Positions 1 through 64,000 of a DNA stretch of 64,000 bases are shown here, piece after piece (positions within the stretch are counted from its first letter, which is position 1; each line of letters begins with the position of its first letter). The stretch is from Rhizobium sp. Q54. GTDB taxonomy: Bacteria; Bacteroidota; Bacteroidia; Flavobacteriales; Flavobacteriaceae. The position numbers and the translations under genes are program-made. The stretch lies in contig CALQAH020000002.1 in assembly GCA_943328505.2 (NCBI GenBank), positions 1 to 64,000 of the forward strand, given 5' to 3'. The notes beneath the pieces are model-generated. The model saw only the letters and a program-made list of their open reading frames with translations, searched no databases and had not been told where the DNA came from.

Positions 1-2903
1 CTAGCAAGCTCTTCATGATTTACAATTTGATGAATGGTAGTATAAACTTCTTCTCTTAAAGTTGATACGATTAAACCATTTTCGATAGCTTTAGTAATCG
101 CTAAATCAACATCTTTTTTTGTTTTTACAAAAGATAAAATTTCATGAATAATGTTTCCGTATTCAATAGATTTTTGTTGTTTGGTATTCCACATTAAGCT
201 TTCTCGTTGTGCAATTTTAATGCTTTTAGGGTTAAAAGTTGTAGCCACTTGTGGTATTGTTTGTGTTATTTGTAGATTGCTTTTTTCTAAGGAAAGCTTA
301 TTTGAAATTCCAAACTCATATTCCATGATGCTTTCATCAAACTTGTTTTCTTGTAAAAATTTGATGAAAAACGAGGACATGTTATTGGGCAAATCTCCTT
401 TTTTACCAATATTCATGGAAGATATTATGTATAATTGCTCTTCGGCACGTGTTAATGCTACATATAAAACATTGATCGTGTCCAGTAAATCTTCTTGTGT
501 TTTTTGATGATAAACTATTGATGCCTCTTCACCGAAATTTTCAACACTCTTATTTTTATCAACTAAAACTTTAGGCAAACCCATAGTTTTTTCATCGGCA
601 TTGAGCCAAATTTTTTCGCGTGGTCCTTTTCCAAAATCTTCTTCCGCAAATGGGAAAATTACTACCGGGAATTCCAATCCTTTTGCCTTGTGAATGGTCA
701 TAATCCGAACCGCATCGTTTCCTTCGGGAGATGGAATACTCAATTTTTCGCCGTTTTTGTTCCAATAATTTAAAAAATCGGATATTCCTGATTGGTTTCT
801 AACATCGCGTTCTAAAACAATATCTAGAAAATATTGCACATAGGAATTCCTTTTTTCAATTGCAATTCCCATTGAAATGATAATTTCTGTCGCTTCATAT
901 AATGACTTTTTTCTGTTATTCTCAAAATTCAAATCAATTTGATGAGTAGAAAGCCAGTCTTGAAATTCCGATTCGTTTACAAATGCCATTCCTTGTGCAA
1001 TAAAATCATGAATTGGTATATTTTTGGTGTTCTTTTTAGCCAAATAATATAAAAAACTAGCCTTAGATTGCAAGTCATTATTATTGTTCAAATACGATAA
1101 AAAGTGAATAATAAATTGCACTTCTGAAGACGAATTGATGAGTAAACTTTCAGAAGATAAAATTGGAATTCCATGTTGTGTTAAATAGTTGGCAATGGCT
1201 GTTCCCTGTGCTTTTTTTCGGGTTAGGATTACAATTTCTTTGTTCTTAAAACCCTTTGTTTTTACTTTTAAAATAGTGTTGAAAGTAGCCAACAAATACA
1301 AATCGATTTTATCTAAACTCTCTTCATCTGACAATTCTGATTCATTTTCTTTGTCAATTTTTGGAATAAAAGAAATGTTTACATAGCCGCCTTTCTTTGA
1401 ATTCTCTTTTTGGCGACTGTGGTTTTTATATAAATCTTTGTAATTTTCATTATTAAATTCATTTGATAGAAATTCGAATAAATTATTATTAAACGCTATA
1501 ATTTGAGAATAACTTCGATAATTGGTGTCTAATGAAAACTGTTTTTTATCAGGATTGTTAAACGGGTTTTTTGTTTTACTCAATTCAATAAACTGCTCTG
1601 CTTTTCCGCCACGCCAACGATAAATAGACTGTTTGGGATCACCAACAATCATCAAAGAACCTCTTTCTCCCAACAAATCTTCACTTGATAATGCATTGTC
1701 AATGAGCGGAATTAAATTTTGCCATTGCATTTCCGAGGTGTCTTGAAATTCATCGATAAAGAAATGCTTGTATTTTTCACCCAATCGTTCATAAATAAAA
1801 GGAGCTGGCTGGTTTTGAATTTGATCGTAAATTAATTTATTAAACTCTGAAATTGATAGAATTCCTTGTTCTTCCTGAATTTTTTTCAATTCAATGCTCA
1901 GAGTGTTTAACAATGAAAGAGGTGTTATGTTTTTTAGAAAAGCATCGTAAAAGTTCTTCTTTTCAAATTTGGAATAAATCGATTTTAAAATTTCCAATAG
2001 AGCTGGAATAATACTTTCAATCAAAGCTCCGTCTTTAGCAGATTTATTGATTTTTATGTCATCAAATTCGTGATAAGTTTTGTTAATCGGGTTAAATTGA
2101 CCTTCTTTAATTTTGTTTAAATGATTCGGGAAATGTCCTGCTGAAAATGATTTTAAATCAATTCCATTATTCTCAATCAATAGTATAGCTTGAGTTGCTT
2201 GTTCTTTGGTTTGGCTTTCAAGTTCGTTAGAAAGTTGTGTCAATTTGATTTTAATCGTAACAAAATCAGCAATTGATTTGTTTTTAAAATGGGTAATTTC
2301 TTCTCGATTGTTTTCGTTTAAAATTAACCTTCCCGTTTCCATAATTTCACGAGAAACATCCCAAGATTTATCATCATCGGTTTTTTCCATTGTAAAATCA
2401 ACCAGTAAATTGGTCAGTTCTTCGTTGTTTCCAGCTTCGGCAATAATTGCATCAACGGCTTCAGTCAATAAATTTTCGGTATCTAATGAAACTTCAAAAG
2501 TTATGGGTAAATTCAAATCATGAGCAAATGCCCGGATGACTTTGTGTGTGAATTTATCAATCGTGGAAATATCAAAAGCAGCATAATTATGTATCAAGTT
2601 TTTGATGATGCTTTTAGCTTTTAACTGAATGTTTTGCGCACTCAAACCTGTTTCGCCTTGGATGTCCTGCATTAATTGCTGTGCTTTTTCACTTGGATTG
2701 TCTTTGGCAAACTCCGACAGATTTTCTACCACGCGGCTTTTCATTTCGTGTACTGCTTTATTAGTAAAAGTGATGGCAAGAATATTTCTATACGCATCAT
2801 TTTTACTGGAAGAAAGAATAATTTTTAAATATTCTTTGACCAAAGTATAGGTTTTCCCGGAACCCGCAGATGCGTCGTAAATAGAGAATGCTGGTTTTTG
2901 CAT
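1..2903 (-). CDS. UvrD/RecB-like ATP-dependent helicase (AddA-type), 3' end outside window
   Basis: An open frame of 967 codons runs from an ATG at 2901-2903 off the left edge without a stop, so the C-terminus is missing. The N-terminus carries Walker A as DASAGSGKTYTL (K17), and helicase motif VI (VALTRAEEQLY) lies near 440-480. This is the superfamily 1 helicase subunit of a RecBCD/AddAB-type exonuclease, which processes double-strand breaks for recombination. The start codon directly abuts the stop codon of the upstream acetyltransferase gene (TAG followed at once by ATG), so the two are probably translationally coupled. Whether a C-terminal RecB nuclease domain exists cannot be seen here. 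The family assignment is firm; AddA versus RecB naming is not decided. Confidence 0.9.
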   Translation of the reverse strand, partial: MQKPAFSIYDASAGSGKTYTLVKEYLKIILSSSKNDAYRNILAITFTNKAVHEMKSRVVENLSEFAKDNPSEKAQQLMQDIQGETGLSAQNIQLKAKSIIKNLIHNYAAFDISTIDKFTHKVIRAFAHDLNLPITFEVSLDTENLLTEAVDAIIAEAGNNEELTNLLVDFTMEKTDDDKSWDVSREIMETGRLILNENNREEITHFKNKSIADFVTIKIKLTQLSNELESQTKEQATQAILLIENNGIDLKSFSAGHFPNHLNKIKEGQFNPINKTYHEFDDIKINKSAKDGALIESIIPALLEILKSIYSKFEKKNFYDAFLKNITPLSLLNTLSIELKKIQEEQGILSISEFNKLIYDQIQNQPAPFIYERLGEKYKHFFIDEFQDTSEMQWQNLIPLIDNALSSEDLLGERGSLMIVGDPKQSIYRWRGGKAEQFIELSKTKNPFNNPDKKQFSLDTNYRSYSQIIAFNNNLFEFLSNEFNNENYKDLYKNHSRQKENSKKGGYVNISFIPKIDKENESELSDEESLDKIDLYLLATFNTILKVKTKGFKNKEIVILTRKKAQGTAIANYLTQHGIPILSSESLLINSSSEVQFIIHFLSYLNNNNDLQSKASFLYYLAKKNTKNIPIHDFIAQGMAFVNESEFQDWLSTHQIDLNFENNRKKSLYEATEIIISMGIAIEKRNSYVQYFLDIVLERDVRNQSGISDFLNYWNKNGEKLSIPSPEGNDAVRIMTIHKAKGLEFPVVIFPFAEEDFGKGPREKIWLNADEKTMGLPKVLVDKNKSVENFGEEASIVYHQKTQEDLLDTINVLYVALTRAEEQLYIISSMNIGKKGDLPNNMSSFFIKFLQENKFDESIMEYEFGISNKLSLEKSNLQITQTIPQVATTFNPKSIKIAQRESLMWNTKQQKSIEYGNIIHEILSFVKTKKDVDLAITKAIENGLIVSTLREEVYTTIHQIVNHEELA

Positions 2904-3425
2904 CTAGTTTTTATTGATTACATAAATAAAATTCAACTTGCTATCTTCTCCATAATAGGTAACTTCTTGTTCATCAATCTTTATCGCTCCAATTTTTTCA
3001 ATAGCCTTTTGCGAACGAATATTTTGTGCTCCGATATGAAAATACACTTTATCTACATATTGAAACGCATAATCTAACATCAGTTTTTTTAAAGATTTGT
3101 TGTATTCTTTGCCCCAAAAATTTCTTCCAATAAAAGTATAACCAATAATAATTGAATTGTCCTTTTTGTCATAATCATAAAAACGACTACTGCCAATGGG
3201 TTCGTTTGTTTTTGAATCACAAATAATGAACGCTCCTTTGGATTGTATTGCTCCTTCAAAATAATTTTGAAAAACGGCTCTTTGATAGCGCAATTTATTA
3301 GGATGTTGTTCCCAAACTAAGGGATCGGAAGCAATTTGAAAAAGCGACTCAAAATCTTTTTCTTCTAATGGAACTAAGTTAACAAGTTCGTTTTGGAGGT
3401 TTTCTGGCTGTAAATTAAAGTTCAT
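2904..3425 (-). CDS. GNAT family N-acetyltransferase (RimJ/RimL type)
   Basis: 173 residues from the ATG at 3423-3425 (MNFNLQPENL). A longer frame begins at 3491, but its extra 22 codons lie mainly inside an interspersed repeat (3442-3516), so the inner start is preferred. The protein shows the GNAT pattern of ribosomal or small-molecule acetyltransferases: a strand pair around IGSSRFYDYD, then GYTFIGRNFWGKEYN as the acetyl-CoA loop region, and the NIRSQKAIEKIGA helix and strand typical of RimJ/RimL. The substrate is unknown. It is the first gene of a likely two-gene operon with the helicase, with zero spacing between them. Confidence 0.85.
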   Translation of the reverse strand: MNFNLQPENLQNELVNLVPLEEKDFESLFQIASDPLVWEQHPNKLRYQRAVFQNYFEGAIQSKGAFIICDSKTNEPIGSSRFYDYDKKDNSIIIGYTFIGRNFWGKEYNKSLKKLMLDYAFQYVDKVYFHIGAQNIRSQKAIEKIGAIKIDEQEVTYYGEDSKLNFIYVINKN

Positions 3426-3441
3426 TGGTACTGCAATTGCA

Positions 3442-3516
3442 TTAGCCCAGATAGCAGTGGAAATCTCCCGATTTTTTATCGGGAATTGCAACGGATAGCT
3501 GGAAATAGCTTCTAAT
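3442..3516 (+). repeat. Interspersed flavobacterial repeat, copy A
   Basis: A 75-base sequence with TTAGCCC at its left end, an internal perfect hairpin (TCCCGAT, loop, ATCGGGA), then GCAACGG, ATAGC, GGAAA and AGCTTCTAA. The same ordered blocks occur in inverted orientation at 53112-53186. It lies between the acetyltransferase and superoxide dismutase genes. From memory, related sequences are common between genes of Flavobacterium; that is recollection, not a search. Confidence 0.65.
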
Positions 3517-3571
3517 AATGATTTAATAAAATTATACTATAATAGTGTAACTTATTTCGAAGTTAAATTTA

Positions 3572-3579
3572 TAACTTTG
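3572..3579 (+). promoter_or_regulatory. Promoter -7 box for superoxide dismutase
   Basis: TAACTTTG matches the Bacteroidota -7 consensus TAnnTTTG and lies 38 bases before the sod start. A weak -33 candidate (TTTC, 3555-3558) lies 13 bases upstream, closer than the usual 19 or so. Confidence 0.5.
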
Positions 3580-3617
3580 GGTTCATTTAATTACTAATTT
3601 TTTAAAAAATATATATC

Positions 3618-4226
3618 ATGGCTTTTGAATTACCACAATTACCTTATGCATACGATGCATTAGAACCACATATTGATGCAAGAACGATGGAAATACATCA
3701 TACGAAACATCATAACGCCTATACAACCAACCTAAACGCTGCTGTTACTGGCACCGATATGGAAGGAAAAACAATTGAAAACATTTTGATTAATTTAGAC
3801 AAAACAAACGCAGCAGTTCGTAATAATGGTGGTGGTTTTTACAATCACAATCTGTACTGGGCTGTAATGTCACCAAATGGCGGCGGTTTACCAACTGGTG
3901 ATTTATTGAATGCAATTGAAAAAGATTTTGGAACCTTTGACGAATTCAAAGCTCGCTTTGCCAAAGCAGGCGCAACACAGTTTGGTTCTGGATGGGCATG
4001 GCTTTGTGTTCATGAAGGCGGAAAATTAGAGGTTTGTGGAACACCAAATCAAGACAATCCATTGATGCCAGGTGTTGGTTGTGGAGGAACTCCTATTTTA
4101 GGAATGGATGTATGGGAACATGCTTATTATTTACATTATCAAAATCGTCGTCCTGATTATATTGAAGCCTTCTTTAGTCTAATTAATTGGTCTGAAGTTT
4201 CTAGACGTTTTGCAGTTGAGAAATAA
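3618..4226 (+). CDS. sodA: Superoxide dismutase, Fe/Mn family
   Basis: 202 residues, the usual length for the family. It converts superoxide to oxygen and hydrogen peroxide in the cytoplasm. Metal-ligand regions are visible: HHTKHHNAY (H27 region), NHNLYW, and the signature [18 protein letters not shown], which provides Asp and His ligands. It stands alone, with its own promoter and a hairpin terminator. Whether the metal is Mn, Fe or either cannot be settled by reading, so the sodA symbol is a convention here; sodB would be equally defensible. Confidence 0.95.
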
Positions 4227-4249
4227 TTAACAATTCGACATTGCGTATA

Positions 4250-4281
4250 AACCCAATTGTGAAAGCAGTTGGGTTTTTTTT
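4250..4281 (+). terminator. Rho-independent terminator of sod
   Basis: A stem of AACCCAATTG pairing with CAGTTGGGTT (one G-U pair), loop TGAAAG, followed by a run of T. It is 23 bases after the sod stop codon. Confidence 0.85.
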
Positions 4282-4284
4282 AAA

Positions 4285-4357
4285 ATTAAACAGGCGGAAT
4301 CTCTTCCGCCTGTTTGCCCCAAATCTACCATAAACTTAACCTACTTAATTCTATGGA
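4285..4357 (-). ncRNA. Small RNA copy 1 (same 5' domain, divergent terminator)
   Basis: On the minus strand the sequence begins CCATAG, contains GTAGGTTAAGTTTATGG and then GATTTGGGGC, and ends in a perfect 12-base-pair hairpin (AAACAGGCGGAA with TTCCGCCTGTTT, 4288-4315). A -7 box TAAATTTG (4362-4369) lies just upstream. There is no open reading frame of note. The 5' domain is almost identical to the two tandem copies at 4472 and 4632, but the terminator hairpin has an unrelated sequence. The shared 5' domain with a conserved hairpin position argues for a functional RNA rather than chance. The exact 5' end is inferred from the promoter. Confidence 0.65.
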
Positions 4358-4471
4358 AATACAAATTTAACAACAATGTGTTAAAAAAGGTGTTTTTTTT
4401 ACAAATAAATTGGGATGATAGTCAAATGAGGGTAGAAATACTCCTATTAAAATAGTTTTTTAGGGAAATAA

Positions 4472-4547
4472 AATAAAAAAGGTGAAAATTTCTTTTCACC
4501 CTTTTTGCCCCAAATCTACCATAAACTTAACCTACTAATACTATGGT
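4472..4547 (-). ncRNA. Small RNA copy 2
   Basis: On the minus strand a near-ideal Bacteroidota promoter (TTTG at 4577-4580, 17 bases, TATATTTG at 4552-4559) precedes an RNA of about 75 bases. The body can form a stem ACCATA/TATGGT around a loop containing GTAGGTTAAG, followed by a single-stranded GATTTGGGGC. It ends in a terminator: GGTGAAAA pairs with TTTTCACC (4481-4500) with a flanking A/T extension, then a T-rich tract. It differs from copy 3 at one base in the RNA body. No function is recognised; one possible known family is the Flavo-1 RNA motif, which I could not test. Confidence 0.75.
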
Positions 4548-4631
4548 GGAACAAATATAAAGTCATTGAGAAGGTACAAACAAATTTTTCAGACCAACTA
4601 CCGTTAAACTCGTTAATGTGAGATTTTATAA

Positions 4632-4707
4632 AATAAAAAAGGTGAAAATTTCTTTTCACCCTTTTTGCCCCAAATCTACCATAAACTTAACCTACTAATG
4701 CTATGGT
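4632..4707 (-). ncRNA. Small RNA copy 3
   Basis: The first copy downstream of the purF-like gene, and nearly identical to copy 2: same promoter (-33 TTTG at 4737-4740, -7 TATATTTG at 4712-4719), same predicted 5' stem, same terminator hairpin (4641-4660). The single body difference is in the variable spacer before GTAGGTTAAG. Duplicated promoters suggest that dosage or paralogue redundancy matters. Confidence 0.75.
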
Positions 4708-4797
4708 GGAACAAATATAAAGTCATTGAGAAGGTACAAACAAATTTTTCAGACCAACAACCGTAATTCTCGTTAAAAAGCATAAAATGTTAAAATC

Positions 4798-6696
4798 TTA
4801 ATAAGCACGAGCATCTTTGCCTTCATAAAAATTCATAAATGCTTTATTTACAACACGATTTCCTCCTGGTGTTGGATAATCCCCGGTAAAATACCAATCC
4901 CCTAAATTTTTAGGGCAAGCAATGTGTAAGTTGTCAACCGTTTGAAAAATAATTTTTACTTGCGCTTTTATATCTTCCGAACTTAACATTTCGGCTATTT
5001 TATCGGATACTTCTTGATCTGTAAAGGGTTTGTAAATTTCGGTAACATAATTTACAACTTCATCATCTTTATAATTTTCTTGCGATTTGCATTTTAAATA
5101 AACCTCATCTACTATATGATATACGTTTCTTTCTTTTAAAAGTTCTAATGTGGCTTTAAAAGCAATAAGTCCTTCTAATTTTGCCATATCAATTCCATAA
5201 CAATCTGGATATCGAATTTGTGGTGCTGATGAAACTACAATAATGCTTTTAGGATTTAATCTATCCATCATTTTGAGGATGCTTTTCTTTAATGTAGTTC
5301 CTCGAACAATGCTATCGTCAATAATTACTAAATTATCGGTAGATTTAATCACGCCATAAGTAACATCATAAACGTGGGCCACCAAATCATCTCTACTGCT
5401 ATCCTCTGTTATAAAAGTTCTCAATTTGGCGTCCTTTATAGCAACTTTCTCCGTTCTTATTTTAACCGATAATATTTCTTCTAATTTTTCTTTAGTAAGC
5501 ACTTTCCGATTATCGAGAATGAATTTGTTTTTTCTTTGATTTAAAAAATCTTGAGCCGCTTCCACTATTCCGTAAAATGATGTTTCCGCAGTATTGGGAA
5601 TATAGGAGAAAACAGTATTGTCTGTATCATTGTCAATAGCATCTAATACCGCTGGCAAAATTAGTTTGCCCAAGTGTTTTCTTTCTTGATAAATTTCGGC
5701 ATCACTACCTCGTGAAAAATAGATGCGCTCAAAAGAACATGCTTTTTTAATGGTTGGAGTAATGATTTCCTCTTGTGTTATTTTACCATTTTTTTTAATG
5801 ATTAAGGCATGACCGGGATTTAACTCTTCCACTTTTTCAAATGGCACATTGAAAACCGTTTGAATAACGGGTCTTTCCGATGCTACTACAACTATTTCAT
5901 CATCTTGATAAAAATAAGTTGGTCTAATTCCAGCTGGATCTCTAAACACAAATGCATCGCCATGTCCTAATAAACCTGCCATTGCGTATCCACCATCCCA
6001 ACCTCGTGAAGCACGTTTTAAAATTTTAGCAATGTCTAATTTTTCTGCAATTATTGGTGAGGCTTCTCTTTTAGAAAGTCCGTTATTTTTACATTCTTGA
6101 TATAAATCGGTAACTTCATCATCGAGAAAATGACCTATTTTTTCCATAACTGTAACCGTATCCGCCATTTCTTTTGGATGCTGTCCCAATTCTACTAAAC
6201 TATTAAAAAGCTCTGTAACATTGGTCATATTAAAGTTTCCAGCCAAAATCAAATTTCGGTGCATCCAATTATTTTGACGCAAAAAAGGGTGTACACTTTC
6301 CAAACTGTTTTTCCCAAAAGTTCCATAACGCACATGGCCTAAAAATAATTCACCGATATAGGGAATATTCGCTTTTTGCAAAGCAACATTATCCTGATAT
6401 TCTGGATGCGTCAATAATTCCTCATTGATTCTAGCATTGATTTGAGCAAAAACATCTTGTATTGCTTGTGCTTGATTCGAACGAACGCGGCTAATGTATC
6501 TTTCGCCTGCCTCTACATCTAACTTAATAGATGCAAATCCTGCACCATCTTGACCTCGATTGTGTTGCTTTTCCATTAAGAGATACATTTTTTGAATCCC
6601 GTAAAAAGCTGTGCCGTATTTTTCTTTATAGAATTCTAACGGTTTTTTTAATCGTAAAAGAGCTATTCCACATTCGTGTTTTACTGCATCGCTCAT
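4798..6696 (-). CDS. purF: Amidophosphoribosyltransferase, long PurF-family form
   Basis: 632 residues, longer than the roughly 500 of classical PurF. The N-terminal class II glutamine amidotransferase domain starts MSDAVKHECGIAL; Cys9 would become the nucleophile after removal of a short propeptide. NRGQDGAG and GHVRYGTFG are further glutaminase motifs. The phosphoribosyltransferase half carries the PRPP loop VIIDDSIVRGTT near residue 460. The enzyme family makes phosphoribosylamine from PRPP and glutamine, the first step of purine synthesis. Bacteroidota often carry this long version in addition to a standard PurF, so its role may differ. It lies next to a PfkB kinase on the same strand, 144 bases downstream of it. 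Confidence 0.85.
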   Translation of the reverse strand: MSDAVKHECGIALLRLKKPLEFYKEKYGTAFYGIQKMYLLMEKQHNRGQDGAGFASIKLDVEAGERYISRVRSNQAQAIQDVFAQINARINEELLTHPEYQDNVALQKANIPYIGELFLGHVRYGTFGKNSLESVHPFLRQNNWMHRNLILAGNFNMTNVTELFNSLVELGQHPKEMADTVTVMEKIGHFLDDEVTDLYQECKNNGLSKREASPIIAEKLDIAKILKRASRGWDGGYAMAGLLGHGDAFVFRDPAGIRPTYFYQDDEIVVVASERPVIQTVFNVPFEKVEELNPGHALIIKKNGKITQEEIITPTIKKACSFERIYFSRGSDAEIYQERKHLGKLILPAVLDAIDNDTDNTVFSYIPNTAETSFYGIVEAAQDFLNQRKNKFILDNRKVLTKEKLEEILSVKIRTEKVAIKDAKLRTFITEDSSRDDLVAHVYDVTYGVIKSTDNLVIIDDSIVRGTTLKKSILKMMDRLNPKSIIVVSSAPQIRYPDCYGIDMAKLEGLIAFKATLELLKERNVYHIVDEVYLKCKSQENYKDDEVVNYVTEIYKPFTDQEVSDKIAEMLSSEDIKAQVKIIFQTVDNLHIACPKNLGDWYFTGDYPTPGGNRVVNKAFMNFYEGKDARAY

Positions 6697-6809
6697 TGTC
6701 TTGTAGTATTGTAGTTAGTTGTTCGTGTCTTTAAACCATTCAGAAATTGAGGTTCATTAAGGCTTAATTTTCTTGATGTCTTAATGGTTTGAAAACTTAT
6801 TATTGTAAC

Positions 6810-6838
6810 AAAAAATGCCCCGAAATTTCGAGGCATAA
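6810..6838 (-). terminator. Terminator downstream of the PfkB kinase
   Basis: On the minus strand TGCCTCGAAATTTCGGGGCA forms a self-complementary hairpin with one U-G pair and is followed by six T. It begins three bases after the kinase stop codon, so the purF-like gene probably has its own promoter. Confidence 0.85.
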
Positions 6839-6840
6839 AT

Positions 6841-7767
6841 TTATGATAATTCAATTTCAAATTGTGTTAAAGATTTGAATTGTTTTAGTCTTTCTTGAAC
6901 TTCTTCTTTTTGAAGGTTAACCATTCGTTCTGTTCCAAATTTCTCAACACTAAAGGAAGCTAAATTGGAACCATATATAATGGCTTTCTTCATATTGTCA
7001 AATGAAATGTTTTCACTTTGGGTTATAAACCCTGAAAAACCGCCTGCAAAAGTATCACCAGCACCGGTTGGATCAAAAACTTCTTCTAAAGGTAATGCAG
7101 GAGCAAAGAATACTTCTTTCCCTTGAAACAATAACGCACCGTGTTCTCCTTTTTTAATTACAACAAATTTTGGACCCATCATTTGGATTTTTGCAGCTGC
7201 TTTTACCAAAGAATATTCTCCTGACAATTGACGAGCTTCTTCATCATTAATCGTAATTACATCAACACGTTTTATTACTTCTAATAATTCCGGTAAGGCA
7301 CAATCCATCCAAAAATTCATCGTGTCAAGCACAACCAATTTAGGTTTTACTTCCATTTGATCCAAAACACTGCTTTGCACAAAAGGATGTAAATTGCCCA
7401 ACATTACTACATCGGCGTTTTTAAAATTTTGGGGTACAACTGGTTTGAAGTCTGCGAGAACGTTTAGCTCTGTTACTAAAGTGTCTCTTGAATTTAAATC
7501 ATTGTGATATTTCCCGCTCCAAAAGAAGGTTTTCCCTCCTTTTACAATTTCTATAGCTGAGATATCAATATTTCTATCGGTTAATAAATCTAAGTATTCT
7601 TGAGGGAAATCTTCACCAACAACCGAAACTATTGCTGATTGAATATTGAAATGTGAAGCTGAAAGCCCGATAAAAGTTGCAGCTCCTCCTAAAATTTTAT
7701 CTGTTTTCCCAAATGGAGTTTCAATGGCATCAAAAGCTACAGTTCCGACTATTAAAAGTTTGTTCAT
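6841..7767 (-). CDS. PfkB family carbohydrate or nucleoside kinase
   Basis: 308 residues with the two PfkB signatures: GGAATFIGLSASHF near residue 27 and the anion-hole and catalytic-base motif DPTGAGDTFAGGF near residues 231-243. The family phosphorylates sugars or nucleosides with ATP. The start is supported by a promoter ending 23 bases upstream. The gene sits beside the PurF-like enzyme, which hints at a ribose or nucleoside substrate, but that is inference from context only. Ribokinase and adenosine kinase are alternatives. Confidence 0.85.
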   Translation of the reverse strand: MNKLLIVGTVAFDAIETPFGKTDKILGGAATFIGLSASHFNIQSAIVSVVGEDFPQEYLDLLTDRNIDISAIEIVKGGKTFFWSGKYHNDLNSRDTLVTELNVLADFKPVVPQNFKNADVVMLGNLHPFVQSSVLDQMEVKPKLVVLDTMNFWMDCALPELLEVIKRVDVITINDEEARQLSGEYSLVKAAAKIQMMGPKFVVIKKGEHGALLFQGKEVFFAPALPLEEVFDPTGAGDTFAGGFSGFITQSENISFDNMKKAIIYGSNLASFSVEKFGTERMVNLQKEEVQERLKQFKSLTQFEIELS

Positions 7768-7790
7768 TGTATATTGTTTGAAATAATGCG

Positions 7791-7822
7791 CAAAGATAGG
7801 TCATAACTTTCAGAGATGCAAA
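7791..7822 (-). promoter_or_regulatory. Promoter of the PfkB kinase
   Basis: On the minus strand TTTG (7819-7822), 20 bases, then TATCTTTG (7791-7798): a full match to the Bacteroidota promoter pattern, 23 bases before the start codon. Confidence 0.7.
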
Positions 7823-8002
7823 GTATCCTAATTATTTACAATGTGGTAATTAAATTGAACCTAGACGCAATCTTTTAAAATTAAATGCATCTTATAGTTA
7901 TAAATAAAGTTTCATAAATTCTAACTATGAAAACACTTTCGTTTTTTTCTGTCTAAAGCAAATTTGTTTTTTATCGGTCATATGTAATTCGCATTTCATC
8001 AG

Positions 8003-9025
8003 TTATAACTTCCTAGTCGAATCTCGTTGTCTTAATTCTGTTTTAATGATAGTTGTTTTAAAAGCCAAATCTTCTTCTTTGCTTTCTAATTTATCTATCA
8101 ACATTTGGGCGGCAACTTCTCCAATTTCTGGTCCATGTTGACTCACCGTGGATAAACTAGGCGTCATTCTGCGCGACCAAACTCCATCTGCAAAACCTAT
8201 TACAGAAAGTTCTTCTGGTATTTTAAGTCCTTTTTTAATTCCCAATTTTATGGCAGAAACTGCAGCATGTTCATCAAGAGCAAAAACAGCATCTACGTTG
8301 TTTTTATCAAAGAAATTTTTTGTTTTAGCATCAAAATCTTCATTGTTTTCGGTTAAAATAATTAAGTTTTTATCGATTTCAATTCCCTTGCTTTCGATAG
8401 CTTTATAAAATCCTTTGGCTCTTAATTTTCCAACGCTTAAATTATCAATGGTAGAAAATAAAGCAATTCTTCTACAGCCTGTTTTTATCAAATGTTCTGT
8501 AGCGTTTACTGCCGATTCAAAATCATCCACAATTACTTTATCACAATTCACCTCATCCGAAATCCTATCAAACATCACTATTGGTGTCCCTTCATTGATG
8601 ATGGAATTAAAGTGTCCAAACTTTTCCAACTTCTGAGATTCTTCAGAAATGGAAAGTATAAAACCATCAATTGTTCCGTTGCTCAACATTTCTAAAGCAT
8701 TAATTTCTTTTTCAATGGATTCATTCGAAATACATGTAATGATATTATATCCCTTTTCATCGGCTACTTTTTCAATGCCTGTGAAAACTTTAGCAAAAAA
8801 GGAATTTAAAATATTTGGGATGATTACGCCTATTGTTTTGGTTCTTCTATTTTTTAAACTTAAGCCAATCACATTAGGCTTATAATTTTTAAGCTTTGCG
8901 TATTCTTTGACCCGTTGTTTTGTTGGTTCGCTAATTTCCGGACTTCCGTTCAAGGCTTTAGAAACAGTAGATATCGAAACCCCTAATTCCTTTGCAATTT
9001 CTTTTAATGTAGCTTTTGATTTCAT
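8003..9025 (-). CDS. LacI family transcriptional regulator
   Basis: 340 residues. The first 50 residues form the LacI-type helix-turn-helix and hinge helix (TLKEIAKELGVSISTVSKALNG, then KNYKPN). The rest is a periplasmic-binding-protein-like effector domain (TKTIGVIIPNILNSFF through SVIGFADGVWSRRMTPSLSTV). The family binds operators as a dimer and responds to a sugar or purine ligand. No carbohydrate operon lies next to it, so it may act at a distance. The 235 bases between it and the PfkB gene hold the kinase promoter and nothing else I can name. Confidence 0.92.
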   Translation of the reverse strand: MKSKATLKEIAKELGVSISTVSKALNGSPEISEPTKQRVKEYAKLKNYKPNVIGLSLKNRRTKTIGVIIPNILNSFFAKVFTGIEKVADEKGYNIITCISNESIEKEINALEMLSNGTIDGFILSISEESQKLEKFGHFNSIINEGTPIVMFDRISDEVNCDKVIVDDFESAVNATEHLIKTGCRRIALFSTIDNLSVGKLRAKGFYKAIESKGIEIDKNLIILTENNEDFDAKTKNFFDKNNVDAVFALDEHAAVSAIKLGIKKGLKIPEELSVIGFADGVWSRRMTPSLSTVSQHGPEIGEVAAQMLIDKLESKEEDLAFKTTIIKTELRQRDSTRKL

Positions 9026-9175
9026 TTTGAATGTGTAAAATGTAAAAATAACAAAATATTCGTATAATTCTGAACTTGAATTAGATTCTCGAGATACTTG
9101 ATTTTTAATTCTTAAATTTACAAAGAAATTTTATTGCTTATTTAAAATTTTAAAATTGTGCTAAAAAAAGTTGCT

Positions 9176-9577
9176 ATGAGAAAAATTGAACATATTGGAA
9201 TTGCCGTAAAAAATTTAAACGAATCCAATTTACTTTTTGAAAAATTGTTCGGAAATCCAGCCTACAAGCAAGAAGAAGTAGTGAGTGAAGGAGTAAAAAC
9301 TTCTTTTTTCATGAACGGACCCAACAAAATAGAACTTCTTGAAGCAACAAACCCTGATAGTCCAATTGCAAAATTCTTAGAGAAAAAAGGCGAAGGCATT
9401 CATCACATTGCTTTTGACGTCGAAGATATTGTAAGTGAGATGGAACGTTTAAAAAAGGAAGGATTCATTGTTTTAAATGAAACCCCAAAAAAAGGAGCCG
9501 ATAACAAACTTGTAGCTTTTTTACACCCAAAAGGAACCAATGGCGTTTTGATTGAGCTTTGTCAAGAAATACGCTAA
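9176..9577 (+). CDS. mce: Methylmalonyl-CoA epimerase
   Basis: 133 residues from the ATG at 9176 (MRKIEHIGIAVKNL). An in-frame GTG at 9158 is possible but would add six residues not usual in the family. The protein is a vicinal-oxygen-chelate fold enzyme with two beta-alpha-beta modules. Metal-ligand regions are EHIGIAV, GIHHIAFDV and the C-terminal LIELCQE. It interconverts R- and S-methylmalonyl-CoA in propionate and branched-chain metabolism. It ends 50 bases before the tRNA gene and marks the last core gene before the islands. Confidence 0.9.
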   Translation: MRKIEHIGIAVKNLNESNLLFEKLFGNPAYKQEEVVSEGVKTSFFMNGPNKIELLEATNPDSPIAKFLEKKGEGIHHIAFDVEDIVSEMERLKKEGFIVLNETPKKGADNKLVAFLHPKGTNGVLIELCQEIR

Positions 9578-9627
9578 AAATAGTTGCGAAAATTCAAAAA
9601 TAGTAGTAATATTGCAACCTCTTAACC

Positions 9628-9704
9628 GGTCCTATAGCTCAGTTGGTTAGAGCACCTGACTCATAATCAGGTGGTCCTTGGTTCGAGCCCAAGTGGGACC
9701 ACCA
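9628..9704 (+). tRNA. tRNA with anticodon CAU (elongator Met, or Ile2 if lysidine-modified)
   Basis: Cloverleaf by eye: acceptor GGTCCTA pairs with TGGGACC, anticodon stem CCTGA/TCAGG with loop CTCATAA (anticodon CAT), T arm around GGTTCGAGCC, discriminator A and encoded CCA. The first pair is G-C, so it is not the initiator. A candidate promoter is TTG, 20 bases, TAATATTG just upstream. The 3' end is the attachment site of the first island, and the integration restores the full tRNA. Confidence 0.95.
9659..9702 (+). repeat. Attachment site att1 (44-base tRNA 3' segment)
   Basis: Bases from the anticodon stem to the CCA end are repeated exactly at 32116-32159, and the last 14 are repeated at 45787-45800. 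These are direct repeats with the arrangement expected of site-specific integration into a tRNA gene. Confidence 0.93.
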
Positions 9705-9746
9705 ACATTATCAAGCCTTTACATATTGTAGAGGCTTTTTTGTTGG
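9703..9746 (+). terminator. Terminator supplied to the tRNA by island 1
   Basis: AAGCCT (9713-9718) pairs with AGGCTT (9732-9737) inside an outer CCAACA/TGTTGG stem, followed by T. It starts immediately after the CCA and so replaces the native tRNA terminator, which now lies beyond 45800. Confidence 0.8.
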
Positions 9747-9752
9747 CTCTAA

Positions 9753-9773
9753 GTGTACTTGTTGAGTGTACTT
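9753..9773 (+). promoter_or_regulatory. Candidate integrase arm sites, left end of island 1
   Basis: GTGTACTT occurs twice (9753-9760 and 9766-9773). The 12-mer TTGAGTGTACTT (9762-9773) recurs with one mismatch at 32013-32024, near the other end of the island. Function as arm-type integrase or excisionase sites is inferred. Confidence 0.45.
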
Positions 9774-9806
9774 AGTTAAATTAAACCACCACTTATGCTA
9801 AAACAA

Positions 9807-9831
9807 AAACCCTATCTTTCGAATAGGGTTT
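9807..9831 (-). terminator. Terminator of the island 1 integrase
   Basis: AAACCCTAT pairs with ATAGGGTTT. On the minus strand the hairpin is followed by TTTTTGTTTT. It lies 21 bases after the integrase stop codon. Confidence 0.8.
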
Positions 9832-9852
9832 AATGTTCCAATATAAGTGTTT

Positions 9853-11142
9853 TTACTTCGTTTCAACTCTTGGGTTAAACAATCTAAAACCTTTCTCTTT
9901 TACTGCTTTTGCGATTTGAGTTTTGACCATATAATTTTTTTGTATAACGCTTTTTGTCTTTTGGTAGCCTAAAGACTCAACAAGTCCTGTTTGAGTTTCT
10001 ATCTTTGTTAAAAACGATTTTCTAAGGTGTTTTAAGCCAACCTTAGCGGTAACTCCTGACTTGTCTCTATAGAACTTGAAAGAGTGAGACAATAGCTTAG
10101 CCATTGAATCTCTACTAATATCTTCATCTGGACCAATCAAATATCTATCTTCACCCAAATGGTTTTTATAGTCTAACCTATTGAGTAAATCTTCCAACTC
10201 TGGAGAATAAGGTATCGGCACAATCTTTGTTGGTTTCGATTGGTCATAGTTATGTGTTTTTTCATATTTCAAATCAACACCCAATACATAATCTAATTCC
10301 CCGTTTTCATCCAATACAATATCCGAATACTTGATTGAAATTGCTTCGGTATTCCTCATTCCTGAATATGCTATTATTTCAAAAGCTTCTTTTACGTATG
10401 GGCGATACATTTTTTTTCTAACACCATTTTTATAGGTATGTATAGAATTATTTTCATCGGAGCAACTATGAAGGATTTTATCAAAATCAGAATCAGCAAT
10501 ATTAATTGGATTTGGCGATTCACTTTTTAATCTAGCTGAGGCCATTGGATTAAAAATTTCATAGCCTTTGAGCACAGTCAAAAACTTATAAAAACCTTTA
10601 TTTGCTGTAATGTTGTGATTATAAGTTGAAATGCTTTTACATTTTTTATATAACTCTTCAAAATAACTATTGACCAAGTTTTTATCCACTTTGTAAATCG
10701 AAAGTTCTTCTTTACTATTTTTTTGCAGATAGTCTTTTAATTTACATACATAGCCAATAGTATCTCTAATGTATTCACGCCTTCTTAACTTTCTTTCAAA
10801 AAAAGGCACGTCCACATTCTCCAACCAATCACTATACATCATAATGCATTCAGTAAACAATTCGGGTTTAATCTCAACTGTTGGCGTTGGAGTTATAAAT
10901 TTAATAGGGTTTGACAATTCTTTTTTGAATTCCAGCAATTCTTTGATTGCTTCATCAAAGTCCAACGACTTTAAATCCCTTGTTTTGCGATTTCCATTCG
11001 CTTTGATTACCGCTTTGTACTTCTGACGTTCCAACGGATGATTACAGCCTTTGTAAGGCGTTTGCGACACCTCAATGTGTCTGCTACACTTCTTGCAAAC
11101 TATGTGCAAGCCTGTGAATTTTTTATATTTAAGTATTTTCAT
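9853..11142 (-). CDS. Tyrosine recombinase (integrase) of island 1
   Basis: 429 residues. The N-terminus carries a small zinc-ribbon-like segment (CKKCSRHIEV, then GCNHPLER) and an arm-binding-like region with LKSLDFDEAIKEL. The middle is a SAM-like core-binding domain. The catalytic domain shows Arg in YSGMRNTEAI, His and Arg in GLKHLRKSF, and a C-terminal Tyr in IQKNYMV. It catalyses integration and, with a helper, excision at the tRNA 3' end. It lies right beside att1 and is followed upstream by a small HTH gene and a replication-like gene on the same strand. It is not related closely by eye to the island 2 integrase. Confidence 0.92.
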   Translation of the reverse strand: MKILKYKKFTGLHIVCKKCSRHIEVSQTPYKGCNHPLERQKYKAVIKANGNRKTRDLKSLDFDEAIKELLEFKKELSNPIKFITPTPTVEIKPELFTECIMMYSDWLENVDVPFFERKLRRREYIRDTIGYVCKLKDYLQKNSKEELSIYKVDKNLVNSYFEELYKKCKSISTYNHNITANKGFYKFLTVLKGYEIFNPMASARLKSESPNPINIADSDFDKILHSCSDENNSIHTYKNGVRKKMYRPYVKEAFEIIAYSGMRNTEAISIKYSDIVLDENGELDYVLGVDLKYEKTHNYDQSKPTKIVPIPYSPELEDLLNRLDYKNHLGEDRYLIGPDEDISRDSMAKLLSHSFKFYRDKSGVTAKVGLKHLRKSFLTKIETQTGLVESLGYQKTKSVIQKNYMVKTQIAKAVKEKGFRLFNPRVETK

Positions 11143-11170
11143 ATATAACTTATTTTAATGCGAGTGTAAT

Positions 11171-11521
11171 TTATTTTGGTGACCCACCAAATAGTTTTTT
11201 AGACAAATTTCCTTTTGGGATGTACCCAGTTTGAGTTTTGCTTGCATTGGCATTCAAATCCAATATTTTATACAACTCTCCTTTATTATATGCCTCATAA
11301 TATTGCATCCAAACATCACCGTGTTTTTGTTTTAAATACTTTATCAGAGGCATATTATAGGTTAATTCAAATTCTGCTTTCATAACAAACTCACCTGTTG
11401 AATCTTTGTAAACATGTAAATAGTTTTTACCACACCAATTACGAATAGTTCTCTTATCCTTCCTGTTTATAAAGGAGGATATATCGCTGAGATACATTCT
11501 ATTTATTGGTGTTGAGAGCAT
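11171..11521 (-). CDS. Small HTH protein, candidate excisionase
   Basis: 116 residues. Residues 9-50 (MYLSDISSFINRKDKRTIRNW to about VYKDSTGEFVMK) fit the MerR/excisionase-like winged helix pattern: a helix, a turn, TIRNWC as recognition helix, then a wing with Lys, Gly and Val. The C-terminus is Lys- and Gly-rich. It lies between the integrase and the 878-residue protein, with 28 bases to the integrase start and 9 bases from the upstream gene, so the three form an operon. The position suggests control of excision direction; this is inference. Confidence 0.6.
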   Translation of the reverse strand: MLSTPINRMYLSDISSFINRKDKRTIRNWCGKNYLHVYKDSTGEFVMKAEFELTYNMPLIKYLKQKHGDVWMQYYEAYNKGELYKILDLNANASKTQTGYIPKGNLSKKLFGGSPK

Positions 11522-11530
11522 TTTTTCTTT

Positions 11531-14167
11531 TTAAATTACTTTAATATCGAATTCATATTCTCCTATTACAGGAGTTAAATTCTGAAATTCAGGTGTATTG
11601 TATATAATGATTGCATCATGCAACCTAACAGCGGTGTAATCTAACCTGTTGATATATTTAAAATCCTCAATAAGATTATCCTCCATTTTGGTCATGGTTT
11701 TGTAAAAACTGCCTTTTTCAGCAAGCGTTAACTCAATTATTTTAGACACTTGGTCTTTGGTGTAGCCACAAACCTTGAAAAATATCTTGGCATCATGTAC
11801 GGACCTCTTGTTATCATTGAGCATCATGTTGAACCATATTTTAGCTTCACTTCTTTCAATTTTGTATTTCTTTTCCAAATTGCTGTAAACATCTTGTGCT
11901 ATATTGCTTCCAACTAGAGTATCTAAAAAGGATGCAAATGCACTTTTGATGTCGCATTGAATCAGTTGATAAGGGGTGTAACCTCTAAGCTGCCTTGTTG
12001 TTTTGGTAGCTGTGTTGAACACTCTGTTGTCAATACTGGTTGTTTTGAAACCGAACATGTGACCAGCACAAGACAAAGAAAGTAGGGACAGAATATAGTA
12101 TTTATAGCGTTCCACTTGTTTTTCTATTGAATACGTATTCATCTTTACCGTATTTCTAATACCATGCTTACAAGCCAACAAAGAATTCTTAATTCTCTCG
12201 GCTTTATCCATAATTTGGTTAACATCTGACTGCGAATAACCTTCTAGTTTTGATAATTGTTTGACGATGTCTCTGTTCGTGTTGTTGAATACTCTTTTAC
12301 CAATTAGCGATTTTGAATATTCCTTGGTCAGTTTATCCAAAGCTTCTTTATTGTCATTTTCAATCAATGCCTTGACATCCTGATTTGATTCCGTTGATAG
12401 TGATTTGATGTAATCGTTTAAAATACATTCGCTAACCACGCTAAATCCATGAACAATTCTGTTGGTTTCTTCGCTATACTGACCGTTTTCAATCATCTGT
12501 ATAACATATAAGCTGTTGATGATTTGTTTTGCTTTGAAATAAATGTTACTCCAGTCATGCGTAAATATCAATCCAGGCATTATAATTTCATCTTCTTTCA
12601 ATGGGCATAACGCACCATTTTTTATTGCAATATCCATTTGCGTTTTGGAAACCCTGAACTTGGTTATTTTATCCATTTCACTCATTTTATCAGGATTGGC
12701 AAGGTCATTTACATCAATGAATGTTTTAGCAGTACTCAAAAGTCTTTCGTATCGGTCCGCTCTTGCATTGAGCAGATACTCTGATTGCGTTTCTACCGCC
12801 ATATAAGCTGTTGCCCATAACAACAAATCTTTTTTTCCGAAGCCATTAAAATTGTTGTCATCGCCTTTGATATTGCTGTAAACCTTTTCTAGTTCTTTCT
12901 TGATGATATAAACATCTTGGTCCTCTTGGTTGATTAGGTTTCGATATTTGATTGGGAAGCTGACCGATGTTGCAACTACTGTTCCTTGAGCATCTTCATC
13001 ATTAACGGTAAATCCGTAATCGTTCAAAGAGTCTATTAGGTTGGCTTTTGGGTAGCTTAAAGCATGGTTTATTCCATTGATAACGGGCTGGATTTTCTTT
13101 AAGTGTCCTTTTTCAAAGTCAATTTGGTTAATTTGGCTCTCAAGCTGATTGATATTGATGTTATTGGAATTAGAACACATGTAAAATATTCGTGCATCTA
13201 GCACCTTCGCTCTTACTCTGCCATAGGATTGATTTACTTGGTTGACGTTATAGGCATCAACCATGGAGAATTCATCCATTATGATTCCGACACTTGCATC
13301 AAAGTCTAAATCAAAACCGATTTGGTATTTGGTTGATAATATGTATACATCAGCAGTTTCGTCAATTTTTGCTTTAACAATGTTATCATACTCTTCATAG
13401 GATTTTGTTTTAACTCCACTTGTTTTTACAGCAAGAGTATCACCAACAAGTATTTGGGTCTTGTAGCCTAGGTTGTCTTCGTTCAGGATGTTTTGAATCT
13501 TCTTTAAGTCGTTGGTGAACAGGACCACCTTGTTACCTTTATCGCAGTTTGATTTGATGAAGTTCCAATAGTTGTTCAGCGGTGAAATAGTTATCTTTTT
13601 CACCCTTTTTACCTCACGCTCTATCTTATAAATGTCCATGTCTTTTAGAATGTGCTTCGGCACATCTAAGTTTTTGTACGTTGGTGTTGCTGTTGAAAGG
13701 GTGAAATTACCCGTGTGCTCCATGAATAGGATGTCATAGAAAACAGTCATACTAGCTCGGTAATCGCTTTCAGCGTACACCTGTGATTCATCAACAAAGA
13801 ATGGTATTTGCATAATCTTGTCATACAAGGACTTATTGTTCTTTTTGACTTCAATGATTTGTTCAGGGGTTGTGTTTAACACAACATGGTTGCCACGTCT
13901 TAACTCACTTTCAAAATGATGCCATCTATCCTTTGAATTTTGATATATAAACATCTGATGAGATAATCTAACTTTTTCTTTACCCATTATCATCCCCGAA
14001 ATTGGGGAAATTATGATGATGGTTTGGTCTGTTATGTTTAAAACTGCAGTTGTTCCTCCGATACCTGTATCACCTTTGATAATTAATTTGTTATTGGTGA
14101 AGTCGGTTATTATGCCATTGGCATAAGTGTCATTGCTTACATGACTTTTTATTTTTATTATGTACAT
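11531..14167 (-). CDS. Helicase-like protein with degenerate Walker A and polymerase-like C-terminal motifs
   Basis: 878 residues. The N-terminal half resembles a superfamily 2 helicase: GDTGIGGTT at 32-40 in the Walker A position, where the invariant Lys is Gly38; VDES at 125-128 as a DEAD-type Walker B; STATPT as motif III; and NQSYGRVRA (G316, R317, R319) as motif VI. The C-terminal part has QCDIKSAFASFL (D739), then R772 and K776 in RSEAKIWF, and LHDAIII (H850, D851). In order and character these resemble motifs A, B and C of family A polymerases. That reading is tentative. It is the largest gene of island 1, encoded with the integrase and an HTH protein, and so is probably the island's replication or maintenance protein. 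Confidence 0.6.
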   Translation of the reverse strand: MYIIKIKSHVSNDTYANGIITDFTNNKLIIKGDTGIGGTTAVLNITDQTIIIISPISGMIMGKEKVRLSHQMFIYQNSKDRWHHFESELRRGNHVVLNTTPEQIIEVKKNNKSLYDKIMQIPFFVDESQVYAESDYRASMTVFYDILFMEHTGNFTLSTATPTYKNLDVPKHILKDMDIYKIEREVKRVKKITISPLNNYWNFIKSNCDKGNKVVLFTNDLKKIQNILNEDNLGYKTQILVGDTLAVKTSGVKTKSYEEYDNIVKAKIDETADVYILSTKYQIGFDLDFDASVGIIMDEFSMVDAYNVNQVNQSYGRVRAKVLDARIFYMCSNSNNININQLESQINQIDFEKGHLKKIQPVINGINHALSYPKANLIDSLNDYGFTVNDEDAQGTVVATSVSFPIKYRNLINQEDQDVYIIKKELEKVYSNIKGDDNNFNGFGKKDLLLWATAYMAVETQSEYLLNARADRYERLLSTAKTFIDVNDLANPDKMSEMDKITKFRVSKTQMDIAIKNGALCPLKEDEIIMPGLIFTHDWSNIYFKAKQIINSLYVIQMIENGQYSEETNRIVHGFSVVSECILNDYIKSLSTESNQDVKALIENDNKEALDKLTKEYSKSLIGKRVFNNTNRDIVKQLSKLEGYSQSDVNQIMDKAERIKNSLLACKHGIRNTVKMNTYSIEKQVERYKYYILSLLSLSCAGHMFGFKTTSIDNRVFNTATKTTRQLRGYTPYQLIQCDIKSAFASFLDTLVGSNIAQDVYSNLEKKYKIERSEAKIWFNMMLNDNKRSVHDAKIFFKVCGYTKDQVSKIIELTLAEKGSFYKTMTKMEDNLIEDFKYINRLDYTAVRLHDAIIIYNTPEFQNLTPVIGEYEFDIKVI

Positions 14168-14352
14168 CTAGTGTATGTTTTAATTAATACTTTTTTATAA
14201 AGCTTTAAAATCATTATGATTCTTTGAGATAATAAGAGGCACAAAGTCCTTTGCAATAGGCATAGCAATGCCTTAACAAAACAATAGAACCATGGTTTTG
14301 AGCATTAAAAATCAAAGAAATAATAATTTGGCTTGTGCGATTTGATGAATTG

Positions 14353-14483
14353 GTGATGCGTTATTTGCATCACATAAATTAATCTTATTTACACAATTGT
14401 GTTAGTAATCAATGTTTTATGATTAATTATAGTCTTGCCAGTTTTTGATATGTATCTAAAAAGAAAGGACAAAATGGCAAGAC
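14353..14483 (-). repeat. Structured element, copy A (inverted relative to copy B)
   Basis: Two palindromes are separated by a fixed AT-rich spacer. GTCTTGCCA (14432-14440) pairs with TGGCAAGAC (14475-14483), and GTGATGC pairs with GCATCAC (14353-14373). Read on the minus strand, the order and much of the sequence (CTTGCCATTTT, TCCTTTCTTTTTA, AAAA, TGGCAAGAC, then TGATGCAAAT, GCATCA) match copy B at 27854-27982 on the plus strand. It lies upstream of the helicase-like gene. The rest of 14168-14537 is AT-rich and shows no gene. Confidence 0.7.
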
Positions 14484-14537
14484 AGTTTTCAATGATAACA
14501 ATCATAAACCTGAATACAATTTTGATTTGATTCCACC

Positions 14538-14756
14538 TTATGGTGGTTCCAAATAACACATTAGATTTTCATTGTGTATTCCAATATTGGTTAAATACCA
14601 GACGCTATATTCTGTTCTAACCTTTAAATCTTTTAGATTCTCAATTGAACTTTGTACTTTTTTAAAAATCTCTTTTCCCATTTTTCTTTGGATTTTACCG
14701 TTAACAGTAGACAATAGATTTCTACCCCCACTAAAATGAGGTGATAAATATTTCAT
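14538..14756 (-). CDS. Hypothetical protein, 72 residues
   Basis: A short protein beginning MKYLSPHFSGGRNLLSTVNG, with a Lys-rich middle (KIQRKMGKEIFKKVQSSIENL) and ending LEPP. No family is recognised. The composition is protein-like and the frame lies on the same strand as the neighbouring island genes. A hairpin (14775-14798) precedes it, which separates it from the phage-type gene upstream. Confidence 0.5.
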   Translation of the reverse strand: MKYLSPHFSGGRNLLSTVNGKIQRKMGKEIFKKVQSSIENLKDLKVRTEYSVWYLTNIGIHNENLMCYLEPP

Positions 14757-14774
14757 TATTAATAATTTGATTTG

Positions 14775-14798
14775 CTCCTTTCCTGACTTGGAAAGGAG
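14775..14798 (-). terminator. Perfect hairpin between two island 1 genes
   Basis: CTCCTTTCC pairs with GGAAAGGAG around a six-base loop. It lies 42 bases after the stop of the DUF5131-type gene and 18 bases before the next start. There is no clear T tract on the minus strand, so it may be an attenuator or operator rather than a terminator. Confidence 0.45.
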
Positions 14799-14839
14799 TC
14801 AGATGCGAACTAGATAATTAACATCTACTTATTTTTGGA

Positions 14840-16162
14840 CTATGCCATAAGTCGGCTTTGTCTTCTATTTTTCTTTACTCCTTTTCTGAATTTCATGTGT
14901 TTCCAATTGAAATTAAAACTTTTATCTACTAAATTCACTTCAGGGGTATCGGCAATTATTTCTTGGGTAACGACATCAACCAACGATTTTTGCTTTTGTG
15001 CTTCTTTTAAAGCCCTCTTTTCGGCTAAATAAGTAGTTGATGGCTTAACATAAGCTTTAGCCAATTCAATCTCTTCTAGGGAAATCGATTCGTTTTCACT
15101 TTTCAAAATATACTCAATGAATGTTGTTCCATACAAGTAGGTTCTTTTACCATCAACAAGAAACGATATAATGGTATAACCATTGATTTGAGCGTTAATC
15201 GCTTTGTTTCTTTGACCGATTATTTTACCTGTTTCTCGGTCATATTTATAACCTTTTTCCAACGCCAACGCACATTTGGTGTTGTTGTTTGAAATTCTTT
15301 CTTCTTTGCTTAAAGTAGTTTTTAATGTAGTTTTCATGTTGTTGTTATTTATTAAAGTGTGGTATTTTGGAAATTCGAAAATCTTTAAATCGTCAGGAAT
15401 TGGTATAATCTTATCCACCTGTTTAAAGAAGAATGAAACCCCATTCTCTTTGCATTGGTCTCTTAGAACTCTGCCCCAGTCCGTGTTGAAAGGTCTTTTT
15501 ACACGACCTGATTCGCCACCGTTAATAATCCAATCAACTGTGTCAATAAGTCTCAAATCTGATTCTTTCATTTTGACAGTTAAGTCAATTTCATCTAACT
15601 GAGGTTCTACTGATAAAAATCGTTGACCATTTACCTTATAAAGTTGTGGAATCAAATCATTAGCAGTTTGTTGATTTACAACCGATGTTCCAAACATTAC
15701 ATTCTTTGGCGGATTAGTTTTCCATGACTCAGGAATGTATTTGTTAATATTTGATGGCCTCTTGGTCAAAAGTAAAAACATAAGGTTAGGACAATTTGGA
15801 ACCACCTCGTTAAAGAATCTATCCCTAAGTTGTCCTGTATTCCAGAACTCATCCTCATCTTTGACTAGAATTTTTGTATTTTCATCAAACATTCCTTTTG
15901 GTTTCTCGAAGATGTCCATCATGGAACCAACAAATACCCTGTGCATTTCACCAGCTTTTTCAGCATCACGTTGAAATTTATACACATCTTGAAACGATGA
16001 TTTAATCTTTCTACGGATAGAATTTCTACCCCATAATTTAAGCCCCCATCGTTCAGCCCAAATTTTTGCGTAACAGTTGAGACACCCTGAGTGTACTTCC
16101 ATACATCCCCACCACAAGTTAAGAGTGTGTTTTGTCCACTCAATCGAACTATTTTTTGCCAT
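14840..16162 (-). CDS. Phage Gp37/Gp68-like (DUF5131) protein with extra C-terminal domain
   Basis: 440 residues. Residues 1-255 match the Gp37/Gp68 family, known from phages and islands: SSIEWTKHTLNLWWGC, the Cys motif GCLNCYAKIWAERWG, VGSMMDIF, LLLTKRP, GTSVVNQQTANDLI, WIINGGESG and FFFKQV. The usual protein stops about there. The remaining 185 residues are an additional module with YDRETGKIIGQRN and GYTIISFLVDGKRTYLYG, which resembles the pre-HNH segment of phage regulatory or homing proteins, and a basic tail KKNRRQSR. The start overlaps a 53-codon gene by 14 bases. The biochemical role of the family is not established. Confidence 0.75.
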   Translation of the reverse strand: MAKNSSIEWTKHTLNLWWGCMEVHSGCLNCYAKIWAERWGLKLWGRNSIRRKIKSSFQDVYKFQRDAEKAGEMHRVFVGSMMDIFEKPKGMFDENTKILVKDEDEFWNTGQLRDRFFNEVVPNCPNLMFLLLTKRPSNINKYIPESWKTNPPKNVMFGTSVVNQQTANDLIPQLYKVNGQRFLSVEPQLDEIDLTVKMKESDLRLIDTVDWIINGGESGRVKRPFNTDWGRVLRDQCKENGVSFFFKQVDKIIPIPDDLKIFEFPKYHTLINNNNMKTTLKTTLSKEERISNNNTKCALALEKGYKYDRETGKIIGQRNKAINAQINGYTIISFLVDGKRTYLYGTTFIEYILKSENESISLEEIELAKAYVKPSTTYLAEKRALKEAQKQKSLVDVVTQEIIADTPEVNLVDKSFNFNWKHMKFRKGVKKNRRQSRLMA

Positions 16163-16310
16163 TTTTTCTAACTTTTAAATTGTTATTAATATTTTCTTTG
16201 GTCATTTGACCATTTGTAACGGTGCTGTTCACCATTACTTGAACTGGATTTCCATGTTTATCCAATTTGATTATAAAATGCGGACCCTCAGTCCATTTAA
16301 ATTTTTTCAT
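16149..16310 (-). CDS. Small protein, 53 residues, overlapping the DUF5131 gene
   Basis: Starts MKKFKWTEGPHFIIKLDKHG and ends KVRKNGKK. The middle (NPVQVMVNSTVTNGQ) reads like a beta-hairpin. Its stop lies 14 bases inside the next gene, a typical translational coupling. No family is recognised. Charged, compact and conserved-looking composition supports a real gene, but it is short. Confidence 0.5.
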   Translation of the reverse strand: MKKFKWTEGPHFIIKLDKHGNPVQVMVNSTVTNGQMTKENINNNLKVRKNGKK

Positions 16311-16407
16311 AATAAATTATTTTAAATTAAAGAATGATTCCCTGCTCCCCAATTTTGGTTGGAATTAAGTATTAGACAATATTTAATCTTAATAAAGGGA
16401 TAGGATA

Positions 16408-16701
16408 TTATGCTTTTTTCAGTGCTTTATTATTTTTTTTCCAAACAATTATTGAATTATAAAACTCTCGTAATGTTTCAGTGAATTGTTCTTTTGTTAA
16501 ATAACCACCATTCCCCAAAAATTGATGACGGGAGTTTGACTCAACAAACATTGAATAAGGTTTTGCGTTTGTTTTGAAGTTTAAAGTTGTAAACTCTTTA
16601 ATCTTTTCAAATTCTTCTTCGGTAACAACTAACAACTTTGCATGATTACCATTAATAGTTGGAACAACTATGCTAATAAATATTAATTTTGGACTTCTCA
16701 T
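16408..16701 (-). CDS. Hypothetical protein, 97 residues
   Basis: Begins MRSPKLIFISIVVPTINGNH. VTEEEFEKIKEFTTLNF reads as a helix; the rest includes HQFLGNGGYLTKEQFTETLREFY. No known family is recognised and there is no signal peptide. It is on the same strand as the rest of the left half of island 1. The 98 bases between it and the 53-residue gene hold no further gene. Confidence 0.55.
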   Translation of the reverse strand: MRSPKLIFISIVVPTINGNHAKLLVVTEEEFEKIKEFTTLNFKTNAKPYSMFVESNSRHQFLGNGGYLTKEQFTETLREFYNSIIVWKKNNKALKKA

Positions 16702-16832
16702 TTTTTTTATTTTGAAATTATTTTTCGATTTTTAAGTAATCATCCAATAAGCTAGTTTCTTTGATTAATAATCAAATAAATATTTAATTTGGAATTACTT
16801 TTTAAATGATAAATCATCCCGATTTTCATTTA

Positions 16833-16905
16833 TATCTCAGAGTTGAGATAATAGATTAGTTACTTGTTCGCATCATAGGCACTTGTTTCAGTTTGCTGAT
16901 GCGAA
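16833..16905. promoter_or_regulatory. Two inverted repeats upstream of the 97-residue gene
   Basis: TATCTCA/TGAGATA (16833-16850, 4-base loop) and TTCGCATCA/TGATGCGAA (16867-16905, 21-base spacer). Both are perfect. They lie in the 256-base gap between two minus-strand genes. The second shares the GCATCA/TGATGC core with the structured elements at 14353 and 27964. They are either operators or hairpins. Confidence 0.45.
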
Positions 16906-16957
16906 AGTATCTAGGGTCTAAATTGGGGTCGACCCTTTTTTTAAAATAAAAATGTAA

Positions 16958-17626
16958 CTACTTGATATTCTTTAATATATCGTCAATTATTTTTTGTTCG
17001 TCAGCAGGAACACTTCCCTTGTAGGTACCGTTTATAAGGTTTTTTGCGGTGTCAATATTAATTTCCATAATTATGGATAATATTCTATTTTTATAACCTT
17101 GGGAGCATTTTAAAGAAGTAATAATTTTTGCAAGTCCAAGTTCATTTAGTAATTCATACCTTGTACTTACTCTATGTTTTGATGATTGAATTTCAGGAAT
17201 AGCTATTTTGTTTTGTTTACTCTGGCCGAGATATTCAGAGAATTTCTCACCAAATTCAAATTTTGATTTTAATTCTAAAAGTTTAGAAATTTTATAATCA
17301 ATGATTTTTAAATTAGTAATAATATAATTTGGAATGTTGTCAAAATCATAAAATATCCTTAAAACATTGTAATTTGATTTTAAATTATCAATTAGAGAAA
17401 TTACAATGGTGATTAAATTTTGAAACATTTTATCGTCAATTTTTAAATCAACTTGACTTATAATAAGTTCATCCAATTCAATCACCATGTTATCTATTTG
17501 AGATTTAGATGAATTTATTTCAACGTTTCTTTGAAGTAAAAATTCATTTAAATGAGCATCAAAATTTATTTCAAATTTTCCTATTTGATTTATTATTTTT
17601 ACAACAGTTTCAATATTATTTTCCAT
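16958..17626 (-). CDS. Hypothetical protein, 222 residues, helical
   Basis: Rich in Ile, Asn, Lys and predicted helices. Residues 1-130 look like coiled helices (NNIETVVKIINQIGKF, DNMVIELDELIIS). The C-terminal 70 residues (RVSTRYELLNELGLAKII, then IDTAKNLINGTYKG) look like a separate small helical domain. Domain identity is unknown to me. It is transcribed divergently from the WG-repeat gene across only 42 bases, so the two may share regulation. Confidence 0.6.
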   Translation of the reverse strand: MENNIETVVKIINQIGKFEINFDAHLNEFLLQRNVEINSSKSQIDNMVIELDELIISQVDLKIDDKMFQNLITIVISLIDNLKSNYNVLRIFYDFDNIPNYIITNLKIIDYKISKLLELKSKFEFGEKFSEYLGQSKQNKIAIPEIQSSKHRVSTRYELLNELGLAKIITSLKCSQGYKNRILSIIMEINIDTAKNLINGTYKGSVPADEQKIIDDILKNIK

Positions 17627-17668
17627 ATCAAAGAATTTAAACTAACAAATTAAATAATTTTTTACAAA

Positions 17669-19519
17669 ATGAATTATGTTATATCCAAGAATATTGAGAA
17701 TGTTATAAAATATGGCGTAATATCCGAAAAAGGAGAAATCATAGTTGATTTAAAATATGACAGTATACAAATTACAAATGAATACTTTATCGTTAAATTA
17801 AATAAAGCTTATGGTGTTACAAATTACACAGATGAATTATTTATTGAAATTGAATATGAAAATATAGAAAAATGTATTGGAGGGTTCATTGTAAAAAAGA
17901 ATAACTTATATGGTATAGTTAATTTTTCTGGAGAATTAGTTTGCAACATAATTTATAATAAAATCTATTGTAATGATGGATGTTTTTTTGTTGAATGTGA
18001 TAGCAGAGTTGGAATTATTGATAATAATTATAAAAATTTAGTTCCCGTTAAATTCGATACAGTTTCAAAACATGAAATTGATAATTTATATGTTGTTTCT
18101 ATAGATGATAAGTATGGAATCTTTGATGTTCAACAAAATTTTGGTACTGATTTTCTTTTTGATAAAATATATAATAGCGGCTCAAAGGACTTTATAGCAG
18201 CAAGACTTAATGATAAATATGGTTTTATAAACAAAGATGGAGTCTGGTCAATTAATCCAATTTATGATTCTGTTAATGATTTCGATAATAATAATTTATC
18301 GATTGTTAGAATTGGCTACAGAACTGGTTTAATTGATAAAAATGAAAACTGGATTTTAAGTCCAATATTTAATTCTATTCAGTATCTTGAAAACAATTAT
18401 CTTGTGCTTACTAATGAAAACAAAAAATTATATTTTGATAATAATGGGGAAAGCATAAATAATGAGTTTATTATAAATAATATATCAAGAAAAAAAATAG
18501 AAGTAGTTTATAAAAATTATAAGTATGGATTAATTGATATTGATGATAATTTTATAATTGAGCCTAACCTTGATTACCTAACCGAAATTAAGAATAATTT
18601 ATATGTTTTCTACACAGATTCAAAGCTAGGGTTGTTAAATGGCAAAAATGAAATTGTTTTAGAGCCCAAATATGAAATAAAAAGTTGGAATCTTCCGAGT
18701 CCAAACATTATAAGAGTCCTACTTGATGATACTTACATTTTTTTTGAGCTTAACAACTTCAATATAATTGGTGAAGATATTTCACATGTTGAATTTTTCA
18801 GATACGGTAAAAACTCGATTGCATCGAATAAATTAAATAAACAAGGTATTGTTGATGAAAATTTAAATTGGTTAGTATTCCCAATTTATGATAAATTATA
18901 CTGTGAAGATTCAAATAATTTGTTCAAAGCAGTTATTGGGAAAAAATATGGCTGGATTGATATTAATGGAAATTGGAAAATAAAACCAATATTTGATTTG
19001 AATCCGAAATTTGAATCCGAAATTTCACATTTCATAATTGAAAGTTTAGAATTTAATTTCCCAGAAGATTCGGAAACTTTCTATCTGTTTGACAATATTC
19101 CATCTAATACAAAAATTAATTTAGACTTTAATTTTTCTAAAGAGCTAAAGCATTTGGGTTTTATTGATGATTCTTTAAACAAAGATTTTTCATCAGGCAT
19201 ATATATATCCACAAAAGAAGAAGAGGTTTTTCTAATTTTAGTTGAAAAGTGGAGTAACCCAGTAGTTGTCAGTTTAAATCCATGGGATGAAAATCAAAGA
19301 CTAAATAGTATTGAATATAACGAAGTAGAGTGTTTATTGGAGTTAACATTTGAATTTTATAATGACTTGCCAAATGCTAAAAGAAGGTTGGTTTTAGAAA
19401 ATGAAACTAAAGATTCTATTTTTAAATTAAACTCAACATATATTTTTAGTTTCTACAATAAAAGAATGATGAAACATTTAGTGGATTTTGTTGAAAATGT
19501 AATTTATCAGTTAGATTAA
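17669..19519 (+). CDS. WG-repeat protein
   Basis: 616 residues made of about ten degenerate WG repeats of 40-45 residues, for example KYGFINKDGVWSINPIYD and YGWIDINGNWKIKPIFD. Each pairs a Y/FG-[LFW]-I-[DN] motif with an aromatic W or G block and an acidic PIYD/PIFD ending. Repeats span roughly residues 1-450 and fold as beta-hairpins in known families. The last 150 residues are a different domain. There is no signal peptide, so it is cytoplasmic. WG-repeat proteins have no single function. Base composition is very AT-rich (many Asn, Lys, Ile), unlike the core genes. Confidence 0.8.
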   Translation: MNYVISKNIENVIKYGVISEKGEIIVDLKYDSIQITNEYFIVKLNKAYGVTNYTDELFIEIEYENIEKCIGGFIVKKNNLYGIVNFSGELVCNIIYNKIYCNDGCFFVECDSRVGIIDNNYKNLVPVKFDTVSKHEIDNLYVVSIDDKYGIFDVQQNFGTDFLFDKIYNSGSKDFIAARLNDKYGFINKDGVWSINPIYDSVNDFDNNNLSIVRIGYRTGLIDKNENWILSPIFNSIQYLENNYLVLTNENKKLYFDNNGESINNEFIINNISRKKIEVVYKNYKYGLIDIDDNFIIEPNLDYLTEIKNNLYVFYTDSKLGLLNGKNEIVLEPKYEIKSWNLPSPNIIRVLLDDTYIFFELNNFNIIGEDISHVEFFRYGKNSIASNKLNKQGIVDENLNWLVFPIYDKLYCEDSNNLFKAVIGKKYGWIDINGNWKIKPIFDLNPKFESEISHFIIESLEFNFPEDSETFYLFDNIPSNTKINLDFNFSKELKHLGFIDDSLNKDFSSGIYISTKEEEVFLILVEKWSNPVVVSLNPWDENQRLNSIEYNEVECLLELTFEFYNDLPNAKRRLVLENETKDSIFKLNSTYIFSFYNKRMMKHLVDFVENVIYQLD

Positions 19520-20054
19520 AAATGTTTGCTATACTCTATTACAATAAGTTCTATGCCTCATATTAGTGTGTTTTAAACCACGGCACATATGCAATCCCAT
19601 CATTTCCCCTTCTAACTACTTTTGGTGTTTTCAATTGACTCTCCACTTGTTTCTTTTAAAGGGATAACAATGGTTAGTTTGTCTGAGTAGGTTTTTGGTA
19701 TTTCCATGATTGTTGTTTGTTTTTATTATAAATATATGGATGGTATGGAAAGGGGCTTAAATTTTTGGTGAAAAATATTGGAAAATATTTTTTTTAAAAA
19801 AGGGAAATGTATTTTTTGGGATTGAATTTTCAAAAATATTTAAAATTTAAAAACAGCTTTATGCACCCCTTTAAATGAACATACAGGGGGGTCAGCTCAA
19901 GGAGGTAACGGAGGGGGCCAGGGGTTTGTAGATTTAATATGTGTTAAGGTTTGAATTACAATGTCAATTGCCTAGTTTTGATATATTAAAATATAATAAC
20001 ACCGCTCAAGAAGCTATTGAAGAATATTATTGTTCTTGAAATAAAAACGATACA
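19520..20054. other. Intergenic region with short decayed frames and a G-rich stretch
   Basis: No clear gene in 535 bases. On the minus strand 19612-19707 encodes 31 residues (MEIPKTYSDKLTIVIPLKET...). A second frame ending at 19563 continues with plausible protein (RRGNDGIAYVPWFKTH), so this may be one small gene broken by a frameshift. 19885-19926 is strikingly G-rich for this genome (runs of 3-6 G). 19941-20039 on the plus strand could encode 32 residues from a GTG, ending 15 bases before the next gene. All are low-confidence. Confidence 0.35.
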
Positions 20055-20465
20055 ATGAAAAAAATATATTTAATCTTAACACTGCTCCTATTTAGTGTTT
20101 GTTGTTTTTCTCAAAGTCGTTATGTTTCACAAACAACAAAAAAGATTGTATACACTAGAGATGGTGGTATATGCCAATGTTGTGGTAGTTCTTCTAGCTT
20201 AGAATATGACCATATCGTTCCATTTTCTTGTGGTGGTAGCAGCAATCCCTCAAATATTCAATTGCTTTGTCGCAAATGCAATCGAAGCAAATCAAACAGT
20301 TGTTATTGTAAAGTTCATGATAAAAAAGTAGGTTCAAATTGTTGTGATGGCAAGACTAATAATAGGTCCGCAACTACATCAACCCAATGTGGAGGCACAA
20401 CAAAAAAAGGCAAAAGATGCAAAAAAATGACAACCAACACTAGTGGCCGATGTCATTTACACTAA
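20055..20465 (+). CDS. Secreted HNH endonuclease with Cys-rich C-terminal tail
   Basis: 136 residues. Residues 1-19 are a signal peptide (MKKIYLILTLLLFSVCCFSQ). The HNH domain follows: a CQCCG zinc knuckle, EYDHIVPFSCGG with the catalytic His, NPSNIQLLCRKCNRSKS with the Asn and second CxxC. The tail (QCGGTTKKGKRCKK, then GRCHLH) is a small Cys/His motif that I associate with other secreted flavobacterial nucleases. It would cut DNA in the periplasm or outside the cell, so it could serve nutrition, competition or DNA-entry defence. It precedes the surface-protein genes on the same strand. Confidence 0.82.
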   Translation: MKKIYLILTLLLFSVCCFSQSRYVSQTTKKIVYTRDGGICQCCGSSSSLEYDHIVPFSCGGSSNPSNIQLLCRKCNRSKSNSCYCKVHDKKVGSNCCDGKTNNRSATTSTQCGGTTKKGKRCKKMTTNTSGRCHLH

Positions 20466-20498
20466 TAATTTATTAACTCAAATTAAACTAGAACGGAT

Positions 20499-20729
20499 AT
20501 GAGTATGTTATTTGCAATTGACACTAAAACGGAGGAAATAATCGTTTCAGATTCACCAAAAGGAAGTAATGAAATTAAATTTATTGAACGAATTAAACAT
20601 GTAGACAATGAAGTTCTTTATAATTCTGTTGTTGCTTTAACAAGTATTACAAAGGACCCCAATTTTGATGTTGCAATTTTTAAAGCAATGGATAAGGTCT
20701 GCCAAATGATATATAATAAAAACAAATAA
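20499..20729 (+). CDS. Hypothetical protein, 76 residues
   Basis: Begins MSMLFAIDTKTEEIIVSDSP. A beta-rich start is followed by helix DVAIFKAMDKVCQMIYNK. No family recognised and no signal peptide. It is 33 bases after the secreted HNH gene, which suggests a shared transcript; a cytoplasmic immunity role is conceivable but there is no evidence for it. Confidence 0.5.
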   Translation: MSMLFAIDTKTEEIIVSDSPKGSNEIKFIERIKHVDNEVLYNSVVALTSITKDPNFDVAIFKAMDKVCQMIYNKNK

Positions 20730-20816
20730 GACATGCATCATGACATTGTTTTATCAATTAATTTTTAATTTGATTCTTACAAAAAATTCATTATGTTTGT
20801 AACTTATATCATTAAT

Positions 20817-21299
20817 ATGAAACTATTATTACTCGTTTTTTTATTTTCATTTTCAACGCTTTACAGCCAAGAACTTCATCACCAAATGCTGTCTGCTCAA
20901 GGAAGTAGCAAAGAGCTTTCTAACGGCATCTATGTAAGTCAAACCATCGGTCAGCAGAGTGTTATTGGTAACTACACAAAAGAGGGAAAAACATACGGTC
21001 AAGGATACCAACAAAGCGTTTGGAGTAAGTACATTAGCACTAACTCTAACAATGCGATTACAACGGTTACCTATCCAAATCCGTTTATATCTACAATAAA
21101 CTTTCAGTTTTCACAAGCTATTAAAGAACCCATATCTGTTAGCGTGTTTGATATTCGTGGTAGACTTATCTTTAACCAAGAAAAACAAGCTTCAGGAAAC
21201 ATATTAACTATTGATTTACCCAATTTAGCTTCAAGCAATTACTTGGTACGTTTATCATCACCTAATTATACTTATTACACACAAATACTTAAACAATAA
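20817..21299 (+). CDS. T9SS type A sorting domain protein
   Basis: 160 residues from the ATG at 20817, where MKLLLLVFLFSFSTLYSQ is a clear signal peptide; a start eight codons earlier would disrupt it. The C-terminal 80 residues are the type IX secretion signal: TYPNPFISTINFQF, VFDIRGRLIFNQ, and the final strand YYTQILKQ. The short mature part (HHQMLSAQGSSKELSNGIYVSQTIGQQSV) is typical of small flavobacterial surface proteins. The protein should be exported across the outer membrane and released or attached. Its stop overlaps the next start by one base. Confidence 0.88.
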   Translation: MKLLLLVFLFSFSTLYSQELHHQMLSAQGSSKELSNGIYVSQTIGQQSVIGNYTKEGKTYGQGYQQSVWSKYISTNSNNAITTVTYPNPFISTINFQFSQAIKEPISVSVFDIRGRLIFNQEKQASGNILTIDLPNLASSNYLVRLSSPNYTYYTQILKQ

Positions 21300-21910
21300 T
21301 GAAAAAACTTTTACTAATTGCATTGATTGCGTTGTCGTTTCAACACATACAAGCACAAGAGATTTACCTTCAAACAGGTAAAAACTATACCAAATACGAT
21401 TACAAAAGCGATACAAGTTCTTCACCGAGCCTGCAATCTGGAAGTGGAAACTTTTATGAGATTGGTTATGTAATGACGCTTAACAATGAAAAATTAAAAT
21501 ATGCTGTTGGATTAAGCCTAAACGAATACAATGCTATTGGAGGTGATATCAACAGTTCTTATTCATGGAACACACAATATCTTGGGGTTCAAAACACCTT
21601 CTCTATTGCTTTTGTTAAAAAAAGAGGTTTTGAAGCCTCTGCCAATGTTGGATTGGGTATCTCAACTCTTATCTATGGTAAACAAAATCTTAATGGTCAG
21701 TATTTGGACTTGTCCTCTCAAAAAGAATTTTCAGGAATTTGGATTGCACCAAACCTTGGGCTTAAGGCTAGTTATAATGTTGACAATGATATTTATTTGA
21801 GCCTTGGATATTCCTACTCTAAAAGCTTCAACTTATCTAACAGCACTGATGAGAAACTATCGTTTAACAACAGCCAAATCCAATTTGGTGTTCATTTTAT
21901 GTTTAAATAA
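21299..21910 (+). CDS. Outer-membrane beta-barrel protein
   Basis: 203 residues. Signal peptide [20 protein letters not shown], then alternating amphipathic strands ([63 protein letters not shown]) ending with Phe at the penultimate position (FGVHFMFK), typical of small 8-strand barrels. It is translationally coupled (TAATG) to the T9SS protein and followed after 15 bases by the collagen-like gene, so the three form one surface unit. Confidence 0.8.
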
Positions 21911-21924
21911 CAACCATTACAATT

Positions 21925-22968
21925 ATGAAAAAAATATATCTTTTAGCTTTAGTGTTATTCAGTTCAATAATCTACTCGCAAACAAAAGGAATTACTTATC
22001 AAGCGGTGATATTAAAACCTGAGGGCCAAAACATCCCTGGGTATAACGACCAAAGAGCACCACTTACCAATACAGCTATATGTTTACGTTTTAGCATATA
22101 TAAAGGAACTGTTCTTGAATATCAAGAAACAAGAAATCTAAGCACTGATGAATTTGGTATGGTAAATACAATTATTGGTGGTGGAGTTTATGTCGCTGGC
22201 ACATCTACAACACTAGCTGGTGTTGATTGGGATGGCAACGCAAAAAACTTGGTGGTTGAAGTAGATGTTAAAGGTACTTGTTCCAATTTTATAGAGATAA
22301 GTGACCAACCTTTTACTTATGTGCCTTATGCATTTTATGCTGAGAACTCTGGAACACCTGGGCCTGCTGGGTCTCAAGGTCCTGCTGGACCTACAGGTGC
22401 AACTGGTACACAAGGACCACAAGGTGTTGCTGGACCTACAGGACCGCAAGGGCCTATTGGTTTAACTGGACCTGCTGGACCTGCTGGACCACAGGGAATT
22501 CAAGGAATTGCTGGTGCTGCTGGAGCTATTGGTGCTATTGGACCCTCTGGGCCACAAGGAATCCAAGGAGTTGCTGGTCCTATTGGACCTCAAGGACCAA
22601 TTGGGGCTACAGGTTTTATACCTAATGGGACTCAAATAGGGAATACTACCTATTGGAATGGTACACAATGGGTTGTAAACAGTAATAATTTATTCAATAA
22701 TGGTTCGAATGTAGCTGTAGGGACTGCTGTAGTAGATACCTCTGCATTATTAAATCTTTCTTCAACAAACAGTGGTTTATTAATGCCAAGGATGACAAAA
22801 GCACAAAGAGATGCCATAACCTCACCTGCAACAAGTTTGTTAATTTATCAAACAGATAATACTCCAGGATTTTATTATTACAATGGAACTACATGGGTAG
22901 CATTTGGGGGTTCGAGTAACTCGTCAAGTAATGCTGATACATTAATTTATACAGTAAGAGGGTTTTAG
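21925..22968 (+). CDS. Collagen-like secreted surface protein
   Basis: 347 residues with a signal peptide ([19 protein letters not shown]). Residues 20-142 match the common flavobacterial head domain beginning GITYQAVI with [15 protein letters not shown]. Residues 143-229 are 29 uninterrupted Gly-X-Y triplets rich in GPA, GPQ and GIQ, predicted to form a trimeric collagen-like stalk. The tail has [16 protein letters not shown] and [20 protein letters not shown], seen in fibre-like proteins. It lacks Hyp-type context, as all bacterial collagens do. Likely an adhesive or tail-fibre-like surface fibre; the last gene of the three-gene unit. Confidence 0.85.
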
Positions 22969-23101
22969 TTATTAAAATATTTTACATTATTAATTTTCAT
23001 ATTTATAACTTCTATAATAAAATTAATTAAAATATAAAGTAACAAATATTAGCCATTTATTCTAAACATTAAAAAAATACAATAACCATAAATTTAAAAA
23101 A

Positions 23102-23503
23102 ATGAAAAAAATTATTATTCTTGCATTACTTATTTCAGTTTGTAAAATTAATGCACAAGGAAATTTACAGTTTAATGATGTCAAAAACATTGAAATAACT
23201 GGAACTACTTCGCCATTTGACCCAAATATTGGAGTTCCTATTTCAACTATTGGTACAATCACTGTTCCAACTGGGAAAGTATGGAAAATAGAATCGACTT
23301 CAGTAAAAGAAAATAACACATCTGATATATCAAGTACTCCTTCATATGTTTTAATTTTAAATAATCATAGAGCTTCTGGGAATTCATCAATTTTTCCAAT
23401 TTGGCTTTCTGCGGGGAATTATTTAGTAAAAGTATCAGGTGGTGCAGCGTCAATAGCCGTAATAGCTTCTATTTCAGCAATAGAGTTTAATGTTACTCCG
23501 TAA
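23102..23503 (+). CDS. Secreted hypothetical protein, 133 residues
   Basis: Signal peptide MKKIIILALLISVCKINAQG. The mature part is beta-rich with TGTTSPFDPN, TVPTGKVWKIESTSVKEN and LSAGNYLVKVSGGAASIAV, typical of an extracellular or fibre-associated beta-sandwich. No known family. It follows the collagen-like gene by 133 bases, so it may belong with that surface cluster. Confidence 0.65.
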   Translation: MKKIIILALLISVCKINAQGNLQFNDVKNIEITGTTSPFDPNIGVPISTIGTITVPTGKVWKIESTSVKENNTSDISSTPSYVLILNNHRASGNSSIFPIWLSAGNYLVKVSGGAASIAVIASISAIEFNVTP

Positions 23504-23572
23504 ATAAAATACCATATTTATATTACTTTAACAAGATAGGCACATTTTGATTTTGATGCTAAATTATTTTAA

Positions 23573-24457
23573 ATGATAACAGTAGCAAGAAAGCAGGGGG
23601 CAAAAATAGACGCATTAATTTTTATTGACACAAATATTCTTCTCGATTTTTACAGAATAAGAAGAACGGATGTTTCTATGAAGTATCTCGAAGAAATTGA
23701 GAAACACAAAGGAATTATTATTTCTACAAGTCAAGTAGAAATGGAATACAAGAAAAACAGACAATCAGCTATACTTGAATCAATTGGAGAAGTAAAAAAA
23801 ATAAATAATGTAACACTTTCTGTACCAGCAATCATTTCAGATGTAAAAGCGGTTGAGATGATTAAGAAGTCAAAAAAAGAGATAGACACACAACAAAAGA
23901 AACTCAAAGAGAAAATCGAAAATATTCTTAAAAACCCTAATCTTCACGACCCTGTGTACAAAAGTTTACAAAAAGTATTTTCAAACAATTCACCAATAAA
24001 TCTTAATAGAGAAAACAAGCAAAGATATACAGTAAGACGTTTAGCATTAAAGAGATTTATGCTTGGTTATCCACCAAGAAAAAGTGATGATAATTCTGTA
24101 GGAGATTCTATCAATTGGGAATGGATTATTAGATGTGCTGAAACGACAAAAAAGCATATAATAATTGTAACTCGTGATACAGATTTTGGAGCTATACATG
24201 AAAATGAATCATATTTGAATGATTGGTTAAAGCAAGAATTTAGACAAAGAATAAGTCAGCAAAGAAAAATAATCTTGACGGACAAATTATCTAGGGCGTT
24301 TAAATTAGTTGAAATTCCAGTAACACAGGAAATGATAGACGAAGAAGAAAATATAATTAAATTATCTTCTGAATTATATGACCAGAAACTTTTGAGGAAT
24401 ATTTTTAGAAGGTTTAAAGAAACTCAGTTTGGGAAAGACAATAATGATAAAGAATAG
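23573..24457 (+). CDS. PIN-like domain RNase (DUF4935 type)
   Basis: 294 residues. The PIN active site is visible: FIDTNILLDFYR (first Asp near residue 19), SQVEMEYKKN (Glu), and the distal acidic pair in GDSINWEWII and TRDTDFGA. A Lys/Glu-rich helical insert lies between (KEIDTQQKKLKEKIENILK). PIN_8-type proteins are predicted RNases of toxin or abortive-infection systems. No antitoxin gene adjoins, so it is an orphan effector or a solitary defence protein. A perfect terminator hairpin follows (24534-24569). Confidence 0.72.
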   Translation: MITVARKQGAKIDALIFIDTNILLDFYRIRRTDVSMKYLEEIEKHKGIIISTSQVEMEYKKNRQSAILESIGEVKKINNVTLSVPAIISDVKAVEMIKKSKKEIDTQQKKLKEKIENILKNPNLHDPVYKSLQKVFSNNSPINLNRENKQRYTVRRLALKRFMLGYPPRKSDDNSVGDSINWEWIIRCAETTKKHIIIVTRDTDFGAIHENESYLNDWLKQEFRQRISQQRKIILTDKLSRAFKLVEIPVTQEMIDEEENIIKLSSELYDQKLLRNIFRRFKETQFGKDNNDKE

Positions 24458-24473
24458 GAAACAATCATTATAG

Positions 24474-24521
24474 CACTATCTCAAAAAGTGTGTAAGGACA
24501 CTATCCCGCAAAGTGTGTAAG
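24474..24521. repeat. Two direct 23-base repeats, possible IS-end remnant
   Basis: Two copies (24474-24496 and 24499-24521) of CACTATC, four variable bases, AAAGTGTGTAAG. Each contains CACT-N9-AGTG. They resemble, from memory, the terminal repeats of IS256-type elements, but there is no transposase nearby, so a relic or an unrelated operator are both possible. Confidence 0.4.
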
Positions 24522-24533
24522 TTAATAAATAAT

Positions 24534-24569
24534 GGGGTTATACTTTTTTATTAAAGTATAACCCCTTTT
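24534..24569. terminator. Bidirectional terminator between PIN and recombinase modules
   Basis: GGGGTTATACTTT pairs perfectly with AAAGTATAACCCC (13 pairs, 6-base loop) and is followed by TTTT on the plus strand. The minus-strand gene of 62 residues ends inside the stem, so its last codons form part of the hairpin. Confidence 0.75.
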
Positions 24570-24726
24570 CATTTATATAATCCCCATTCACAAACACCAT
24601 CTCAACACCAATAACTATTTTGATTTTGTCAACCTCTAAACTGTTAAACTTATCAGGATTAACAACCATAAAATGATGCTTGGTCTTCTCAACTTGGTGA
24701 GTAATTTCTATTCTAGTCTTTTTCAT
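24538..24726 (-). CDS. Small hypothetical protein of the recombinase module, 62 residues
   Basis: Starts at the ATG 24724-24726 (MKKTRIEITHQVEKTKHHFM), one base past the stop of the 103-residue gene. Beta-rich (KIKIVIGVEMVFVNGDYINE). The frame could extend upstream to 24777 but the inner start fits the tight spacing. Third gene of the operon headed by the serine recombinase. No family recognised. Confidence 0.55.
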   Translation of the reverse strand: MKKTRIEITHQVEKTKHHFMVVNPDKFNSLEVDKIKIVIGVEMVFVNGDYINEKGLYFNKKV

Positions 24727-24727
24727 A

Positions 24728-25039
24728 TTAATTGGAGCTAAATTCAAAATCGAAGTCTTTATATTCAGGTTCATCAAACACCATTACATTGATTTGTATT
24801 TTTTTTTCTTTTTCTTGGACGTTAAGAAAGAAATCAGCGTCAATAATGTAGCGTCTAATTCTCCTCATTAATATTATAAAATCAATATCATACGATGGGT
24901 CATAATCAAATATCAATTTTATATCTGAGGGGAATAAAAAAGTCTTGTCTGACACATTTGTGTTAATGGTCACATTTCTGCTACCATAGTAACGAGTGAG
25001 TATTCTATGGATTCCTGTGATGTCAACTTTTCTTCTCAT
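24728..25039 (-). CDS. Partner protein of serine recombinase (103 residues)
   Basis: Its start overlaps the recombinase stop by four bases (ATGA), indicating translational coupling. The protein begins MRRKVDITGIHRILTRYYGS and continues with a strand-helix-strand pattern (DIDFIILMRRIRRYIIDADFF, then KKIQINVMVFD). Island 2 has a gene of similar size and pattern, in the same position and with the same 4-base overlap, after its own recombinase (36019). I see no catalytic motif. A role as accessory or directionality factor for the recombinase is a hypothesis from context. Confidence 0.6.
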   Translation of the reverse strand: MRRKVDITGIHRILTRYYGSRNVTINTNVSDKTFLFPSDIKLIFDYDPSYDIDFIILMRRIRRYIIDADFFLNVQEKEKKIQINVMVFDEPEYKDFDFEFSSN

Positions 25040-25668
25040 AACTCTATCATTTTTCTAATCTTAGCCACGGTTCCTAAAGAAGTGTCATAGAGTTTTACAC
25101 ATTCCCTTACACTAAAACCTCTTTTGAGTCCATCAACCACTTTTGGGTATTTGGATAAAAAAGCTGAATTATCCTCCTTGCTATTTTTGGGTCTTCCACA
25201 ATGGATGTTATTTTTTTTAGCTTGTAACATCCCAGATTTAATCCTACTAATAAGCGTAGAACGCTCATTTTTGGAAAAGAGACTAAGTAAATTTGTTAAA
25301 ATTTCTGTTTGAAAGGAAACCTCTCCTTTTTCATTAAGTGTTTCTGAATTTAAGTCTTGGAAATATATACTTATACCCATTTGATGAAGTTGCTCTATCA
25401 AACTTAATGTTTGGATATTATTTCTTCCCAACCTAGAAATCTCGGTACAAAGGACTTTTTTAAATTTACCTTGTTTAGCCTCTGACAATAATTGCTGAAT
25501 TCCGATACGGTCATCATTGTTCTTAGCTCCTGAAATTTTCTCTGTTATAATACTAACTACTTCATAATCGAATTTTTCAGCTACTTTCTGTAAATCATTT
25601 ATCTGTCTTTGGAAGTCCATTGAATCTAAACTTACTCTTCCAAAAATTGAAACTGGTATTTTACTCAT
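25036..25668 (-). CDS. Serine recombinase (resolvase/invertase family), island 1
   Basis: 210 residues from the ATG at 25666-25668. The catalytic domain has FGRVS with nucleophile Ser13, DFQRQINDLQ, LCTEISRLGRN (the Arg pair of the active site), and FSKNERSTLISRIKSG. The long E helix is followed by GRPKNSKED and a C-terminal HTH (LKRGFSVRECVKLYDTSLGTVAKI). Size matches small resolvases and invertases. It heads a three-gene operon. Three half-sites, GTTATA with AAAGG, lie just upstream (25673-25776), the nearest five bases from the ATG. Confidence 0.9.
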   Translation of the reverse strand: MSKIPVSIFGRVSLDSMDFQRQINDLQKVAEKFDYEVVSIITEKISGAKNNDDRIGIQQLLSEAKQGKFKKVLCTEISRLGRNNIQTLSLIEQLHQMGISIYFQDLNSETLNEKGEVSFQTEILTNLLSLFSKNERSTLISRIKSGMLQAKKNNIHCGRPKNSKEDNSAFLSKYPKVVDGLKRGFSVRECVKLYDTSLGTVAKIRKMIEL

Positions 25669-25672
25669 AAGT

Positions 25673-25779
25673 GTTATAAAAAAAGGTTCTCTACTTTTTG
25701 AGGTCATTTTCCTGACTTCAAAGCTAGTTTTTCACTCACTTGTTGTTATATGAAAAGGTAAACCTTTTTTTATAACAAC
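25673..25779. promoter_or_regulatory. Half-site triad upstream of the island 1 serine recombinase
   Basis: GTTATAAAAAAAGG at 25673-25686 is found again as a perfect inverted copy at 25763-25776, and as GTTATATGAAAAGG (two mismatches) at 25745-25758. The last two form a long hairpin (25742-25779). The first lies against the start codon. These look like binding sites for the recombinase itself, either an operator or a res/inversion site. Confidence 0.6.
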
Positions 25780-25927
25780 TCCACGAGTGTACAAGGAAAA
25801 AATGAACCACGCCAGCTTTTCTTAAAATATTTAAATATTATTTTACGCTGTAGCTCCCGTGAATAGGGGGTTGTTGAAAATAGTTTGCATTTCCCCACGG
25901 CAAAATCTGTCTTTTTTGACATGGGCA

Positions 25928-25955
25928 AATATTTATCTAAAAACAGATAAATATT
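25928..25955 (+). promoter_or_regulatory. Perfect palindrome abutting the Dnmt3-like methylase start
   Basis: AATATTTATCT pairs with AGATAAATATT (11 pairs, 6-base loop AAAAAC); the 3' arm ends at the base before the ATG. It could be an operator for a dimeric repressor or an mRNA hairpin that hides the ribosome site. Confidence 0.7.
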
Positions 25956-26963
25956 ATGTCAACAACAACCCAAATCAAACAAGAAGGAATAAATGTATTA
26001 TCATTATTCGATGGCATATCATGTGCCAAATTAGCTTTAGAGAAAGCTGGAATCAAAATCAACAAATACTATAGTAGTGAAATATGCCCTAATGCTTTAG
26101 CAATTCAAAACCATCACTATTCAGGTGATACAAACCATATCCAATTGGGTGATGTTTGCAAGGTTGATGCAATAAGCCTTAGTCAAGAAATTGACCTTAT
26201 AATTTTCGGTTCACCATGCACCCAACTTTCAAGTGTTAATTCTAAAGACCGAAGTGGTCTAGAAGGAAATGAATCGAAATTGTTTTTTGAAGCATTAAGA
26301 ATACTAAGAGATATATACATATTTTCTCCAGTTAGGAAAAAAATATACTTCCTGATGGAAAATGTTGCTAGTATGAACAAAAAAGATAAAGATGAAATAA
26401 CCCAAGAACTTATATCTATTTTCGATGATACCAAACTTGTTACGATAAATTCAGCCGATGTAGCACCAGCAAATAGAAGAAGGTTATACTGGACCAATAT
26501 ACCCAACATTGGAATTCCTGAACCCAAAGAAATCAAATACCAAGATATTGTTGAGAACGGATATGTTGATAAAGACAAAGCAAATGTGTTATTAGGAACC
26601 AATATCACACTTACCAATGGTATTTTCAGACACTATAAAATGGGTATTGGAAACCTTATATATAAAGACCAAGAATTTGCTAACTCAACTATTGAAGAAA
26701 AACTATTGGCATATCCTTTAATATTAAATCAATCTGGATATGTCGGTAAATCTAGGGGTGGGTTTGGAGAATACGATTTTCCTAATGGTTGTTATAGATT
26801 ACCAAGTGTTTTGGAATGTGAAAGGCTTATGACTATTCCTGATGGTTATGTTTCAGAAGTTACGAATGTTTCAAAAACCAATAGGTTAAAAGCTATAGGA
26901 TTAGCAATGACGGTTGATGTCATTGCTGGGTTGGTAGTAAATTTAAAAAATATTAAAAAATGA
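25956..26963 (+). CDS. Dnmt3-like DNA (cytosine-5) methyltransferase
   Basis: 335 residues. Motif I LSLFDGISCAKLALEKAGI, motif IV GSPCTQLSSVN with catalytic Cys88, motif VI FLMENVASM, and the C-terminal motif IX-X region RLPSVLECERLMTIPDGY ... AIGLAMTVDVIAGL. The short length, FDGIS and the lack of a long recognition domain fit the phage and island family that resembles eukaryotic Dnmt3. No cognate endonuclease is adjacent, so it is probably an orphan methylase protecting the island or altering host methylation. It overlaps the next gene by four bases. Confidence 0.85.
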   Translation: MSTTTQIKQEGINVLSLFDGISCAKLALEKAGIKINKYYSSEICPNALAIQNHHYSGDTNHIQLGDVCKVDAISLSQEIDLIIFGSPCTQLSSVNSKDRSGLEGNESKLFFEALRILRDIYIFSPVRKKIYFLMENVASMNKKDKDEITQELISIFDDTKLVTINSADVAPANRRRLYWTNIPNIGIPEPKEIKYQDIVENGYVDKDKANVLLGTNITLTNGIFRHYKMGIGNLIYKDQEFANSTIEEKLLAYPLILNQSGYVGKSRGGFGEYDFPNGCYRLPSVLECERLMTIPDGYVSEVTNVSKTNRLKAIGLAMTVDVIAGLVVNLKNIKK

Positions 26964-27337
26964 CAAATACTGAAATCCAATTATCATCTGGTAAAAAAGT
27001 CACCCTAGAGGAGTTTTCTATAAAAATGACATATAATGGGCTTTTGGTGGGTGTGCCAAATAAACAATTGAATTATAAAATCATTAGAAACATAATAGAT
27101 TCTAATGAAGGCCTAAGAGTTGTTTTTACACTTGAGGGTGCATACCAAGATAAAGAGCGACTTAAACCATATATATATTCGGCAAGGTTATCATCAGAAC
27201 CCATAGACAAAAATTTTGATTCTTCATATATGTATGCGGTCTGGTTCGGAAATGATATAACCACTATGACTATTGAACAAATGATTCAAATATTGGATAT
27301 AGATTGGGAAGGTGAAGCTGAGGATTTTAAATTTTAA
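26960..27337 (+). CDS. Hypothetical protein coupled to the Dnmt3-like methylase
   Basis: 125 residues beginning MTNTEIQLSSGKKVTLEEFS. The start overlaps the methylase stop by four bases (ATGA). Beta-rich N-terminus, then DSSYMYAVWFGND and an acidic tail (IDWEGEAEDFKF). No family recognised. Coupling suggests a shared task with the methylase, perhaps as a specificity or control subunit. Confidence 0.6.
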   Translation: MTNTEIQLSSGKKVTLEEFSIKMTYNGLLVGVPNKQLNYKIIRNIIDSNEGLRVVFTLEGAYQDKERLKPYIYSARLSSEPIDKNFDSSYMYAVWFGNDITTMTIEQMIQILDIDWEGEAEDFKF

Positions 27338-27514
27338 AGGATACTAAGGGTTATAATTTATTATCAACATTTTTTAAATTAACACCTAAATCTCGTAGGT
27401 ATATTAAGAAAATAATGGGAACAAAAATTTCTAAAAAAAAATTTTTCAAAAAAAATCTACCAATTTATGAAGGATATTTAAGTACTATATATAAAATACA
27501 TTGGGGGCGGTATA

Positions 27515-27573
27515 TGGCTAGGCTAACATAGGTAGGTAGTGTCATTGCTGGTCTAGTAGCTAATTTAAAATAA
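27515..27573 (+). pseudogene. Remnant of a cytosine methylase 3' end
   Basis: The frame ending VIAGLVANLK-stop (27541-27573) matches the C-terminus of the Dnmt3-like methylase (VIAGLVVNLK) almost base for base, and the preceding 24 bases align with its AIGLAMTV region but contain a stop. It lies 178 bases after the 125-residue gene. It looks like the scar of a duplicated or replaced methylase gene. Confidence 0.65.
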
Positions 27574-27853
27574 AAAAGTTATATACCGCTTGAACACCTT
27601 GATATAATAACCCTTTAATCGTGCTTTATATAGTAAATAAGGGTTTGACTTAAGGAGCAAATACGGAGGCGTGTTGTCTAATAAAGGATAGTATTATCTA
27701 TGGTTTTTGATGATTAATCCATGCTAAGTGACCTATATAATAAACAGACACAAATGTGGTCATTAAGAAATCAAAGAGAAAAATGGTGCCAGTAGGATAG
27801 GAATGATGGGTCTATGATAACATAATTATCTATGTGTTTTATTGATAATATCC
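27574..27853. other. Intergenic region with no recognised feature
   Basis: AT-rich sequence between the methylase remnant and structured element B. A weak inverted repeat (AACCCTTTAAT near 27609 with AGGGTTT near 27646) is present. I see no gene or promoter. Confidence 0.4.
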
Positions 27854-27982
27854 CTTGCCATTTTATCCTTTCTTTTTAATAATAACTCTAAAAATGGCAA
27901 GACACGTTTAATTTGTAAACCATTGAATAATATGGTTTAATAATAATTTAATGTAAAATATCCTGATGCAAATTCGGCATCA
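27854..27982 (+). repeat. Structured element, copy B
   Basis: CTTGCCATTTT (27854-27864) pairs with AAAATGGCAAG (27891-27901), and TGATGC pairs with GCATCA (27964-27982). The region between holds an AT-rich stretch with AAACCATT/AATATGGTTT. It is the inverted counterpart of copy A at 14353-14483, with matching order and spacing and identical blocks TCCTTTCTTTTTA and TGATGCAAAT. Confidence 0.7.
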
Positions 27983-28059
27983 ATATTGTCACGCTAAATT
28001 AAAATCTATCTTTTTGCTATTCGCTATTATGGAGTAAAACGCAAGAATAATCAGTTTAT

Positions 28060-28530
28060 TTAATTACAATATTTTGAGAGCTTTTGAAATAGAGATAAAT
28101 ACTTTGAATCAATATCAATACTATATTCACCTAATCCGAAAAGTGTAGAGTCATCAAAATCTAATAATTTCCCATCACAATATCTTCTAATAGAATGAGA
28201 AGAAGTTTCTATCAGTAATCTATCTGAAGCAGAATTGTCAGAGACAATTCTAACTATATTAATATCAGTTATAGGGATTATAATTTTCATTTTATTCCAT
28301 TTTATTCCATCACCTGAATACTCAGAAGTAATTATTAAATCACAATTATTAAAAGCGAAAGAGTAATTTTTTTCGATTTGAAAAATTAAACTATTGGGTT
28401 TTGATTTCCAAGTACCTGATGAACTCTTTAAATTCCTTACTATAAAATTTTGTAACTCCATTTTTGATTGTCCATAAGTTACAAAACAAAAAAATGTGCA
28501 TATTGCTATTAAATAATTTTTCATTTTCAT
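28060..28530 (-). CDS. Secreted hypothetical protein, 156 residues
   Basis: Signal peptide MKMKNYLIAICTFFCFVTYGQ. The mature protein is beta-rich (NSLIFQIEKNYSFAFNNCDLIITSEYSG, NKMKIIIPITDINIV), with HSIRRYCDGK. No family recognised. It is the only minus-strand gene between the methylase and the restriction pair. Confidence 0.6.
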   Translation of the reverse strand: MKMKNYLIAICTFFCFVTYGQSKMELQNFIVRNLKSSSGTWKSKPNSLIFQIEKNYSFAFNNCDLIITSEYSGDGIKWNKMKIIIPITDINIVRIVSDNSASDRLLIETSSHSIRRYCDGKLLDFDDSTLFGLGEYSIDIDSKYLSLFQKLSKYCN

Positions 28531-28883
28531 TTTTAAATTTTATTACACTTTCTACTTATTAGGCTTTTCGGATTTGCTCCGTTTTTATATGGTTACTGGT
28601 CATGAATTTTTTTTTCTTTTTCAATTATTTCTAATAATGACTTAGCAAAAGCAAATTCATAGGTTGCTGAATTCTATCCAAATAATATAATGGCTCTCCA
28701 TTGAGATTCTAAGGACGGGTCATTATATTTGAAATTTTGTCATGAAATTTATAGTGAATAATGCAAATGTATAAATTTGAAAATTAACATTGATTTTTAT
28801 GAACAAATTGAATTGTATTATTATGATTTTTAGATTGGTAAAAATAAAATGGATAAAAATTATATAATAATTTTATTTACTTA
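28531..28883. other. Intergenic region upstream of the restriction-modification genes
   Basis: AT-rich. A weak plus-strand hairpin with T tract (CGGA/TCCG, 28569-28586) is the only structure seen. No gene is supported. Confidence 0.35.
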
Positions 28884-28914
28884 TTTGTTAGTAAAATAAT
28901 ATTCCATATTTTTG
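28884..28914 (+). promoter_or_regulatory. Promoter of the HTH-methylase gene
   Basis: TTTG (28884-28887), 19 bases, TATTTTTG (28907-28914): an exact Bacteroidota promoter. It overlaps a possible TTG start at 28912, which is therefore rejected in favour of the ATG at 28945. Confidence 0.8.
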
Positions 28915-28927
28915 GACAAAATAGTCC
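28914..28927 (+). promoter_or_regulatory. Candidate operator of the HTH-methylase
   Basis: GGAC, six bases, GTCC: a palindrome that begins on the last base of the -7 box, at the expected transcription start. It is a natural target for the N-terminal HTH of the methylase (autorepression, as known for fused HTH methylases such as M.SsoII). Confidence 0.5.
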
Positions 28928-28944
28928 TAAAACAAGATAAAAGT

Positions 28945-30423
28945 ATGGAAATTACATTTGGTGATTATATCAAACAAAAAAGAACTGAATTGGGTTACCC
29001 ATTGAGAACTGTAGCTAAACACATAAATATAGATACTTCAACATTAGGGAAAATTGAAAAAAACGAAAGACAACTAAGTGTTGAGCATATTGAGCATTTG
29101 TCTGATATACTTAAAACAGAAAAAAAGGCCTTATTAAATCATTATGTTTCATCAAAGTTGTTAAAAGATTTTAAAGAATATTCGCAAAACGAAGAAGTTT
29201 TAGATATCGTAAACGATACTCTAGAGCAATATTCAATAAATCAATCTGCGTTAGAACTAGAAGAGGACTGGAGAGAAAAAAAGTTAAAATATCCAAATGC
29301 TAAAATAAAAATCGGAACAATGTTTTCTGGTATTGGTGCAATCGAGTATGCACTTAAAAGGCTTAATTTGAAATCGCAAATTCAGTTTGCAAGTGATATA
29401 GATAATTTTGCAAAGCAAAGTTATTTCGCAAATTTTCAAATTGATGAAGAAAACTGGTACAATGATGTTCACGATATTAAAGGTGAAAAATATAAGGGTA
29501 AATTAGATTTATTAGTTGGCGGAAGTCCTTGCCAATCTTTTTCTATGGTTGGAAAACGAAAAGGATTTGATGATACAAGAGGAACTTTGTTTTATGAGTT
29601 TGCAAGAGTAGTTAAAGAAAGTCAACCTAAAGTATTTATTTTTGAAAATGTTAAAGGTCTAATCAACCATGATAACGGCAATACATTTGATACGATAAAA
29701 GCAACCTTTGATGAATTAGGATATAAATATTTTTATCAAGTTTTGAATGCTAAGAATTATGGAATGCCTCAACATAGAGAAAGAATCTTTGTTGTTGGAT
29801 TTAAAGACCAGTCAATTAATTTTGAATTTCCCAAGCCAATTTCTCTTGAGCATAAGATGCAAGATTTTCTTGAAGACTTTACTGATAGCAAATATTATTT
29901 AAAAGAAAAGGGAGTGAAATTTGTTACCAGTTCAAAAAACAGAACTAAAAGATACACACAAATTAATGGAGATATTGCCTTATGTCAAAAAGCAAATCAA
30001 CAATTCAATTGGCATGGCGATTTTGTTTTTGAAGAGCAAATTAAAAGTGAATTCAACGAGTTTTTATTTAATGTAAATGAAGTAGAAGAAAAATATTATT
30101 TGTCTGAAAAAACAAAAGATTATGTTTTAAGTTCTGGAACAAAAACTTTTAAAACATCAGTAGGTACTGATTTAGAAGTAGCAAGACCATTATTACAAAG
30201 TATGCACAAAATGCACCGTTCTGGAGTTGATAATTACGTTACTCATTCAGGAAGAATAAGAAAATTAACTCCAAAAGAATGTTTGAGATTGATGGGATTT
30301 TGTGATGATTTTAAACAAGTTGTTAGTGATACTCAAATGTATAGACAGGCGGGAAATAGTATTGTCGTTGACGTTCTTATTGCATTACTAAAACAGATGG
30401 ATATAACTAAAATTGCGAAATAG
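28945..30423 (+). CDS. HTH-fused cytosine-5 DNA methyltransferase of a type II system
   Basis: 492 residues from the ATG at 28945. Residues 1-60 are a XRE/Cro-type HTH (GDYIKQKRTELGYPLRTVAKHI, STLGKIEKNERQLS). A linker is followed by the Dcm-type methylase: IGTMFSGIGAIEYALK (motif I), GGSPCQSFSMVGKRKGF with catalytic Cys196 (motif IV), FIFENVKGL (motif VI), MPQHRERIFVVGF (motif VIII), and GRIRKLTPKECLRLMGF to YRQAGNSIVVDV (IX and X). It protects host DNA from the endonuclease encoded three bases downstream. The HTH and the palindrome at the promoter imply autoregulation, which would set the methylase to nuclease ratio on establishment. Confidence 0.93.
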   Translation: MEITFGDYIKQKRTELGYPLRTVAKHINIDTSTLGKIEKNERQLSVEHIEHLSDILKTEKKALLNHYVSSKLLKDFKEYSQNEEVLDIVNDTLEQYSINQSALELEEDWREKKLKYPNAKIKIGTMFSGIGAIEYALKRLNLKSQIQFASDIDNFAKQSYFANFQIDEENWYNDVHDIKGEKYKGKLDLLVGGSPCQSFSMVGKRKGFDDTRGTLFYEFARVVKESQPKVFIFENVKGLINHDNGNTFDTIKATFDELGYKYFYQVLNAKNYGMPQHRERIFVVGFKDQSINFEFPKPISLEHKMQDFLEDFTDSKYYLKEKGVKFVTSSKNRTKRYTQINGDIALCQKANQQFNWHGDFVFEEQIKSEFNEFLFNVNEVEEKYYLSEKTKDYVLSSGTKTFKTSVGTDLEVARPLLQSMHKMHRSGVDNYVTHSGRIRKLTPKECLRLMGFCDDFKQVVSDTQMYRQAGNSIVVDVLIALLKQMDITKIAK

Positions 30424-30425
30424 AT

Positions 30426-31400
30426 ATGGATATAATTCTTGATAACCACGAATTCAAAGTGTTAGATACTAAAGAAAAAATTACAATTGCTGATAGCTTT
30501 GTTGTTCGTCAAAATAAAATTGGTGGTGGTAATGGTGAAGCAAAATTATATATAGGTCAAGATGTTCAAGAAACAAGAAGTTTTTTTGGCAACACAGGGT
30601 TTGCTATACCTTGTTTTTTAATAAAATCTGATTTACAAAAATATTTAGAAGAGACCAAAATCGAGTATTTAAAACCAGAACAACCATATCTTAATAAAGA
30701 TATTTTACCAAATTTATGGAATGACAGAAAGGCAAAAATTGACGCACTTCCAGAAAGAATAGATTTTGAGGTTGTTGAGCAAACACAAATAGCTGGACCA
30801 AGAATTTATGTTAATTCTACTGACTTAGCATATAAGCTAATCAGAGAGCTATCACTGCCTAATATTACTTTTATTTCTGTAATAAAGCTTTTAGATGAAA
30901 ATGGGAACTTAAATTATTATTTCAGATTATTTGCAGACTATTTTGGAGAAGCTGAGCATCCATATATAATAGAAAAAGAAGAGGAACTAATAGCCGAAAC
31001 TGTTGAAGATAAATTGGAAAAAACACAATTATATCGAGCAAGAATTGGTCAAGGAGAATACAGAAAAAATCTATTAGCTTTATGTCCGTTTTGTCCAATT
31101 ACTTTGATTTCTGATGATAGGCTTTTAATTGCAAGTCATATCAAACCATGGGTTGCATCAAATGATATTGAAAAAATTGACCCGTTAAATGGATTTATGC
31201 TTACACCTACTTTTGATAGACTTTTTGACAGAGGTTTTTTATCTTTTACACATGATAAAAAAACGATTTTATCTCCTTTTCTATCCAATATGACTTATTC
31301 TAAAATAGGTATTTCTGATAATAAAATCATTTCTCATTTACCAATTGATGGAAGAGAAGAATATTTAGAATATCATAGGCAAAACATTTTAAAAAAATAA
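30426..31400 (+). CDS. HNH restriction endonuclease of a type II system
   Basis: 324 residues. The C-terminal third holds an HNH nuclease: YRARIGQGEYRKNLL, LCPFCPIT, ASHIKPWVASND, then PLNGFMLTPTFDRLFDRGFLSF. This arrangement is typical of restriction-type HNH proteins that follow cytosine methylases. The N-terminal 200 residues would recognise the site and are not similar to anything I know. It starts two bases after the methylase stop. Specificity cannot be read from the sequence. Confidence 0.88.
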   Translation: MDIILDNHEFKVLDTKEKITIADSFVVRQNKIGGGNGEAKLYIGQDVQETRSFFGNTGFAIPCFLIKSDLQKYLEETKIEYLKPEQPYLNKDILPNLWNDRKAKIDALPERIDFEVVEQTQIAGPRIYVNSTDLAYKLIRELSLPNITFISVIKLLDENGNLNYYFRLFADYFGEAEHPYIIEKEEELIAETVEDKLEKTQLYRARIGQGEYRKNLLALCPFCPITLISDDRLLIASHIKPWVASNDIEKIDPLNGFMLTPTFDRLFDRGFLSFTHDKKTILSPFLSNMTYSKIGISDNKIISHLPIDGREEYLEYHRQNILKK

Positions 31401-31511
31401 TTATTAATATTCTGAATCGTTAGTAAAAATTGGACAGATTTAAACTTTAAAGCTATTGATTATAACTAACGTTATATTTTTTCGTCTAACAATTATAATT
31501 TTTATGTCAAT

Positions 31512-31982
31512 ATGAAATTTTTTTTATTACAATTATTTTTTTTGCTTTTAACGTCTCATTTCTTTGGGCAAAACATCAATTTACAAGAATTAATAAAATT
31601 AAATAATTATTCATTTGATAATTTTGATACTTATGTTACTCAAAAAGGATTTAGATATTATCAAAATGAAGACACTGATTATGCAAATAACACTTCTTAT
31701 TCTTATTCCTCGAATGGAATAATAATCTCATATATCAGTAAAATTAGTTATAAAATGCAACAAAAAGAAATGATTTCATTTCAAACTCCTAGTTCAGCAA
31801 TATATATTAGTATTAAAAATGATTTAAAAAAATTAGGGTTTAAATATGTTGGAATTGATACATTTGAAGGAAGTACTTTTATAAATTATAAAAAAGGGAA
31901 CGTAGAAATATCTTTAAATTCAGATGTTAATAAAGGAAGTAATACTACAGCTTATGAGGTTTCAGTAATAAAATATCGATAA
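31512..31982 (+). CDS. Secreted hypothetical protein, 156 residues
   Basis: Signal peptide MKFFLLQLFFLLLTSHFFGQ. Mature part INLQELIKLNNYSFDNFDTYVTQKGF, then YSSNGIIISYISKISYK and DLKKLGFKYVG, a pattern of repeated short strands and helices seen in small secreted flavobacterial proteins. No family recognised. It is the last gene of island 1. Confidence 0.6.
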   Translation: MKFFLLQLFFLLLTSHFFGQNINLQELIKLNNYSFDNFDTYVTQKGFRYYQNEDTDYANNTSYSYSSNGIIISYISKISYKMQQKEMISFQTPSSAIYISIKNDLKKLGFKYVGIDTFEGSTFINYKKGNVEISLNSDVNKGSNTTAYEVSVIKYR

Positions 31983-32012
31983 ATTGAGATTTATATTAAA
32001 TAATGAACTTCT

Positions 32013-32024
32013 TGGGTGTACTTT
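32013..32024 (+). promoter_or_regulatory. Candidate integrase arm site, right end of island 1
   Basis: TTGGGTGTACTT matches TTGAGTGTACTT at the left end (9762-9773) in 11 of 12 bases. It lies about 90 bases inside att2. Confidence 0.4.
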
Positions 32025-32051
32025 CTAAGTGGTAAAATGACAAAAAATGTA

Positions 32052-32059
32052 TATATTTG
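32052..32059 (+). promoter_or_regulatory. Outward promoter -7 box at the island 1 right end
   Basis: TATATTTG, 57 bases before att2 and reading across it. A small hairpin GCTTC/GAAGC follows. No clear -33 box is seen. In an excised circle it would read across attP toward the left end of the island. Confidence 0.4.
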
Positions 32060-32115
32060 CACCGCTTCCACAGAAGCTAGTATTGAGGTTCAGATGATTA
32101 TGAATGTCTTATCCC

Positions 32116-32159
32116 ACTCATAATCAGGTGGTCCTTGGTTCGAGCCCAAGTGGGACCAC
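32116..32159 (+). repeat. Attachment site att2 (island 1 / island 2 junction)
   Basis: Identical over 44 bases to the tRNA 3' end at 9659-9702. The upstream half is not tRNA-like, so no functional second tRNA is formed. Confidence 0.93.
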
Positions 32160-32163
32160 AACA

Positions 32164-32197
32164 AAACCCTTGTAAGTATCAGTATTTACAAGGGTTT
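32164..32197 (+). terminator. Terminator next to att2
   Basis: AAACCCTTGTAA pairs with TTTACAAGGGTTT around a 9-base loop. When island 2 alone occupied the tRNA gene this hairpin would have terminated the tRNA transcript. Confidence 0.75.
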
Positions 32198-32208
32198 CTT
32201 ATTAAAAA

Positions 32209-32247
32209 GTTGAGCAAAAAGTTGAGCAAAACCCCGTGCTCAACTTT
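32209..32247 (+). repeat. Island 2 left arm-type repeat
   Basis: Two direct copies of GTTGAGCAAAA (32210-32220, 32221-32231) and one inverted GTGCTCAAC (32236-32244). The same triad occurs at 45675-45713 near the right end. Confidence 0.7.
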
Positions 32248-32312
32248 TTTTTATACTCCAATATTTATAGTGTTTTTTGATTATGTGAGATATTTATTTT
32301 TAAAGATATCTT

Positions 32313-32531
32313 ATGAAAAATCCTAAAACTTCAACCCTAGTGTTCAAAATTCATTTAGAAGATTTTGAAAACAATGAACAATTTATAGACGCTTTGATTT
32401 ATGCTATTGAAACAACTTTAAAGTTGAATGACGATAAAAGTTTTGTACGTTCAATGCGAGATAGACCAAATGGCTATTTCATTGGTTTAAATAAAAAAAT
32501 AAGAATTGAAATAAGGAATTGTGATTGTTAA
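32313..32531 (+). CDS. Hypothetical protein, 72 residues
   Basis: Begins MKNPKTSTLVFKIHLEDFEN and ends RIEIRNCDC. One helix (FIDALIYAIETTLKL) and terminal strands. No family recognised. It is followed by a strong terminator hairpin four bases after the stop, which supports a real transcript. Confidence 0.5.
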   Translation: MKNPKTSTLVFKIHLEDFENNEQFIDALIYAIETTLKLNDDKSFVRSMRDRPNGYFIGLNKKIRIEIRNCDC

Positions 32532-32535
32532 ATAA

Positions 32536-32578
32536 ATAACCCCCAACATAAGTTTAGAAGCTTATACTGGGGGTTATT
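32536..32578. terminator. Bidirectional terminator
   Basis: AAATAACCCCC pairs with GGGGGTTATTT around a loop, with A/T flanks on both sides. It separates the 72-residue gene and the convergent 109-residue gene. Confidence 0.75.
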
Positions 32579-32596
32579 TATTTGGAATAGTATTTA

Positions 32597-32926
32597 TCAG
32601 AATACCACCTCAACTTTAAGTTTTTTAGAGATGCGTTGAATAGCTGAATTAAACCCTTTAATATCCTTATTGGTTACAACATAAATATCATTAAGGGGTT
32701 TGTATAACTTGTGTTTTAGTACTGATTCAGGTAATTCATTATAATCTAAACAGATTGTTCTTCCCAATGCTATTGAAGCATCTTTTTTAGTTGCAAACTC
32801 CCCGTGTTTGCCCTCAAGGACATCTTTAACCAAGTCATAGTATGCCATTGCGTATGATTTGTTGTTGTACTTTGTTTTGTTGAATTCAAATTGTGAATCA
32901 GGGAATAATGTTTTGAAAGTTGTCAT
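32597..32926 (-). CDS. Hypothetical protein, 109 residues
   Basis: Begins MTTFKTLFPDSQFEFNKTKY. Helices around SYAMAYYDLVKDVLEGK and KKDASIALGRTICLDY, then a strand-rich end (DIYVVTNKDIKGFNSAIQRI). No family recognised and no signal peptide. Confidence 0.55.
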   Translation of the reverse strand: MTTFKTLFPDSQFEFNKTKYNNKSYAMAYYDLVKDVLEGKHGEFATKKDASIALGRTICLDYNELPESVLKHKLYKPLNDIYVVTNKDIKGFNSAIQRISKKLKVEVVF

Positions 32927-33159
32927 AATAATTAATTTTTAAATTGTTCTTTAAATTGTTTTTTGAATGGGTGGCCACCTGAATTCTTTGACAAAAATAT
33001 AGAGACTAATTTTGTTGTACTGCATAAAATAAATTTTTTTATTTGGAAAGTTTGTACAGCATTATAATTAAGTTAAATGAAGATAATTTAAGTAAATCAA
33101 CCTCTCGCTATTTGACTAGAGGTTATTAAATAATTTATTAAAATTATAATTAATAAAAG

Positions 33160-33326
33160 GAAGTTCTATAATCTCCTCTTTCGCTCTGGGCTGGGCTCCT
33201 TACTGTTTGTAAGGACATCCAATAATTAAATTGAATGTGGTTGCTCAACTGATTTCTCAGCCCAACAGAGTTTTTGCGGTATGACCCGACCTTCTTTATC
33301 CAGAACCGTTCAAGAAGGATTTTTTT
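33160..33326 (+). ncRNA. Candidate structured RNA with intrinsic terminator
   Basis: A locally G+C-richer stretch with nested pairing. An outer stem CTCTG-GGCTG (33184-33193) pairs with CAGCC and CAGAG (33258-33270) with a 3-base bulge. Enclosed are a perfect hairpin TCCTTAC/GTAAGGA (33197-33215), a hairpin CATCCAAT/ATTGAATG (33216-33237) and GTTG/CAAC (33240-33249). It ends in terminator CCTTCTT/AAGAAGG (33290-33318) followed by seven T. No coding frame fits. No promoter box is evident. The 5' end is a guess. No reverse transcriptase, TnpB, IscB or Cas gene lies nearby, so the RNA is not an obvious part of those systems. Confidence 0.5.
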
Positions 33327-33533
33327 AAATAATAGAAACATCTTCCCCCACTTCATATCCTCTTCTTCTCGTGGTGGGGTTTGCCAGTTGATTTAATTTC
33401 AACTCATATATTCTATACTATAATAAATATAGTATAATTTCAAAAAGTCATCATTTAGGGTGATTTTTTTCAAAAAAAAGTTTAGAAAATAATTAAAGAA
33501 CCAAATGGTTAATATTATCTATAATTTTTTTTA
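33327..33533. other. Intergenic region between RNA candidate and fic gene
   Basis: Contains a hairpin CCCCAC/GTGGGG (about 33347-33379) and a perfect palindrome TATACTATA/TATAGTATA (33414-33436, 5-base loop). The second could be an operator or the end of the fic transcript. No gene seen. Confidence 0.4.
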
Positions 33534-35084
33534 TTATAACTCCGCAACAGGCTTACCGTCCATTGTTAATTTTACCAAATCTCCAATAAACTTAGCGAAT
33601 GGTGCTATATCTTGTTTGACGCTAGCCATTTCAAGAGAATTCATATATTCATCTCTTTTTTGAACAGGTATTACCATCCATTTATAACCTCCCGATGCTA
33701 ATAATGTATTCATTAAGAATCTGCCCATTCTACCATTTCCATCCATATAAGGGTGAATATAAACAAATATGAAATGTCCTAAAACTGCTCTTACAGATGC
33801 TTCAGGTTCTTCGGATATCAATTCAAATAAAATTGGCATTACGTCTCTTACAGCATCCACATTTACGGGTACGTGTTGTGATTGTCCAATATAAACTTGA
33901 TGTCTTCTGTATCCGGCTAAATCAGAAGGTTTTAAAATACCTGAAGTTACACTTGGTGAAAATAATTCTCTAAACCAATCGCTATGTTCTTCAGAAAGTA
34001 TCTTACCTAAATCACCGCCATCAATAATTTTTTCAATACTATTTTTTACACTATTAAAAGCAAGCCAATAACCTCTTGCAGCCATAGCATCTCTATGTTT
34101 TTTATCTTCTTCATTATCTCCTAAATTCCATTTGCCACTTTTGACTTTTTCAATTAGTTCCGGAGTGACTTTATATTTTTCAATTGATAAAGAGTGGTAC
34201 GCATCGGTTACGTAGATATCGTCAATATTTTTTAGAAAAGTCGCTTTGTCTATCAAATTAATATTTAATGGCTTTGGGAAAGCTTTAATTACTTCATCTC
34301 GCATTTCAACCCACATTAAACGGATTCTATTACAATATGGGGAACGTTCTCTTGAATTTAATGGGATAGCTGTTTTCTGTTCAAATGGGTCTGTTTCTCG
34401 CACATCGTAACCTGCTGACTTCATCGTTTTCAAAATCTCATCTGCTATTTTAGAATTTCCTATATTTCTAAATGCCCCCACTATTCTTCCGGCTTTCAAA
34501 CTATGCCCGCCATCTAATAATAATCCTAAAATTTCAGAAGCATCATTTATCATACTTAATGCCGTTCTCACATCTATTGGATTACTAACAAAAATTGTTG
34601 GAGAACAATAAATAATAGAGGAAGATAGATTTAATATTCTCAATCCGTTTTTAACCTCTACACCTTCTAATTCTGATAGTGGCGATTTCATACAGAATAA
34701 CGAAGTATTGAATAATAAAGAGGTGTTATTGTTTTTACCCTTTACTGACCGTACTATCATCTGATTTGGAACTACCTCGTTACCTGAATGAAGCAACAAT
34801 GACTGTTCGGCAGAAATACAATAATCATCACCGTATCGGTCTTCTAAAAACTTCGAGCAAAACCCCCAATAAGAAGTGAACCAAGAGGTACTATTACCTT
34901 TATTTTCTTCAGGATTTACCGCAATGTACCAGCCTCTAATAACTTCTCTTATGAAACCATTAGCAATAAGTCGGTCTTTATGAGTTCTACTTAAATCTTC
35001 CGATTTAATAGCTACAATGCCCTTACTTTGTATTGCTTGGAGAACTTTTAGTGATTCTGCTAGTTTTTCTGCCGGTTTTGCCAT
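33534..35084 (-). CDS. Fic-domain protein with AbiEi-like N-terminal winged helix
   Basis: 516 residues. Residues 1-65 (AESLKVLQAIQSKGIVAIK, then RLIANGFIREVIRGWYIAV) resemble the N-terminal winged HTH of AbiEi-type antitoxins. A middle region of about 200 residues follows. The Fic domain carries an intact motif HPYMDGNGRMGR (His444), so AMP or similar transfer to a target protein is expected. I do not see a clear inhibitory (S/T)xxxE(G/N) helix, but have not excluded one. Directly upstream lie four 24-base iterons, likely bound by its own HTH. It could be a self-regulated toxin or defence effector. Confidence 0.85.
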   Translation of the reverse strand: MAKPAEKLAESLKVLQAIQSKGIVAIKSEDLSRTHKDRLIANGFIREVIRGWYIAVNPEENKGNSTSWFTSYWGFCSKFLEDRYGDDYCISAEQSLLLHSGNEVVPNQMIVRSVKGKNNNTSLLFNTSLFCMKSPLSELEGVEVKNGLRILNLSSSIIYCSPTIFVSNPIDVRTALSMINDASEILGLLLDGGHSLKAGRIVGAFRNIGNSKIADEILKTMKSAGYDVRETDPFEQKTAIPLNSRERSPYCNRIRLMWVEMRDEVIKAFPKPLNINLIDKATFLKNIDDIYVTDAYHSLSIEKYKVTPELIEKVKSGKWNLGDNEEDKKHRDAMAARGYWLAFNSVKNSIEKIIDGGDLGKILSEEHSDWFRELFSPSVTSGILKPSDLAGYRRHQVYIGQSQHVPVNVDAVRDVMPILFELISEEPEASVRAVLGHFIFVYIHPYMDGNGRMGRFLMNTLLASGGYKWMVIPVQKRDEYMNSLEMASVKQDIAPFAKFIGDLVKLTMDGKPVAEL

Positions 35085-35181
35085 CGTGTGTTTGTTATAG
35101 TATAGCGCTGTGTGTTTATTATAATAAGTCGTCGTGTGTTTGTTATAATTTAACGATGTGCGTTTATTATAATTTGATGCA
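35085..35181. promoter_or_regulatory. Four 24-base iterons in front of the fic gene
   Basis: GTGTGTTT (GTGCGTTT in the fourth) begins at 35086, 35110, 35134 and 35158, exactly 24 bases apart. The unit is about GTGTGTTT, G/A, TTATAAT, A/T-rich, CG. The array runs right up to the fic start codon, so transcription or translation must begin within it. A repeated operator is the simplest reading. Confidence 0.85.
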
Positions 35182-35267
35182 AATATATGTAAATAATAAT
35201 AAATGGATGAAAAATAAATTCTTTAAATAAAAATCAATAACTAACCTCAAGCGAAAACGCAACAGGT

Positions 35268-35375
35268 TGTCTCAATTAAATTCGCGTCTCAAAAAAATAT
35301 AAAAAACACGCGCCGACATATAGGTTTTCCGCTGTATGTTAGCCTTAACTAAATCCAAAGGATAAAATTGAGACA
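35268..35375. promoter_or_regulatory. Half-site triad upstream of the island 2 serine recombinase
   Basis: TGTCTCAATT (35268-35277) and its exact inverted copy AATTGAGACA (35366-35375), which ends two bases before the recombinase ATG. A third, direct half-site GTCTCAA is at 35286-35292. The arrangement parallels the triad at 25673-25776 in island 1. Confidence 0.6.
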
Positions 35376-35377
35376 TT

Positions 35378-36022
35378 ATGATAAAAGCAGTAATCTATTC
35401 CAGAGTGAGTTCCGAAGGCAATCGTCAGGATAATGAAAGACAAACAAATGAACTTATTGAATATGCCAACAAGATGGGTTACAAACTCGTTGAGGTATAT
35501 GAAGAAAAAGTTAGTGGTTATAAGAAAAATGAAGACCGACCAATATTTTCAAGAATGTTAGAAGAAATTGAAAAGGGTGCAATTGATAAAGTATTAGTAT
35601 GGGAATTAAGTAGAATTGGTCGTTCAGTAATTCAGTCTCTACAGAACATTCAACTATTGACAGATAAAAAAGTATCCATCTACATTAAGAACTTCAACTT
35701 GGAGACATTAAACGATGATAAAACCCCCAATTCGTTATCTATGTTTATGGTTCAGATTTTGTTTAGTGTTGCTAATATGGAGGCACAACTAACTAAAAGC
35801 AGGATGGTTTCCGGCTATCGTAATCATATTAAGAATGGTGGGAAGGTAGGAAGAAAATCAGGTTCAATTGAAACCGAAGAAGAAACAATTCAAAAACATT
35901 CGGATGTATTAAAATTATTAAAAAAGAAATTATCAATCAGGCAAATATCCGGATTAACAAATAAATCAACAAATACAGTTTTGAAAGTGAAATCAACCGC
36001 AAATAAACTTCAAATGATATGA
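35378..36022 (+). CDS. Serine recombinase (resolvase/invertase family), island 2
   Basis: 214 residues. YSRVSSEGNRQ with nucleophile Ser11, ERQTNELIEYANKMGY, LVWELSRIGRS, and ANMEAQLTKSRMVSGYR mark the catalytic domain and E helix. GRKSGSIETEEE links to a C-terminal HTH (LSIRQISGLTNKSTNTVLKV). It acts on short sites by a Ser-linked double-strand cut and rotation. Only about a third of positions look identical to the island 1 recombinase by eye, yet gene order and the overlap with a small partner are the same. Confidence 0.92.
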   Translation: MIKAVIYSRVSSEGNRQDNERQTNELIEYANKMGYKLVEVYEEKVSGYKKNEDRPIFSRMLEEIEKGAIDKVLVWELSRIGRSVIQSLQNIQLLTDKKVSIYIKNFNLETLNDDKTPNSLSMFMVQILFSVANMEAQLTKSRMVSGYRNHIKNGGKVGRKSGSIETEEETIQKHSDVLKLLKKKLSIRQISGLTNKSTNTVLKVKSTANKLQMI

Positions 36023-36381
36023 AAGAATATCCTATATCTATTTCAAAAGTTTATGTCCTATTAAATAAAGTATTGAATACTTTAATAAGAAGAAATTTTG
36101 GTAAACATTATTCCATTCGTTTAAACTCATTAACTTTTATTTCTAACCGAAGTAATGTAAATTATTTTCAAACTTCTTCAGAGAAAATTACTATAAAATC
36201 GTTAAAACCAATTCATTTGAATGAACTACTATTGATTAAAGAGTTTTTATTGTTTAATATCAATACTGCATTATTATGTATAGATAATGTATATTATATT
36301 GAAGTTGTGGAGCTTGACCTTAAAATAGCAACAACCAATAATTATTTATTAAACAATTTTAATAAAAAAGACTATATTTGA
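36019..36381 (+). CDS. Partner protein of serine recombinase (120 residues)
   Basis: Overlaps the recombinase stop by four bases (ATGA). Begins MKEYPISISKVYVLLNKVLN, with later LNELLLIKEFLLFNINTALL and YYIEVVELDLK. The order of short strand, helix, strand, long helix and final strand ending in Asp resembles the 103-residue partner in island 1 (24728), though identity is low. No known family recognised. Confidence 0.6.
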   Translation: MKEYPISISKVYVLLNKVLNTLIRRNFGKHYSIRLNSLTFISNRSNVNYFQTSSEKITIKSLKPIHLNELLLIKEFLLFNINTALLCIDNVYYIEVVELDLKIATTNNYLLNNFNKKDYI

Positions 36382-36391
36382 AATAAATAAA

Positions 36392-36452
36392 GTATGATGG
36401 TAGTCATACCAATCTACACTTTTTGGGGTGGCTTTGTATGATTTTGTCATAC
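36392..36452 (+). promoter_or_regulatory. Twin hairpins with identical arms
   Basis: GTATGA/TCATAC occurs twice: 36392-36409 (6-base loop) and 36436-36452 (5-base loop). They follow the partner gene. Neither has a T tract, so operators or mRNA-stabilising hairpins are more likely than terminators. Confidence 0.45.
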
Positions 36453-36643
36453 ATATATACAAGTTATGGGCAAGTTTAAAAAACGACACAGCGGAATAAA
36501 ATAGACAAGAGAACCACCGACTTTTGACTCGTCTTGACAGATATGTTAAGACCAAACAAAAATTAATTCACAAATGTGGAGACCAGAAACCACTTTAAAA
36601 AACGGAACATAATCTAACAAAAGTGGCGACTACGCAAAACAAA

Positions 36644-36940
36644 ATGAAAAAATTAATGACCATTTTTGGAGCAATATTATTTGCTTCTGTAATTCTGACA
36701 AGTTGCGGCAAAAAAGCTAGCGAGTATGAGAAGTTGACAAGAGAATATAAAAATGTTCTTTGTATCGGTATGGGAAATGGGTCTTCTTTAAGTGATAAAA
36801 CCAAAGCTTTACAAAGACAACTTGAACTAAATAAAGAATATGAAGAAGCATTAAAAAGTTTACCTCAAGATGAAAAAGCAAAATTAATGATGTCTTGGGC
36901 TAATATAATGGCAGAAGTTGCGGATGGAAAATGTGATTAA
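36644..36940 (+). CDS. Small lipoprotein (cassette 1)
   Basis: 98 residues from the ATG at 36644. MKKLMTIFGAILFASVILTSCGKK is a lipoprotein signal with lipobox LTSC. The mature part is helical and charged (EYEKLTREYKNVLCIG, KTKALQRQLELNKEYEEALKSLP). No family recognised. Single-gene unit followed by an attC-like half-palindrome. Confidence 0.65.
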   Translation: MKKLMTIFGAILFASVILTSCGKKASEYEKLTREYKNVLCIGMGNGSSLSDKTKALQRQLELNKEYEEALKSLPQDEKAKLMMSWANIMAEVADGKCD

Positions 36941-36942
36941 AC

Positions 36943-37103
36943 CAGCCCTAAACTGCACATTTGCGAATATAGTGGGTTTAGTGGTAAATGAAACAAGCAA
37001 AATTTGCATAAGCCTTATTGAAAGAAACGAGCAATTGCAAATAATTTAACAAATAAGTGGAGACAGACCCCACTATAAAAAACGAGGCGTATTCCGAAAA
37101 GCC
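36943..37103 (+). repeat. attC-like site B (degenerate)
   Basis: The left half (CCAGCCC, GCACATTTGCG, ATAT, GGGTTTAG, GGTAA) matches that of site C at 37522 in most positions. The right half keeps CCCACTATA, complementary to TATAGTGGG, but lacks the GTTAGC end. 37051-37100 also resembles 36571-36620, before cassette 1. Confidence 0.5.
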
Positions 37104-37137
37104 TTACGAGTAGGAACAAAATTTAAAAAATAAAAAT

Positions 37138-37518
37138 ATGACTGGAATTATTATTGCTTTCTTTTTACCAATTTACATAATTGGTTTATTAGTAATGGCC
37201 CTGCTACAAATGCTTGGTGGCAAGTTTGTCGCGAAAATAGATAATGCTACTTATGGTAGTGCTTTCTTAATTAGTTTATTTTCTTCACTTGGAACGGCTA
37301 TTGTTTTAACATTGTTAGGCAAAATGGGGCTGCTAGGCAATATGGGTGTAGGTATTGTTTTTTCAATTCTATTATCTGTCGCAAGTTTGGCGTATGTAAC
37401 AAAATTAAAATGGAAATGTCCAGATTTTGGCACTGCCATTAAGGCTTCATCAATTAATATTATTGTTACTGTAATTTTTTGGGTTGTTATCTTATCAAAA
37501 TTTAGTGAGTTTTTATAA
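37138..37518 (+). CDS. Small membrane protein (cassette 2)
   Basis: 126 residues with four predicted membrane spans (IIIAFFLPIYIIGLLVMALL, AFLISLFSSLGTAIVLTLLG, MGVGIVFSILLSVASLAYV, NIIVTVIFWVVILS). No conserved catalytic residues and no family recognised. Flanked by attC-like sites on both sides. Confidence 0.65.
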   Translation: MTGIIIAFFLPIYIIGLLVMALLQMLGGKFVAKIDNATYGSAFLISLFSSLGTAIVLTLLGKMGLLGNMGVGIVFSILLSVASLAYVTKLKWKCPDFGTAIKASSINIIVTVIFWVVILSKFSEFL

Positions 37519-37521
37519 AAC

Positions 37522-37657
37522 CAGCCCATAACAGCACATTTGCGGATATGGCGGGTTTAGAGGTAATTGAAACATTTTGCTTCAAATAATCATTGGTGGT
37601 AAAATGAAATATACTGCTACTAAGTCCGCCACATCGCAAATCTGCAAAACGTTAGCA
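37522..37657 (+). repeat. attC-like site C
   Basis: An imperfect palindrome of about 130 bases. Left arm ATAAC, GCA, ATTTGCG, ATGGCGG; right arm CCGCCA, CGCAAAT, TGC, GTTAGC. The arms pair in order with an unpaired base or two, as in integron recombination sites (AAC at one end, GTT at the other). Confidence 0.65.
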
Positions 37658-37743
37658 ACCATTTTAACGCTTAAGGAGAATTAATATTTCAGAATCTAAT
37701 GAGAAACGAAACAAATTAAGCTTGAGAATTTTAATATTGTATT

Positions 37744-38673
37744 ATGAATAAGTTTTCTTTTTTATTATTGATTTCTCTTTCCTTTTTTGCTCAAACCAAA
37801 GGTGTTGTGGTTGACGAATCGGGGAACCCTATTCCGTATGTGAATATTTGGGTTGAAAATGAAAATATCGGAACGACTTCCGAAGAAAATGGTGAGTTTT
37901 CAATTGCTAATGCTGAAAATAAAACCCTCGTTTTTTCAGCTGTTGGATTTGAAACATTAAAAGCCAAATTAAACGAATCTGGAAAAGTAGTTTTAAAAAC
38001 AATCGCCTATCAATTAGAAGAGGTAGTAATTCAAAAACGAATTGGAAAAGACCAAATAGAAATTGGAAAGTTTAAAAAAAGAGATGTTAAAATGTTTTAC
38101 GGGACAGGTATCCAGCCTTCAATATTAGCCAAATTTATAGCACCAACACAGGACATAAAAACACATCCTTTCGTCGATAATATTACTTTTTCAACCTTTT
38201 CAAATATCAATAATGCGAAAATAAAAATTCGGTTTTATGAAGTGGCACAAGACGGAAGCCCAGGTTTGGATTATTCAGATGACATAATTGTTGTTTCGGT
38301 TAAGAACGGCAAACAAAACAATAGACTTGATTTAAAAGATAAAAATATAATAATTCCAGATAAAGGTTTGTTTATTGCCTTTGAATGGATGATTATAGAG
38401 GAAAATAAATATACTTACGAATATACTCTTGATGAAGGAAACGGTAAAGTACAAGGAGGTCTACCGGATTCCAAAAAGAAAATTTATAAAGACGGCTTGA
38501 GTTACTGCCCATTAATTGGCACTATTCCTTCGGATTTAAGCACTTCCTGGCATTTCCTTGCAGGTAAATGGGTTTCAAGAAAAATTCACAAAAAAACAGA
38601 GAATTTTAATTTTGAGGATAAATATGATAATAAGTTTGGCGAATTAGCAATTAAAATAACCCTTACCAATTAA
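37744..38673 (+). CDS. Carboxypeptidase-like regulatory domain protein (cassette 3)
   Basis: 309 residues. Signal peptide MNKFSFLLLISLSFFAQ. Residues 18-95 are a CarboxypepD_reg-like beta-sandwich (GVVVDESGNPIPYVNIWVEN, GTTSEENGEFSI, LVFSAVGFETLKAKL) as found at the N-terminus of TonB-dependent receptors, but no barrel follows. The rest (KIKIRFYEVAQDGSPGLDY and further) is another beta-sandwich. Probably an outer-membrane-associated or periplasmic binding protein. It is the longest cassette of the array. Confidence 0.75.
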   Translation: MNKFSFLLLISLSFFAQTKGVVVDESGNPIPYVNIWVENENIGTTSEENGEFSIANAENKTLVFSAVGFETLKAKLNESGKVVLKTIAYQLEEVVIQKRIGKDQIEIGKFKKRDVKMFYGTGIQPSILAKFIAPTQDIKTHPFVDNITFSTFSNINNAKIKIRFYEVAQDGSPGLDYSDDIIVVSVKNGKQNNRLDLKDKNIIIPDKGLFIAFEWMIIEENKYTYEYTLDEGNGKVQGGLPDSKKKIYKDGLSYCPLIGTIPSDLSTSWHFLAGKWVSRKIHKKTENFNFEDKYDNKFGELAIKITLTN

Positions 38674-38746
38674 TCAAAAATTATATAGCGATAAAAATAT
38701 CGAAATTATAACCGTATAAAGTAATTGTTATATACGAAAATATAAA

Positions 38747-38886
38747 CGGCTGCTAACAGCAGTTTGCAAAAATGGCGGGTTTTAGGCTTAATTTAAAGTT
38801 GGTTTTGCACTTGCAAAGTCAGTGTTTAACCGAAAGTTTAGGCTTCCTTAATCCGCCACTTCTGCAAGCTGCAAAACGTTAGCCGT
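38747..38886 (+). repeat. attC-like site D
   Basis: Left arm GGCTGCTAAC, AGCAG, TTTGCA, ATGGCGG; right arm CCGCCA, CTGCAAG, CTGC, GTTAGCC. The ends GGCTGCTAAC and GTTAGCC are complementary over GGCTAAC with a bulge. Same plan as site C. Confidence 0.65.
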
Positions 38887-38948
38887 AATTTTACTAGAAA
38901 TGAACACAAAAAATTAATATCAAATCAATAACAAATAAAAAAAACATT

Positions 38949-39329
38949 ATGAAAACAAAAATCTTTTTTTTCTTGACTTTACTAATTATTACTATTAGTT
39001 GTAACAAAAGCGAAGAAGTTACGATTTCGCCAAATACTAATGGAAATTATACCGGAATTTTTGAACGAAATGGAAATAGTTCAAATGTACAATTGAATTT
39101 AGTAAATGGTTCGTTTAATGGACAAAGCGCCATTCAAAAATTTCCAGCACTTTGTAATGGAACCTATTTGATTTCAGGCAACACAATAACTTTTGATAGT
39201 AATTGCGCGTGGACTGCTGATTTTGACTGGACATTAATCCTAAACGGGCAATGGAACTACAATATGAATGGCAACGTTCTGATATTGACAAAATCAAATG
39301 GGGATAAATATACACTTACTCAACAATAA
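38949..39329 (+). CDS. Small lipoprotein (cassette 4)
   Basis: 126 residues. MKTKIFFFLTLLIITISCNK is a lipoprotein signal with the lipobox ending ISC. The mature part is a predicted beta-barrel or lipocalin-like sheet (NGNYTGIFERNGNSSNVQLN, GNTITFDSNCAW, GNVLILTKSNGDKYTL), typical of small flavobacterial lipoproteins. No exact family. Confidence 0.7.
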   Translation: MKTKIFFFLTLLIITISCNKSEEVTISPNTNGNYTGIFERNGNSSNVQLNLVNGSFNGQSAIQKFPALCNGTYLISGNTITFDSNCAWTADFDWTLILNGQWNYNMNGNVLILTKSNGDKYTLTQQ

Positions 39330-39352
39330 CATTAAAATTAAAATACATTATT

Positions 39353-39637
39353 ATGGAAACAAAAAGAAATCGACATAGAATATTAATTGCAAGTTTGCTT
39401 TTAGTGGCAATTATATTAATAACTGTTTTTTGGCTTACGGGCAAGAATGTGAATGTATATCAGGCAAGTTTTGTTGGTGCTATTTTTGAAATTATCTGGC
39501 TTCCAATGATACTTTTTACATTTATATTGCCATTAGTATGTATCTATTTTTGGAGCTCTGAAAGGTGGAGTTATAAATCACCATTTCTATATTTAACAAT
39601 TGCATCCTCGCTATCTTTAAATTTGTTTCTTTTCTAA
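39353..39637 (+). CDS. Small membrane protein, 94 residues
   Basis: Two or three predicted spans (ILIASLLLVAIILITVFWLT, IIWLPMILFTFILPLVCIYF, and the C-terminal YLTIASSLSLNLFLF). It starts 23 bases after cassette 4 with no attC-like site between, so the two may be one cassette. No family recognised. Confidence 0.6.
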   Translation: METKRNRHRILIASLLLVAIILITVFWLTGKNVNVYQASFVGAIFEIIWLPMILFTFILPLVCIYFWSSERWSYKSPFLYLTIASSLSLNLFLF

Positions 39638-39910
39638 AAAGGGAAAATTGCTTGATAGTTTGTTTAACAGACTAATACTTAAAAAGCACAACTAATATAA
39701 AGAATTAAACTTATTCTTTAAATAATTGTAGAAATGAAACCTCAAATATAAAAAAGTAGATGCCTAATTACAAATTTGGCATTATACCTGTGCAGAATTG
39801 AGTAAAGGGACTTTTTTGGTGAAAATAGGCTCGCAACATAATGATATACAATAATAAGATATAAAATACAAAAAAAACAATAAAGAATTAAAGAGCATTT
39901 TATTTAAGTT
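39638..39910. other. Intergenic region after the cassette array
   Basis: AT-rich; a weak hairpin TGCC/GGCA (near 39763-39782). No gene, no complete attC-like site seen. Confidence 0.4.
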
Positions 39911-39943
39911 AAAAACCACAGTTCAAAAGCTGTGGTTTTTTTA
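39911..39943. terminator. Bidirectional terminator
   Basis: AAAAACCACAG pairs with CTGTGGTTTTT around an 8-base loop, flanked by A and T tracts, between the cassette array (plus) and a 157-residue gene (minus). Confidence 0.85.
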
Positions 39944-39968
39944 TAACCTAATGTTATTTGTCTAGAGG

Positions 39969-40442
39969 TTAAAAAGGTAATTCCGTATTTCTTTTAATAT
40001 CACCAAATACTTCTGTTTTTGGTTCATATTGTTGATAAAACTCCCTTTCAAAAGCCAATTCAAACTCATATTCTTTTTGTTCTTTAGTCCCAATACTAAT
40101 TTCAAGGTAGGGAACTATTTTTTTTGCCCTTGCTCTAAATTCTATTTCATTTAATTTTACTTTAGTTTCCATTACGAATGATAAAACGATAATATCTTTA
40201 TTTGGAGTAAAATCATAAAATCCCGAGGGACTCAATTTGCTCCACCATTCCCGGTTGGAAGATTGACCTACTAATCCTGTTTTGGAATTGGATAATCTTT
40301 TATAGAACTCACTTACACTATTAACTCTTCGGTAAAATGTTTCAGTTGAAAAGGTAATTGTTGCAAAATACCAATACCTATTTTCTTTTTGTTCTTTTAT
40401 TTCACGAAGTAATGACTTTATCTTCTGTTGTAGCTTATTCAT
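39969..40442 (-). CDS. Hypothetical protein, 157 residues
   Basis: Begins MNKLQQKIKSLLREIKEQKE, a charged helix, then alternating strands (YWYFATITFSTETFYRR, KDIIVLSFVMETKVKLNE). Ends NTELPF, the same ELPF ending as the neighbouring 205-residue protein (SVELPF). No family recognised. Confidence 0.55.
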   Translation of the reverse strand: MNKLQQKIKSLLREIKEQKENRYWYFATITFSTETFYRRVNSVSEFYKRLSNSKTGLVGQSSNREWWSKLSPSGFYDFTPNKDIIVLSFVMETKVKLNEIEFRARAKKIVPYLEISIGTKEQKEYEFELAFEREFYQQYEPKTEVFGDIKRNTELPF

Positions 40443-40571
40443 AAATATTGATTGATTGTTGTAATGGGTATAATCCCCCAGACCGATTTTAGACCGATTT
40501 TAGTTTATTACTTTATTATTACTAGCGGTGTTTCCCAGCAAAAAAGGTCAGTATTCACCCCATTAAAGGTA

Positions 40572-41189
40572 TTAAAATGGGAGTTCTACACTCTTTAACA
40601 TACGCATTTGTTGAGGGAAGTCAAGGATGTTATCCCCATTTTCAATATCAAACACTACCAATTCCATTGGGAAAAAGGACATTATTTGTAGTTCTAATGG
40701 ATTAACATATTTTTCCAAGTCAGATAATCTTTTTTTGGTAAATTGTTTGGTGTTATCATAATATATGAAACAGGATTCTATCATATCTTGAATATCCATA
40801 ATTTCAATTCCAATATCTTCTGAAACTTGATAAAAATGGATGTGAAGATTGGGGTATTTAGCTTTTTTGTTATATTGAACTTCCGGTTTTACAAAAGTTA
40901 TTTTATCTATTAGTTTGGATTTATTCTCCTCAACAATTTTTTTAATTCCATCAATTCTAAAATAATTCATAATTGTAAATTTATCAGTTGGATTGATTGT
41001 TACCATCCAATGTTTCAATCGCAGAGGGAATTCAATCTTGCTTTCAACAATCTTTAACTCCTCTAACCTGTTATACAGCTTTAAGCAATTGTCCCGCTGT
41101 TGAGGAAATTCACAATCTACCTCTATTGAAATTAATCCTTCTCCGTCTGATTTACATCCAAATCCAAATAATGGCTTTAACTTTTTCAT
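40572..41189 (-). CDS. Hypothetical protein, 205 residues
   Basis: Begins MKKLKPLFGFGCKSDGEGLI. Helix-strand composition with NLHIHFYQVSEDIGIE and DLEKYVNPLELQIM. The LHIHFY motif recalls replication-initiator or relaxase HUH motifs, but the other required residues are not seen, so this is not proposed. It ends SVELPF. No family recognised. Confidence 0.5.
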   Translation of the reverse strand: MKKLKPLFGFGCKSDGEGLISIEVDCEFPQQRDNCLKLYNRLEELKIVESKIEFPLRLKHWMVTINPTDKFTIMNYFRIDGIKKIVEENKSKLIDKITFVKPEVQYNKKAKYPNLHIHFYQVSEDIGIEIMDIQDMIESCFIYYDNTKQFTKKRLSDLEKYVNPLELQIMSFFPMELVVFDIENGDNILDFPQQMRMLKSVELPF

Positions 41190-41479
41190 AATACTCTTTT
41201 AATATAAGTATTCGTAGAAATGGGAAAAGTCATTTTTTGACTAAATTTTTCTATAAATTTTTTAAACGGGTTTTAGTTTATTTATGGGACTATCCCCCCT
41301 ATATAGAGATTAACACCCCGGGAAGGAACGGGGGGATTCCTCAAAATAATTAGGCAGGGAGGCAGGGAGGTATATTTAAAATACTTTACGAGCTATCCGG
41401 AGGGTTACGATAAATCAATATTCACTCTAATATTGTTTTTAAATAAGAATATGTATATTAGCATATTAATAAACATATT
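41190..41479. other. Intergenic region with unusual G- and C-rich tracts
   Basis: Contains CCCCGGGAAGG, a GGGGGG run and, at 41353-41370, AGGCAGGGAGGCAGGGAGG, which could form a two-layer G-quadruplex. Such tracts are rare in this AT-rich region. The sequence CCCCGGGAAG recurs at 41920-41930. No gene supported. Confidence 0.45.
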
Positions 41480-41830
41480 ATGGATTTAGAAAATTTAAAA
41501 TACGAATTAGATATATTAGATATTGAAAGAAGGTATTTAGAAGACGTTATTTTAAAAAATCAAATTAGTTTAACTGAAATTAAAAAGAAAATAAAGTTTC
41601 TTTCCGATATCTTATTTCCAAATGTTTCGTTGTCGGAGATTAAATTAAAAGGCAAAGATTACTTCGTGATTAAAGGAAGTTATCAAGTTATTGATAAGAA
41701 CGGTAAAAAAATAAGATTGTCTGTTTTCGTTGGAAGAAAAGATGAATTTATCGACGGGAAAAATGATGATAAAGCTATAAAAATAGCCACTGATAAGATA
41801 AAAATACTACTTATAAATAAAAATAAATAA
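41480..41830 (+). CDS. Hypothetical coiled-coil protein, 116 residues
   Basis: Residues 1-45 form a coiled coil (MDLENLKYELDILDIERRYL, then LTEIKKKIKFL). The C-terminal half is beta-rich (KDYFVIKGSYQVIDKNGKKIRLSVFVG). No family recognised. It lies upstream of the ParB-methylase gene on the same strand, 224 bases apart. Confidence 0.6.
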   Translation: MDLENLKYELDILDIERRYLEDVILKNQISLTEIKKKIKFLSDILFPNVSLSEIKLKGKDYFVIKGSYQVIDKNGKKIRLSVFVGRKDEFIDGKNDDKAIKIATDKIKILLINKNK

Positions 41831-42054
41831 AAAAATATTGATATGTATTTGCATAAGTAAAAAATACATACTACTTTTGTCCTCGGAATATGTCTAATAA
41901 ATGTATTCAAATAATTAACCCCGGGAAGATTTAATTATTGTTACAGACGATAAACCGTCTATAAAACCCTATTGAGAGGACAAACTCATAACTCTGCAAC
42001 AACCCGTTTCAACCAGTCGTAAAGGTTCATTTTTTAACTCTAAAATCTGAACTT

Positions 42055-43509
42055 ATGAAAACAATTTTTGACCAAAGTGTGGTAAGTGTAGCCACCAATA
42101 AATTACACAAAAACGAACTCTTAAGTTCGATTTATCTTGTTCCCGAAAACTATGATGTAATTAAAAATAATATCAAAGATTTTGGGCTTCTTACCCCTTT
42201 ATTAGTGGATGAAAACTATTGTGTTATTTCAGGGAATCTTCGCCTTCAAATTGCAATAGATTTAAAGATGGTAGAAGTTCCGGTTGTATTTGTAAACACA
42301 CCTTCTGAAAAAAGAGATGTTATAGCTTTATCTACAAATCAATTTAGAAAAAAATCTTGTATAGAGGTCCTTAGAGAGATTGATTTTTATGAAAAGTACT
42401 ATTCTATAAAACCAGGTCAAAGAACAGATATTAATCCTGAACTAAAATTAGCGAAAGAAGAAAAGGATTTGGCTTATAAAGAATTGGGAACTTATAAAGT
42501 GAGAAAATTAAAATCCATCCAAGCATTAGGGGTTAAACTTTATGGTGATGATTCTGCTAAAGTGGAGGAATTATTATTAAAGGTTGATAAGGGAGCGTTA
42601 ACTTTAAATAAAGTTGAGGAGAGATTAAATAATGAAATAATCAAAAAGACAAATGATGAAGTAGTTCCAAAGGTTTATGATTTTATAACAGAGAAGGTTA
42701 AAATTTATAATCATACTTGTGAGGTAATGTATGAACTTGAAAACAATTCAATAAATACAATTGTAGTTTCACCTCCATATTTTGGAATGTTTGATTATGG
42801 TACTGGTAAAACTCAACTTGGATTTGAAAAGGATGTTGAAGAGTTCGTGGATAAATTGGTTTCTATTTTCAAAGAAGGATTTAGAGTGTTAAAAGAAGAT
42901 GGTTCTTTGTTTGTCAATTTGAATGATTGTGTTAGAGAAGGACAATACCAATGCGTTCCTGAATTGTTTTTGATTAAAATGATTCAATCAGGATTGTGGA
43001 GATACAATGACAAATTAATGTGGTTAAAAAATAATAGCCAATATACTTTTGGAGATAGGAGTGTTAGAAATTTTGAACCAATATTTCACTTTACTAAATC
43101 AGCAAATCATTATTATGATGCCACTTGGTTAGAATCATTTGTTGATGAAAAAAATGATATCTCGTTTGGAACAACAGGAAGTAAACCAAAAATTATTTCT
43201 GCGATTGATTTTAGAGATGGTGTTCTTCAATCTAATGGTTCTAACACATTAGAGTTAAGAAAAAAATGTGCAGAAAAAGGATTCTATATGGAGCACTCTT
43301 GTACCTTCCCAATTGATTTGCCATTAATTTGTGTTCTTTCTACAACAAGACCTGGTGATACTGTTTTGGACTTGTTTAATGGGACTGCAACAACCGGAGA
43401 AGTTTGTGTTCTTACAGATAGAAAATATGTTGGATATGAATTGAATCCTCAATTTGTAATGGCTTCAGAGGTTAGATTATCAGATTATGAATTAGGTCAA
43501 GTAGCATAG
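42055..43509 (+). CDS. ParB-domain DNA methyltransferase (N4/N6 type)
   Basis: 484 residues. Residues 20-85 are a ParB/Srx-like N-terminal domain (LLTPLLVDENYCVISGNLRLQIAIDLKMVEVPVVF with the GN-RL motif). Residues 85-215 are helical, as in ParB. The methylase has motif IV SPPYF (S239), then DRSVRNFEPIFHF, and motif I last (DTVLDLFNGTATTG, D439), the circular order of beta-class N4-cytosine or N6-adenine methylases. ParB-methylase fusions occur in phages and islands. A second ParB-like gene follows 73 bases on. The leader holds a hairpin AGACG/CGTCT (41947-41962). Confidence 0.88.
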   Translation: MKTIFDQSVVSVATNKLHKNELLSSIYLVPENYDVIKNNIKDFGLLTPLLVDENYCVISGNLRLQIAIDLKMVEVPVVFVNTPSEKRDVIALSTNQFRKKSCIEVLREIDFYEKYYSIKPGQRTDINPELKLAKEEKDLAYKELGTYKVRKLKSIQALGVKLYGDDSAKVEELLLKVDKGALTLNKVEERLNNEIIKKTNDEVVPKVYDFITEKVKIYNHTCEVMYELENNSINTIVVSPPYFGMFDYGTGKTQLGFEKDVEEFVDKLVSIFKEGFRVLKEDGSLFVNLNDCVREGQYQCVPELFLIKMIQSGLWRYNDKLMWLKNNSQYTFGDRSVRNFEPIFHFTKSANHYYDATWLESFVDEKNDISFGTTGSKPKIISAIDFRDGVLQSNGSNTLELRKKCAEKGFYMEHSCTFPIDLPLICVLSTTRPGDTVLDLFNGTATTGEVCVLTDRKYVGYELNPQFVMASEVRLSDYELGQVA

Positions 43510-43582
43510 TTAGTTTTATTCGAGGAAACCGATTAAACCCCGCATTTGGTAAGGCGTATTTTACCTCTAAAAATTTAGAGAT

Positions 43583-44185
43583 ATGATAAACAATAATGTA
43601 ATATGGGTTAATACATCAAGTTTAATTTTTAATCCTTTATGGGTTGATAAAACAATAAATAATAGTTGGGAATATTCCTGTTTAATGACTGAGGTGTCCG
43701 TTTATGGAATTCAACTACCAATAGAAGTATCAGTTGATAATGTTGTAATAAACGGTAATAAAAGATTAAAAATTGCAAATGACTTGAAGATGGAAAAAGT
43801 ACCGATAATTCTTTATCAAGATGATAAATTAAATGATTTAATCACTTCATCTATTAAGCCCTCAGATTTAGTTAAGATACTTGAAGTTTTTGACACTAAG
43901 TATGGATTAAAATACTCTACAAGATATAACAAAAAAGAGTTGCCTAAAGTTTTAATATCATTAAGGGTATTGTTAATAGGAAATAATGAAAGGATAAGTC
44001 AAATATATCAACTAAAAGAGTATTCGAAACAGATTAGAAAATCCTATCCTTATGAAACAAATGAAATATGGAACCAACTTGACAATTTTAATATGTCGTT
44101 ATTCGAGGGTGTTGAAAAAATGAAAGTATTATTTAAAAGAAAAACAACAATGAATTTTTCATTTGACCATAAAATGGTCGCTTAA
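43583..44185 (+). CDS. ParB-like N-domain protein without methylase
   Basis: 200 residues. Residues 35-80 (GIQLPIEVSVDNVVINGNKRLKIANDLKMEKVPII) align closely with the ParB domain of the preceding fusion protein (ISGNLRLQIAIDLKMVEVPVV). After it comes a helical region (VKILEVFDTKYGLKYSTRYNKKEL). No methylase domain. It may pair with the fusion protein or modify its DNA recognition. Its end overlaps the convergent integrase stop by four bases. Confidence 0.75.
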   Translation: MINNNVIWVNTSSLIFNPLWVDKTINNSWEYSCLMTEVSVYGIQLPIEVSVDNVVINGNKRLKIANDLKMEKVPIILYQDDKLNDLITSSIKPSDLVKILEVFDTKYGLKYSTRYNKKELPKVLISLRVLLIGNNERISQIYQLKEYSKQIRKSYPYETNEIWNQLDNFNMSLFEGVEKMKVLFKRKTTMNFSFDHKMVA

Positions 44186-45573
44186 ATTTTATACAAGGTA
44201 TTCATATCCTTGTAAAATTTATCGGTATCTTCATATAGTTCTAATGTTTCAAAGGCTTTAAGGTAATTTTCAGTTATAGTTGTGCTGGAATGACCTAAAG
44301 CCTTTGATACTTTATAAAGGTCGTTAGTGGTTTTTCTAAAATTGTGGGCAAAAGTATGTCTTGCTGAATAATACGAGAATGGTTTAATGTCTTTTTCTCG
44401 TGCTATTATTTTTAACATCTTATTGGTTTTGGCATTTATGGAACTAATTTTTTCATAGATTTTTTGTGCATCAGTCGCATCTTCAAAGTAATCACTAAAA
44501 ATAAATTCATTTCTATTTCTTGAATATTTTTCAATTACAATACGTAGTAATTTATCTCTATCTCCAATTATATCTTGAAATTCTTTAATTTCTTGTTCTG
44601 TTAACTCACGATGAATTATATAATTACGATACTCGCGATATTTAACTTCAAGTTCAAAGATGTTTTTCCCATCTTTATTTTTACAAGCATTATATTGTTC
44701 CGGATTTCTAGGATATATTGTTTCGGGGAGGTAATATTTCAATATATTCAAGGTTTTATCATTAAGATAACAATGCATTACCTGTCCTGTTTTAGACATA
44801 GTGTATACCAATTCATTATATTTAAGGTTGGACCAAGTTAGCCTAATAAGGTCGTTGAACCGAATACCCATTAGATAGAATGCCATTAAGAAATGAGTTA
44901 ATGCATAAAATTCATTTGACATTGGGTTTATATCAAAATGTAATGATTCGTCTAATGTATGTATGTCTGATAATTTTAGTGTGATTTTTGTACCGCCATT
45001 TTCTTTTATCGGGTCAAACTTATGATATGGATGAACCCGAGGCATAGTGAATCTTGGATTATCTTCAGCATAAGTTAAAGATGTTTTTAGTACTTTATTG
45101 TAATTTTTTAATGTCGCACTTGATAGTTTCCTTTTGTTTATAAAATATTGATTGAATAGTCTAATATGTTCTTTATTCAAATCCTGAAGTGGCAATGAAA
45201 TCAATTGTAATTCTTTAAGGTGTTTGATTAAGGTTGTATACCTTTTCACGGCTGAGATTCTATTTTTTGAATGAAAATCTCTAATTCTCTCGTTGAATAA
45301 ATCCCCAAGAGTTCCACTTGCCACATCTTCTAAAACATCTTGATGAGTATAAGTTGAATTATAAGATTCAAGTAGGTTTGTTAGTATTGTATTATATCTT
45401 TCGTACATTGGATGACTCCTCAATACTCTCCTATTTTTTTCACTCCAATGAATTAAAGGAATTGCAAGACCGGTTGCAATGTATTTGTTTTTTCTGTCCG
45501 CATATAGCTTTATCCTGATTGGATACAATCCATCAGAGTTTTTCTTTTTCCAAATAACTGCAGATACTTTCAT
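44182..45573 (-). CDS. Tyrosine recombinase (integrase) of island 2
   Basis: 463 residues of the Bacteroidota type with an Arm-DNA-binding domain (VSAVIWKKKNSDGLYPIRIKL, ATGLAIPLIHWSEK), a SAM-like core-binding domain (RDFHSKNRISAVKRYTTLIKHL) and the catalytic domain: Arg in GIRFNDLIRLTW, SARHTFAHNFRK (where Tyr takes the usual first His place), LGHSSTTITENYL with the nucleophile Tyr. It lies at the right end of its island, near the arm repeats and att3. Confidence 0.93.
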   Translation of the reverse strand: MKVSAVIWKKKNSDGLYPIRIKLYADRKNKYIATGLAIPLIHWSEKNRRVLRSHPMYERYNTILTNLLESYNSTYTHQDVLEDVASGTLGDLFNERIRDFHSKNRISAVKRYTTLIKHLKELQLISLPLQDLNKEHIRLFNQYFINKRKLSSATLKNYNKVLKTSLTYAEDNPRFTMPRVHPYHKFDPIKENGGTKITLKLSDIHTLDESLHFDINPMSNEFYALTHFLMAFYLMGIRFNDLIRLTWSNLKYNELVYTMSKTGQVMHCYLNDKTLNILKYYLPETIYPRNPEQYNACKNKDGKNIFELEVKYREYRNYIIHRELTEQEIKEFQDIIGDRDKLLRIVIEKYSRNRNEFIFSDYFEDATDAQKIYEKISSINAKTNKMLKIIAREKDIKPFSYYSARHTFAHNFRKTTNDLYKVSKALGHSSTTITENYLKAFETLELYEDTDKFYKDMNTLYKI

Positions 45574-45674
45574 TCAATGATTATTATGTTGAAAATCAAT
45601 TAAATTGCTTAAATTAGCTTTGCAAGGTAAATTTAATTTTTAATCCTATACAGGAAGCAAATATAATAAAAAAA

Positions 45675-45713
45675 AGTTGAGCAAAAGGTTGAGCAAAACC
45701 GCTTGTTCAACTT
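45675..45713 (+). repeat. Island 2 right arm-type repeat
   Basis: GTTGAGCAAAAG (45676-45687) and GTTGAGCAAAA (45688-45698) followed by inverted TTGTTCAAC (45704-45712). Same order and orientation as the left triad at 32209-32247. Likely integrase arm sites. Confidence 0.7.
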
Positions 45714-45786
45714 TACAAATACCCTTTTTTTACTTGTAACTATTTGATTATCAATACTAAATTTTTTCAATTTAATGAAAACAATA

Positions 45787-45800
45787 CCAAGTGGGACCAC
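45787..45800 (+). repeat. Attachment site att3 (14-base tRNA piece)
   Basis: CCAAGTGGGACCAC is identical to the end of the tRNA gene. It marks the right border of island 2. The hairpin that follows fits the original tRNA terminator. Confidence 0.8.
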
Positions 45801-45802
45801 TA

Positions 45803-45825
45803 AAAGGTATGCAATGCATACCTTT
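45803..45825 (+). terminator. Probable native tRNA terminator displaced by the islands
   Basis: AAAGGTATGC pairs with GCATACCTTT around a 3-base loop, starting three bases after att3 and followed by TATTATTTTT. Confidence 0.75.
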
Positions 45826-45917
45826 ATTATTTTTAAATAGTTACAAACTTTATAACTGTCTTTAAAAACATAACAAATCTTTATGATTACAACGAATCTT
45901 GAAATTAGATTTCTCAG

Positions 45918-45925
45918 TATCTTTG
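45918..45925 (+). promoter_or_regulatory. Promoter -7 box of bacilliredoxin
   Basis: TATCTTTG matches TAnnTTTG; a TTG lies 16 bases upstream (45899-45901). Confidence 0.6.
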
Positions 45926-45976
45926 CACTAGATTTTTACATCTAAAAATGAAACCTAATCGCTAAAAATTAAAAAT

Positions 45977-46387
45977 ATGTACCCAGAAGAAATGGTAAAA
46001 CCAATGAGAGCTGAATTATCAGACGCTGGTTTTCAAGATTTATATAGTGCCGAAGCAGTAGAAAATGCCATAAAAGCAGATGGAACAACACTAGTAGTGG
46101 TGAATTCTGTTTGTGGATGTGCGGCGAGAAACGCCCGTCCTGGCGCTAAAATGAGTTTGGAAGGAAACAAAAAACCAGACCATTTGGTAACGGTTTTTGC
46201 CGGAGTTGATAAAGATGCTGTGGATGCAGCGCGTCAACATATGTTTCCTTTTCCACCTTCATCGCCAAGTATGGCTTTGTTTAAAAATGGTGAATTGGTT
46301 CACATGCTAGAACGTCATCACATTGAAGGTCGCCCAGCTGAATTAATAGCTGAAAACTTGAAAGACGCTTACGCAGAATTCTGTTAA
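45977..46387 (+). CDS. Bacilliredoxin, BrxA/BrxB family
   Basis: 136 residues, the standard length. The active site is CGC in NSVCGCAARNARPG, and the family signature HMFPFPPSSPSMALFK is present. It reduces mixed disulfides with low-molecular-weight thiols or protects Cys in redox stress; in Bacillus the thiol is bacillithiol. First core gene to the right of the islands. A terminator follows. Confidence 0.9.
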   Translation: MYPEEMVKPMRAELSDAGFQDLYSAEAVENAIKADGTTLVVVNSVCGCAARNARPGAKMSLEGNKKPDHLVTVFAGVDKDAVDAARQHMFPFPPSSPSMALFKNGELVHMLERHHIEGRPAELIAENLKDAYAEFC

Positions 46388-46409
46388 TCAAGAAAATATT
46401 TTCACTAAT

Positions 46410-46441
46410 AGCCTTTCGAATTCGGTTTTGGAAGGCTTTTT
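46410..46441 (+). terminator. Terminator of bacilliredoxin
   Basis: AGCCTT pairs with AAGGCT around a 15-base loop, followed by TTTTT. Confidence 0.75.
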
Positions 46442-46485
46442 CATTTCCAAATTTTCCAAATTTCCAAATTTTCAAATTATCTTTG
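46442..46485 (+). promoter_or_regulatory. Short tandem repeat and promoter upstream of trhO
   Basis: About four imperfect copies of TTTCCAAAT run from 46442 to 46477 and are followed by TATCTTTG (46478-46485), a good -7 box. The repeats replace a recognisable -33 box. Confidence 0.55.
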
Positions 46486-46541
46486 CCCCGAATTCTTCCA
46501 TTTAGAGTTCACAAAACATTTCTCACTTAAACGTTTATAGC

Positions 46542-47900
46542 ATGCAACTGTATAACACCTTAAGCGCAGAAGAAAGAGCCGAGCTTATAGACCAAGCCGG
46601 CAAACAACGACTGACTTTGTCTTTCTATGCGTATGCCAAAATTGAAAACCCTAAAGAATTTAGAGACGCTTTATTTTTAGCCTGGAATCCATTGGAAGTT
46701 TTGGGTAGAATTTACGTAGCTCAAGAAGGAATTAATGCCCAACTTTCATTGCCAGCAGATAATTTTTACGCCTTCAAAGATACTCTTGATGAATACCAAT
46801 TTATGAAAGACATGCGACTCAATGTAGCTGTTGAACATGATGACCATTCATTTTTAAAATTAACTATTAAAGTTCGGGATAAAATTGTTGCCGATGGATT
46901 GAATGATGCTACTTTCGATGTAACCAACATTGGCGTACATTTAAAAGCCAAGGATTTCAATCAAATTTTAGAAGATCCAAACACAATTGTGGTGGATTTT
47001 AGAAACCACTACGAAAGTGAAATAGGTCATTTTAAAGGTGCAATTACTCCCGATGTAGAGACTTTTCGGGAATCGCTTCCTATCATTAATGAGCAATTAA
47101 AAGATTTCAAAGAAGACAAAAACCTTGTGATGTATTGCACTGGCGGAATTCGATGTGAAAAAGCTTCTGCTTATTTTAAGCATCAAGGATTTAAAAATGT
47201 TTTCCAATTAGAAGGTGGAATTATTAACTATGCCAAACAAATTAAAGAAGAAAATTTAGAAAGTAAATTCATTGGAAAGAACTTTGTTTTTGATCACCGT
47301 TTAGGCGAAAGAATTACCGATGATATTGTTTCCCAATGTCATCAATGTGGAAATCCTTGCGACAATCACACCAATTGTGAAAATGAAGGTTGCCATTTGC
47401 TATTTATCCAATGTGACTCTTGCAAAGCCGCAATGGAAAATTGTTGTTGTGCAGAATGTCAAGAAATTATTCACATGTCATTAGTAGATCAAGTAAAATT
47501 GCGTCGTGGTATAAAGAATGGAAATAAAATTTTTAGAAAAGGAAAATCCGATAAATTAGTTTACAAACATTCTGGCGAGCTATCCGATGTGGCGTTATCA
47601 ACTTTTAAAAATCCTACGGCAATTCGTCAAAAAATCAAAATCAAAAAAACATTAATCGGAAAAGCAGAACATTATTATACCAAAGCAAGTGTTGGGCTGT
47701 TTATTATTGAAAATAAAGAATTAACGATTGGTGATAAAATCTTAATTTCAGGTCCAACTACAGGGAATGAAGAGTTGTTATTAGAAAAAATGTTTGTTAA
47801 TGGAGCAGAAAATACCCTTGCAAAACTAGGCGATAAAGTTACCTTTGCCGTGCCATTTAGAATTAGACTTTCGGATAAATTGTATAAATTAGACAACTAA
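46542..47900 (+). CDS. trhO: tRNA uridine(34) hydroxylase TrhO (rhodanese family)
   Basis: 452 residues, about 100 longer than the Escherichia coli YceA protein. N-terminal acylphosphatase-like domain (YAYAKIENP, RIYVAQEGINAQLS), then a rhodanese domain with active site CTGGIRCEKA (Cys199), then a Cys-rich zinc region (CHQCGNPCDNHTNC, CDSCKAAMENCCC). The protein installs 5-hydroxyuridine at the wobble base of tRNAs with O2. Residues about 370-452 (YYTKASVGLFIIENKELTIGDKILISGPTTG and beyond) look like an EF-Tu domain 2-type barrel, as found at the C-terminus of U32 peptidase-family proteins. Confidence 0.9.
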   Translation: MQLYNTLSAEERAELIDQAGKQRLTLSFYAYAKIENPKEFRDALFLAWNPLEVLGRIYVAQEGINAQLSLPADNFYAFKDTLDEYQFMKDMRLNVAVEHDDHSFLKLTIKVRDKIVADGLNDATFDVTNIGVHLKAKDFNQILEDPNTIVVDFRNHYESEIGHFKGAITPDVETFRESLPIINEQLKDFKEDKNLVMYCTGGIRCEKASAYFKHQGFKNVFQLEGGIINYAKQIKEENLESKFIGKNFVFDHRLGERITDDIVSQCHQCGNPCDNHTNCENEGCHLLFIQCDSCKAAMENCCCAECQEIIHMSLVDQVKLRRGIKNGNKIFRKGKSDKLVYKHSGELSDVALSTFKNPTAIRQKIKIKKTLIGKAEHYYTKASVGLFIIENKELTIGDKILISGPTTGNEELLLEKMFVNGAENTLAKLGDKVTFAVPFRIRLSDKLYKLDN

Positions 47901-47909
47901 TATCAAAAC

Positions 47910-48944
47910 ATGGACATCTATAAAGTTTTAAAATTTAACCATTTAATCAAAAGTCATCGAATAAAATTCTTTGGATTGTGGTTGCTTAGTATTTTAAACA
48001 AAAGATATCTTTCCATACAATTTGATCCAGTTTTAGCCTGTAACCTTCGTTGTAAAATGTGTTATTTTACAGATGCTGATTATGTTAAAAAAAATATGAA
48101 AGGGATTTTCCCTGAAGATGATTTAGAAAATTTAGCCAACGTTAATTTTAAAAACGCGCTTAAATTACAAATTGGTTGTGGCGCAGAACCAACACTTTTC
48201 AAACACAACACCAAGCTTATTACAATAGCAAAAAAACACAATGTTCCTTATATCAGTATGGTTACCAATGGCAATTTGTTAACCCAAAAAGACATTCATG
48301 AATTTGCTTCAGCTGGGTTAAATGAATTCATCCTTTCCATGCATGGCGTTACCAAAGAAACCTATGAAGACTTAATGGATAAAGGTGTTTATGAAAAGTT
48401 TCATGAAATTTTAGGACATATTACAGAAGAGAAAAAGAGTAATCCTAAATTGCGTTTGCGCATCAATTACACCTTCAATCAGGATAATTTCCATGAACTC
48501 AAAGATTTATTTAAATCGTATGAGCAATACACTATTGATAGTATTCAATTACGTCCTATTGATAAAATTGGGGAAACTACATATAACAATTTTAGTTTGA
48601 AAGCCATAGAAAAGGAATATGCTGAAATATCAAATTATCTAAAAAACGAATGTGTAAAAAGAGGCATTACACTATTATTCCCTGAATCGATAGCACGAAT
48701 TGAAAATGATTCACTTGTTGTAAAAACTGAAAATAACAGTTCCTATTTATTACCTTACACGTACTGTTATGTTTCACCAAACTATTATTGGAAAGATGAT
48801 TTTAACTGGAAAGAAGAAACTTTTTCAAGTTGGCAAAACAGAAATAATTGGAATCAAACGTTGTTTAAAAATATTTTTTTATCAAAAAAAGAACTCGAAA
48901 AACCGAACAGAAACATGCTAAATTACTCCGTTTCTTTAAATTAA
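47910..48944 (+). CDS. Radical SAM protein
   Basis: 344 residues. The cluster motif is CNLRCKMC (C44, C48, C51). GCGAEPTLF and VTNGNLL are further SAM and barrel motifs. No C-terminal SPASM Cys set is obvious (only CYVSPNYYW). It belongs to the MoaA/NifB-like group; the substrate is unknown. Nine bases after trhO, so a shared transcript is likely and a link to tRNA modification is possible but unproven. Confidence 0.82.
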   Translation: MDIYKVLKFNHLIKSHRIKFFGLWLLSILNKRYLSIQFDPVLACNLRCKMCYFTDADYVKKNMKGIFPEDDLENLANVNFKNALKLQIGCGAEPTLFKHNTKLITIAKKHNVPYISMVTNGNLLTQKDIHEFASAGLNEFILSMHGVTKETYEDLMDKGVYEKFHEILGHITEEKKSNPKLRLRINYTFNQDNFHELKDLFKSYEQYTIDSIQLRPIDKIGETTYNNFSLKAIEKEYAEISNYLKNECVKRGITLLFPESIARIENDSLVVKTENNSSYLLPYTYCYVSPNYYWKDDFNWKEETFSSWQNRNNWNQTLFKNIFLSKKELEKPNRNMLNYSVSLN

Positions 48945-49061
48945 TTTTCTTTTAATTACTTTAAAAAATTCTTTTTAAAATTAATTCAACAAAATACTAT
49001 CTTTACAAATTAATCGTTTTAAGAACTTAAGTTGTGCGCGTCGCAACGTTAGATATATATT

Positions 49062-50330
49062 ATGGCATGTCAAAGTTGTTCAACCTCTGATGGCGGAGCG
49101 CCAAAAGGGTGCAAAAATAATGGGACTTGCGGCACCGATAGCTGCAACAAATTAACTGTTTTCGATTGGCTCTCCAATATGAGTTTACCAAGTGGTGAAG
49201 CACCATTTGATTGTGTTGAAGTACGTTTCAAAAACGGAAGAAAAGAATTCTATCGCAATACTGAAAAAATAACGCTTAGTATTGGCGATATCGTTGCTAC
49301 AGAAGCTTCACCAGGACATGATATTGGTATTGTAACCTTAACAGGTGAATTGGTGAAAATCCAAATGAAGAAAAAATCTGTAGATCACACCAGTAAAGAA
49401 ATAACAAAAATTTACCGAAAAGCATCTCAAAAAGACATCGACATCTGGTCAGCAGCTCGAGATAAAGAGGAGCCAATGAAAGTAAAAGCTCGTGAATTGG
49501 CAATTACACACAAACTCGAAATGAAAATTTCGGATATCGAATTTCAAGGTGATGGTTCCAAAGCAACATTTTATTATACCGCGAATGATCGTGTTGATTT
49601 CCGACTTTTAATAAAAGATTACGCACGTGTTTTTAACAACCGTATCGAAATGAAACAAGTCGGCTTGCGCCAAGAAGCTTCTCGCCTTGGCGGAATTGGT
49701 TCGTGTGGAAGAGAATTGTGTTGTTCAACTTGGTTAACCGATTTTAGAAGTGTAAATACTTCCGCTGCTCGTTACCAACAATTGTCTTTAAATCCTCAAA
49801 AATTAGCGGGACAATGTGGTAAATTAAAATGTTGTTTGAACTATGAATTAGACACTTACCTTGATGCTTTAAAAGATTTTCCGGATTTTGATTTAAAATT
49901 AAAAACCGACAAAGGCGATGCATTGTGTCAGAAACAAGATATTTTTAAAGGGTTAATGTGGTATGCTTACACCGATAATTTTGCCAATTGGCATGTTTTA
50001 AAAATTGAACAGGTAAAAGAAATTGTTGCTCAAAACAAACAAAATATAAACGTAAGTTCTTTGGAAGATTATGCTTATGAAGTTGTAGTAGAAGTTGAAA
50101 AAAACTTTAACAATGCAATGGGACAAGAGAGTTTAACTCGTTTCGATCAACCTAAAAAGAGCAAAAACAGAAATAAAAATAAAAATAAAATCACAAATCA
50201 AAATACAAACTCACTCGAGCCAAAGGCGAACAGAGCGCAGCTAAACCAGAAACAAGGACAAGAACAACCAAAAAATCCACAACCAAAAAAAGCACCAATA
50301 ATAATCAAGAAGAATGAAAGTAAAGAATAA
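49062..50330 (+). CDS. ricT: PSP1/RicT family protein
   Basis: 422 residues. The N-terminus is Cys-rich (CQSCSTSDGGAPKGC, CGTDSCNK). The PSP1 core follows: VEVRFKNGRKEFY, GHDIGIVTLTG, LGGIGSCGRELCCSTWL, GQCGKLKCCLNYE. In Bacillus RicT, with RicA and RicF, carries FeS clusters and guides RNA maturation. The C-terminal tail (after 350) is Lys, Asn and Gln-rich and disordered. It overlaps gldH by 17 bases, the usual flavobacterial order. Confidence 0.88.
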   Translation: MACQSCSTSDGGAPKGCKNNGTCGTDSCNKLTVFDWLSNMSLPSGEAPFDCVEVRFKNGRKEFYRNTEKITLSIGDIVATEASPGHDIGIVTLTGELVKIQMKKKSVDHTSKEITKIYRKASQKDIDIWSAARDKEEPMKVKARELAITHKLEMKISDIEFQGDGSKATFYYTANDRVDFRLLIKDYARVFNNRIEMKQVGLRQEASRLGGIGSCGRELCCSTWLTDFRSVNTSAARYQQLSLNPQKLAGQCGKLKCCLNYELDTYLDALKDFPDFDLKLKTDKGDALCQKQDIFKGLMWYAYTDNFANWHVLKIEQVKEIVAQNKQNINVSSLEDYAYEVVVEVEKNFNNAMGQESLTRFDQPKKSKNRNKNKNKITNQNTNSLEPKANRAQLNQKQGQEQPKNPQPKKAPIIIKKNESKE

Positions 50331-50799
50331 AATACTTTTCGTTATACTGCTATTTTTAGTTATTTCTTGTGACAAAAAAAGAGTTTTTGATCAATACAAA
50401 TCTGTTGGAAACACTTGGCACAAAGACAGTATTGTTACTTTTGATTTACCAAAATTAGACCCAAAAAAAGCCTTCAATCTGTTTGTGAATGTTAGAGATA
50501 ATGATGATTATCCCTTTAACAATCTTTTTTTAATTGTGGCTTTAGAGCAACCCAATAGAAAAACAAGAGTAGATACACTTGAATATCAAATGGCAAATCC
50601 AGACGGAACATTGCTTGGAGATGGTTTTTCAGATATAAAAGAAAACAAACTTTTTTATAAAAACAAAGTGACGTTTGACCAAAAAGGCCTTTACAAAATA
50701 CATATCAAACAGGCGGTTCGCCAAACAGGAAAAATAGAAGGTGTTTCAGCATTACCAGGAATTTCAGATGTTGGATTTAGAATTGAATCAATAGAATAA
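50314..50799 (+). CDS. gldH: Gliding motility lipoprotein GldH
   Basis: 161 residues. Lipoprotein signal with lipobox LVISC. The mature part (DKKRVFDQYKSVGNTWHKDS, LFVNVRDNDDYPFNNLFLIVALEQP) fits GldH, required for gliding and type IX secretion in Flavobacterium. Position between ricT and a penicillin-binding protein is conserved. It overlaps the preceding gene and precedes pbp by four bases. Confidence 0.92.
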   Translation: MKVKNKILFVILLFLVISCDKKRVFDQYKSVGNTWHKDSIVTFDLPKLDPKKAFNLFVNVRDNDDYPFNNLFLIVALEQPNRKTRVDTLEYQMANPDGTLLGDGFSDIKENKLFYKNKVTFDQKGLYKIHIKQAVRQTGKIEGVSALPGISDVGFRIESIE

Positions 50800-50803
50800 T
50801 ACC

Positions 50804-53110
50804 ATGTCACAAAAAAATAATACCACTGTAAAAGATATCAATTATTATAAAAAAAGGTTTTGGAAGCTCTTCTTTTATAGTCTTGGGATTTTTATCTTTT
50901 TCTTCTTTTTGGCCTCTTGGGGGTTTTTTGGTTCCATGCCCTCTTTTGAAGATTTAGAAAATCCTGAATCCAATTTAGCAACAGAAATTATCTCTTCTGA
51001 TGGTGTAACTATTGGAAAGTTCTATAACGAAAATAGAACACCTATCAAATACCAAGATTTACCCAAACATTTAGTTGACGCTCTAGTTTCAACAGAGGAT
51101 GAGCGATTTTATGAGCATTCCGGTATCGATGCGAGAAGAACTTTTGGTGCTGCTTTAAAATTAGGATCCAATGGAGGCGCAAGTACATTAACCCAACAAT
51201 TAGCCAAATTACTTTTTCATGGGGAAGGTTCTAAATTTAAAATTTTCCGAGTAATCCAAAAAGTAAAAGAATGGATTATTGCCATTAAATTAGAACGTCA
51301 ATATACCAAAAACGAAATCATTGCTATGTATCTAAACAAAGCAGATTTTATTAATACGGCTGTCGGAATTCGTTCTGCATCAAAAGTATATTTTGGAAAA
51401 GAACCCAGAGATTTAACGATTGACGAAAGCGCAGTATTAGTTGGAATGTTAACTAATCCTTCCTTGTTTAACCCTGTTCGTCGCCCTGAAAAAGTACAAA
51501 AAAGACGCAATGTTGTTTTAGGACAATTAGTTAGAAACAAACATTTAGATGAAGCAACCAAAAAAATATTAGAAGCTAAACCTATAGTGCTTCACTTTCA
51601 ACCTGAAAGTCATAAAGAAGGAATGGCAACCTATTTTCGTGAATTTCTTCGTGAATATATGAGAAATTGGGTGAAAGAAAATAAAAAATCCGATGGTTCT
51701 GATTATGATATTTATAGTGATGGTCTGAAAATTTATACCACCATCGATTCCAAAATGCAAGAACATGCTGAAGAGGCGGTTACTGCTCACATGACTAACT
51801 TGCAAAAAGAGTTTTTCGCACAATCCAAAGACAATAAAAACGCTCCGTTCGTAAACATCTCAGATATCGAAACTCAAAAAATTCTTAATACGGCAATGAA
51901 ATCCTCTGACCGTTGGAGAATGATGAAAGAAAACGACAAATCAGATGAGGAAATTATAGCTTCCTTCCAAGTAAAAACAAAAATGAAAATATTCTCTTGG
52001 AAAGGCGAAATCGACACTATAATGAAGCCTATTGACTCCATTCGATACTACAAACACTTTCTACAAACTGGATTAATGTCAATGGAACCACAAACAGGAC
52101 ACATTAAAGCTTGGGTTGGTGGAATCAATTACAAATATTTTCAATACGACCACGTTGGTCAAGGTGCAAGACAAGTTGGTTCTACATTCAAACCTTTCGT
52201 TTACGCAACTGCTATTGAGCAATTAGGAATGTCTCCTTGTGACTCCATTATTGATGGTCCTTTTATGATTCACAAAGGGCGTCATCATGTGACAAAAGAT
52301 TGGGAACCACAAAATTCAGATCGTAAATATCGCGGTATGGTTACACTCAAAAAAGCTTTAGCAAATTCGATCAATACCGTTTCAGCTAAACTAATTGATA
52401 AAACAGGTCCAGAGGCTGTTGTGGAACTTACAAAAAAATTAGGCATAAATTCCGAAATTCCTGTGCAACCCTCCATTGCGCTTGGAGCCGTAGATATTAC
52501 AGTTCAAGACATGGTTGCTGCTTACAGCACATTTGCCAATCAAGGTGTTTATATCAAACCGCAATTTATTAGCAGAATTGAAGATAAAAATGGCGTGGTT
52601 TTATACGAACCCGTTCCAGAATCTCACGATGTATTAAACAAAGACATCGCTTATGCGGTGATCAAATTGCTTGAAGGAGTTACCGAAGAAGGATCGGGTG
52701 TGCGTTTAAGAACACAAGGCGGAGGAAATGGCGACAATCGTTGGACCGGTTATCCATACATGTTTACCAATCCAATTGCAGGAAAAACGGGAACCTCACA
52801 AAATCAATCCGACGGATGGTTTATTGGAATGGTACCCAATTTAGTTACCGGTGTTTGGGTAGGTTGCGAAGATCGCTCTGCTCGTTTTAAAGGAATAACC
52901 TATGGTCAAGGCGCAACCGCTGCTTTGCCTGTTTGGGGGTTTTATATGAAAAAATGCTACGAAGACAAAGACCTTCAAGTCTCTAAAGATCCTTTTGAAA
53001 GACCCGAAAATCTTTCCATAAAAGTAGATTGTTGGGCTCCAAGAGTTGAAGTTGATACAACATTAGTTCCCGTTGAAGAAGAACAAAATACCGAAGAATT
53101 TGGACTATAA
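50804..53110 (+). CDS. Class A penicillin-binding protein (PBP1A)
   Basis: 768 residues. One membrane helix near residues 25-45. Glycosyltransferase domain with EDERFYEHSGID and GASTLTQQLAK. Transpeptidase domain with the nucleophile Ser460 in GSTFKPF, the ANSIN motif and K661-TG in AGKTGTSQNQSDGW. Polymerises and cross-links peptidoglycan in the periplasm. Starts four bases after gldH. Confidence 0.94.
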   Translation: MSQKNNTTVKDINYYKKRFWKLFFYSLGIFIFFFFLASWGFFGSMPSFEDLENPESNLATEIISSDGVTIGKFYNENRTPIKYQDLPKHLVDALVSTEDERFYEHSGIDARRTFGAALKLGSNGGASTLTQQLAKLLFHGEGSKFKIFRVIQKVKEWIIAIKLERQYTKNEIIAMYLNKADFINTAVGIRSASKVYFGKEPRDLTIDESAVLVGMLTNPSLFNPVRRPEKVQKRRNVVLGQLVRNKHLDEATKKILEAKPIVLHFQPESHKEGMATYFREFLREYMRNWVKENKKSDGSDYDIYSDGLKIYTTIDSKMQEHAEEAVTAHMTNLQKEFFAQSKDNKNAPFVNISDIETQKILNTAMKSSDRWRMMKENDKSDEEIIASFQVKTKMKIFSWKGEIDTIMKPIDSIRYYKHFLQTGLMSMEPQTGHIKAWVGGINYKYFQYDHVGQGARQVGSTFKPFVYATAIEQLGMSPCDSIIDGPFMIHKGRHHVTKDWEPQNSDRKYRGMVTLKKALANSINTVSAKLIDKTGPEAVVELTKKLGINSEIPVQPSIALGAVDITVQDMVAAYSTFANQGVYIKPQFISRIEDKNGVVLYEPVPESHDVLNKDIAYAVIKLLEGVTEEGSGVRLRTQGGGNGDNRWTGYPYMFTNPIAGKTGTSQNQSDGWFIGMVPNLVTGVWVGCEDRSARFKGITYGQGATAALPVWGFYMKKCYEDKDLQVSKDPFERPENLSIKVDCWAPRVEVDTTLVPVEEEQNTEEFGL

Positions 53111-53111
53111 A

Positions 53112-53186
53112 TTTTAGAAGCTGTTTCCTGCTATCGGCTTTATCTCTCCGTTGCACTACGAGGATACCGCCTCTATCAGGGCTAAA
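53112..53186 (-). repeat. Interspersed flavobacterial repeat, copy B
   Basis: On the minus strand: TTAGCCC, GATAG, GG, ATCC, GCAACGG, GATAGC, GGAAA, AGCTTCTAA in the same order as copy A (3442-3516). It lies between the PBP stop and the CoA transferase start and shows that the CDS downstream cannot start before it. Confidence 0.65.
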
Positions 53187-53195
53187 AATTACCTT

Positions 53196-53897
53196 ATGAT
53201 TAACAAAAAAGTAAACTCCGTTCAAGAAGCATTACAAGGAATACAAAATAACATGACCATCATGTTGGGTGGTTTTGGTCTTTGTGGCATTCCCGAAAAT
53301 AGTATTGCCGAATTAGTAAAAAAAGAAACCACCGGGCTTACCTGTATTTCCAATAATGCGGGAGTTGATGATTTTGGATTAGGCCTATTGCTCCAAAAAA
53401 GACAAATCAAAAAAATGATTTCTTCCTATGTGGGAGAAAATGCCGAATTCGAACGTCAGATGCTTTCCGGTGAATTGGATGTAGAACTAACTCCTCAAGG
53501 AACTTTAGCAGAAAAATGTCGTGCTGCTCAAGCTGGAATTCCTGCTTTTTTTACGCCTGCCGGTTTTGGAACAGAAGTAGCTATTGGAAAAGAAACTCGA
53601 GAATTCAACGGGAAAATGCATATCATGGAACTGGCCTATAAAGCCGATTTTGCTATCGTGAAAGCCTGGAAAGGAGACGAAGCTGGTAACTTAATTTTTA
53701 AAGGAACCGCCCGTAACTTCAATCCATGTATGGCTGGAGCAGCTAAAATCACTATTGCTGAAGTAGAAGAATTAGTTCCTGCTGGAACTTTAGACCCTAA
53801 TCAAATTCATATTCCTGGTATTATGGTACAACGCATCTTCCAAGGAGAAAAATTTGAGAAAAGAATTGAGCAACGCACTGTTAGAAAAAAACAGTAA
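53196..53897 (+). CDS. scoA: 3-oxoacid CoA-transferase subunit A
   Basis: 233 residues from the ATG at 53196 ([16 protein letters not shown]). Family motifs: [15 protein letters not shown] (CoA binding) and [17 protein letters not shown]. With subunit B it moves CoA from succinyl-CoA to a 3-oxoacid such as acetoacetate. Followed after 88 bases by subunit B. Earlier in-frame starts lie in a repeat and are rejected. Confidence 0.9.
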
Positions 53898-53985
53898 TCA
53901 GTGTTCGGTATTCAGTAAAAAAAATACTTTCTATTCACAAAACCTTAATGAAATTTAATTCCTTAATGGTTTAAAAAAACGTTAT

Positions 53986-54642
53986 ATGTTAGGAAAAGAA
54001 GAAATTGCAAAACGCATCGCAAAAGAAGTTAAAGACAACTATTTTGTCAATCTGGGTATTGGTATTCCAACCTTAGTTGCCAATTATGTTCGAACGGATA
54101 TTTCTGTAGAATTCCAAAGTGAAAATGGTGTTCTCGGAATGGGACCATTCCCTTTTGAAGGCGAAGAAGACGCCGATTTAATCAACGCTGGCAAACAAAC
54201 CATCACAACATTACCCGGAGCTAGTTTTTTTGACTCAGCGTTCAGTTTTGGTATGATACGCAGTCAAAAAGTAGATTTAACTATTCTTGGTGCTATGGAA
54301 GTTTCAGAAAACGGCGATATTGCCAATTGGAAAATCCCAGGTAAAATGGTAAAAGGCATGGGTGGCGCAATGGATTTAGTAGCGTCTGCCGAGAACATTA
54401 TTGTTGCCATGATGCATGTGAACAAAGCAGGAGAAAGTAAAATCCTGAAAAAATGTACTTTGCCATTAACAGGAGTTGGTTGTGTTAAGAAAGTAGTGAC
54501 CGAATTAGCGGTTTTAGAAATTACTCCAAAAGGTTTTAAATTACTCGAGCGTGCACCTGGCGTTACTGTAGAGCATATTATAGCTTCCACTGAAGCTGAT
54601 TTAATTATTGAAGGGGAAATTCCTGAGATGGTGATTGATTAA
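53986..54642 (+). CDS. scoB: 3-oxoacid CoA-transferase subunit B
   Basis: 218 residues. NLGIGIPTLVANY, then QSENGVLGMGPFP, where Glu46 in ENG is the catalytic residue forming the CoA thioester. GMGGAMDLV follows. Partner of subunit A. Its stop overlaps by four bases with the end of the convergent membrane protein gene. Confidence 0.93.
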   Translation: MLGKEEIAKRIAKEVKDNYFVNLGIGIPTLVANYVRTDISVEFQSENGVLGMGPFPFEGEEDADLINAGKQTITTLPGASFFDSAFSFGMIRSQKVDLTILGAMEVSENGDIANWKIPGKMVKGMGGAMDLVASAENIIVAMMHVNKAGESKILKKCTLPLTGVGCVKKVVTELAVLEITPKGFKLLERAPGVTVEHIIASTEADLIIEGEIPEMVID

Positions 54643-56078
54643 AAAAACCAACTCGCTACTAAAATAGCCGTAATAACACAAATAACATCTACTAAAAGCA
54701 TAGTTCCTAATGCGTAACGTGTATTTTTTATATTGATGGAACCAAAGTAAACGGCAATTACATAAAAAGTGCTTTCTGCACTGCATTGAAAAATACTGCT
54801 TAATCTTCCGGTTAAGGAATCGGCCCCAAAAGTATTCATTGAATCAATTAAAAATCCCCTCGATCCTGCGGAACTAAAAGGTCTAAGCAAAGCTACCGGC
54901 AAGGCATCTGTAATTTCTTTACTCACTCCAATATTTGAAAAAGCAAATGCTATCCAATTACTAATAATCTCAAATAAACCACTGTTTCTGAATAATGAAA
55001 TAGCAACTAACATTCCCAATACATAAGGGAAAATTGTGACTCCGGTCTTAATTCCATTATTTGCTCCAGATACAAAGGCTTCATAAACCGTAGTATTCGC
55101 AGCTGCAAATTTCTTTTCCTTAATAAAGGATAAGATCAAAGTAAGAACGATTATCCCTACTAATATTAAAGCGGAAAGATTCGATGTGAAATAATTTTTA
55201 CCAATTAAATCCAAGTGGTTTACATACATCAACAAACCAATAATTGCAGCAATTAAAACCATTAAAGTTATGACTAACGAAGCGCTTTTGAAATTAATTT
55301 TTTGTTTCATACCAACAATAAGAAAAGCGGCAATCGTGCCAATAAAAGAAGTGATAATACACGGCAGCATTACATCGGCTGGGTTGGTTGCACCAGCGGC
55401 AGCGCGATAGCCAATAATAGAAGTGGCTATTAAGGTAAGTCCTGAAGCATGCAAACACATAAACATAATTTGAGCATCACTGGCCTTGTCTTTTTCAGGA
55501 TTTATTTCTTGTAAACTTTCCATGGCCTTTAATCCAAAAGGTGTAGCAGCAGAATCCAAACCTAAAAAGTTCGCAGCAAAGTTTAAAGTCATATAGGATA
55601 TCGAAGGGTGGTTTTTAGGAATACTTGGAAATACTTTAACAAATACAGGACTCAATATTCTAGCTAGTTTTTGAGTTGCACCAGAAATGATTAAAAGTTC
55701 CATTAATCCGCAGAAAAATGCCAAATAGGCAATAAGCGGCAAAACTAAATCGAGTAAAGTACTTTTACAGGTAGGTAATAAGCCGTCGGACTTTTGAACT
55801 CCACTATATATTTTAACCGTTTTGTTTTTATAAACATAAGTAGTATCCGAATTTAGCGTATCGCGATTGATTACCATGGTTTGCTCTGGTGCCTTTTCGA
55901 TGCTGTCGCTAATAAAAACAGGAACTTGATTGATGTATTTTTCTGAAAGTAAAATAGGATCGTCTTTTTTGCCATTTAATATAAAATCGATGGTGTAACT
56001 GTCGCCCAAAAACAAACTGATGACAACAAATACAATTGAAGAAATAAAAATAGCCAACCAAAATCTGCTCAATACCAT
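54639..56078 (-). CDS. Fused SpmA/SpmB-like nucleoside-recognition membrane protein
   Basis: 479 residues. N-terminal membrane span, a periplasmic insert of about 90 residues (DPILLSEKYINQVPVF), then two nucleoside recognition (Gate) domains with eight or more spans, as in spore maturation proteins SpmA and SpmB, here joined (NFAANFLGLDSAATPFGLKAM in the first, FSSAGSRGFLIDSMNTFGADS in the second). Non-sporing bacteria use it as a transporter or sensor of unknown substrate. Confidence 0.85.
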   Translation of the reverse strand: MVLSRFWLAIFISSIVFVVISLFLGDSYTIDFILNGKKDDPILLSEKYINQVPVFISDSIEKAPEQTMVINRDTLNSDTTYVYKNKTVKIYSGVQKSDGLLPTCKSTLLDLVLPLIAYLAFFCGLMELLIISGATQKLARILSPVFVKVFPSIPKNHPSISYMTLNFAANFLGLDSAATPFGLKAMESLQEINPEKDKASDAQIMFMCLHASGLTLIATSIIGYRAAAGATNPADVMLPCIITSFIGTIAAFLIVGMKQKINFKSASLVITLMVLIAAIIGLLMYVNHLDLIGKNYFTSNLSALILVGIIVLTLILSFIKEKKFAAANTTVYEAFVSGANNGIKTGVTIFPYVLGMLVAISLFRNSGLFEIISNWIAFAFSNIGVSKEITDALPVALLRPFSSAGSRGFLIDSMNTFGADSLTGRLSSIFQCSAESTFYVIAVYFGSINIKNTRYALGTMLLVDVICVITAILVASWFF

Positions 56079-56150
56079 AATTTTCTTTTTTGTAAATGTA
56101 ATAAATCAATGGCAATTGCAAATAACAATTTCAATTACAATCCTTAAATT

Positions 56151-56864
56151 TTAAACATGAATTATCTCTTCTTCGATTAGCAAATCTTCTCGTCGGAGTC
56201 GCAAGAAAATCTGAGCCACAGCAATGGTATCTTTCTCGCAATAGGTTACAATGCGATCAATATCTTTTTCTACATAAAAAACATGACCTACTTGACTGCC
56301 ATCAATGTCTCCTTTTGGAGATGGAATGCCTAGAATTTTAGTCAATAATTTTAATGATGTAAAATGTTTGTAATCACCAAATTTCCATAATTCTAAGGTG
56401 TCTAAATGCGGGATTTCCCAAGGCTTTTTACCAAACAAATTGAGTTTTTGAGGCAATGCTATTTGATTAATAATCATGCGTCGTGCAATAAACGGAATGT
56501 CGAATTCTTTGGCATTATGGCCGCATAAAACATGTTGCGGCTGATTGAAATGATTGTCTAACAGATTAATAAAATCATGAAGGATTTTCTTTTCTTCACC
56601 AAAAAAAGATGTAACTCTAAAATTACGAATGTCTCCTTTTATGGTAAAATAGCCCACCGATATGCAAACAATTTTTCCAAACTCGGCCCAAATTCCTGCT
56701 CTATCATAAAACTCCTCTCCTGTGAAATCTTCTTTGCGTTGGTATTGGGTTTTGAGTTCCCAAAGTTGTTTCATTTCATCGTCCAATCCATTGAAATTTT
56801 CTTCTTCAGGAACGGTTTCAATATCTATGAAAAGTAGGTTGTCAAGGCGAATTTTATCTATCAT
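56151..56864 (-). CDS. 3'-5' exonuclease related to PolB exonuclease
   Basis: 237 residues with the DEDD exonuclease motifs: LFIDIETVPEE (Exo I), GHNAKEFDIPFIARR (Exo II), VTYCEKDTIAVAQIF (Exo III, YxxxD type). Stand-alone exonuclease of the DNA polymerase B type, probably for DNA repair or RNA processing. Transcribed in the same direction as the SpmAB-like gene, 72 bases upstream of it. Confidence 0.88.
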   Translation of the reverse strand: MIDKIRLDNLLFIDIETVPEEENFNGLDDEMKQLWELKTQYQRKEDFTGEEFYDRAGIWAEFGKIVCISVGYFTIKGDIRNFRVTSFFGEEKKILHDFINLLDNHFNQPQHVLCGHNAKEFDIPFIARRMIINQIALPQKLNLFGKKPWEIPHLDTLELWKFGDYKHFTSLKLLTKILGIPSPKGDIDGSQVGHVFYVEKDIDRIVTYCEKDTIAVAQIFLRLRREDLLIEEEIIHV

Positions 56865-56931
56865 TAGATTATCATTAAATTAGAAATTTGTAACTAAATT
56901 AATAAAATTCTTTCAAATAAATAAAATTTTG

Positions 56932-57409
56932 TCAGAAAAATTTAAATAAAATTTGTTGGTTTGTAGGATTTTCGTGTTCTAAAAGCCATTTTTTGCACCA
57001 CAACCTCCTGCCTAACCTGTGCGTGAACCATCGGTGCCTATCACTCGATGACAGGGAACAAGAATCTAAAGTGGATTTTTCCCATTGGCTGAAGCAACAG
57101 CTCGAATGGCTTTTACATCGCCTAGCTTTTTAGATAAATCCATATAGGAAATCGTTTTTCCATAAGGAATGTTTAGTAATTCTTACCAAACTTTTTGTTT
57201 AAATCAGTGCCTTTTGGGTTGGACTTGAATGTGAAATCGATTATTTTATTTTGAAAATATTCTTGAAGTTGCGTCACCGATTCTTGTAAAATAATTGGTA
57301 TTTCACTGGAAACATTTCCTGCATCAAGGGCTGAAATTTCAGAAATACCGTTTTCATCTCCAGTCATTCTGGCAGTTCCAAGAGGTGTTTTGATGTAAAA
57401 GGTTTCCAT
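56932..57409 (-). pseudogene. ogt: Decayed methylated-DNA-protein cysteine methyltransferase (ogt)
   Basis: An ATG at 57407 begins METFYIKTPLGTARMTGD in frame for 76 codons, then a one-base shift. The protein continues in another frame (ELLNIPYGKTISYMDLSKKLGDVKAIR), but Trp-Gln-Glu has become TGG-TAA-GAA, and there are further stops before LVPCHRVIGTDGS. The active-site PCHRV remains, and a second frameshift occurs before WLLEHENPTNQQILFKFF. So at least two frameshifts and three nonsense changes. Confidence 0.88.
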
Positions 57410-57471
57410 AATTGAGGAAGATCGAACCACGAGTTCGCAAAGTTATTCACAAAGAACACAAAGAAATTATT

Positions 57472-57858
57472 TTATTTTGAAACTGAATAAATGTAGTCTT
57501 CAATCGCTTTTAATTCGTCATCAGACATTGCTTTTGTAATAGCAAAATTGGTTTTCATGATTTCATATTTGCTAGGATCTATAATGGGTTCGCTCTCTTC
57601 CTTAAGGAACGAAACGATACTCGCATTTTTCAATTTATATATTTTTGCGATTTCTTGTAAACTTGGACCAATAATAGTTTGCTCTATTTGATGACAAGCA
57701 ATGCAATTTCCTTCACCTTCAAAAAGTTCCTGTCCAGAGATTTTTTTTGAGGTTTTACCAAAATTTTCGTCTGTTTCTTTTTTACAGGACACGAGCGTTA
57801 GCGAACTGGCGAAGCAAACAAACACTAAACCCGCTAAAAAGAATACTACTTTCTTCAT
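57472..57858 (-). CDS. c-type cytochrome lipoprotein
   Basis: 128 residues from the ATG at 57856 (MKKVVFFLAGLVFVCFASSL). The lipobox ends SC; a single CxxCH heme site (CIACHQ) and a distal Met region (YEIMKTN) mark a class I cytochrome c. Exported and anchored; likely passes electrons in respiration. It follows hemB by two bases and so is cotranscribed with the heme operon. Confidence 0.85.
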   Translation of the reverse strand: MKKVVFFLAGLVFVCFASSLTLVSCKKETDENFGKTSKKISGQELFEGEGNCIACHQIEQTIIGPSLQEIAKIYKLKNASIVSFLKEESEPIIDPSKYEIMKTNFAITKAMSDDELKAIEDYIYSVSK

Positions 57859-57860
57859 TT

Positions 57861-58853
57861 TTATTTGTTCATTAAAATAGCGGCTTCTTTGGCAAAATAA
57901 GTCGAAATCAAACTTGCACCAGCGCGTTTGATGCACATTAATTGTTCCATCATGATTTTATCGTGGTCTAGCCAACCTCTTTCGGAAGCCGCTTTTATCA
58001 TAGCGTACTCGCCCGAAACATGGAAAACCGTCACAGGAACATTCACAGCGTTTTTAACTTCGCGAACAATATCCAAATAGGCAATTCCTGGTTTTACCAT
58101 GACCATATCGGCACCTTCTTCTACATCCATAAGCGCTTCTTTGATGGCTTCTATGCGATTGGCATAATCCATTTGGTAGGTTTTTTTATCTTTAGGAATA
58201 TCAATATTATCCACAGGCGCACTGCCTAAAGCATCGCGGAAAGGTCCGTAAAACGCCGAAGCATATTTAGCTGAATAACTCATAATCCCCACATTTGAAA
58301 ATCCAGCAGCATCCAATCCTTGGCGCAATCTTAAAACTCTTCCGTCCATCATGTCGCTTGGCGCAACGAAATCGGCACCAGCCTGTGCATGGGAAACTGC
58401 CATTTTTACTAAGGCTTCATTGGTGGCATCGTTAGCAATATCGCCCTTTTCGATGATGCCGTCGTGTCCATATATGGAATACGGATCGAGTGCCACATCG
58501 GGCATTACTATCATTTCCGGGCATGCGGCTTTGATGGCTTTGATGGCACGCTGCATGAGTCCGTTGGGATTCCAAGCTTCTTTTCCAGTGTTGTCTTTTA
58601 AGCTTTCGTCCACTTTTACATAAATGTTTACGGCGCGAATTCCTAAAGCAAATATTTCTTTGACTTCATCCACCGTCAAATCAATCGAACGACGGTAAAT
58701 GCCGACCATAGAAGGAATTTCAACTTTTACGTTTTCACCTTCTGTGATGAACATTGGGAACATAAAATCACTCGGACTTAATGTGGTTTCACGAACTAAC
58801 GAACGAATGCTTTCGTTCACGCGTAATCTTCTACCTCTTTGTAATGGGAACAT
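57861..58853 (-). CDS. hemB: Delta-aminolevulinic acid dehydratase (porphobilinogen synthase)
   Basis: 330 residues. RGRRLRVNESIRSLV at the start, then AHAQAGADFVAPSDMMDGR (one active-site Lys region follows at SAKYASAFYGPFRDAL), and EGADMVMVKPGIAYLDIV with the Schiff-base Lys. It condenses two aminolevulinate molecules to porphobilinogen. Last heme gene of the operon. Confidence 0.95.
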   Translation of the reverse strand: MFPLQRGRRLRVNESIRSLVRETTLSPSDFMFPMFITEGENVKVEIPSMVGIYRRSIDLTVDEVKEIFALGIRAVNIYVKVDESLKDNTGKEAWNPNGLMQRAIKAIKAACPEMIVMPDVALDPYSIYGHDGIIEKGDIANDATNEALVKMAVSHAQAGADFVAPSDMMDGRVLRLRQGLDAAGFSNVGIMSYSAKYASAFYGPFRDALGSAPVDNIDIPKDKKTYQMDYANRIEAIKEALMDVEEGADMVMVKPGIAYLDIVREVKNAVNVPVTVFHVSGEYAMIKAASERGWLDHDKIMMEQLMCIKRAGASLISTYFAKEAAILMNK

Positions 58854-58936
58854 TTGATCTATGATTTAAGATTAACGATTGTAAATTTTTGATTTGATAG
58901 TGATGGCAAAATTATGCAATCAAAAATCGTTAATCA

Positions 58937-59845
58937 TCATTCTTCAATCCAATTAATCGGGTTTTCTAATATTTGAATTAACTTTTCTTCTTCACTTCCA
59001 GGCTGAGGATGATGGTCATATACCCATTGCACATGCGGTGGTAAACTCATCAAAATACTTTCTATTCTTCCGTTGGTTTTTAAACCAAACAAAGTGCCTT
59101 TATCATGAACCAAATTGAATTCTACATAACGTCCACGACGGATTTCTTGCCAAGTTCTTTGTGCTTCGGTAAAAGGCAAATCTTTTCTTTTTTCAACAAT
59201 TGGAACGTATGCTTCGAGAAAACTATTCCCAATTTCCGATACAAAATTAAACCAATTTTCCATCGACATGGAGTCTAACGCCTTGCAATAATCGAAAAAT
59301 AATCCGCCAATTCCACGTGCTTCGTTGCGATGTGTATTCCAAAAATAGTCGTCACATTGTTTTTTATATTTTGGATAAAACTCCAAATTATGTTTGTCAC
59401 AAGCGATTTTACAGGTTTGATGAAAATGTCGGGCATCATCTTCGAACAAATAATATGGCGTTAAATCTTGTCCGCCGCCAAACCACTGATTGATACTATT
59501 CCCGTTGTCATCATACATTTCAAAATACCTCCAATTCGCATGAACGGTGGGCACCATTGGATTTTTGGGATGAATTACCAAGCTCAATCCGCACGCAAAA
59601 AAATCAACTTCGCCTACATTAAACAGTTGACGCATGGCTTCAGGTAATTTCCCATGAACTGCCGAAATATTTACGCCGCCTTTTTCAAAAACTTGTCCGT
59701 TTTCAATCACACGTGTTCTTCCACCGCCACCTTCTGGTCGTTCCCAAATGTCTTCTCGAAATTTGGAAACACCATCAACAATTTCCAATCCTTTACAGAT
59801 TTCGTCTTGAAGATTTAGAATGTATTGGTAGAATTTATGTTTCAT
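58937..59845 (-). CDS. hemF: Oxygen-dependent coproporphyrinogen III oxidase
   Basis: 302 residues. Motifs ERPEGGGGRTRVI, GVNISAVHG, WFGGGQDLTPYY, RGIGGLFFDYC and GRYVEFNLVHDKGTLFGLKTNGR are diagnostic. It decarboxylates coproporphyrinogen with O2, which implies an aerobic lifestyle. Overlaps hemE stop by one base (TAATG). Confidence 0.95.
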   Translation of the reverse strand: MKHKFYQYILNLQDEICKGLEIVDGVSKFREDIWERPEGGGGRTRVIENGQVFEKGGVNISAVHGKLPEAMRQLFNVGEVDFFACGLSLVIHPKNPMVPTVHANWRYFEMYDDNGNSINQWFGGGQDLTPYYLFEDDARHFHQTCKIACDKHNLEFYPKYKKQCDDYFWNTHRNEARGIGGLFFDYCKALDSMSMENWFNFVSEIGNSFLEAYVPIVEKRKDLPFTEAQRTWQEIRRGRYVEFNLVHDKGTLFGLKTNGRIESILMSLPPHVQWVYDHHPQPGSEEEKLIQILENPINWIEE

Positions 59846-60870
59846 TACTGATTGTATTCTTTTACAGCGTCAATAAACGCTTTGGCATGATCCACAGGAA
59901 TGTTTGGTAAAATCCCGTGTCCTAAATTAACTATGTATTTGTCTTTCCCAAACTCGTCAATCATCTGATGTACCATTTTCTTGATGGTTGGAATAGGAGA
60001 AAGCAATCTTGATGGATCAAAATTCCCTTGCAAAGTGATATTTCCTCCAGATAAATAACGTGCATTTCTTGGCGAGCATGTCCAATCTACTCCAAGGGCA
60101 GAAGCTTTACTTTTTCCCATTTCGTTAAGTGCAAACCAACATCCTTTTCCAAAAACAATTACTGGAGTAATATCTGCCAAAGCTTCTACAATTTGATTGA
60201 TGTATTTCCATGAAAACTCTTGATAATCCACTGGCGATAACATTCCGCCCCAAGAATCGAAAATTTGAATGGCATCACAACCTGATTTTACTTTTTCTTT
60301 CAAATATAAAATGGTGGTATCAGTGATTTTTTGCAATAAAACATGCGCTGCTTCAGGATGTGAAAAGCAAAATCCTTTAGCTGTATCAAAACTTTTGGAC
60401 CCTTTTCCTTCAACCGCATAACAAAAAATGGTCCACGGCGAACCTGCAAAACCAATTAATGGCACCTCATCGTTTAGCATTTGTTTGGTCAATTTGATGG
60501 CGTCAAAAACATATCCTAAAGTCTCATGAACATTAGGAACAATTACTCTTTCTACATCTTGAATAGTTCGAATTGGGTTTGGCAAAAACGGTCCGATGTT
60601 TTCTTTCATCAACACTTCAATTCCCATGGCTTGTGGCACAACAAGTATATCCGAAAATAAGATTGCGGCATCTGGAGCAATTCTTCGTATGGGCTGCACG
60701 GTGATTTCGGCTGTCAATTCTGGTGTTTGACAACGGGTAAAAAAATCATATTTATCCCTCAATGCGATGAATTCTGGTAAATATCTACCCGCTTGACGCA
60801 TCATCCAAACTGGTGGACGTTGCACGGTTTCTCCTTTTAAGGCTTTTAGAAAAAGGTCGTTTTTGATCAT
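59845..60870 (-). CDS. hemE: Uroporphyrinogen decarboxylase
   Basis: 341 residues from the ATG at 60868 ([14 protein letters not shown]), four bases after hem[16 protein letters not shown] is the family signature; [12 protein letters not shown] and [14 protein letters not shown] are also seen. A start nine codons earlier is possible but overlaps hemD. It removes four carboxyls from uroporphyrinogen III. Confidence 0.94.
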
Positions 60871-60874
60871 TATG

Positions 60875-61546
60875 TTATTCTTGTTTGAATTTTTCAATCA
60901 CTTCAAAAATTACCTCTTCAATAGATGGATTTTCAGCGATTACTATATTTTTTGTTACTTGAAATAATGCTTCTGCGGTGGTCTCGCCAATACAAAAACA
61001 AGTTTCTTTTTTAATTTTATTTTCTGACAAATAGCTTTCTACTCCGGAAGGGCTAAAAAATAAAAGTCCTTCAACAGGTACTTCTAATTTATGTGGTGTC
61101 AATGTTGTTTCGTATACTTGAATCTCATTGAGTTGAATATTGGCTTCTTTTAAAGCTTTAGGCAACGTTTCTTTTCTCAAATTACCACTAAAAAAAGTAT
61201 AACTCTCTTTGCTATAAATTAAGGTAATTATCTCTGCCAAATCGGAAGCATAATCCACATAAACAATAACATTAAAACCGTTTTCTTCTAATAGTGCTTT
61301 GGTTTTTATCCCGACACAAAAAACATTTTTTGATTTTAAATCTTCGTGTTTTGAATGGAGCAATACACTTTGAGCGGCATTTTGGCTGGAGAAAATTAAA
61401 TTATTATTAATGGTTTTAATATCAAAATCGATGCTTGTAGTTTTGATAAAATTGGCTTCATAAACTTCCAAACCAGCATTTTCTAATTCCTGAATTTGAG
61501 CGTCGGAAAGTATTTTTGTGGATGCTATTTTGATTGGAGTACTCAT
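60875..61546 (-). CDS. hemD: Uroporphyrinogen-III synthase
   Basis: 223 residues, poorly conserved as usual, but order and pattern fit: [62 protein letters not shown]. It cyclises hydroxymethylbilane with inversion of ring D. Overlaps hemC by one base. Confidence 0.88.
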
Positions 61547-62463
61547 TATTTTTTTAGACTTTCTTTGATGTTCTTCATCAATTCAGCGCCGCCATTATTC
61601 AAAATTTCTTGGGCTAAATGGTATCCTAATTTTTTCCATTCTTGGATAGGAACTGTTCTTTCGATTTCTATTTTTTGTTGACCATCAACAGCTAACAACA
61701 CTCCTTTAAACAAAACTTCATCATCGCCAAATGTTGCTAGAGCACCAATGGGTGCCGTACAACCTCCTTCTAGCGTTTTTAAAAATTGTCTTTCAATATA
61801 AGTGCAAATATCGGTTTCTAGATCGTTTAATTCGGCAAGTGCATCTTTGCAAAACTCGTCATTTTGCATGGCTAGAACCACCATGGCTCCTTGAGCCGGC
61901 GCAGGTATCATCCAATCTAAATTCACAAAAGTTGTAGGCTTACTATTTATTCGATCCAATCCAGCGGCGGCAAAAATGGCTCCGTCCCAATTATTGTCTT
62001 TCAATTTTTGCAATCTCGTGTTTACATTACCACGCAAATCTTCCACTTTATGATTGGGATATCTGTTTAACCAAAGTGCCTGACGACGTAAACTTCCGGT
62101 TGCTATGGTTCCTGCTGTTTCTAGAAAATCGAGATTGTTATTATAAACTAAAATATCTTTTTCATCGGCTCTTTGTAAAACGGCTGCTTGAACAATTCCA
62201 ATTGGCAAGGCAGTTGGAACATCTTTCATGGAATGAACTGCAATGTCAATTTGCCCATTAATCATGGCAACATCTAGTGTTTTGGTAAAAATTCCGGTAA
62301 TTCCTAATTCGTAAAGCGGTTTGTCAAGTTGAATATCACCTTGGGATTTAACGGCTATAATTTGAGTTTTATGACCCAAATCGTTAAGTTTTTTTTCGAC
62401 ATCATGCGCTTGCCAAAGTGCGAGTTCGCTATCACGAGTTCCAATGCGTATTGTCTTTTTCAT
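61546..62463 (-). CDS. hemC: Hydroxymethylbilane synthase
   Basis: 305 residues. RIGTRDSELALWQA, VHSMKDVPTALP, ATGSLRRQALWL, and the cofactor-binding Cys in LEGGCTAPIGAL. It polymerises four porphobilinogens. Overlaps hemA by one base (TAATG). Confidence 0.95.
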   Translation of the reverse strand: MKKTIRIGTRDSELALWQAHDVEKKLNDLGHKTQIIAVKSQGDIQLDKPLYELGITGIFTKTLDVAMINGQIDIAVHSMKDVPTALPIGIVQAAVLQRADEKDILVYNNNLDFLETAGTIATGSLRRQALWLNRYPNHKVEDLRGNVNTRLQKLKDNNWDGAIFAAAGLDRINSKPTTFVNLDWMIPAPAQGAMVVLAMQNDEFCKDALAELNDLETDICTYIERQFLKTLEGGCTAPIGALATFGDDEVLFKGVLLAVDGQQKIEIERTVPIQEWKKLGYHLAQEILNNGGAELMKNIKESLKK

Positions 62464-63719
62464 TATTTCTCAGAAGCTTCTATTTGAAATATTTTTTCAA
62501 TCCATTCAATGCTTTCGTCCACAACAGTATCATCGGCTTTCAGATGATTGGCAAAATGGTTGGTTATTTTTTGAATAATGCGGTTGCTAATTATTTCCGC
62601 TTGTTCTTCATCAAAATTGGATAGTTTTTTTCTTTGAAAACTAAGTTCTGAATCTTTAATAGTATTTAGTTTTGCTTTGAGCGCATGGATTGTTGGTGCA
62701 AATTTTCGACCACGTGTCCAAGTTATAAATTCCTCTTTTATTTCATCAATAATAGCTTCAGCTGCAGGAATATGAAGTTTCCTGTTTTCCAATGTTTCAT
62801 CCGTAATTTGAGATAAATCATCCAAATGAACTAAAGTAACATTGTCTAAATCATTCACGTTTTCATTGACGTTTTTTGGAATGGATAAATCCAAAATCAA
62901 TAACGGTTTTTTTAAATTCAAGATGGCTTTATCGATAGTTGGGTTTTGTGCTCCCGTTGCCACAACAACCACATCTGTTTTTTGAAGTTCCAATTGCAAA
63001 TCGGCATAATCTTTTACAATAAGATTTAGTTTTCCAGCTAATTTTTCGGCTTTGTCCTTGGTTCTATTGATGAGAGTGATGTGTTCGTTTTTGGAATGTT
63101 TAACTAAATTTTCGCATGTATTTCTTCCTATTTTCCCGGTTCCAAAAAGTAAAATATTTTTTTCGCCTATTTGCTCCACATTCTTCATAATGTATTGCAC
63201 CGCCGCAAAGGAAACCGAGGTTGCTCCAGAAGAAATAGCAGTATCTGTTTTGATTTTTTTACTTGCCTGAATGACGGCATTGATTAATCTTTCCAAAAAA
63301 CTATTGGCTAATCCTAGAGATTTACTGGCTACAAATGAGGTTTTTAATTGGCTTATAATTTCAAAATCGCCTAAAATCTGACTGTCTAAACCCGTTCCAA
63401 CACGGAACATGTGTGAAACTGCTTCTTGATTTTTATAGACATAGGCCACTTTTTGAAATTCTTCAACAGTTCCTTTACTGTTTTCACAAAGTAATTTTAT
63501 GAGTTGAAAAGGATGTTGTGCAAAGCCATAGATCTCAGTTCTGTTGCAAGTGGAAGTTACTATTAAACTCTCAATTCCTTCTTCTTTGGCTTGTGCTAAT
63601 ACTTTAGATTTAGCTTCAGCATCCACACTAAATTTTCCTCTTATATCCGCATCTGCTTTCTTGTAACTCAAACCAATTGAGTAGAAAGTAGTGTGTTTAG
63701 ATATATTTCTGTTTTCCAT
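62463..63719 (-). CDS. hemA: Glutamyl-tRNA reductase
   Basis: 418 residues. The catalytic Cys58 in TSTCNRTEIYG, SQILGDFEIISQLK, GTGKIGRNTCENL (NADPH binding). It reduces glutamyl-tRNA to glutamate semialdehyde, the entry to tetrapyrrole synthesis. First gene of the operon hemA-hemC-hemD-hemE-hemF-hemB-cytochrome. Confidence 0.95.
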   Translation of the reverse strand: MENRNISKHTTFYSIGLSYKKADADIRGKFSVDAEAKSKVLAQAKEEGIESLIVTSTCNRTEIYGFAQHPFQLIKLLCENSKGTVEEFQKVAYVYKNQEAVSHMFRVGTGLDSQILGDFEIISQLKTSFVASKSLGLANSFLERLINAVIQASKKIKTDTAISSGATSVSFAAVQYIMKNVEQIGEKNILLFGTGKIGRNTCENLVKHSKNEHITLINRTKDKAEKLAGKLNLIVKDYADLQLELQKTDVVVVATGAQNPTIDKAILNLKKPLLILDLSIPKNVNENVNDLDNVTLVHLDDLSQITDETLENRKLHIPAAEAIIDEIKEEFITWTRGRKFAPTIHALKAKLNTIKDSELSFQRKKLSNFDEEQAEIISNRIIQKITNHFANHLKADDTVVDESIEWIEKIFQIEASEK

Positions 63720-63746
63720 AAAATGCTTGTCAAACTAAAGTGAAGC

Positions 63747-63754
63747 AAAAGTAT
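63747..63754 (-). promoter_or_regulatory. Promoter -7 box of the heme operon
   Basis: On the minus strand TACTTTTG matches TAnnTTTG, 27 bases before the hemA ATG. The -33 region is weak. Confidence 0.55.
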
Positions 63755-63958
63755 TGCTATCCTTTTTATAAAAGTAACGCTAAAAGTTCTATTTGTGTCG
63801 CTATGAGATATTTTGACATTAAAACTAATTTTTATCGATATTTATTTTATTTTTGTACTAAAATCAATGCTTATAGACTTTATTGTTTAGATTAATTCTA
63901 AATAGAATCGAATTAGCAATGGATTTTTAAACCCATTAAGCTTAAAAAAAATATCGCT

Positions 63959-64000
63959 ATGAGTACTCAAGAGATGATAACCATTGAGAACGATTTTACC
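63959..64000 (+). CDS. Start of a divergent gene, cut by the window edge
   Basis: ATG at 63959 followed by STQEMITIENDFT, 14 codons. A -7 box TATTTTTG lies at 63848-63855. In flavobacteria an AraC-type regulator is commonly divergent from hemA, and this N-terminus is compatible, but too little is visible to be sure. Confidence 0.6.
   Translation, partial: MSTQEMITIENDFT

Follow-up and report, generated by a model that had tools for sequence, protein, structure and literature searches.

The closest described counterpart to the RNA considered here is FopS of Bacteroides thetaiotaomicron, a multi-copy RNA of ~65-70 nt with a Bacteroidetes-type promoter, a 5' seed and a terminator, which is described as repressing translation by pairing at start regions, for example that of susC in Bacteroides (PMC11697453). 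Transcriptomics has detected the sRNAs Rfp1-89 in F. psychrophilum, of which Rfp11, 13, 15 and 18 are reported as conserved in other species (PMC9723704), and sRNA candidates have been reported for F. columnare (PMC5395568). In the open-access literature we recognized no paper describing the RNA presented below, and its transcript may already be among the sRNAs listed for F. psychrophilum (PMC9723704) or F. columnare (PMC5395568).

We examined a window of 64,000 nucleotides (the whole stretch of DNA analyzed) in which the initial annotation had proposed a triplicated small RNA gene on the minus strand. The three units were borne out by a covariance model built from 64 distinct copies, the three window units among them, which scored 101.2 bits at 4711-4626, 101.2 bits at 4551-4466 and 84.1 bits at 4361-4278, far above the 17.2 bits of the next best place in the window. 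The features of the locus are listed here; promoter boxes, 5' hairpin, loop seed and linker were read from the sequence.

3618-4226, plus strand: sod (Fe/Mn superoxide dismutase, by Pfam), the conserved left neighbor.
4282-4356, minus strand: sRNA copy 1 (class B), with the 5' domain of copies 2 and 3 and a different terminator stem (AAACAGGCGGAA/TTCCGCCTGTTT).
4362-4369, minus strand: -7 box of the copy 1 promoter, TAAATTTG.
4402-4430, minus strand: class B upstream element CTCATTTGACTATCATCCCAATTTATTTG, also upstream of the matching paralogue in relatives.
4475-4547, minus strand: sRNA copy 2 (class A), tandem duplicate of copy 3 at 160 bp.
4552-4580, minus strand: copy 2 promoter, TTTG at 4580-4577 and TATATTTG at 4559-4552.
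4589-4621, minus strand: copy 2 operator, matrix score 16.4.
4635-4707, minus strand: sRNA copy 3 (class A), ends predicted.
4707-4702 and 4683-4678, minus strand: copy 3 5' hairpin, ACCATA/TATGGT.
4698-4686, minus strand: copy 3 loop seed, TTAGTAGGTTAAG.
4676-4667, minus strand: copy 3 linker, GATTTGGGGC.
4666-4635, minus strand: copy 3 terminator, from sequence and folding.
4712-4740, minus strand: copy 3 promoter, TTTG at 4740-4737, a 17-nt spacer and TATATTTG at 4719-4712; the box is conserved in relatives.
4749-4781, minus strand: copy 3 direct-repeat operator, matrix score 19.0.
4798-6696, minus strand: purF-like gene (class II glutamine amidotransferase), the conserved right neighbor; weak Pfam matches, named by eye.

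A 46-nt block is common to all three units, and each has a promoter box of the form TAnnTTTG and a terminator hairpin with a U-rich stretch after it. The predicted sRNA, whose expression we infer, is ~75-80 nt long, with an exposed G-rich linker between a 5' hairpin and the terminator. The stem ACCATA/TATGGT (CCATA/TATGG in copy 1), the loop GTAGGTTAAG and the GATTTGGGGC that follows are as first annotated, and so is the promoter of copies 2 and 3, with TTTG, 17 bases and TATATTTG. These two copies had been called exact tandem duplicates of 160 bases; the spacing of 160 bp holds, but the repeat spans 149 nt at 97% identity. Copy 1 does keep the 5' domain and has another terminator, as had been noted, and its difference extends upstream beyond that claim, where the operator is absent (score -10). 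Lacking the shared operator and having a conserved upstream element of its own, copy 1 reads as an older paralogue under different control. A loose pattern of this class B element, CTCATTTGCCTATCATYCCAATATATTT, matched 23 of 332 copies, a few of these matches being spurious. For the putative sRNA as a whole, duplication is plausibly a sign of dosage.

No Rfam 15 family reached its gathering score on the units. The family that had been suggested for testing, Flavo-1 (RF01705), is likewise an RNA element of this bacterial group, yet it does not match the sRNA units. Flavo-1 elements do occur elsewhere in the window, at 3440-3509 (plus strand), just upstream of sod, and at 53120-53187 (minus strand). 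A DUF805 RNA motif (RF03081, 69.5 bits) lies at 37052-37120 (plus strand), ~670 bases before a TonB-receptor-like frame (match at 37795).

The strongest of the weak Rfam matches was FopS (RF04319), and several features invite placing the RNA in the FopS/GibS family of Bacteroides sRNAs. FopS is the best match by score (26.7 and 21.5 bits in the window), the locus has several paralogous copies that each have a TAnnTTTG-type promoter, and, like FopS as described, the RNA has a predicted 5' seed and a terminator (PMC11697453). However, these scores fall far short of the gathering score of 56, and the FopS model matched neither the window's own genome over the cut-off nor, at E 0.01, any of nine genomes of the same genus or family. 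The local alignment score of the 5' part with the FopS R1' seed was reached by 257 of 1500 shuffles, and by 296 of 1500 when the family consensus was used. The RNA is therefore no closer to FopS than many shuffles are; homology was rejected, and family membership appears very doubtful. The two also differ in organization: FopS is described as comprising intergenic, antisense and 3'-UTR members, whereas the RNA described here occurs as tandem copies at one old locus. Its G-rich linker, moreover, takes part in the predicted pairing, and the predicted target is a CAP lipoprotein, not SusC. Rfp18, compared by description, is reported to pair by a third stem-loop, whereas the window RNA folds into two. 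Weak FopS-model matches were seen in other families (L135, L136, L137, L138, L139 and L149), several of them having, by eye, a CATAG..TTAG..GGTTAA-like 5' part and a terminator; FopS-type sRNAs may thus be spread more widely than the Bacteroidaceae.

The gene family extends well beyond this strain, with strong homologues in most of the related genomes searched. Within the window's family, the covariance model matched 243 of 299 genomes, representing 196 of 236 genera, with 1-7 matches each (E 0.01), and a DNA query matched 79 of 101 sampled genomes of the genus at E 1e-10 or better, often in tandem. An exact 34-base match was found in at least 80 named records, and the genera among the matches listed include Flavobacterium, Algibacter, Winogradskyella, Tamlana, Mariniflexile and Gaetbulibacter, which points to Flavobacteriaceae as the family in question. 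A sample of the class gave matches in 11 of 295 genomes, six strong ones in the same genus and five weak ones outside the family; three same-family genomes of this sample had no match to the model. The five weak matches were rejected as homologues, four being little more than a terminator and one a chance match. In a sample of the order outside the family the best match had an E of 0.006, and the four matches that were read look like chance. Phage and plasmid records gave no match at E 0.1, and viral contigs none to an exact 26-base pattern. One record titled as a Lentimicrobium MAG (L182) has the exact sRNA core and is perhaps a misbinned flavobacterial contig. The chromosomal place is also kept, and comparison of the sod-purF interval in relatives showed that the sRNA usually still sits there: both neighbors were found at 27 of 30 loci from the family, 23 of 30 from the genus and 66 of 80 from named records among the matches listed, counts that come from short flanks, in which a missed sod or purF is not proof of absence.

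The three RNAs fold 4.2-4.9 SD below dinucleotide shuffles. Across 332 distinct copies, ACCATAACATTAGTAGGTTAAGTTTATGGTAGATTTGGGGCAAAAA is almost fixed in the 323 that were anchored, and the TAnnTTTG box (at least 5 of 6 letters) is likewise present in 323. The terminator hairpin was found in 324 of 325 copies (seven of the 332 were dropped) with 58 different 5' arms, in agreement with the earlier claim that its structure is conserved where the sequence is not. Covariation in the stems, which had been proposed as a check, is a divided matter: the terminator fold is kept, but two-sided change was seen at only one of the seven pairs of the 5' stem, in 1 of 64 sequences, and covariation could not be shown there because the stem hardly varies. 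A nearly invariant 5' domain next to a variable terminator is the pattern that would result if the 5' domain pairs with other molecules and the terminator needs only its shape. A small peptide encoded from the ATG that lies in the stem's 3' arm was also considered and set aside. The frame has 8 codons in 94 of 303 copies and stays open to the end of the stretch read in 155 of 303, and such widely differing lengths make peptide coding unlikely.

A candidate partner for the 5' domain was found at a locus (L431) where the operator precedes the gene of a CAP-domain lipoprotein and the mRNA leader nearly complements the sRNA 5' domain (-45.1 kcal/mol). The CAP domain (PF00188) was confirmed on two orthologues of this lipoprotein, and relatives of the protein were found in 80 of 121 genomes of the genus (protein search, E 1e-10). 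All 30 of the nearest CAP loci have the leader site, and the duplexes predicted for the 27 leaders parsed ranged from -32.6 to -47.6 kcal/mol; of the 1676 start regions used as controls, taken from stretches of three genomes, one reached -33 kcal/mol and none -35. Twenty more distant CAP loci chosen from the list comprised 5 with the leader site, 14 without it and one that was unreadable, and all 14 genomes whose CAP locus is without the site have the sRNA. The site reads AAAG..GTTTGCCCCACAATCTACTTTAAACTTAAACTACTA..ATG and stands directly before the start codon. It consists of a hairpin loop and tail complementary to the linker and loop of the sRNA. The hairpin had a C-rich stretch at its tip in 37 of 37 folded sites (-2.6 to -7.5 kcal/mol), and its arms co-vary in several lineages (TTTAAAG/CTTTAAA, ATTAAGG/CTTTAAT and AATAAAG/CTTTATT). 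The RNA thus has its own predicted promoter and an intrinsic terminator in an intergenic region, together with extended complementarity, conserved across species, to an mRNA encoded elsewhere. The suggestion of a trans-acting RNA with the loop as its seed gains support from these results, in that the loop, and even more the linker GATTTGGGGC, is complementary to a conserved mRNA leader.

Complementarity over almost the whole 5' domain is also what an inverted duplication leaves, and the leaders might then be decayed, functionless inverted copies of the sRNA gene. We regard this as highly improbable, since 35 of the 50 CAP loci read have retained the site in the orientation that leads into the same gene, and since the leader has features that the sRNA lacks, namely a TTAAAG/CTTTAA stem with compensatory changes and extra loop bases.

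A model of the leader site found two further sites in the window's own genome (C15:11-58 and C52:17832-17879, E 1.5e-12). The C15 site reads as an operator-like repeat, the leader and then ATGAAAGC at the contig end; its operator score is 5.2, with the repeat spaced 21 instead of 20 bp. A protein search did not find the CAP protein in this genome, which a CAP gene lying beyond the end of C15 would explain. In the window itself, the only places where the model exceeded 4 bits were antisense to the three sRNA copies, and a search of stretches from three genomes (2.0 Mb in total) gave nothing convincing (best E 0.13). In a genome of another genus (G318), a perfect 34-base complement of one of that genome's own sRNA copies occurs around position 1500 of L492 (minus strand), upstream of a 40-codon frame and with no sRNA terminator beside it.

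Other targets were sought as well. A SusC target, by analogy with FopS, gained no clear support: 15 TonB/SusC start regions of the window's genome and 13 homologues, one of these from the same genome, had no consistent complementarity. One SusC leader of this genome (L275) has an 8-nt complement to the sRNA, and the other SusC leaders were not outstanding. An unbiased seed search over 1676 start regions gave a modest excess of complements to TAGGTTA and GGGCAAA and no clear gene class. Strong duplexes were in excess, most of all at start regions, and this excess became weak once the start codon was left out (104 vs. 28-87 in 10 shuffles at -20; 31 vs. 6-35 at -22). Two single candidates were seen: a uvrC-like leader (named by eye) in the window's genome (L372, G000:C1, ~16204), where a 12-nt perfect complement of the sRNA loop, TTAACCTACTAA, ends 9 bases before the start codon, and a pgk-like leader.

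Some CAP loci have more than one site. Two tandem leader sites stand before one gene at four loci (L445, L459, L462 and L464), and at two others (L440, 779-826; L441, 1246-1293) a second site lies behind the CAP gene, in which 15 nt (TTTGCCCCAAATCTA) are perfectly complementary to the sRNA linker; these second sites are a possible sponge. Both kinds of duplication would suit a CAP leader that acts mainly as a sponge, its C-rich hairpins titrating the sRNA from other targets, as would the presence of the sRNA in many genera beyond those examined for the CAP target. Most of the loci read, however, have one leader site, placed at the start codon, for which translation control is the simplest reading, and a mainly titrating role appears improbable.

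Target and sRNA also share an operator, in which GC-n-TTT-n-ATC is repeated directly at a distance of 20 bp ahead of the promoter. Autocorrelation was strongest at an offset of 20 (0.092), the next value being 0.038 at 21. The operator matrix scored at least 12 at 280 of 323 sRNA copies (236 of them were used to train it) and ahead of 20 of 27 CAP genes, vs. 5 of 1676 controls. Of the seven CAP genes scoring below 12, four have by eye a repeat at 21 bp and three are without a repeat within 150 bases. In the window plus 400 kb of its own genome, the copy 3 operator was the sole site scoring at least 18, and the reversed-sequence control gave none. Searching 41 genomes of the genus gave 211 places with the repeat pattern, sRNA genes included, vs. 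99 in the backward control. Among the places read, the pattern precedes, besides the CAP lipoprotein gene (L431), genes for an LRR protein (L418), a DUF5916 protein (L420), a REC-LytTR regulator (L404) and large secreted-looking proteins without a Pfam match (L415 and L428); other places read, within genes or ahead of unrelated ones, look like chance. Across 101 genomes of the genus, 65 had both the sRNA (E 1e-10) and the CAP gene, 14 the sRNA only, 1 the CAP gene only and 21 neither, counts that ignore shared ancestry and in which the sRNA-only class includes the window's own genome.

Promoters under LytTR control are preceded by a pair of direct repeats spaced by about two helical turns. The sRNA operator has this layout, with two direct repeats at a spacing of 20 bp, and it is probably read by a LytTR-type response regulator. 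In two relatives the sRNA-type operator precedes a response regulator gene, one with Pfam REC and LytTR domains in L404 and a look-alike in L427; this is a candidate regulator, possibly self-regulated. In the window's genome, the LytTR orthologue is not preceded by the operator. LhrC of Listeria and the csRNAs of Streptococcus are controlled by response regulators, occur in tandem or multiple copies and have upstream direct repeats and short exposed seeds. By this general description they share copies, repeats and seeds with the window sRNA, but their host groups and targets are unrelated to those found here, and the regulator of the present locus is only proposed.

Taken together, these comparisons lead us to favor, with a probability of about 0.72, the reading that the units are paralogous genes for trans-acting antisense sRNAs that repress the CAP lipoprotein mRNA and are co-regulated with it. 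The linker GAUUUGGGGCAAA would pair with the C-rich loop of the leader hairpin in the CAP mRNA, and the hairpin loop UUAGUAGGUUAAG with the stretch directly before the CAP start codon. Pairing would spread from the linker and leader loop to the start region and cover the start site, most likely blocking translation, a mechanism modeled on the repression of susC by FopS in Bacteroides (PMC11697453). Copies 2 and 3, though not copy 1, stand behind the operator that the target gene also carries, so that regulator, sRNA and target could form an incoherent feed-forward loop; a dosage buffer would also fit, and extra sRNA copies would raise the dose.

That pairing represses rather than activates is what we infer. 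The conserved leader hairpin is one that pairing could open, and activation of the CAP mRNA, by opening an inhibitory hairpin or stabilizing the transcript, would have a parallel in Rfp18 of F. psychrophilum, described as needed for full stationary-phase mRNA of two proteases (PMC9723704). However, the predicted duplex also extends over the bases leading up to the start codon, and the hairpin, which has little stability of its own (-2.6 to -7.5 kcal/mol), is located upstream of the start site; an activating role therefore seems about as improbable as the sponge. A broader scheme is tentative and on balance unlikely, albeit less so than either of these: mutual regulation across the family, in which the tandem sRNA silences the CAP mRNA, duplicated leader and 3' hairpins sponge the sRNA, both sides answer to the same LytTR-type operator and the leader perhaps arose from an inverted copy of the sRNA gene. 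If this scheme were true, the pair of sRNA and CAP leader would be a central switch of a cell-surface regulon in this bacterial family.

To our knowledge, the regulatory RNAs of this phylum are little known outside gut Bacteroides. The sRNA described here stands out by its age and constancy and by its fixed chromosomal position, and it has a precise predicted partner and an operator in common with it. The sRNA and CAP pair may offer an entry point to the post-transcriptional control of surface proteins in these bacteria and to the question of why some sRNAs stay in tandem.
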